Shown one piece after another: positions 1 to 22,317 of a stretch of 22,317 bases of DNA. Below the pieces are notes generated by a model. The model saw nothing but the letters and a program-made list of their open reading frames with translations. It was not told the origin of the DNA and did no database searches. Position 1 is the stretch's first letter; each line of letters begins with the position of its first letter. The stretch is taken from positions 1 through 22,317 of IMG/VR virus record IMGVR_UViG_3300044491_000342; one strand, 5' to 3'. A program made the translations under genes and the position numbers. This DNA is from a virus.

Positions 1-34
1 CCGGTCAAAGAACTCAATCCAATCTTTATGTATA

Positions 35-1006
35 TCACACAGCTGTTGCAAACTCTACTGCCTTATTGGCCGCTTTCAGCTTACGAGATTGGTTGATACC
101 AAACCATGCCGACTGCATACGTGTATCGGCCGAACGGCCCATCTTATGATCCGTAAGATAAGTTACCGAGTTAAGAGCCTGCCACCAGCTACCCTCACCA
201 TACTGGGCACCAGGTTGGGTATACAACAAATCCATAGCAGCCTTGGCATTCTTGGAAAGATCTTCTACCTTAGTAGGAGCTTCGGCCTGCTTATGTGTAA
301 ATGGGAATACCTCGTTATAATACTGTATAAGAGACTCGGTAGAGTAACGCTTAGTAGATAAGAACTCAGCCATCTCTTTATACTGAGCAAACTTCTCAGA
401 AGCAATACCCATTTGCTGCTTAACCATATCAGCGTCAAACTTAGAACGGTGACCAACCTTAACGAAGTTCTTAGAAGAAGACTGCAAAGAGAAGGTTAAT
501 GTATTATTGCATACAACACGAATGGGAGTAAACCTAACATCAACAGCCTTACCATATTCGTGAGGATTGCTAAACAGTAGATAGGAGTCGACTTGGTCTT
601 GTCCAAGGATATCAAAAGACTCTTTAACTTTAGCGAGGGCAAATACATTCTTTCCACCTTTCAAAGATCCAGCAGTATTCATTTCCATATCACCAGCAAG
701 TACATACTCACTGAAGAACTCAAACGCTTCTGCGTTCTGAACAGGGTTCCAATCATCACCAATAACATCTAGTACTTTACTATCATGAGAACGTACCAAA
801 GCATGCTTATTTACTGATTGCAGCTTACCACCGCGATTAGTAAAGGATAGAGGCATTTTCTCAACCTGCCAATCCAAGCCAGCTTTAGCCATAATCTGAG
901 CTGGAGTAAGATCATTAGAGACCTCTACACCCAATCCATGCCAAGGCTTTTCTCCAGCATATGCCATTTGAGCTTGACCGTTAATCATTTCTACTTCATG
1001 TGCCAT
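35..1006 (-). CDS. DUF932 family phage/plasmid-like protein
   Basis: The 323-residue product carries the N-terminal GEKPWHGLG stretch (residues 18-26) and overall length expected of the DUF932 / 'phage-plasmid-like protein' family. These proteins are common in phages and plasmids and their biochemical role is not established. The start is well supported: AAGGAGTC lies just upstream, and the ATG overlaps the stop of the preceding gene as TAATG, suggesting translational coupling. It is the last gene of the leftmost minus-strand unit. The 34 bases after its TGA hold no readable feature. Family assignment is by motif and length, function unknown. Confidence 0.85.
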   Translation of the reverse strand: MAHEVEMINGQAQMAYAGEKPWHGLGVEVSNDLTPAQIMAKAGLDWQVEKMPLSFTNRGGKLQSVNKHALVRSHDSKVLDVIGDDWNPVQNAEAFEFFSEYVLAGDMEMNTAGSLKGGKNVFALAKVKESFDILGQDQVDSYLLFSNPHEYGKAVDVRFTPIRVVCNNTLTFSLQSSSKNFVKVGHRSKFDADMVKQQMGIASEKFAQYKEMAEFLSTKRYSTESLIQYYNEVFPFTHKQAEAPTKVEDLSKNAKAAMDLLYTQPGAQYGEGSWWQALNSVTYLTDHKMGRSADTRMQSAWFGINQSRKLKAANKAVEFATAV

Positions 1007-1188
1007 TATATAGACTCCTTCATTTCTTTTTCAATACGATTTACATTTGAGATAAGATCAGAGATAATCATATCCAGCTCGACCTGAATGTCCGACTTAG
1101 ACATACCAAAGGTATTAGAACGACGCAGCAGGCTAGAAAGCTTTTTCTGCATTACTAGGGTATCTTGAATATCATTAGTTATCATCAT
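1006..1188 (-). CDS. Small hypothetical phage protein (about 60 aa)
   Basis: A short charged, helix-rich protein with no recognisable family. An in-frame ATG at 1221 exists, but it sits upstream of the predicted -10 box at 1215-1210 and so cannot be on that transcript. The ATG at 1188 is preceded by AAGGAGA at proper spacing, so I take it as the start. The gene ends in TAATG, overlapping the DUF932 start by one base, so the two are probably translated together. It is the first gene behind the promoter at 1210-1238. Function unknown. Confidence 0.65.
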   Translation of the reverse strand: MMITNDIQDTLVMQKKLSSLLRRSNTFGMSKSDIQVELDMIISDLISNVNRIEKEMKESI

Positions 1189-1209
1189 ATCATCTCTCCT
1201 TATATATTT

Positions 1210-1238
1210 AATATAGTTCATCTGACATCAAATTGCAC
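1210..1238 (-). promoter_or_regulatory. Sigma70-like promoter, copy 1
   Basis: On the minus strand a -35-like GTGCAA and a -10 TATATT are separated by 17 bases. They are followed by TAAATATATAAGGAG, which leads straight into the ribosome site of the gene starting at 1188. The box shares its upstream GGGGTG and its CTATATTA core with four other intergenic sites in this window (near 2130, 10350, 16385 and 18098). It is the weakest -35 of the five. Assignment is by consensus and position only. Confidence 0.6.
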
Positions 1239-1248
1239 CCCGGCAAAT

Positions 1249-1488
1249 TCATTTATCTGCATATTTTTTGAATTTATTTCGAAACATATCAGCATCTTGC
1301 TTATATTCAAAATGAAATGTGTGTTCATAGACAGCAGTCCAGCCAGTCATATCCCACTGCTGCTTCATCATCATTACCTTACAAAAATCCTTACCTTGCA
1401 AGCCTAGATCAGAATGGAGACGGACTGAATATCCACCTCCATCCCTTTTCCAGCGTTGCTTATATTCAAATATTTCAATGGGAGTCAT
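1249..1488 (-). CDS. Small hypothetical phage protein (79 aa)
   Basis: An unknown, aromatic- and lysine-rich soluble protein. The chosen ATG at 1488 has CGGAGG about five bases upstream and overlaps the previous stop as ATGA, whereas an in-frame ATG at 1515 has no ribosome site and lies deep in the upstream gene. It is the last gene of the unit that starts at the promoter near 2130. The next promoter lies just downstream at 1238. No family recognised. Confidence 0.65.
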   Translation of the reverse strand: MTPIEIFEYKQRWKRDGGGYSVRLHSDLGLQGKDFCKVMMMKQQWDMTGWTAVYEHTFHFEYKQDADMFRNKFKKYADK

Positions 1489-1694
1489 GCAGCCTCCGGT
1501 CCTAAAATTGACCATGTTTGGCCTTCATCAAGACGAGTCATTTGGAGTTTAGCAAATTTATTGGAATCGTACAGACTCCAATAATAAGAACGAGCCTGAT
1601 CATATTTAAATCCTGTTCCAAACTCCTGTAGCTCATATTCACCATCTTTAAAAGTATAAGCTTCCACTCTCCAATACAAAGCCTTATTATCCAT
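1485..1694 (-). CDS. Small hypothetical phage protein (69 aa)
   Basis: An unknown 69-residue protein with many aromatic residues (YYWSLYD around residues 37-43). Its ATG lies inside the end of the upstream gene and is preceded by AAGGAG. Its stop overlaps the next start by four bases (ATGA). The tight overlaps on both sides place it in a co-translated chain 2091-1249. No family recognised. Confidence 0.7.
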   Translation of the reverse strand: MDNKALYWRVEAYTFKDGEYELQEFGTGFKYDQARSYYWSLYDSNKFAKLQMTRLDEGQTWSILGPEAA

Positions 1695-2091
1695 AATTAT
1701 ACTCCTTATATTCTACGATCTCGCAGAGATCCTTTATTAACTGCTTACCATAATCAGTAAACAAAATACCTTGCTCCCAAACAAAATGTTCAACACATTG
1801 AGCACTATAGAATGTCTCTGTACCAGACATCCACAAAAGAGCGTTAGTACGATTACCAGCACCTAACTCAATAATATCTTGAACACGAGCTTCAAACTTC
1901 TCGATAGCGACTACTTCAGCTGCTTTCTCAGCCTTAGTATTTTCCTCAAGCTCATCGCAGAGAGCATTCCAAAGCTCTTGCTTCTGGCGAGGTGTGCGAT
2001 CATTCCAATCGTCCATCAAAGAACCACGAGGACGGAAACCATTAACGTCCTTGAAAAGATCTGAGAAGCAATCATCTGAGTAAGTAAACAT
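1687..2091 (-). CDS. Hypothetical phage protein (134 aa)
   Basis: First gene behind the promoter at 2118-2145, with a good GGAG seven bases before the ATG. The protein is acidic and helix-rich, with an EELEENTKAEKAAEV stretch near the middle. No signal peptide, membrane segment or known motif is visible. It begins a run of three overlapping small genes. The position behind a strong host-type promoter suggests early expression, which is an inference. Function unknown. Confidence 0.75.
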   Translation of the reverse strand: MFTYSDDCFSDLFKDVNGFRPRGSLMDDWNDRTPRQKQELWNALCDELEENTKAEKAAEVVAIEKFEARVQDIIELGAGNRTNALLWMSGTETFYSAQCVEHFVWEQGILFTDYGKQLIKDLCEIVEYKEYNYG

Positions 2092-2117
2092 TATATATCT
2101 CCATCATCTATATTATT

Positions 2118-2145
2118 AATATAGGTACTAGAAACTAAATGTCAC
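2118..2145 (-). promoter_or_regulatory. Sigma70-like promoter with dyad at -10, copy 2
   Basis: Minus strand: -35 GTGACA, 16-base spacer, -10 TATATT. The -10 lies in a perfect inverted repeat, CTATATTA-A-TAATATAG, which extends over the expected transcription start. It serves the gene starting at 2091. The same layout recurs at 10337-10364, 16372-16399 and 18084-18112. The symmetry could be an operator or simply an AT-rich start region. Confidence 0.7.
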
Positions 2146-2175
2146 CCCGGTAAATATGTTTTTTTTTATTTTTTT

Positions 2176-2430
2176 TTAGTCATAATGACCACCCAATACA
2201 GCAACCTTCTTTATCTCTGTATTGTATACTTCGGCCTCTCGTTGCTTATAGGCCTGTTCAAATCCAACTTGATAGACATCTAGGCACTGAGACTCGTTAT
2301 TCCATAATCGTCTAAAGTAACCTTCATAGTAGGCTTCTACTGTTTCATCTGGTTCAGTCTTTGGGATAAGATGACCCTTGATCATCCAGAAATATCGGTT
2401 GGCTTCTTTACGGACGAATGGTGTACACAT
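2176..2430 (-). CDS. Small hypothetical phage protein (84 aa)
   Basis: An 84-residue soluble protein rich in Tyr, Glu and Arg; no family recognised. AAGGAGATAAT precedes the ATG, giving a sound start. The gene stands alone, with an AT-rich leader and an unusual GTTAGC repeat cluster upstream (2478-2499), and is followed by a poly-A/T tract before the next promoter. That isolation suggests it has its own control. Confidence 0.7.
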   Translation of the reverse strand: MCTPFVRKEANRYFWMIKGHLIPKTEPDETVEAYYEGYFRRLWNNESQCLDVYQVGFEQAYKQREAEVYNTEIKKVAVLGGHYD

Positions 2431-2477
2431 ATTATCTCCTTAACTTATGTGGAAGGAATATATTATGTATAATGAGT

Positions 2478-2499
2478 GTTAGCCCATGTTAGCGCTAAC
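2478..2499. promoter_or_regulatory. Operator-like GTTAGC cluster
   Basis: Three copies of one half-site lie within 22 bases: GTTAGC at 2478, GTTAGC at 2488 and GCTAAC at 2494. The last two form a perfect 12-base palindrome, and the first is exactly ten bases (one helical turn) from the second. The site lies 50-70 bases upstream of the gene starting at 2430, between it and the stop of a 36-aa ORF. A weak -10 (TAATAT or TATACA) lies downstream, without a good -35. A protein-binding site is inferred. Confidence 0.4.
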
Positions 2500-2507
2500 C
2501 CAAATTT

Positions 2508-2618
2508 TTATTTAAAAAAAATACGTAATGCTATATTTTTATTGGTCGTAATCAGAACAACATTATCATACTCATCATATACAGCCCATCTTCCTCTTTT
2601 AATTTCAACGATCCTCAT
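2508..2618 (-). CDS. Mini-protein, 36 aa, coupled to upstream gene
   Basis: A 36-codon reading frame starts at an ATG placed directly after the TGA of the 2619-3095 gene (TGAATG), ending at TAA 2510-2508. The product starts MRIVEIKRGRWAVYDEYD and has normal amino-acid composition with alternating hydrophobic residues. There is no ribosome site of its own, so it would depend on re-initiation. It is the only reading frame in the stretch between 2431 and 2618. Existence is plausible but unproved. Confidence 0.4.
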   Translation of the reverse strand: MRIVEIKRGRWAVYDEYDNVVLITTNKNIALRIFFK

Positions 2619-3095
2619 TCACCAATTACCGTTTGCCAATCCTATCCAATAGATTATTCCAGACATGATAGCCATACCTATGAGGGTTATAATAATTCCA
2701 AATATCCAAGCAATGATTTTCTCTTTCATTTCTTGGGCGGCATAAACAGCTTCTTTCTGTTCTTTTCTCATTACGCCTTCTAGGTGTACTATTTCTTTCC
2801 ATGCTGATGGACCATACACAGCTGATATGTAGCCACGCAATTCTTCACGCATCTCATCGGCCTTCTTTTTATGAATCCACACTTCCATGGCGTTGGCTTC
2901 AATGCCTCCACCTAGTTTCTTATACCAAGGTGGCTTATCAGCCTTCTGGGCCGCAAAATCTAAATCAGATATTGCTTTACCCCACTGGCCAAGCTGACCA
3001 GCCATGTCTTGGATGTCTCTGCCTGCGCTTATGGCACTCTTGATGCCCTTGAACGCAGTTGTGGCTAAACCAATAGCCGTAACCGGATCAATCAT
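2619..3095 (-). CDS. Membrane-anchored probable virion-associated protein
   Basis: A 158-residue protein beginning MIDPVTAIGLATTAFKGIKS, a small-residue-rich amphipathic N-terminus. A charged helical middle follows, with a single strong membrane segment near residues 128-152. I recall similar proteins beginning MIDPxTA in marine T4-like phages, usually annotated as hypothetical or virion-structural; that link is from memory. A T4-type late promoter box at 3119-3126 lies 24 bases upstream of the start, and AGAGGAAAC supplies the ribosome site. Late expression is therefore likely. Confidence 0.7.
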   Translation of the reverse strand: MIDPVTAIGLATTAFKGIKSAISAGRDIQDMAGQLGQWGKAISDLDFAAQKADKPPWYKKLGGGIEANAMEVWIHKKKADEMREELRGYISAVYGPSAWKEIVHLEGVMRKEQKEAVYAAQEMKEKIIAWIFGIIITLIGMAIMSGIIYWIGLANGNW

Positions 3096-3118
3096 TTTGT
3101 TTCCTCTTCTCTATTGCG

Positions 3119-3126
3119 TATTTATA
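3119..3126 (-). promoter_or_regulatory. T4-type late promoter box TATAAATA
   Basis: On the minus strand the exact T4 late consensus TATAAATA lies in the gap between two genes, 24 bases before the start of the 2619-3095 gene. In T4 such boxes are read by host RNA polymerase with gp55 sigma and gp33; those genes are not in this window. The exact match in one of the few non-coding gaps supports the call. Confidence 0.65.
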
Positions 3127-3142
3127 AGAAAAGAGGTTTTTT

Positions 3143-3805
3143 TTAGTTGGCTAGGGGATTATCAAGTGCTTCTTGAAGTCTATCATTAAGATCTTTTTCA
3201 AGTTGTTTCATATCGGCCGTCAGATCTTTATCGGTAAGTCTAATTGTGCCTTCGACTTCTCTAATTGATACCGTGATATCCTTCTGCAGCTGGTTCATTT
3301 CAGAACGAATACCATCTAGTGTATCTCCAATGGATCTCTGGGTATCTTTAATGCGTCCCTCTGATTCTTCGAGGTTGGTAGAAATTCTATCTCTCATATC
3401 AGCCATTGTGTCTTGATTGCCTTTGAGAGTTAATCTCAGTCTTTCTTCAAACGTATCTAACTTTGTATAGACATCGTTACGTAATGTGCGGACAGTCTCT
3501 TCTGCTTTATTAACCTGCTCTTCTAACACCCTTACGGTTGCCTCAACTCTTTCGACATCACCAGCAAGATCTTTTCTAATCTCTACTGTATAGGCTATGG
3601 CATCATCTAACTTTTGAAGCTGTAGTACATTGGCAGCCTGGATTTCTTCAATGTCAATATTTTGGATAATTTCTTTCATATCCATATAGTCTTTGTAGAT
3701 TTCAAACCCACCCCAAGCGGCTCCACCCAGAGTAGACAATGCAGTAAGAAGGCCCACCATCTTACCACCAGAAAACTTTAATCCACCAAACTCTACTTCA
3801 GCCAT
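3143..3805 (-). CDS. Membrane-anchored coiled-coil protein
   Basis: The 220-residue protein begins MAEVEFGGLKFSGGKMVG, has a hydrophobic segment at about residues 17-35, and then a long acidic coiled coil (about residues 40-215) built of heptads with no Pro. Repeated units of the type 'R..L...M..L.KDI' give it a filamentous look. I recall proteins of this design in marine T4-like phages beside the preceding type; a fibre-like, tail or envelope-spanning role is inferred. It starts two bases after the stop of the upstream gene, with GAGGAT as ribosome site. Confidence 0.7.
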   Translation of the reverse strand: MAEVEFGGLKFSGGKMVGLLTALSTLGGAAWGGFEIYKDYMDMKEIIQNIDIEEIQAANVLQLQKLDDAIAYTVEIRKDLAGDVERVEATVRVLEEQVNKAEETVRTLRNDVYTKLDTFEERLRLTLKGNQDTMADMRDRISTNLEESEGRIKDTQRSIGDTLDGIRSEMNQLQKDITVSIREVEGTIRLTDKDLTADMKQLEKDLNDRLQEALDNPLAN

Positions 3806-3807
3806 TT

Positions 3808-4206
3808 TTAATCCTCAAACTGCAGCTGTCTTAGTTGTTGTAATTCTCTTTCGAGTTTCATTACTTCGAGCTGTTTCTTTCTTAATTCTAAATCATATAA
3901 CCTATTACAATCAATACGTGATTTTACTCTTTTACCAAGCGGAATCATTATTCTAGCATACACACCTACATCTGTACCACCATTAATATAATTATTCAGT
4001 TGATCATAATCACCTTTATCTATTAGACCAGTTACCCCAAACTCTAAGTTAGTAGCCGAACCAATAGCATTAGAACAATCGAGCTCTCCTGCTCGGAACT
4101 TATCGGATTGGTAGTTGCCAGGAACGCTGGGTAACTGTAAGTTTAACGAACTTGACTCAGCAAACGCTGTTGTTCCTATAACCACAAATAATAATAATAG
4201 TTTCAT
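3808..4206 (-). CDS. Exported hypothetical protein (132 aa)
   Basis: A clear signal peptide (MKLLLLFVVIGTTAFA, cleavage expected after residue 16) precedes a mature part of about 115 residues. Its C-terminal third is a charged helix (LRKKQLEVMKLERELQQL), likely a coiled coil. The mature part has two Cys (in LDCSNA and IDCNRL) that could form a disulfide in the periplasm. The ribosome site is weak. It belongs to the minus-strand chain 6008-3143. No family recognised. Confidence 0.7.
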   Translation of the reverse strand: MKLLLLFVVIGTTAFAESSSLNLQLPSVPGNYQSDKFRAGELDCSNAIGSATNLEFGVTGLIDKGDYDQLNNYINGGTDVGVYARIMIPLGKRVKSRIDCNRLYDLELRKKQLEVMKLERELQQLRQLQFED

Positions 4207-4213
4207 ATTCAGA

Positions 4214-4591
4214 TCACTTTACTTTAGAACATATCCTAGATTTGACTCCTGTGGATTTAACATCCTCGTTTAATTGTTTAGAAGTAGTGCAAATGTAAGT
4301 TACATTACGTACGTTATTGTTTTTAACATAGATATCAAACTTAACTTGATTGTTATAACCTAGTTTTATTAACCTATGGACTGTCGCAAAAGGAATTGGC
4401 TTCCATTCTGAATTAAAAACTGTTACTTCGTAATATCTTACATCCGATCTTTTGTTCCACAACTTCATTGTAGTTACTGATGCATCATCTATAAATGAGG
4501 GTTTGAATTTGGGATATGTGGGTGTGAATTCATGCGCGCATAACATTGTTGAAAACAACGACATCGCTAACCCATAATATAAGCTCTTCAT
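4214..4591 (-). CDS. Exported hypothetical protein (125 aa)
   Basis: I take the ATG at 4591, which overlaps the previous stop as TAATG and gives a proper signal peptide starting MKSLYYGLAMSLFSTMLCA; an upstream in-frame codon at 4606 would add a poor N-terminus. The mature protein is basic, with a beta-rich pattern and two Cys (YICTT and SRICS) near the C-terminus. No family recognised. It is very probably translated together with the 4591-5088 gene. Confidence 0.7.
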   Translation of the reverse strand: MKSLYYGLAMSLFSTMLCAHEFTPTYPKFKPSFIDDASVTTMKLWNKRSDVRYYEVTVFNSEWKPIPFATVHRLIKLGYNNQVKFDIYVKNNNVRNVTYICTTSKQLNEDVKSTGVKSRICSKVK

Positions 4592-5088
4592 TATTCTGCA
4601 ATACACTCCGCTACTACATTAGCCTTATATTCACCACCCGGCAACGATTTGCCTTGGCCGTATAATACTGTGGATGATATACTAAACCATGTAGATCCTG
4701 CTACTGACATATCATATTCTGTATGATTGTCATACTCAACCTTTGCCGCTTCGTAACCAGACATACCTGCATCAGAAGTGTTAGATACTTCTACCTCACC
4801 ATCCCAGTCAGTTGCATCTGTCAGCGTTGGAGACGATGTAAACGCATTGGGCCATGATATCTTAGCTAGATAATAATCCGCTGCTGTAACATCATATCTA
4901 ATGATGGGCAACACACCACCATCAGTTGGGGCGGTACTTAGTTTATCGGGTGTTGGGTTACCATAAACACCAGGTGTATCTGTATAGATAGAACACTTGG
5001 ATGATACTTGCCCAACAATTGGGAATTCGGCAGCCATTACTGAACTAGCCAATAATATAGCACTAGTAAACGTAATAGTTTTTAGCAT
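4591..5088 (-). CDS. Exported beta-rich hypothetical protein (165 aa)
   Basis: The signal peptide (residues 1-19, ending SSVMAA) is followed by a Thr/Ser/Gly-rich, acidic mature chain with two Cys (KCSIY near the start, AECIAE at the very end). This resembles small secreted beta-sandwich or pilin-like proteins in layout, but I cannot name a family. AAGAAGGAAAT precedes the ATG. Its stop overlaps the next start (TAATG). A role at the host or virion surface is inference. Confidence 0.7.
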   Translation of the reverse strand: MLKTITFTSAILLASSVMAAEFPIVGQVSSKCSIYTDTPGVYGNPTPDKLSTAPTDGGVLPIIRYDVTAADYYLAKISWPNAFTSSPTLTDATDWDGEVEVSNTSDAGMSGYEAAKVEYDNHTEYDMSVAGSTWFSISSTVLYGQGKSLPGGEYKANVVAECIAE

Positions 5089-5105
5089 TGTATATTTCCT
5101 TCTTA

Positions 5106-6008
5106 TTACTCGTATTGTGAGCGAACCATTGTATTATGTGTTGAATCCGATGATAAACTTCTCAACGCTCTGCGATTATCAGGTATGTTAGTATCTATAA
5201 GAGTAAGTGTTTCTTCATAGACACCACCATATATTTGTTTTTGGTAATATGGTTGGATCTTTGGTAGCTGAGCCAACTCATTAATAATAGCATCTTGATT
5301 AGCTAAATCTACTAATCCTTCAATTGTGTTTCTACCAGCAAAAGTATCCTTTTCAAAGTTTGACTTTTTTTCATCTGGGAGGTCGGTTACCTCATCATCA
5401 TCATACTGGTCTTCTTCTACTACCTGATCTAAATTAGCCTGGACCCATTCGTCGTAGAACGGATCACCAGGTTGAAGATCAGCTACACTTGCCAATAGTT
5501 CAGCTAAGGCCTCTGCGAACCCTGGGCATGAAGGATCTACTAGAGGTGATGCTGTACACAACATTTTTCCTTCATCAACTGTCATTTTATAATTATAAGT
5601 TATAATTGCATCAGATATTTGCCCTTGGCCTTCAAGGTCAATTGATCCGTTACCCCATCTATTGGAATTCACATACGGAAATCTAAAATACTTTTGGATT
5701 GATCCTCCAGGGTTTCCTTTGGCCCACTCATCTTTTTCTTCAAAGATATAACCACCATTGATTGGATCTTGATTGCGAACATATACATTAGATCCTGTGG
5801 ATGGATCTTTATCAATAGTATATCTGTATGTCAATCCATTAATCTCAACAGAAACCCAAGGCAAGCTGTGGTCAGGTAACACTCCCTCCATGCCCCAATT
5901 TAATCCATTGGTGGCCGCATTATTTGTTACTCCGTATGTGGTATCAGAGTAACAGTAAGAGGAAGAGAGTGCCAATAGCACCGAGGCCATACACAGTCGA
6001 TTTATCAT
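5106..6008 (-). CDS. Exported hypothetical protein (300 aa)
   Basis: A signal peptide spans about residues 1-21. The mature chain has an aromatic, beta-rich N-terminal half (GLNWGMEGVLPDH, YRYTIDKDP, YFRFPYVNSNRWGNG). A very acidic linker (VVEEDQYDDDEVTD) and a helical C-terminus follow. The gene's first 65 bases overlap the end of the 5944-6561 gene in another frame, so the two are tightly linked. I recall comparable large secreted proteins in marine T4-like phages annotated as structural, but not a named family. Function unknown. Confidence 0.7.
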   Translation of the reverse strand: MINRLCMASVLLALSSSYCYSDTTYGVTNNAATNGLNWGMEGVLPDHSLPWVSVEINGLTYRYTIDKDPSTGSNVYVRNQDPINGGYIFEEKDEWAKGNPGGSIQKYFRFPYVNSNRWGNGSIDLEGQGQISDAIITYNYKMTVDEGKMLCTASPLVDPSCPGFAEALAELLASVADLQPGDPFYDEWVQANLDQVVEEDQYDDDEVTDLPDEKKSNFEKDTFAGRNTIEGLVDLANQDAIINELAQLPKIQPYYQKQIYGGVYEETLTLIDTNIPDNRRALRSLSSDSTHNTMVRSQYE

Positions 6009-6561
6009 CTTCGTCCAAATTAGCTAGAGGGTTCCTACTGTCGCCTTCTGCAGGCTCTTTTTCTTTATTAGCAAGCCAAGCAGCCTTGGCGGCATCTCCA
6101 ATCAATCCATCGTAGGGGCAAGGAGTACCTGCATCCATCATAGCATCAAAGACCCGTTTATCTTGACACATCACAGATACAGCTGCAACTTTCATGCCCA
6201 TATCATATAATACTTTTGCGTTCTTTAGTTTTTCACAGTTCATATCTCTGACTGTACTACCAGCTGAAATACCAAGTATCTGCGTTTGTACCGCACCAGC
6301 AACACCTACAGTACATAAATCTGAATTAGCAGAATTGATCGATGGAGATATTGCTGATGGAGGAGGAGATTTGACTGTAGTAGTAGCGTCAGAACTAGAC
6401 GTTACATTACTTTCGTTATAATTCTCTGTAACAATAGGGTCAGACGTACTTGTGTTAGTAATCGTTCCTGTTGTTTCAGTTTCTTCTTGTGCAAAAGCTA
6501 CGCTACCCATACACATAACAAATATTATTGTAATAATTTTATACATCTTAAACCTATTCAT
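5944..6561 (-). CDS. Exported protein with C-terminal membrane anchor
   Basis: The 205-residue frame has a signal peptide, a Thr/Ser/Asn-rich low-complexity stretch (about residues 27-75), a Cys-containing globular part (CTVGV, MNCEKL, VMCQDKRV, GTPCPYDG) and a hydrophobic tail (YGLGAIGTLFLLLLL) ending at the stop. The start is ambiguous: ATG 6561 has no ribosome site, while ATG 6546 is preceded by AGG and gives the cleaner signal peptide. A late promoter box lies just upstream at 6574-6581. I recall the VMCQDxRVFxAMMxAGTPCP pattern from marine T4-like phages. A virion or envelope role is inferred. Confidence 0.7.
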   Translation of the reverse strand: MNRFKMYKIITIIFVMCMGSVAFAQEETETTGTITNTSTSDPIVTENYNESNVTSSSDATTTVKSPPPSAISPSINSANSDLCTVGVAGAVQTQILGISAGSTVRDMNCEKLKNAKVLYDMGMKVAAVSVMCQDKRVFDAMMDAGTPCPYDGLIGDAAKAAWLANKEKEPAEGDSRNPLANLDEDDKSTVYGLGAIGTLFLLLLL

Positions 6562-6573
6562 TATCAGTATAGC

Positions 6574-6581
6574 TATTTATA
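6574..6581 (-). promoter_or_regulatory. T4-type late promoter box TATAAATA
   Basis: An exact TATAAATA on the minus strand, 13-20 bases before ATG 6561 and 28-35 before ATG 6546. It overlaps the stop codon of the upstream 58-aa gene. The short distance favours ATG 6546 as the start used in late transcripts. Together with 3119-3126 it suggests the exported-protein block is late. Confidence 0.6.
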
Positions 6582-6753
6582 CTTTTTTAACACACAAGGC
6601 TTGCTGACCATCAGGAAAATATCCACGCGCGCCCGTTAGTTCTTCACCTAGAGCCTCTCGAGCCTGAAAACATTTCATCATAGAAGTATGTTGGCTATGT
6701 GTCTCTACATAGGGAACTGTATCATAAAGATATACAAATAACAAAACCCACAT
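6577..6753 (-). CDS. Small conserved-looking phage protein (58 aa)
   Basis: A 58-codon frame starts at an ATG overlapping the previous stop (TAATG) and ends at the TAA inside the late promoter box. The product has a hydrophobic N-terminus (MWVLLFVYLYD) followed by a soluble part with MMKCFQAREALGEEL and a C-terminal QALCVKKV. The pattern 'CF.AR...L...A.CV' is one I remember from short proteins in marine T4-like phages, which supports it as a real gene. It may be anchored by its N-terminus, with a disulfide between the two Cys. Function unknown. Confidence 0.65.
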   Translation of the reverse strand: MWVLLFVYLYDTVPYVETHSQHTSMMKCFQAREALGEELTGARGYFPDGQQALCVKKV

Positions 6754-7103
6754 TACAGATCTTCTTTCTTGTTATCCCATGGCTGAGGACCTCCATAGGG
6801 CTCCCACTCAGCGCCTGCTATGATTAAACACGACATTGGCGGACCACTATCATTTGGAAAAGACAGAACAACAGCTAGTGTGCCTGTATCTTGATTTAAG
6901 AATACTTTGGCTTCGGAAGTAAATGTCTTTCCATCTTTAGCAGATATTGTACCTGTTCCGTGCATTAATAGCGCATTTTTATACTGTATCATTATTCTCA
7001 TCACTTCAGGCGATGGGTCGCATGGTACATTGATTTGAATCATGTCTGCATGAGCTGGAGCACAAGCTGAGACGAATCCTAAGGCCAATAATAGTTTTTT
7101 CAT
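6753..7103 (-). CDS. Exported hypothetical protein (116 aa)
   Basis: The ATG at 7103 follows AAAGGAAC at ideal spacing and begins a textbook signal peptide (MKKLLLALGFVSACAPAHA). An in-frame ATG at 7121 lies next to the terminator T-tract and is unlikely. The mature chain has two Cys (NVPCDPS and PMSCLII) and a Pro/Trp-rich C-terminus (WEPYGGPQPWDNKKED). It is the first gene after the terminator at 7122-7150, so it needs its own promoter or read-through. No family recognised. Confidence 0.7.
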   Translation of the reverse strand: MKKLLLALGFVSACAPAHADMIQINVPCDPSPEVMRIMIQYKNALLMHGTGTISAKDGKTFTSEAKVFLNQDTGTLAVVLSFPNDSGPPMSCLIIAGAEWEPYGGPQPWDNKKEDL

Positions 7104-7121
7104 TAAAGTTCCTTTCGACAT

Positions 7122-7150
7122 AAAAAAAGGGGGCTAACCATAGGCCCCCC
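7122..7150 (-). terminator. Rho-independent terminator
   Basis: On the minus strand a GC-rich hairpin (GGGGGC...GCCCCC plus CTA/TAG pairs, small loop) is followed immediately by seven T residues. It lies 33 bases past the stop of the outer-membrane-type protein gene and just before the ribosome site of the next gene. It would end the unit that includes the lysin, transporter, tmRNA and small membrane genes, isolating it from the exported-protein block. Confidence 0.8.
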
Positions 7151-7182
7151 GCGCACTTATTGAGTAGTGACCCTATGCTTAT

Positions 7183-7575
7183 TTAGAAGGCAAATGTAGC
7201 ACCTACTTTAGTGGAAACATTATCGGATGCATCAAAATCCCATGTTGTTTCACCGAACAACTCAATTCCTCCAAACAATTCATATGTTGCTCCCAAATTG
7301 ACCTTCGGATCATCAAATGCTTTGTTCAGCTTGAATTCTTCGTTGTTGTATACCGGAATGTCCATATCAGCAGTAAGACCGATACCGAACATTGTGTATC
7401 CGATTTCAGGAGTAATCTTAACTCCAAAATCATCTACTGCAGCACCTGCTGCGTCATTGATCGTATATGCTGCTTCTGTTTCGACACCCCAAGTGATGCC
7501 GGTTCCTCCAATCTCATTGGCTGAGACTGATGTTGCAGTTAATAGTGTTGCTGCTGCGATTGCTGCGAATTTCAT
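7183..7575 (-). CDS. Small outer-membrane beta-barrel-type protein
   Basis: A signal peptide (residues 1-19, ending SVSA) precedes about 110 residues of alternating polar/hydrophobic strands rich in Gly, Thr, Asp and aromatic residues. Examples are ITPEIGYTMFGIGLTADMDIPV and VNLGATYELFGGIELFGETTW. The chain ends in Phe (VGATFAF*), the usual C-terminal signature for outer-membrane barrel insertion. At this size an 8-strand or smaller barrel is plausible. AAGGAACTAAA gives the start. It follows the small membrane protein and ends before a strong terminator. Possible roles, all inferred, are superinfection exclusion, envelope remodelling or lysis support. Confidence 0.7.
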   Translation of the reverse strand: MKFAAIAAATLLTATSVSANEIGGTGITWGVETEAAYTINDAAGAAVDDFGVKITPEIGYTMFGIGLTADMDIPVYNNEEFKLNKAFDDPKVNLGATYELFGGIELFGETTWDFDASDNVSTKVGATFAF

Positions 7576-7593
7576 TATTTTTAGTTCCTTAAA

Positions 7594-7830
7594 TTAAGAT
7601 TGAGATCTGTTCCAAATCGCATATAGAACCCAAATTGCTAACAAGCCCATAAGACCTTCGGCGCCTAGGGTACCCAACATGCCGCTCACATTTGCGACGA
7701 TGCTAGTCTCAGGAAAGAAAGGGATATTACCTAGACCGAGTACTTCTACTACGATCATAAGAGCAGCAATACTGATACCAAGGTCAGTAAGGCTGGCAGC
7801 CCATGACTTTACTTTGTTGAGAATTTCCAT
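7594..7830 (-). CDS. Small inner-membrane protein (78 aa)
   Basis: Two hydrophobic segments are visible, about residues 13-34 (LTDLGISIAALMIVVEVLGL) and 50-72 (MLGTLGAEGLMGLLAIWVLYAI), with a basic end. AAGGAACTAAA precedes the ATG, the same leader as the next gene. I recall proteins starting MEILNKVxSWAA in marine T4-like phages, annotated only as hypothetical. Size and topology would fit a holin-like or other small pore, and a lysin lies in the same unit, but nothing specific proves that. It is immediately downstream of the tmRNA. Confidence 0.7.
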   Translation of the reverse strand: MEILNKVKSWAASLTDLGISIAALMIVVEVLGLGNIPFFPETSIVANVSGMLGTLGAEGLMGLLAIWVLYAIWNRSQS

Positions 7831-7858
7831 ATGTTTAGTTCCTTTTTGTAGTTAAAAT

Positions 7859-8170
7859 GCCACTTTTCTGTTGCTAAGCAAGTGGCCAGCTCCCTGCGAT
7901 TACGCTGCTAGAGCAAATCCAGAAGGTGCAAAATTATCGTTTGCATTTATGTTTTGTAAACTAGAATACATGTCGATCCTATTTCAGCCCCATCATAAAC
8001 ACATTGTTGCTCAAGGTTGCGATCCTACATAGACTTACTGACGCTTTACGTTCTCAGTGTGTTTATGGTGGAGCTGTCCGGTACCGCCCCGGAGTCCATA
8101 CATCCGTTATTAACGCTTACAAATTATATAGTAAATCATATCCAATATATTGGCACTACTGGATACGATC
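7859..8170 (-). ncRNA. ssrA: Circularly permuted (two-piece) tmRNA
   Basis: Read on the minus strand. The acceptor piece (about 8170-8066) has a T arm (stem 8077-8081/8089-8093) followed by CAGCTCC and ends in ACCA at 8066. A 74-base intervening loop (8065-7992) follows. The coding piece starts at 7991 with GGGGCTGAAATAGGATCGAC, closely matching known tmRNA 5' ends. GGGGCTG pairs with CAGCTCC as a 7-bp acceptor stem. The loop arms 8058-8067 and 7994-8003 pair over 10 bp. P2 forms between 7953-7961 and 8115-8123 (9 bp). A 10-bp stem (8161-8170/8134-8143) could carry a pseudoknot. The tag frame is at 7944-7900, and a hairpin (7859-7886) closes the coding piece. This permuted order is known from alphaproteobacterial ssrA. 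Outer ends are approximate. The T loop (GGCGGUA) differs from the usual UUCRA. Confidence 0.93.
7900..7944 (-). other. tmRNA tag peptide reading frame
   Basis: Fourteen codons and a TAA on the minus strand encode ANDNFAPSGFALAA. With the alanine carried by the tmRNA, the tag would be AANDNFAPSGFALAA. The ANDNF start and ALAA end match alphaproteobacterial tags (Caulobacter AANDNFAEEFAVAA, from memory), and ALAA/VAA-type ends are read by ClpXP/ClpAP. GCA at 7944 is the resume codon. The TAA lies in the loop of a GCG/CGC mini-stem, as is common in tmRNA. Confidence 0.9.
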
Positions 8171-8195
8171 TTTTTTTAGGTAGTGCTTTTGGGGC

Positions 8196-8681
8196 CTACC
8201 CTATTCTTGCTAAGACTTGAGCAAGACGACCCACAAACGGTAACAGCATTACAGCCATTAGTAAGTTCATTCCTGTATGAGCTACAGCAATTCTGAGAGT
8301 GTCACCTTTTGGTATTCCATCGGATACAAACAACCCCGCAAGCCAGATTGTACCTGTAGTACCAATATTAGCTCCTAGGACGCACGCAATGGCAGCTGGG
8401 AGAGGCAAAGCTCCAGATGCAACCAATGCAATAATTGCAGTGGTAGATAAGCTAGACGATTGCCACAGTAGAGTCATAATGATCCCACCGAAGAACATAT
8501 ACAATGGATTGCCTAAGAAGAACTGAAGATGATCCATGTTACCCATTGATTTCATTCCACCGGAGAATGTTTTAAGTCCAATATAAAAAATAACCAGGCC
8601 AACGAGGGCTGTTATCATTGGGTTTCCTAGATCCATCTTCTTTACCTTTTTCCATAGTTTCTTTTCAGTCTTTTTTACCAT
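8196..8681 (-). CDS. Half-size Na+/phosphate cotransporter (NptA/PF02690-like)
   Basis: A 161-residue membrane protein carries the QSSS motif (residues 74-77) and GANIGTTGT (103-111), hallmarks of the Na/Pi cotransporter family that takes up inorganic phosphate with sodium. About four hydrophobic stretches are seen (residues 22-40, 60-74, 82-120, 136-155). Normal members have two inverted repeats each with QSSS. Here there is only one, so it would have to dimerise or work with a host partner. The N-terminus is very basic. GAAGG before ATG 8681 supports the start, 12 bases after the lysin gene. Its TAG precedes the tmRNA by about 25 bases. Phosphate supply for phage DNA synthesis is the likely benefit; inferred. 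Confidence 0.8.
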   Translation of the reverse strand: MVKKTEKKLWKKVKKMDLGNPMITALVGLVIFYIGLKTFSGGMKSMGNMDHLQFFLGNPLYMFFGGIIMTLLWQSSSLSTTAIIALVASGALPLPAAIACVLGANIGTTGTIWLAGLFVSDGIPKGDTLRIAVAHTGMNLLMAVMLLPFVGRLAQVLARIG

Positions 8682-8693
8682 CTGTGGTACCTT

Positions 8694-9155
8694 CTACTCG
8701 TAAAATAAATGTGCGCCTATGACCTTGGTCAACTTATAGGAATCAGCCCATTTGGGATTAACCCAATTAGCATGATAATGAGTAGCACCTAATGTAGGAT
8801 CATCTACATTACCAATCATTACATCACGGGCAATCACCTGGGCTTTGTGCCAAGCCTTAAAATCCTTAGGCGAATGATCTTCTATCATATGTGTCCAGCT
8901 AAATTGTTTATCTTGATATACCACGCCGCAAATAGTTTCGGGCCAACGTTTATCATCCTGTCTGTTAAGGGTCACCTGAGCAACTGCAATTTGGCCTTCT
9001 ACCCTTTCGCCTCTGGCTTCATGGTAGATATTAAGTGACAAGCATTTATGTTGTTCTGGATCAACTTGTGGGTATATCATGGCCAAAGCCAATGCGCCTC
9101 CGAGTATACTCATGGTTATTGTTCCACTTATTATGCTTACTACTCTGCTTTTCAT
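8694..9155 (-). CDS. SleB-type cell wall hydrolase (endolysin candidate)
   Basis: After an N-terminal hydrophobic segment (about residues 7-27) comes a Hydrolase_2/SleB domain. It contains LNIYHEARGE (41-50) with the catalytic-type Glu at 46, GQIAVAQVTLNR (54-65), QFSWTH (84-89) and ATHYHANWVNP (124-134). The family cleaves peptidoglycan as a lytic transglycosylase. The N-terminal segment could be a signal-anchor, as in SAR endolysins, or could anchor a virion or periplasmic enzyme. No good ribosome site is visible; an AT-rich TATATATAA lies close upstream. It heads the minus-strand unit with transporter, tmRNA and membrane proteins. Confidence 0.85.
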   Translation of the reverse strand: MKSRVVSIISGTITMSILGGALALAMIYPQVDPEQHKCLSLNIYHEARGERVEGQIAVAQVTLNRQDDKRWPETICGVVYQDKQFSWTHMIEDHSPKDFKAWHKAQVIARDVMIGNVDDPTLGATHYHANWVNPKWADSYKLTKVIGAHLFYE

Positions 9156-9228
9156 AGTTTATATATAAGGACCGTTAGCTAGATTTTCAAGGGGTTAAAT
9201 AACATAAATATACAGAAAAGGATATAAA
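9156..9228. promoter_or_regulatory. Divergent promoter region
   Basis: This 73-base gap separates the minus-strand lysin gene from the plus-strand pair. On the plus strand CATAAATA (9203-9210) differs by one base from the T4 late box and lies 19 bases before the ATG, with AAAAGGAT as ribosome site. On the minus strand TATATATAA (about 9161-9169) is a weaker candidate very close to the lysin start. The only long divergent junction in the window must hold start sites for both units. The exact boxes are uncertain. Confidence 0.5.
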
Positions 9229-9480
9229 ATGGAAAAAGATAATTTACCTAATGTAAATCCAGATGATATGACACCAGAAGGTAAAATGGAATTACAGTTT
9301 AGGGTTCTTGGGAATGAGATGATCGGTATTAAAATGATTGTCGATGATATGAAAATGAAATGGGTCTTTATAGGGCTGCTGGGCATCTTAATAATGACCT
9401 GGGCTGCTGCGGAGTTTGGCAATGTCATCATGGGAGCCACTGGTTCTGACGATGTATATGTCATAGAAGATCAACCCTAA
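9229..9480 (+). CDS. Small single-span membrane protein (83 aa)
   Basis: An acidic N-terminal part (residues 1-41) is followed by one membrane segment (about 42-62, KWVFIGLLGILIMTWAAAEF) and a short acidic tail. AAAAGGATATAAAATG gives a strong start. It is one of only two plus-strand genes in the window. It is followed by the EF-hand membrane protein, with which it may form a complex. No family recognised. Confidence 0.75.
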   Translation: MEKDNLPNVNPDDMTPEGKMELQFRVLGNEMIGIKMIVDDMKMKWVFIGLLGILIMTWAAAEFGNVIMGATGSDDVYVIEDQP

Positions 9481-9518
9481 TGACAGAAGCTAACCTCTTT
9501 GGAGTGGAGATGAGAACA

Positions 9519-9896
9519 ATGGCAGACAAGAAAAAAGACCCCAAGGTAATGCAGGCTGATTCTATCTATGCCCATCTTGATACGGATGGGGATGGAATCA
9601 TTACTGATGAAGAAATGGCTCGTGCTAAAGAAATTGCAGAGTGGGAACATAAAAAGAAAATGCAAGAGAACGAGGATGCTAAAGAAGATCAGATTAGATC
9701 TATGGCATGGTTCGCTCTCTGGGGTATGCTTCTATATCCAGTATTGATCCTGATCACATCAGTCTTGGGAATTGATTCGGCTGCCGAAGTGATTGGAAAT
9801 ATTGCTCCAACCTACTTCGTAGCCATTGCTGGTTTGGTTGCGGCCTTCTTTGGCGCGCAGGCCTATTCAAAGGGTAAGTCTGATAAGAAAGACTAG
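9519..9896 (+). CDS. EF-hand membrane protein (125 aa)
   Basis: Residues 21-32 (DTDGDGIITDEE) form a canonical EF-hand calcium loop, with Asp at 1, 3, 5 and Glu at 12. A charged helix follows, then two membrane segments (about 59-82 and 91-115) and a Lys-rich end. I chose ATG 9519 (MADKKKDPKV) because GGAG lies nine bases upstream; an ATG at 9480 overlaps the previous stop but lacks a ribosome site. I recall the same MQADSIYxHLDTDGDG protein in marine T4-like phages. Calcium sensing or binding at the membrane or virion is inferred. Its TAG shares CTAG with the convergent gene's stop. Confidence 0.8.
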   Translation: MADKKKDPKVMQADSIYAHLDTDGDGIITDEEMARAKEIAEWEHKKKMQENEDAKEDQIRSMAWFALWGMLLYPVLILITSVLGIDSAAEVIGNIAPTYFVAIAGLVAAFFGAQAYSKGKSDKKD

Positions 9897-10108
9897 GCTC
9901 CTAACATTCGGCGGACGGCAGTAAGGTCGTCCGTCATTATACTGCCGCCCTTATTAATATGCTCCTCTATCTGCTCAAAATAAAACTGAGCATTAGGTTC
10001 ATCCTCAAGAGCCCTTACACAAGTACGAAAGAAATTACGCAAGCGCATATCACTCGTACCATTATCTAAAGAAGCTGGTTTCCATTTACCCGAACGTTGA
10101 TTACTCAT
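9893..10108 (-). CDS. Small hypothetical phage protein (71 aa)
   Basis: A 71-residue helical, basic/acidic protein with no known family. Its ATG overlaps the preceding stop as ATGA and is preceded by AGGAGATAT, so it is coupled to the 10105-10311 gene. Its stop and the stop of the convergent plus-strand gene share the four bases CTAG (9893-9896). The 3' part of the gene contains a strong hairpin (9910-9949). Confidence 0.65.
   Translation of the reverse strand: MSNQRSGKWKPASLDNGTSDMRLRNFFRTCVRALEDEPNAQFYFEQIEEHINKGGSIMTDDLTAVRRMLGA
9910..9949. other. Strong hairpin at the convergent gene ends
   Basis: GGCGG-AC-GGCAGTA pairs with TACTGCCGCC, forming a roughly ten-base-pair GC-rich stem with a two-base bulge, inside the coding end of the 71-aa gene and 14 bases past the plus-strand stop. 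It could slow or end transcription coming from the plus-strand unit, but no T-tract follows on either strand, so I do not call it a proven terminator. Confidence 0.35.
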
Positions 10109-10311
10109 TCTGTATATCTCCTATCAACAGCTGATGCATCCCACACATACTTATTATAGGTTGGATCACCAATAATTACAACATCTTTATCACCAACTTC
10201 ACTATAGACACGAGCGTCCATATATTTGTGATAGTAAGCCGGACCACCGAATACTCTCCGAGCTCGAGTATAAGTGTCGTGATCCATTCCTACATAGTGT
10301 ATAGTTCTCAT
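10105..10311 (-). CDS. Small hypothetical phage protein (68 aa)
   Basis: First gene behind the strongest promoter in the window (10337-10364). AGGAGG lies 11 bases before the ATG. The product begins MRTIHYVGMDHDTYTRARRV and contains a DKDVVIIGDP strand-turn, suggesting a small alpha/beta fold. No family recognised. It is coupled by ATGA to the next gene. Probably early-expressed (inference from the promoter type). Confidence 0.7.
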   Translation of the reverse strand: MRTIHYVGMDHDTYTRARRVFGGPAYYHKYMDARVYSEVGDKDVVIIGDPTYNKYVWDASAVDRRYTE

Positions 10312-10336
10312 AATAGTGTTAACCTCCTATACTATT

Positions 10337-10364
10337 AATATAGGTCTGAAATATCAAATGTCAA
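10337..10364 (-). promoter_or_regulatory. Near-consensus sigma70 promoter, copy 3
   Basis: Minus strand: -35 TTGACA (perfect), 16-base spacer, -10 TATATT, then AATAGTATAGGAGG. The -35 overlaps the stop codon of the 2OG oxygenase gene (10361-11011). The start region again has a partial dyad (CCTATA...TATAGG). It drives the pair 10311-9893. This is the best -35 of the five copies. Confidence 0.75.
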
Positions 10365-11011
10365 CGGGGTTCTAAAAAATTATCTACTGTTCCTGCCTCT
10401 GGAGTCAATTTAAGTTCGGTCAACATGCTTCTGTCACCAACAAACCCCTCGATAAATGTATTAAAGGCCAAACTCACACGAGTCTCATTATGTTGGACAT
10501 CATTAAAGCTGTGATTAAGTTCTGAACCAAACAAAATAAAACTACCTGTCTTAACCTGATGATGAAAGTCTGTTGCGGTATATTCATTCATTTCTTCCGG
10601 ATACCACATAATTCTTTGGTATTCATTTGGTCGTGAAATACTAATATAATCCTGATTTTCAACAGCGTTAAAATATAACACACCACTCAGAAGACTATTG
10701 GGATGCCAATGATGATGCATGGCTTCCCCTTTCTTGGAATATGTAAACCAGCTCTGGGTAATAACCGGTTTGGTAACTATACTTTCGGGAAGGCCCAACT
10801 TTTTAAAGCCTATCCCTATACGTTCCTCAATAAACTTTCGGACGGTGGCCAATTCCTTAAAATCATGCAGCACGTAACTTTGCATACTTTTTTTATTAAG
10901 AGTATTGCTTCCCTTGTCTAGGCCCATTGCAAATGATTGCAGATCTGGTGTAATAACATCCTGGGTTTCTTCAGTCATAAAGAATTTAGGAAATAACGGT
11001 ATAAAATTCAT
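10361..11011 (-). CDS. 2-oxoglutarate/Fe(II) oxygenase (PF13759-like)
   Basis: The 216-residue protein matches the phage 2OG-Fe(II) oxygenase group by its central HHHWHPNSLLSGVLYF (99-114), with the metal-type His cluster at 99-103. It also has a distal SELNHSFN (163-170, His 167) and ETRVSLAFN (176-184, Arg 178), the usual distal His and 2OG-binding Arg. Such enzymes hydroxylate an unknown protein or nucleotide target and are frequent in marine T4-like phages. GGAGAGATAG precedes the ATG, which directly follows the previous stop. It ends the long unit that includes queC and gat. The substrate cannot be read from the sequence. Confidence 0.8.
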   Translation of the reverse strand: MNFIPLFPKFFMTEETQDVITPDLQSFAMGLDKGSNTLNKKSMQSYVLHDFKELATVRKFIEERIGIGFKKLGLPESIVTKPVITQSWFTYSKKGEAMHHHWHPNSLLSGVLYFNAVENQDYISISRPNEYQRIMWYPEEMNEYTATDFHHQVKTGSFILFGSELNHSFNDVQHNETRVSLAFNTFIEGFVGDRSMLTELKLTPEAGTVDNFLEPR

Positions 11012-11245
11012 CTATCTCTCCACTGTAACGATATCATATGCGCCCTCTTCAAGATTAAAGGCTTTCATTAATTTCAAATACATTTCGGGTGTTAACGTAA
11101 CAACTTCATGAGCATTTGTTTTATTATTAAATTGTCTTATGTGACAATAGTCTTCATATAGGAGGGCTTGTATATCTTCTAATTCACCTGTATTATCTAT
11201 AACGGTAATAAGAGTCTCGTCCATATCAAATTCAATTGTGAACAT
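11012..11245 (-). CDS. Small hypothetical phage protein (77 aa)
   Basis: An acidic 77-residue protein beginning MFTIEFDMDETLITVIDN, which looks like a compact alpha/beta domain. The 'DMDET' start recalls HAD-type phosphatase motif I only superficially; the chain is too short and has no other HAD motifs. The ATG lies inside the end of the upstream 38-aa gene, and its TAG directly precedes the oxygenase ATG. No family recognised. Confidence 0.65.
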   Translation of the reverse strand: MFTIEFDMDETLITVIDNTGELEDIQALLYEDYCHIRQFNNKTNAHEVVTLTPEMYLKLMKAFNLEEGAYDIVTVER

Positions 11246-11348
11246 TTTTCTTTCGAAGTCTCCTGAGCTTTGAATACTTATTGATCAAGCGTTGATTAAC
11301 CACTTTCTTGGTAGAACGTCTACGTAGACGTGCAGCTGCTGACTTCAT
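11232..11348 (-). CDS. Very basic mini-protein (38-45 aa)
   Basis: The product MKSAAARLRRRSTKKVVNQR plus a further Lys/Arg-rich helix has roughly two basic residues in five, and could bind nucleic acid or ribosomes. AGAGGT ten bases before ATG 11348 favours this start. An in-frame ATG at 11369 would give 45 residues and overlap the previous stop. The frame fills an otherwise empty gap of about 115 bases and overlaps the next gene by 14 bases, as neighbours do. A similarly tiny basic protein sits upstream of thyX. Function unknown. Confidence 0.6.
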   Translation of the reverse strand: MKSAAARLRRRSTKKVVNQRLINKYSKLRRLRKKNVHN

Positions 11349-11361
11349 TATACGAATACCT

Positions 11362-11853
11362 CTATTCATACTTTTGATCATGTTCCTTACCCTTTCCATA
11401 GTCACCATCATAGCTACTTAGAGCTTCGGCTTTCCAGTTTAGATATTGGCCAATACGAGTACCAGGCTTAATTCTCATAAGTCCGCATGTTACGTGCAGG
11501 ACCCCAGCCATAACCCCATGATAGCCAGTATCATAGAGGCCTGTAGTAATGTAACACCCATTACGATTAAGAGTGCTCCTGGTAATGACAAATCCCGCTT
11601 CATCTGATCCCACATGTATTTCATTCTCCATTATAACTTCATATGCACCTGGATGTAGGTGATAGTAACCATCAATATCGACGGGTTCTTCTACAGACCC
11701 TCGATGCTCTTTTAGATCTTCATCTATCGTAAAAACATTACTGCTAATTAAAAATACCTTACCAAGACGTAGATCAACAGCATTGGGCTGAACATCCTTA
11801 GGCAATACATTTGTTAGTTTGCTTGTCGATAGGCTTCCAGCAATATTAATCAT
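11362..11853 (-). CDS. dUTPase / dCTP deaminase superfamily protein
   Basis: The 163-residue chain has the superfamily motifs in order: VDLRLG (26-31), TRSTLNRNG (91-99), GLYDTGYHG (105-113), GTRIGQY (131-137) and YDGDYG (148-153). These trimeric enzymes act on dUTP or dCTP and lower dUTP or feed dUMP. The Glu that dCTP deaminases carry just after the DPGFxG-type motif appears to be Val 118 here, and GLYDTGYHG looks like dUTPase motif 3, so dUTPase activity is the better guess. ATG 11853 overlaps the gat stop (ATGA) and has GGAG nine bases upstream; a TTG at 11868 is less likely. It fits with thyX as a dUMP/dTMP pathway. Confidence 0.75.
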   Translation of the reverse strand: MINIAGSLSTSKLTNVLPKDVQPNAVDLRLGKVFLISSNVFTIDEDLKEHRGSVEEPVDIDGYYHLHPGAYEVIMENEIHVGSDEAGFVITRSTLNRNGCYITTGLYDTGYHGVMAGVLHVTCGLMRIKPGTRIGQYLNWKAEALSSYDGDYGKGKEHDQKYE

Positions 11854-12521
11854 ACGGGTTGGCTCCAATAGTATTTTTGTTTGGTCGTAAAGGGCGTGTC
11901 ATCATTCATTCTATACCATTCTTTATCATTTGTCAAGTAACAAATTTGCCCTGAGGGAATTAAATGCATGGAATGATCATCAGGTATATTTAGAACCTGA
12001 TCCCACTTGGTTGAAGATATAGTTGATCCCCTAAACCATATTGGGCATAAATCATTCCTAAAGCACATAATCGTCTGCTCCTGGAAATCATAAAATGCAC
12101 ATGCGAATGATCCATCAACATCACTCAGCAGCTCTGGCTTTCTGTTACACACAAGTCTAATTAACCATTCGGTATCCCAGGTGGTATCATAATCCTTAAA
12201 CTTATCTTGCCATTCTTTTATCTGATAATCTTTTATGATCCCGTTGTGCCATAAGAGACATCCATTTAGTTGTGCCGGGTGTATCGTATCAATAGATGGT
12301 TCACCTGTCGTAGGAGCCTGTTGATGTCCAATATAGTATGCATCAGTCGGTAAATTGTCTATATAGTCATCTACATTTAATTTGCCAAAACCCCTGTTAA
12401 TATACTGGACTACCCCATCCTTTATGGCACAAATGGAATGTGACCTAGAACCACGATAGGCATTTACTTCTGCTAACATCGCCAATTCTTTTAAATCATG
12501 TGAACCAATAATAGAACACAT
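11850..12521 (-). CDS. Class II glutamine amidotransferase, QueC partner (Gat)
   Basis: An N-terminal-nucleophile glutaminase domain fills the whole 223 residues: Cys 2 right after Met, RGSRSH (23-28), GHQQAPTTG (65-73), WHNG (91-94), DTEWL (116-120) and DGSFACAF (136-143). Such domains release ammonia from glutamine for a partner. There is no synthetase domain in the chain. The gene starts one base after queC, so QueC is the evident partner. In Gat-QueC fusions known from archaea and some phages, the pair turns preQ0 into archaeosine-type 7-formamidino-deazaguanine; here the parts are separate. That function is inferred from context. Its stop overlaps the dUTPase-family start. Confidence 0.8.
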   Translation of the reverse strand: MCSIIGSHDLKELAMLAEVNAYRGSRSHSICAIKDGVVQYINRGFGKLNVDDYIDNLPTDAYYIGHQQAPTTGEPSIDTIHPAQLNGCLLWHNGIIKDYQIKEWQDKFKDYDTTWDTEWLIRLVCNRKPELLSDVDGSFACAFYDFQEQTIMCFRNDLCPIWFRGSTISSTKWDQVLNIPDDHSMHLIPSGQICYLTNDKEWYRMNDDTPFTTKQKYYWSQPV

Positions 12522-12522
12522 G

Positions 12523-13266
12523 TTATTGGTTCCATGGAATATTAATTTGATAGGGGATAGGATCTACGATATCGGCCTTCATAAAGTTTTGGATTCGTTC
12601 TGCGCATGATGGACAAATGCCACAAGACCTGCCTTCTTCATCAGGGTCATAGCAGGTTAGAGTATGTATTAATAGGTTGGTCTGCTGTAGTTCTATACAA
12701 AGATCTATTTCTTGCTTCTTTGACAATAGACTAAAAGGAGCCATTATTTCTACCTTATGGGTCCTATTCTGGCTGGCAACTTCATTAAGAGAATCCACAA
12801 ACTTCTGGGTAGTATCCCAGTATCCATATTCATCATGTACCTGAAGACCCGTAAAGACATGAGAAGCATTAGAAGCTTCTGCTTGGGCCATGGTCAGGGA
12901 AAGTAGTATTAAATTACGAAATGGCACATATGTCTTTGGTTGTGGATCTCCAAGCACATCATGAATGGTGGGCATCTCAACTTCAGATCCACTAATGTTG
13001 GCTGAGATGGGTTCTGCAATTTCTCCAAGTATTCCCAGGTCAATTATCTTATGACCAATACCCAACTTAGAACACAACTCTGCTGCCTTTTGAAGTTCTA
13101 TCTTTTGTTTCTGGCCATAATCATATGACAGAGCAACTACTCTATCCTTGCCATACTTAGCCACAAGACACATGGTCATGATAGATGAATCAAGACCACC
13201 CGATAATACAGACAGGACATTTTGTTCTGTGTTTGGTAATTTATTATATAAATCTACTAATTTCAT
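12523..13266 (-). CDS. queC: 7-cyano-7-deazaguanine (preQ0) synthase QueC
   Basis: QueC converts 7-carboxy-7-deazaguanine to preQ0 with ATP and ammonia. The 247-residue chain has the PP-loop SGGLDSS (22-28), YVPFRN (113-118) and the zinc site Cys 205, 215, 218, 221 (CGICPSC), all as in the family. I start at ATG 13266, which has AAAGGAAA upstream and overlaps the DUF3310 stop as ATGA; a longer frame to 13317 has no support. The length is a little above typical (about 220-235 aa). With folE, queD and queE elsewhere in the window it completes preQ0 synthesis from GTP. The adjacent amidotransferase may supply its ammonia or redirect its product. Confidence 0.93.
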   Translation of the reverse strand: MKLVDLYNKLPNTEQNVLSVLSGGLDSSIMTMCLVAKYGKDRVVALSYDYGQKQKIELQKAAELCSKLGIGHKIIDLGILGEIAEPISANISGSEVEMPTIHDVLGDPQPKTYVPFRNLILLSLTMAQAEASNASHVFTGLQVHDEYGYWDTTQKFVDSLNEVASQNRTHKVEIMAPFSLLSKKQEIDLCIELQQTNLLIHTLTCYDPDEEGRSCGICPSCAERIQNFMKADIVDPIPYQINIPWNQ

Positions 13267-13508
13267 TTGTTTTCCTTTAGAGCCCGTAGCCGTTTTACTT
13301 CTCGCATTACATACCAACCAGACTTTTCTAGATCCTCAATCTCTTTTTCAATTGCATCATATCCCTCTTCTTTCTTATTACCGGCTCTCAACAAATACTT
13401 TACGGCATTGCCGCGTGCAAAGTTTAGATTAAAATACTCGATAATATCTATGGCCTGATATCCACCAGGAGCCTGATAATGCTGCGGATTAATTTTATCA
13501 TCACTCAT
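13263..13508 (-). CDS. DUF3310 family protein (81 aa)
   Basis: The motif series INPQHY (residues 6-11), AIDIIEYFNL (19-28), GNAVKYLLRAG (33-43) and a Lys/Glu-rich helical end (KKEEGYDAIEKEIEDLEKS) identifies DUF3310, a small phage family of unknown biochemical role sometimes called a nucleotide-kinase-like protein. It sits between dpdA-like and queC genes, overlapping both by four bases (ATGA at each end). Its presence in the deazaguanine cluster may be incidental, since the family occurs widely in phages. Confidence 0.8.
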   Translation of the reverse strand: MSDDKINPQHYQAPGGYQAIDIIEYFNLNFARGNAVKYLLRAGNKKEEGYDAIEKEIEDLEKSGWYVMREVKRLRALKENK

Positions 13509-14290
13509 CGTTTAGCCCATTCCTTAAATTGTCTAGTGTTATACATTATAGCATCAATTTCTATTTGTGTCAAGTCCCTATCTACAAATTCATCAAATTT
13601 AATTTTTGGTTTCCAGGATATGGGATATCTATATCCATCAATAGCTGCAGCCACGGGATTAGATGTATCAACTGAATAGATCCAGTCATGTTTCTTATAG
13701 AAGCAGAACTCCTCGGCCCACCACGTTCCCAATAAGTGGTGCTTGGTAGTTTTCCTGATTACCTGTTCATCCATGAGATAGTCAATGAGTTCTACTCTTT
13801 CCATTGCATGAGACATGGGACTCAGCTTATCACGGAATGCCCAATTAAAACAGAACGGAATACCAATCATGGCTAGGTTTTCACAATTCTCGTCGAACCA
13901 CTCATAACAGTCCTTAAATTCTTCTGGGGTGTCTCCCTGCACAACAGCCATGGCCTTATACTCCAGCTGAGGATACTCCTGCAGGAATACGGCCGATCGA
14001 CTAATTGTTTCTTTCATATTACCCAGAACATCGGGCAACACAAATACATCGGGATTTATCTTTAGTACATACTCTACAATAAGTTCATTGCTAAGAGCAG
14101 CGCCAAGCTCATAACAACTATTATCAAGAATGGTAAAACCTTCATAAGAATCCACAATAGCCCTATAACGAGCATCATCAATATAACGATGTAGAAGAAC
14201 GAAAAGATAGTCGTTAATATCATAATCTCCAGCATGTTCAGCCTCTGCTAGAGAGTGTGGTATCTCGTGAGATATCAGTGGTAAATTCAT
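13505..14290 (-). CDS. tRNA-guanine-transglycosylase-like DNA transglycosylase (DpdA-like)
   Basis: The 261-residue protein has the TGT barrel signposts: FTILDNSCYELG (52-63, Asp 56), VLPDVLG (84-90, Asp 87), AVVQGDTPEEF (115-125) and MIGIP (141-145). It lacks the C-terminal zinc region of bacterial Tgt and is shorter (Tgt is about 370 aa). That is what is expected of the phage DpdA-type enzymes that exchange guanine for a 7-deazaguanine base in DNA. The neighbouring queC, gat and folE support this. The ATG has AAGGA upstream and lies inside the nuclease gene (53-base overlap). Which DpdA subgroup it belongs to, and whether it acts on DNA or tRNA, cannot be settled by reading. Confidence 0.78.
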   Translation of the reverse strand: MNLPLISHEIPHSLAEAEHAGDYDINDYLFVLLHRYIDDARYRAIVDSYEGFTILDNSCYELGAALSNELIVEYVLKINPDVFVLPDVLGNMKETISRSAVFLQEYPQLEYKAMAVVQGDTPEEFKDCYEWFDENCENLAMIGIPFCFNWAFRDKLSPMSHAMERVELIDYLMDEQVIRKTTKHHLLGTWWAEEFCFYKKHDWIYSVDTSNPVAAAIDGYRYPISWKPKIKFDEFVDRDLTQIEIDAIMYNTRQFKEWAKR

Positions 14291-14708
14291 ATAAAAATTC
14301 CTTCAATTCATTTGGATAACCATATAACACATCAAGCTCTGTACTTGGTCTATCCATAGATAATAAAGCTTTTTTAGAAGAAGTCAAGTCCACAAATACA
14401 TAGACAGGCTTAATCTTATTAACATATAACATTTTTTTGAGAGATGTATCAGTAATCTTAGCAAGCTTAGGATCCCTTGCATTTTCCATCATTGGCACCA
14501 AACCACAAGCCTGATACCAAGAATTAATACCCTTCACTTCTATATATAAAGATCCAATATCAAAGTCTGGTGTATAACGACCATGAGGTGTCTCTACAAA
14601 CTTACCTCTCTTAACATTAAATCCTAAATCAAATAAAGCCTGACAGGTACGAGCCTCGGTTTTACCCTGACACTTAATACCATTGACCTCGGTCCATTTT
14701 GCAAACAT
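14238..14708 (-). CDS. PD-(D/E)XK-type endonuclease-like protein
   Basis: The N-terminal half shows a nuclease core: GKTEAR (15-20, Glu 18), a strand-turn region, YTPDFD (45-50) and LYIEVKG (54-60), giving the E...PD...ExK pattern. The C-terminal half is unassigned. The total of 156 residues fits a single-domain phage nuclease. It overlaps the DpdA-like gene by 53 bases and starts at a TAATG with the upstream gene, so the three are translated together. Candidate roles are host-DNA degradation, repair or packaging-related cutting. The proximity to a base-modification enzyme makes sensitivity to modified versus plain DNA worth testing. Confidence 0.7.
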   Translation of the reverse strand: MFAKWTEVNGIKCQGKTEARTCQALFDLGFNVKRGKFVETPHGRYTPDFDIGSLYIEVKGINSWYQACGLVPMMENARDPKLAKITDTSLKKMLYVNKIKPVYVFVDLTSSKKALLSMDRPSTELDVLYGYPNELKEFLYEFTTDISRDTTLSSRG

Positions 14709-15115
14709 TAATCCTCAAGAGCTTTTTTCAACTTATCCATAAAATCTGTATGTGCCTTAGGTACAGTCTTATACTGAAAACCATATTTACGTTTAGAAAG
14801 ATCTTTATAGACCAATTTTAAATCATCCTTAGACATCTTAGAAAGATCATTTTCATTATCTGCCGTTGCAGAATACTTTCCCTTTGCAGCTTCTAATTTA
14901 CTGACTGCCTCTTCAAACTTCTTACGCTTATCATCTTTATAGGCAACTCCTGTCATCTTCAGCCAATTATGAACTCTTCCATAATTATGAATATTTTTAT
15001 TACGATCAAGAAATTTTAAGACATACTTGATCTTTGCATCGACATCTTTAATCTTGCGAACCTGAGTCCGCGTCAGCTGCCAATGAATGTTAAACTTATT
15101 AGCCTTATTAGACAC
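14708..15115 (-). CDS. Hypothetical basic protein (135 aa), GTG start
   Basis: A Lys-rich helical protein of unknown family (about 135 residues). The best start is GTG 15115 (MSNKANKFNIHWQLTR), because GGGGGAAGG lies six bases upstream; an ATG at 15151 lies inside the upstream gene without a ribosome site. High Lys content suggests nucleic-acid contact, but no known fold is visible. Its stop overlaps the nuclease start (TAATG). Confidence 0.65.
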   Translation of the reverse strand: MSNKANKFNIHWQLTRTQVRKIKDVDAKIKYVLKFLDRNKNIHNYGRVHNWLKMTGVAYKDDKRKKFEEAVSKLEAAKGKYSATADNENDLSKMSKDDLKLVYKDLSKRKYGFQYKTVPKAHTDFMDKLKKALED

Positions 15116-15320
15116 GTAGACCTTCCCCCGAGAACATATAATTAGTAGCATACTTATCTACTTGATTATTTGATTTTAACATATTTACCCTAGTCATGGC
15201 AAGCTTTTTTGTTTCTTTTTTTGCATGAGACGTTTCAATTAAAAGGTTCATAGCTTCTTTTTTCTTTTCCAAAGTAGGAGCTACGAATACTGCATTGACA
15301 TATACTTCAAGATTCTTCAT
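15108..15320 (-). CDS. Small hypothetical phage protein (70 aa)
   Basis: A 70-residue helical protein (MKNLEVYVNAVFVAPTLEKK...), resembling short helical proteins in marine T4-like phages by general look only. It overlaps both neighbours (14 bases upstream, 8 downstream), consistent with co-translation. There is no signal peptide or membrane segment. Function unknown. Confidence 0.65.
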   Translation of the reverse strand: MKNLEVYVNAVFVAPTLEKKKEAMNLLIETSHAKKETKKLAMTRVNMLKSNNQVDKYATNYMFSGEGLRV

Positions 15321-15768
15321 TTAGATTATTCTCCACTAACCATTTTAAATTTGCTTCCCAATCTTCTTTACGATGACCGTATTGATCAGGTGCTACTTTC
15401 ATGAGACGTTTCTTTTGTGCATAATTATGAGAACCAGGTTTTGATTTCATTTTCCAGAATGATGCTCTTTCGGGTCTAGGTTTATTGGCATCAGGATCAA
15501 CCTTCTTACCATACATCTTAGCAATCTTTTCTGGAGAATGGAAATCACCCACTACAGACCAAGGTTCATGCTTAGGATTCTTCTTTTTGGATATATCATG
15601 ATTCATGACAGTCTTGGTCGAACCATCAGATGATTTCAGACCAATTGAATAGCGATTAATACCCTTACGAGAAGTCCCAGTTACGGTCCATGACCTACCA
15701 TCTGGATCCTTTAGCTTAATATCTTTGAGGACCTGACCACCTTTATTTTTCAGTAACACGTACACCAT
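15307..15768 (-). CDS. Hypothetical basic protein (153 aa)
   Basis: The N-terminal 75 residues look beta-rich (VLKDIKLKDPDGRSWTVTGT...). The rest is basic with scattered aromatic residues (RASFWKMKSKPGSHNYAQKK) and a Trp-rich end. No family recognised. AGAGGAAC lies upstream of the ATG. A perfect 14-base palindrome lies 20 bases before the start (15788-15801). Part of the folE-downstream unit leading to dpdA-like and queC. Confidence 0.65.
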   Translation of the reverse strand: MVYVLLKNKGGQVLKDIKLKDPDGRSWTVTGTSRKGINRYSIGLKSSDGSTKTVMNHDISKKKNPKHEPWSVVGDFHSPEKIAKMYGKKVDPDANKPRPERASFWKMKSKPGSHNYAQKKRLMKVAPDQYGHRKEDWEANLKWLVENNLNEES

Positions 15769-15787
15769 TATATATGTTCCTCTACTT

Positions 15788-15801
15788 TATACGCGCGTAT
15801 A
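15788..15801. promoter_or_regulatory. Perfect palindrome TATACGCGCGTATA
   Basis: A 14-base perfect palindrome lies in the 39-base gap between the 64-aa basic gene and the 153-aa gene. CG-rich centres are rare in this AT-rich DNA. On the minus strand its right arm merges into TATAAA, so it could overlap a weak promoter or be an operator. No -35 of quality is seen. Confidence 0.3.
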
Positions 15802-15807
15802 CGAGCT

Positions 15808-16002
15808 CTAACGCGCAGCTCTACGCCCTGCAGCCGCCTTAGCATTAAACTTAGCTGCGCCCATTCTCTTACGGCCAGCAGCAGCCGCAATGGCTCCAGC
15901 CTTCTTATAGGACACGCCTGCTGACTTGGCAATCTTCTTTACAAAGACTGACTTGCCTTGAGCATCCTTGGGGCCCTCATTAAATTGCTTAAAGGTCTTC
16001 AT
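15808..16002 (-). CDS. Ala/Lys/Arg-rich basic protein (64 aa)
   Basis: The chain begins MKTFKQFNEGPKDAQGK and ends in an Ala/Arg/Lys-rich helix (KAGAIAAAAGRKRMGAAKFN...), very basic and of low complexity, like a small DNA-binding or histone-like peptide. 'MKTFKQF' starts are common in T4-like phage proteins. AGGAGAGATC precedes the ATG, which follows the previous stop at once (TAAATG). Its codons are unusually GC-rich near the 3' end. Function unknown. Confidence 0.7.
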   Translation of the reverse strand: MKTFKQFNEGPKDAQGKSVFVKKIAKSAGVSYKKAGAIAAAAGRKRMGAAKFNAKAAAGRRAAR

Positions 16003-16338
16003 TTAGATCTCTCCTGTTTTATATCTTGGATCTTCATAATCGATTTCTTCTCCAAGCATCTGGCGCCAAACAATGCGAACATCCTTACGAAGCAGATCGG
16101 TTTCAGCCTGGCCCTTTGTATGACCTACACGATGAACAGATCCTGTCAATACATTAACAAGACGGCGAATAGCCAATGGATTATCCTTATATTTATCGAA
16201 ATAATTTCTTAAGGTATCTACATTCATAATATGATTATTCTTCCAATTACCCTTAAGAGACAAGCGCACAGCCTGCCATTCTGGATCATCAACAACTGCC
16301 TTGATATTCATACCCTTCACGATCTTTGGATCAAGCAT
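16003..16338 (-). CDS. Hypothetical phage protein (111 aa)
   Basis: First gene behind the promoter at 16372-16399. I use ATG 16338 (MLDPKIVKGMNIKAVV), preceded by GGAAGGAGG; the in-frame ATG at 16365 overlaps the predicted transcription start. The protein is mixed alpha/beta and basic (RRLVNVLTGSVHRVGHTKG), with no family recognised. It opens the long unit that runs through the nuclease, DpdA-like enzyme, queC and gat to the oxygenase at 10361. Confidence 0.7.
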   Translation of the reverse strand: MLDPKIVKGMNIKAVVDDPEWQAVRLSLKGNWKNNHIMNVDTLRNYFDKYKDNPLAIRRLVNVLTGSVHRVGHTKGQAETDLLRKDVRIVWRQMLGEEIDYEDPRYKTGEI

Positions 16339-16371
16339 AAAAAAATCCTCCTTCCGAATCCTCATATTATT

Positions 16372-16399
16372 AATATAGGTCCAGAAAGAGGATAGTCAA
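16372..16399 (-). promoter_or_regulatory. Sigma70-like promoter, copy 4
   Basis: Minus strand: -35 TTGACT, 16-base spacer, -10 TATATT, followed by AATAATATGAGG. It shares ACCTATATTAATA with copies 2 and 3. It lies in the 75-base gap after folE and would express the whole run from 16338 down to about 10361, including the DNA-modification genes. Confidence 0.72.
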
Positions 16400-16413
16400 G
16401 GGCCCAACCCTAA

Positions 16414-17094
16414 TTATTTTGAATTTAATTCCTGCATGCGGACATTATCAAAGAACTCAGACTTAGCATGAGGTGTATTAAACAATCCCTTGAGGACCGT
16501 AGTCTGTGTTAAAGAGCTTGTAGCCATAATACCACGATTCTCACAACAACCATGCTTGGCCTGTATATAGACAGCTACATTTTCTGATTCAGTTGCCAAC
16601 ATAATCTCGCGCGCAATATCATTACACAATTCCTCCTGCAGGGTACCTCGACGGGCACACCACTGAGCAATACGTGTATACTTGGATAGACCAATAACCG
16701 TGTCGGTAGGAATAATACCAATATAGGCAACACCCGTAACTGGTTGGTGATGATGGCTACACATAGACCGTAGTTCTGAACGAACCGTAAGCATACCATG
16801 ATATGCATCCTTACCGGTATTAGGAAAGGCCGTAGCTGATGGAGGTGGATCATAACGTCCTGCCATAATTTCATTAAAGTACATCTTGGCCATTCGTCTT
16901 GCTGTACCTTGTGAATTAGGGTCGTTATGTCTGTCAATTAAAAGTGCGTCTAATACACCTTCAAACGCTGTAGTAGCATTATCAATTAGTGCTTCTTTAT
17001 CGCCTTCAAGCAACACTTTGCTTATGTTGTCGCCTGCCCAATGGCGAATGCCTTCTTGATCAAGCCGGGCTTTTATTTCTTTACTATTAGTCAT
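16414..17094 (-). CDS. folE: GTP cyclohydrolase I
   Basis: FolE opens the GTP imidazole ring to give dihydroneopterin triphosphate, the first step toward 7-deazaguanines. The 226 residues contain MCSHHHQPVTG (111-121), GLSKYTRIAQW (135-145), LQEELCNDIA (152-161) and QAKHGCCENRG (178-188). Zinc-type ligands are Cys 112, His 115 and Cys 183, and the length is normal for the family. The start is coupled to the upstream gene by TAATG. Phage folE genes usually accompany queD/E/C, as here, though host folate supply is an alternative benefit. Transcribed from the promoter near 18098. Confidence 0.93.
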   Translation of the reverse strand: MTNSKEIKARLDQEGIRHWAGDNISKVLLEGDKEALIDNATTAFEGVLDALLIDRHNDPNSQGTARRMAKMYFNEIMAGRYDPPPSATAFPNTGKDAYHGMLTVRSELRSMCSHHHQPVTGVAYIGIIPTDTVIGLSKYTRIAQWCARRGTLQEELCNDIAREIMLATESENVAVYIQAKHGCCENRGIMATSSLTQTTVLKGLFNTPHAKSEFFDNVRMQELNSK

Positions 17095-17510
17095 TAATGA
17101 TATTTCCCTGTTAATTGCTCTCTAATCCAACTCCATTCATTATAATCCCATTTACGCATTTCTGTAATACCCGAAATTTGTCTTGGCTCATACCAATTAT
17201 GAAAATATCTATCGTTGGACCTGGAACGAATATGTTCCATAATCTCATCCTCTATACGCAATGCTTCTCCGCGTGTATACCTCCGGCGAGTCGAGGCCGA
17301 TATATTACTTGTATGTTGGCAGAATACAGATGTTATGGGATGTGGTTCATCCTCACCCCTATAGAGCAACCGAGCCATGGCATCTGCGTATGATGTAATA
17401 CCATTTTTATAGACAGTCATTGGTAGATTGTCTTCAATATGAAATCTTCTTTTTAGTTTTGCAAGGTAGACCTTATAGAGTCTTCCATCATCCTCATTGT
17501 AGTCTTTCAT
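17094..17510 (-). CDS. Hypothetical phage protein (138 aa)
   Basis: A basic, Arg/Tyr-rich 138-residue protein (STRRRYTRGEALRIEDEIMEHIRSRSNDRYFHNW) with no family that I recognise. GGAGTAGTT precedes the ATG, which overlaps the upstream gene by 17 bases. Its stop overlaps the folE start (TAATG). Its fixed place between a possible DNA-binding protein and folE may be only operon packing. Function unknown. Confidence 0.7.
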   Translation of the reverse strand: MKDYNEDDGRLYKVYLAKLKRRFHIEDNLPMTVYKNGITSYADAMARLLYRGEDEPHPITSVFCQHTSNISASTRRRYTRGEALRIEDEIMEHIRSRSNDRYFHNWYEPRQISGITEMRKWDYNEWSWIREQLTGKYH

Positions 17511-18057
17511 AACTACTCCATTTCTTAGCTTTGGACGAGCAGCGTCTACGGATCTCGTCCCATGTTAAATTTGTAGCTCTAGACGCTTCTTCTATATTAT
17601 CATAGGATTGATTGTCAATCACGTATTTTTTATAAAAATAAACTGGAGCAGTACCTTTATCAGATACCAGTTCTATGCCAGCTAGGCGGTACTGCTCCTG
17701 CCATTTCTTATGTTTGGTGTCCGCCCCATTCTGAAATGGAGACAGACGAATATTTTCTTCGGAGGTTACCAAATGCACTTTCGTACATTCTTCTAAAAGG
17801 TTAACTAGATCTTTAAATGATGGATTTTCTTTTACGATACGGGCTCCTACCATCTGCCGTGAATGGTAATGCTCCTCACAATACGAGGATGATCTAAATC
17901 CATAATCATCAATAAGAGTCTTTGAAACAAGACCAGACTTCGTCGTAGATACATCATAAATGGTAGTACCAATAGCTCTAGCTAAATGTTGATCGGGTAC
18001 GATACCCTTCTTAACCATAAGAGCTGAAATCAAATGAGCGCCAGTAACCTTATCCAT
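17494..18057 (-). CDS. Possible stand-alone DNA-binding protein (NUMOD/IENR-like C-terminus)
   Basis: ATG 18057 has GGAGGAAAAG just upstream and gives 187 residues. The C-terminal part, with VIDNQSYDNIEEASRATNLT and IRRRCSSKAKKW (about residues 145-182), follows the NUMOD1/IENR-type pattern 'Y.sl.eAa..t.ls...IrrRc.s....W'. This is a small helix-turn-helix module normally attached to homing endonucleases. No nuclease motif (HNH, GIY-YIG) is seen in the rest, so it may be a bare DNA-binding protein or a decayed homing element. The N-terminal part has Cys/His residues (SYCEEHYHSRQ) of unknown role. Confidence 0.6.
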   Translation of the reverse strand: MDKVTGAHLISALMVKKGIVPDQHLARAIGTTIYDVSTTKSGLVSKTLIDDYGFRSSSYCEEHYHSRQMVGARIVKENPSFKDLVNLLEECTKVHLVTSEENIRLSPFQNGADTKHKKWQEQYRLAGIELVSDKGTAPVYFYKKYVIDNQSYDNIEEASRATNLTWDEIRRRCSSKAKKWSSYERLQ

Positions 18058-18083
18058 GAACTTTTCCTCCATCCTATAATATT

Positions 18084-18112
18084 AATATAGGGCTACTCAT
18101 AGCGGAAGTCAC
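18084..18112 (-). promoter_or_regulatory. Sigma70-like promoter, copy 5
   Basis: Minus strand: -35 GTGACT, 17-base spacer, -10 TATATT. The -10 lies within CCTATA-TTAATAT-TATAGG, another dyad over the start region. The -35 lies inside the last codons of mazG. It would drive 18057-16414, including folE. Confidence 0.68.
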
Positions 18113-18407
18113 GGGTCTTCTCAAATATTTTTGACCATTGTTTTAATTTTTCTTTCTTTTGATGCATCCTGACATTGGTGACAGATCGATTGGCCAGCTT
18201 ATACTCATGGCACATCTCTATTAGACACATCACATCACCCAGCTCTTCCCCGAACTGCTTAGAGGGATAACTATTCCTGCGTTTCATCTTCATGATCTCT
18301 TGGATCAATTCAGCCGACTCTTCTGCAAGTATAGTTAGGATCTCTTCCTCTAGGGTTTCAAAGTCTCTGATTTTAGGTTCCAATTGCGTTTCCAAATAAG
18401 TAGACAT
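18093..18407 (-). CDS. MazG-like nucleoside triphosphate pyrophosphohydrolase
   Basis: The 104-residue chain has the MazG metal-binding helices: AEESAELIQEIMK (28-40, Glu 29/30 and Glu 33) and EELGDVMCLIEM (54-65, Glu 54/55, Asp 58). It is a single-domain form, as in many phages, where it may hydrolyse (d)NTPs or affect ppGpp levels. I start at ATG 18407 (MSTYLETQLEP); a TTG at 18440 would lengthen it without support. It overlaps the end of queE by 35 bases and lacks a clear ribosome site, suggesting coupling. Confidence 0.8.
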   Translation of the reverse strand: MSTYLETQLEPKIRDFETLEEEILTILAEESAELIQEIMKMKRRNSYPSKQFGEELGDVMCLIEMCHEYKLANRSVTNVRMHQKKEKLKQWSKIFEKTRDFRYE

Positions 18408-19314
18408 GCATACGACCAGATACGTTATAACCTCGTTCAAATGCCATACGAGCTACATCACCAGCAGTAGCATGCTGCTCCTCTTCTCTTGCGCCTGTAG
18501 GCATAATCCACACAGGATAATCTACACCTGCTTCTCTAAATAAATTAACTACTTCATCAAGCTCTTGCCATTCTTCTTCTGTCTGACCTACAACAAACTT
18601 TAGTTGGCCATTCTTAGAAACATCATAATATTCTTTTACGATTTCAGGTTTAATAGCCTTCTCTCTTTTCTCTCCTGCTACAGTCCATAGCTTAGGTGAT
18701 ACAGAAAAGAATGCTTCTGGTTTAAACAGAGGAGAGTCTACTGTATCTTTAAACTCATTAGATAACTTCTGAGTACCATTAGTCTCCCAAGTAATAGATG
18801 ATGGTAGATTATCCGAACTATAGAAATGAGTATCTCTCATAGGCCCACCAGGCATATCTCTTAATACATTATAGATGTCAATAAAAGCATTCTGAGCATG
18901 CTTCATTAATGGCTCGCCACCAGTAATACATAGATGATTATGTTGTAGAGATAGCGGATGTCGAAACCAACCTTCTGGATTATGTTCATTCTTCATACAA
19001 TCTGTAAGCTTCTGTGCTAACTCTGTACCTGTGGCCTGACCCATAAGATGCTTAAACTTCTTAGACCAAGTATAGGATGAATCACACCCTTTGGACCATA
19101 CAGGTAGATCTTCTACTCTATTTACAGAGTGGGCATCAAAGTCTTGATATGGAAGCTCCCAGGTTTCAGGTTTGGTAGGATGATTCTGTCCAAATCCATC
19201 ACACTGTAGGTTACACAGAAAGAATCTAATCCAAGCAGTAGGTACACCAGTGTATTGTCCCTCACCCTGAATAGAATGGAATATTTCAGAGTACGTATAT
19301 TTCTTCTCAGTCAT
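18373..19314 (-). CDS. queE: 7-carboxy-7-deazaguanine synthase QueE (radical SAM)
   Basis: QueE turns 6-carboxytetrahydropterin into 7-carboxy-7-deazaguanine by radical SAM chemistry. The 313 residues contain IFHSIQGEGQYTGVPTAWIR (11-30), CNLQC (Cys 34, 38), GCDSSY (Cys 77) and TGGEP (131-135, the SAM-binding GGE). The third cluster cysteine is moved about 38 residues downstream by an insert, and the protein is longer than typical QueE (about 210-250 aa). I recall long forms with CNLxCDGFG and KGCDSSY in marine phages. It lies in a chain with queD (two genes upstream) and mazG. Confidence 0.88.
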   Translation of the reverse strand: MTEKKYTYSEIFHSIQGEGQYTGVPTAWIRFFLCNLQCDGFGQNHPTKPETWELPYQDFDAHSVNRVEDLPVWSKGCDSSYTWSKKFKHLMGQATGTELAQKLTDCMKNEHNPEGWFRHPLSLQHNHLCITGGEPLMKHAQNAFIDIYNVLRDMPGGPMRDTHFYSSDNLPSSITWETNGTQKLSNEFKDTVDSPLFKPEAFFSVSPKLWTVAGEKREKAIKPEIVKEYYDVSKNGQLKFVVGQTEEEWQELDEVVNLFREAGVDYPVWIMPTGAREEEQHATAGDVARMAFERGYNVSGRMHVYLFGNAIGT

Positions 19315-19489
19315 TACTTATTTCCTCGTCGGCATAGTCATATTTTAGTTTAGGTTGCTCATCTCTACATTGCTCTGAGCAATACCATATTTTACCAAAG
19401 CTAGAAACACCACAAAATGTATCGGAAGCCTTAAAGTCTCCACTTTTTAATTTCGTAAAGGACAATTTATGCCCTTTGCATCTAGGCAT
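19307..19489 (-). CDS. Cys-rich mini-protein (60 aa), possible zinc binder
   Basis: ATG 19489 overlaps the queD stop and gives 60 residues with four Cys: PRC (4), TFCG (26), YCSEQC (37 and 41). The spacing resembles a small zinc ribbon or treble-clef finger. The C-terminus is acidic. A GTG at 19522 in the queD coding region is less likely to be used. It lies between queD and queE and overlaps the queE start by 8 bases, so it might assist that pathway, but this is only position-based. Confidence 0.6.
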   Translation of the reverse strand: MPRCKGHKLSFTKLKSGDFKASDTFCGVSSFGKIWYCSEQCRDEQPKLKYDYADEEISND

Positions 19490-19925
19490 AATATATTGCT
19501 GAATTAGCTCCGTGCTCGGCACATTCTACTTCGGTAACCCAACAACGGTTATCTGTCATACCACGTACCAGATTATCCGCAAAGTTGTAGGCGTGCTTGG
19601 CGAACATCTCAACACCCACACCATCTAAAATAGTTAGCTCGGCTAATCCCTTTTCAGCTAACATGTGAAAGTCAATTAGATGTGGATCTTGCTCGTCCAA
19701 TACAATCTTATGATCAAATGTATCTTCTAACCACTTCTTCAGAGGTTTAAGGCCACCAAAGTCTACGACCCAATTGCGTTCATCTAGCCTTGCTGCCTGG
19801 AATGTAAACTTAAAGGCTAGGCTATAACCATGCAAGAATTTACAATGAGAGTGGGCATTGGGTTGTCTAAAGCAGGCCGACAGACCAATGTTATGTCCGT
19901 ATGTTTTAGTCGATTGATATGGCAT
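19482..19925 (-). CDS. queD: 6-carboxytetrahydropterin synthase QueD (divergent)
   Basis: QueD makes 6-carboxytetrahydropterin from dihydroneopterin triphosphate. Of 147 residues, the family marks are SHCKFLHGYSL (26-36, catalytic Cys 28), WVVDFGGLK (52-60), FDHKIVL (70-76, Asp 71/His 72) and VECAEHGANSAIY (133-145). Two of the three usual zinc histidines look changed: HGH is HGY (Tyr 34), and the His of the early 'AAHRL' motif is Phe 19 (SACFRQ). His 25 and His 27 might replace them. I recall a phage/marine subgroup with the same signature. The start is coupled by TAATG. Confidence 0.85.
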   Translation of the reverse strand: MPYQSTKTYGHNIGLSACFRQPNAHSHCKFLHGYSLAFKFTFQAARLDERNWVVDFGGLKPLKKWLEDTFDHKIVLDEQDPHLIDFHMLAEKGLAELTILDGVGVEMFAKHAYNFADNLVRGMTDNRCWVTEVECAEHGANSAIYYA

Positions 19926-20158
19926 TATAATAATGTTCCTTGATATTGTGGATCAATCTTCTTAATTCCAAGAGCCCAATTTTCAGCTGCGTCTTCTACA
20001 TAACGATGCGACTTATTTGGAAACTCTTCTTTATGAAACCAAGTAGATGAATTTTCTTTATAGTATTTAATATAAAGCAATTCTTCCTTAAAGTCAATAT
20101 GTATTTCACAATATTCCGATTTATCATCCTTATAAAATGTAGACAGCTTCTTACCCAT
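19925..20158 (-). CDS. Small conserved-looking phage protein (77 aa)
   Basis: The 77-residue protein begins MGKKLSTFYKDDKSEYCEIH and ends with a YVEDAAENWALGIKKI helix. I remember this start and the 'YAEDAAENFxLGIK' ending from marine T4-like phages, where it often sits between thyX and queuosine or nucleotide genes; its role is unknown. GGAGGCTAATAA lies before the ATG, using the end of thyX as ribosome site. Its stop overlaps the queD start (TAATG). Confidence 0.72.
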   Translation of the reverse strand: MGKKLSTFYKDDKSEYCEIHIDFKEELLYIKYYKENSSTWFHKEEFPNKSHRYVEDAAENWALGIKKIDPQYQGTLL

Positions 20159-20161
20159 TTA

Positions 20162-20848
20162 TTAGCCTCCTGTGAATTCCATTGCTTTTGGATAGATTAA
20201 ATTAATAGCATCGGCTACCGCCCCCGCCAATTCCTGATGTTCTTTCTGGGTTCCATGTGCCGAACGTAACTCAATATAATGTATCCAGGAGCGAATAGTA
20301 CCATTAACATAGAGACGACTGATTGTGTTACCTTCCGGTAATATGACCCGGGCTTGTTCTTTGGCAATTCCCTTCTCCCTTGCTTCTTTATAGATACGTT
20401 GTACATGGTCTATAACAAATCTTTGCTGTTGTTCCCACCAAACATTCAGTGAGGTATCATCCGACTCAATAGAGTTTTGGCGATTTGTAGTGTCCTGCAA
20501 TCTGCATTCTCTGGTAACAAACACTCGATCCATTTCATTTGGATCAGCGTAGCGTTGAGAGAACTCTTGAAATGAAAATGATCTGTGTCTCAATAGCTGG
20601 CGAGCAATGTCACGTGTTGTTTCGACTTCAATACAGGCCGAAGCCATTTCAAAGGGACTCCAGTGTTTATGTTTAATGAGATAGTCCAACAGCTTTGTAG
20701 TGGTCTTGGTGTTGGCCTGATTCTGAGGATTTGAAACACGTGCACAGTATGCAATGAGATCCTGAATGTTGTCTAAACCGTTATTGGCAAGCTCTCCGGC
20801 ATGAATACGACCAAATGGCTGGCTATGTGATATAAGACGTGCTGCCAT
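20162..20848 (-). CDS. thyX: Flavin-dependent thymidylate synthase ThyX
   Basis: ThyX methylates dUMP to dTMP with FAD, NADPH and methylene-tetrahydrofolate. The signature RHRSFSFQEFSQRY (87-100) matches the ThyX motif RHRxxSxxxxSxR. Also seen are HWSPFEMA (62-69) and, near the C-terminus, LRSAHGTQKEHQELA (about 193-207). The length of 228 aa is normal. The start overlaps the preceding mini-gene stop (TAATG). With the dUTPase-family gene it gives the phage a dTMP supply; thyX is a common feature of marine T4-like phages. Confidence 0.93.
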   Translation of the reverse strand: MAARLISHSQPFGRIHAGELANNGLDNIQDLIAYCARVSNPQNQANTKTTTKLLDYLIKHKHWSPFEMASACIEVETTRDIARQLLRHRSFSFQEFSQRYADPNEMDRVFVTRECRLQDTTNRQNSIESDDTSLNVWWEQQQRFVIDHVQRIYKEAREKGIAKEQARVILPEGNTISRLYVNGTIRSWIHYIELRSAHGTQKEHQELAGAVADAINLIYPKAMEFTGG

Positions 20849-20964
20849 TATTTACCTTGGCCCCGATACTTTTTATATCCCTGCTTCTTTGATTTATTCA
20901 TAGAAGACATCTTAACATTACGACGACCAATAGAGGTCTTTTTATTATTACGTTCAATTGCCAT
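20848..20964 (-). CDS. Basic mini-protein upstream of thyX (38 aa)
   Basis: A 38-residue frame (MAIERNNKKTSIGRRNVKMS, ending QGYKKYRGQGK) is coupled on both sides by TAATG overlaps, to the oxygenase upstream and thyX downstream. I recall very similar short proteins with the NKSK...YRGQGR ending placed directly before thyX in marine T4-like phages, which argues it is a real gene. It is strongly basic (Lys/Arg about one third), suggesting binding to nucleic acid. Function unknown. Confidence 0.72.
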   Translation of the reverse strand: MAIERNNKKTSIGRRNVKMSSMNKSKKQGYKKYRGQGK

Positions 20965-21575
20965 TAGCGCATCTCCCAATAGACCCCTGCCTGGGGCATA
21001 AAATTAAAATTAATTACGACTCTTGGTTGGTCAGTAGATGTAGATCCACGATGTAACATATCCTGATCCATAATTAGGGCTGAGTTCTTTTTTGATTCCT
21101 TGACTACATTTTCGGCCGGCATCTCTACTGTAGTATAACCATTATTATCATTAACATAGTAAACGGCAGTCTTGGCACCATCTATATATTCCATATCAAC
21201 ATGATTATTAAATTCCACAATTTCCTTTGTCGGTAAAAGTAGGTTGGCCTTTATTCTATATATTAATTCATAATGCTTTGACTTTAGTTGTAGAGCGGCC
21301 AAGATATCCAGGCAGGCAGCCTTAACACCATCTGAGGTTCTCCATTGGCCATCATAAAAGATATCATGCACCATCATATAGTTGCCGTCATATTCTTTAT
21401 CGACACCATGTACCAAGAACCAAGGAAAGTCATCCGTAAACAAAAACAATTGTTCAATAGCACTGGCCTTATCATCATCCAATACATGATCCATTGTAGT
21501 CGTAACCGGATGATGGTTTAACATGATATCCAGTGTATCTAGGTTATTCAATTTTAAATCCTTTAAATCTTTCAT
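20964..21575 (-). CDS. 2-oxoglutarate/Fe(II) oxygenase (prolyl-hydroxylase-like)
   Basis: The 203-residue protein shows the double-stranded-beta-helix oxygenase motif: NNHVDMEY (123-130, His 125 and Asp 127), AVYYVNDNNGYT (137-148), MLHRGST (173-179, His 175) and PRVVINFNF (184-192, Arg 185). This gives the complete HxD...H...R set for iron and 2-oxoglutarate. It resembles T4-like phage oxygenases of unknown target. Its start lies within the helicase gene (32-base overlap) and its stop overlaps the mini-gene start. Distinct from the other oxygenase at 10361. Confidence 0.8.
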   Translation of the reverse strand: MKDLKDLKLNNLDTLDIMLNHHPVTTTMDHVLDDDKASAIEQLFLFTDDFPWFLVHGVDKEYDGNYMMVHDIFYDGQWRTSDGVKAACLDILAALQLKSKHYELIYRIKANLLLPTKEIVEFNNHVDMEYIDGAKTAVYYVNDNNGYTTVEMPAENVVKESKKNSALIMDQDMLHRGSTSTDQPRVVINFNFMPQAGVYWEMR

Positions 21576-22317
21576 TCATTTCTGATTTATCAAAAGCTGG
21601 TCTATCGTCCATAACTCCTTCTTCTGGATTATCGGTATCAAACAATCTCATACGCGACCTATCAATACCCAACACAAATCGTTTTTTATGATTGGGATCA
21701 TTATACCTATTCTTCAGCTGCTTTACCATAACCTGCCCCAACTGTTCTAACTCTTCGGACGAGATAAGAGCAAACATGAGGTCTGCCGTAGCGGGTAATC
21801 CAAAAGACTCGGACGTATCCTCAAGCCCAGGATCCGAGCTAGTAAAACCCGAACGTGTCGTCTGCGTTGCAGATACAATCGGAACGTTAAATTCGACCGC
21901 AAGCCCGCGCATCTCTTCCGCAATTGCCTTAATATAGGAATAGGAGTTGATAGCACCGCCAAGCCCTTTCATTCTGGATGAAGCACATATATTAAGATAA
22001 TCAACAAAGATCATCTCGGGTTCAAAATTACGTTTAAGTTTTAGTTCATTGAGTAGAGCCCTAAAATGTCCACAATGGGCCGATCCAGTTGGATATTCTT
22101 TTATAATTAACTTACCATTAGTCTTGGACGCAATATCATCTACTTTTGTGGTAAGAATGGCCTTGGACACATTTTGTAGTTGATCTAATGGTATATTTAG
22201 TAGGTTCGCATCAATTCGTTCTGCAATACGCTCCTCTGCCATTTCTAATGTAATATATAGGACATTACGTCCTTGGGACAAAACAGATCCCGCTACATGA
22301 CACATAAAAAGAGACTT
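21544..22317 (-). CDS. Replicative DNA helicase, gp41/DnaB type (C-terminal part)
   Basis: The reading frame is open to the window edge, so the N-terminal part of the gene is missing. The first codons read KSLFMCHVAG, that is, the lysine and serine of a Walker A GKS/T. Next come VLYITLEMAEERIAERI, a Walker B-type EMIFVDYLNICAS (residues about 97-109), SATQTTRSG and, near the end, LKNRYNDP and LGIDRSRMRLFD, in the order of RecA-like DnaB helicases. T4 gp41 is the nearest family I can name. It unwinds DNA ahead of the fork with primase. Internal ATG 22305 is not the true start. Confidence 0.88.
   Translation of the reverse strand, partial: KSLFMCHVAGSVLSQGRNVLYITLEMAEERIAERIDANLLNIPLDQLQNVSKAILTTKVDDIASKTNGKLIIKEYPTGSAHCGHFRALLNELKLKRNFEPEMIFVDYLNICASSRMKGLGGAINSYSYIKAIAEEMRGLAVEFNVPIVSATQTTRSGFTSSDPGLEDTSESFGLPATADLMFALISSEELEQLGQVMVKQLKNRYNDPNHKKRFVLGIDRSRMRLFDTDNPEEGVMDDRPAFDKSEMNERFKGFKIE

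Follow-up and report, generated by a model that had tools for sequence, protein, structure and literature searches.

Why should a phage carry a separate glutaminase directly after queC? Canonical QueC works on free ammonia and needs no glutaminase, so the need for such a protein lacks an explanation, and this counts against the reading that we favour. According to this reading the stand-alone glutaminase (Gat) would be a subunit of a two-protein QueC which makes preQ0, and a DpdA3-type enzyme would put this base into the phage DNA; taken as a whole, we give it a somewhat better than even chance. The window, by which we mean the whole stretch of DNA analysed here, comprises all 22,317 bases of the IMG/VR fragment IMGVR_UViG_3300044491_000342 and has nearly every gene on the minus strand. 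It derives from a marine-type T4-like phage: the gp41/DnaB helicase, which is truncated, has 67–70% identity to those of Synechococcus myoviruses and their relatives. The close relatives of the window come from IMG/VR metagenome contigs.

Table 1. Genes of the predicted 7-deazaguanine locus in the window
Feature	Position	Strand	Evidence
DpdA3-type (CP220/immuto-like) DNA guanine transglycosylase, putative, 261 aa	13505..14290	-	tblastn, AF2, Foldseek, invariant residues
Small DUF3310 protein, gene between dpdA and queC	13263..13508	-	PF11753 1.2e-10; ATGA overlap at either end
QueC, split-Gat type, 247 aa	12523..13266	-	PF06508 1.1e-49; own clade 100/99; motifs
Stand-alone class II glutaminase (Gat), predicted, 223 aa	11850..12521	-	PF13522; AF2 and Foldseek to GlmS glutaminase
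dCTP deaminase/dUTPase-like protein	11362..11853	-	PF22769 9e-15; ATG overlaps gat stop codon
FolE, GTP cyclohydrolase I	16414..17094	-	PF01227 2.9e-38
QueE, radical-SAM 7-carboxy-7-deazaguanine synthase	18373..19314	-	phrog_2076 1e-51
QueD, 6-carboxytetrahydropterin synthase	19482..19925	-	PF01242 1.5e-15; phrog_2389 6.6e-45

The central genes form an overlapping operon, read from 14290 to 11362 in the order dpdA, DUF3310, queC, gat and dCTP-deaminase-like gene. ATGA overlaps are found at the dpdA/DUF3310, DUF3310/queC and gat/dcd junctions; the likely true start of queC is the ATG at 13266, which lies in such an overlap with the preceding gene, rather than a TTG at 13317. The stop codon of queC (TAA) is followed by one base and then by the ATG of gat. 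The initial annotation had described a lone-domain class II glutaminase at this distance from queC, and coordinates, Pfam and fold agree with it. It had also placed a TGT/DpdA-like protein upstream in the same unit: the predicted TGT fold and the overlapping operon bear this out, but the DUF3310 gene lies between dpdA and queC. The folE, queD and queE genes are found upstream of the operon on the same strand; together with queC they complete the gene set from GTP to preQ0, as had been proposed, and all four proteins are confirmed by Pfam/PHROG. The identical gene order is found again in dozens of uncultured phage contigs, so that the arrangement is far beyond chance.

Several other features of the minus strand of the window may be mentioned. 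At 14238–14708 lies a gene for an unknown protein that shows a nuclease-like PD...EVK pattern; this gene and the start of dpdA share 53 bases, and the protein has no match in Pfam or PHROG. A protein with a Na+/Pi-cotransporter domain (PF02690, 8196–8681) is possibly an auxiliary phosphate-uptake gene product. A 2OG-Fe(II) oxygenase (PF13759) is found at 10361–11011, and the protein at 20964–21575 hits the PHROG called 'DNA endonuclease V', although its H-x-D...H pattern resembles that of a 2OG oxygenase as well. A tmRNA-like call of ARAGORN at 7783–8158, with tag AGSWPLA, overlaps an ORF and is probably a false positive.

Pfam, profile search and modelled structure all predict that Gat is a class II glutaminase. 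Two Pfam families match above the cut-off (PF13522 GATase_6, 1.3e-8, and PF13537, 1.2e-6), with no other domain present; the profile search matches GlmS, and among PDB entries the AF2 model (pLDDT 93.1) most closely resembles 1xff, the glutaminase domain of GlmS (E 1e-9). The class II signature is conserved: C2 follows the initial Met, and the oxyanion residues N93-G94 and the substrate residue D116 are invariant among 126 homologues. The position of the Arg which binds the glutamine carboxylate (GlmS Arg73 in the alignment) is occupied by Gln68 in 126 of 126 split Gats, within a motif H.QAPT (QA-PT) that all of them share, so that glutaminase activity is not certain. This protein adjoins queC in the Vibrio phages nt-1, KVP40, 2.275.O and 6E35.1a, in Pseudomonas phage pf16 and in over 100 uncultured phages, always unfused, under the label 'hypothetical protein' or 'nucleophile aminohydrolase'. 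The separation of Gat and QueC noted initially is thus real, as they are separate ORFs, but it is not peculiar to the window. A genome scan for stand-alone Gat gave four small MAG contigs (L226–L229), and we found no cellular Gat family, because each of them also carries QueC. All four loci, assigned to MAGs of Rhodobacteraceae, Flavobacterium and Acidimicrobiaceae, resemble phage contigs and may give a clue to the hosts.

The transglycosylase belongs to a type that we take to be a subfamily, DpdA3, together with its counterparts in immuto and CP220; DpdA3 is the type linked to complete replacement of guanine. The window protein matches phrog_19058 (7e-23) and had no match in a Pfam search. 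PF01702, the TGT family of Pfam, has no match in its relatives either, so that DpdA3 is invisible to Pfam, and when the DpdA profile was run against PDB sequences, all matches were of the chance kind. The AF2 model, based on an alignment of 41 relatives (pLDDT 92.8, pTM 0.90), predicts a TGT fold: the top 50 of 50 Foldseek matches in PDB are TGT, with E down to 1.5e-6 and probability 1.00. Residues D56, D87, Q118-G119, H185-LLG and D208 are invariant across the 41 relatives. In hhalign D87 and QG align with E. coli TGT, but weakly, and the profile similarity is insignificant. By tblastn we found the 'DNA guanine transglycosylase' of Flavobacterium phage vB_FspM_immuto (34.5% over 97%, 3e-32) and gp056 of Campylobacter phage CP220, annotated as 'hypothetical protein' (31% identity over 97%, 4e-21). 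The DNA of CP220 and CPt10 carries dADG (PMC8306585). The initial proposal of a module for 7-deazaguanine modification of phage DNA is well supported by the pathway genes, the TGT fold and these closest characterised relatives in phages with modified DNA, and we hold it with high confidence.

The QueC of the window departs from the canonical signature, which comprises SGGxDS, VPxRN, the zinc cysteines, YxQxHxxE and YPDC (PMC13329287). The first three are kept, as SGGLDS, VPFRN and C(x)9CxxCxxC; the last two are replaced by YGQKQKIE and YWDT. In the QueC tree the split type is a separate clade with support 100/99, and the QueC domains of fused Gat-QueC proteins form another one, also with 100/99. 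A different alternative QueC is found in some close relatives of the window (L005:3987-4802, L007:7412-8227, L021:11013-11816 and L010:2510-3391): it keeps YGQKHxxE, VPNRN and YPDC and has lost the zinc-binding cysteines, in phages which otherwise have the full pathway.

Gat follows this QueC type closely. Scans of IMG/VR returned 445 relatives with DpdA as query, 296 with Gat and 203 with QueC, and the best 80 of each were read. Of 129 distinct loci with split-type QueC, 118 have room downstream. Gat is present in 117 of these 118, in 96 within 30 bases; the one exception, Bacillus phage BSTP10, has an unrelated QueC. Fused Gat-QueC ORFs are absent from all 129 loci. Since one of the three scans used Gat itself as query, the unbiased counts matter: Gat adjoins split-type QueC in 27/27 loci fetched with DpdA and in 37/37 fetched with QueC. 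It is found in none of nine loci with the other, immuto/CP220-like QueC type, although three of these (L005, L007 and L021) have a DpdA 63–80% identical to that of the window. Gat therefore follows the type of QueC and not the transglycosylase, and between close relatives QueC plus Gat has been swapped for another QueC. A protein called 'hypothetical' in KVP40 and nt-1 is now identified as a predicted glutaminase tied to one QueC subtype, and the linkage suggests a glutamine-fed, two-subunit preQ0 synthase.

The end product can be approached through QueF, the enzyme which turns preQ0 into preQ1. It is encoded in 67 of the 129 split-type loci, and a formyltransferase-like gene in 45. On the QueC tree its presence changes 10 times, at least seven of them on well-supported branches; some loci scored as lacking QueF are fragments, so that missing data may account for a few of these changes and the long records are the firm cases. 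The clade of the window is without QueF even in relatives of 149–177 kb (L019, L039, L042, L056, L057), and ArcS is absent from them as well. Neither gene is seen in the window, but this is a fragment of 22 kb, and a gene for downstream tailoring may be located beyond it. A QueC about 78–80% identical to that of the window adjoins QueF in L165, L167 and L138, and this QueC type should therefore deliver preQ0. Of the isolate records that have split Gat, 46 of 51 also encode QueF, compared with none of the 26 fused Gat-QueC records listed, apart from MT135025, which has both systems. The presence of Gat does not depend on QueF, hence on the end product. A specificity residue which would tell pairs with QueF from those without was rejected, as we found no such column in the Gat or QueC alignments.

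Candidates for a QueF substitute were also discarded. The DUF3310 family is found in 25 of 30 QueF-less neighbourhoods and 12 of 40 with QueF; three small unknown ORFs (14711–15157, 15310–15786 and 16006–16395 in the window, with no family matches found) occur in 12–14 of 30 and 0 of 40. Both patterns probably reflect phage lineage and not pathway. QueF itself is mislabelled 'GTP cyclohydrolase' in many records, among them KVP40 and many Vibrio phages; pf16 gp79 (L013:10283-11227), annotated in this way, is QueF by profile (321 bits). In record MT135025.1 (Vibrio phage V07, 349 kb) a split system of the KVP40 kind lies far from a fused Gat-QueC system, and two phages may have been assembled into one chimera.

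Measured bases are available for two phages with split Gat. In 6E35.1a, which has QueF, 15% of dG is dPreQ1 (PMC12028318). In nt-1, without QueF, dPreQ0 is 0.11%, dADG 0.035% and dG+ 0.02% of G (PMC6884629), levels so low that they are weak evidence. The trace of dG+ is moreover confounded by an ArcS homologue in nt-1 (DUF5591, 2.5e-12), which can explain it; the long relatives of the window have none.

These data bear on whether Gat and QueC might instead make archaeosine, the preQ0 nitrile being aminated before or after insertion into DNA to give dG+. The initial annotation had suggested this by analogy with phage 9g, where fused Gat-QueC does so (PMC6884629). It agrees with the trace in nt-1 and with the lack of QueF in the window and its long relatives, so that no other consumer of preQ0 is seen. 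The analogy breaks down because the QueC clade is different, Gat has no Arg, about half of the loci and most isolates have QueF, and the phages measured contain mainly dPreQ1 or dPreQ0; nor does any residue set QueF-less pairs apart. We consider dG+ unlikely, although it comes second after dPreQ0, and the rule that Gat next to QueC means dG+ has to be corrected. It is improbable that in QueF-less phages a two-protein Gat:QueC makes archaeosine and a DpdA3 able to replace all guanines renders G largely or wholly dG+, with its positive charge. Another outcome would be dADG, if the Gat-supplied QueC stopped at the amide, or this intermediate was drawn off, and ADG was inserted by DpdA3 as in CP220. 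The DpdA3 relatives in CP220 and CPt10, the change of YPDC to YWDT and the dADG of nt-1 speak for it, but CP220 lacks Gat and carries the other type of QueC, QueF, which requires preQ0, works alongside split-type QueC in numerous relatives, and the base measured in 6E35.1a is dPreQ1; we find dADG rather improbable. That the TGT-like protein acts on host or phage tRNA seems most improbable of all: it has the TGT fold, and a DNA substrate cannot be told from a tRNA substrate by sequence alone, but its relatives occur in phages with DNA base replacement and do not match PF01702, its profile has no significant similarity to that of E. coli TGT, and hosts generally own a TGT.

Returning to preQ0 synthesis by a two-protein QueC, FolE, QueD and QueE would convert GTP into 7-carboxy-7-deazaguanine, and QueC and Gat, perhaps in a physical complex, would act as one glutamine-dependent enzyme split over two proteins. 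The N-terminal Cys of Gat would hydrolyse glutamine and the ammonia would pass to QueC, which would make ADG and then preQ0; a role of Gat in providing ammonia for QueC is probable. The compact TGT-fold enzyme would then replace DNA guanines with the product, and the replacement may extend to many or all of the G positions, as it does in CP220. As no QueF or ArcS is seen, dPreQ0 would be the most likely base in the virion DNA, and we lean modestly towards it. The modified base would shield the genome from host restriction. It becomes possible to predict which uncultured phages carry dPreQ0 and which dPreQ1-type bases.

Four known systems are closest to the locus. CP220, a firehammervirus, shares the DpdA3-type transglycosylase; it differs by its other QueC type, the absence of Gat and its scattered genes. 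Immuto has the same transglycosylase type and FolE, QueD, QueE and DUF3310, but its QueC is of the other type without zinc cysteines, it has QueF and a formyltransferase-like gene, and it has no Gat. Phages 9g and JenP1, with the dG+ system, likewise employ a class II Gat together with QueC for 7-deazaguanine in DNA; theirs is one fused protein with QueC motif YPDN and no QueF partner, and its Gat keeps N.RAEPTTE with the glutamine-binding Arg. The QueC tree and the Gat motif rule out that the split pair is a split product of this fusion: it may work like the fused archaeosine synthase but does not belong to that family. The fourth system is the dpd locus of the schizotequatroviruses KVP40, nt-1 and 6E35.1a. 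They have DpdA2 and not the DpdA3 type, QueF in most cases and ArcS in nt-1, but they share with the window the same QueC clade (about 53–57% identity), a separate Gat directly downstream and the preQ0 gene set.
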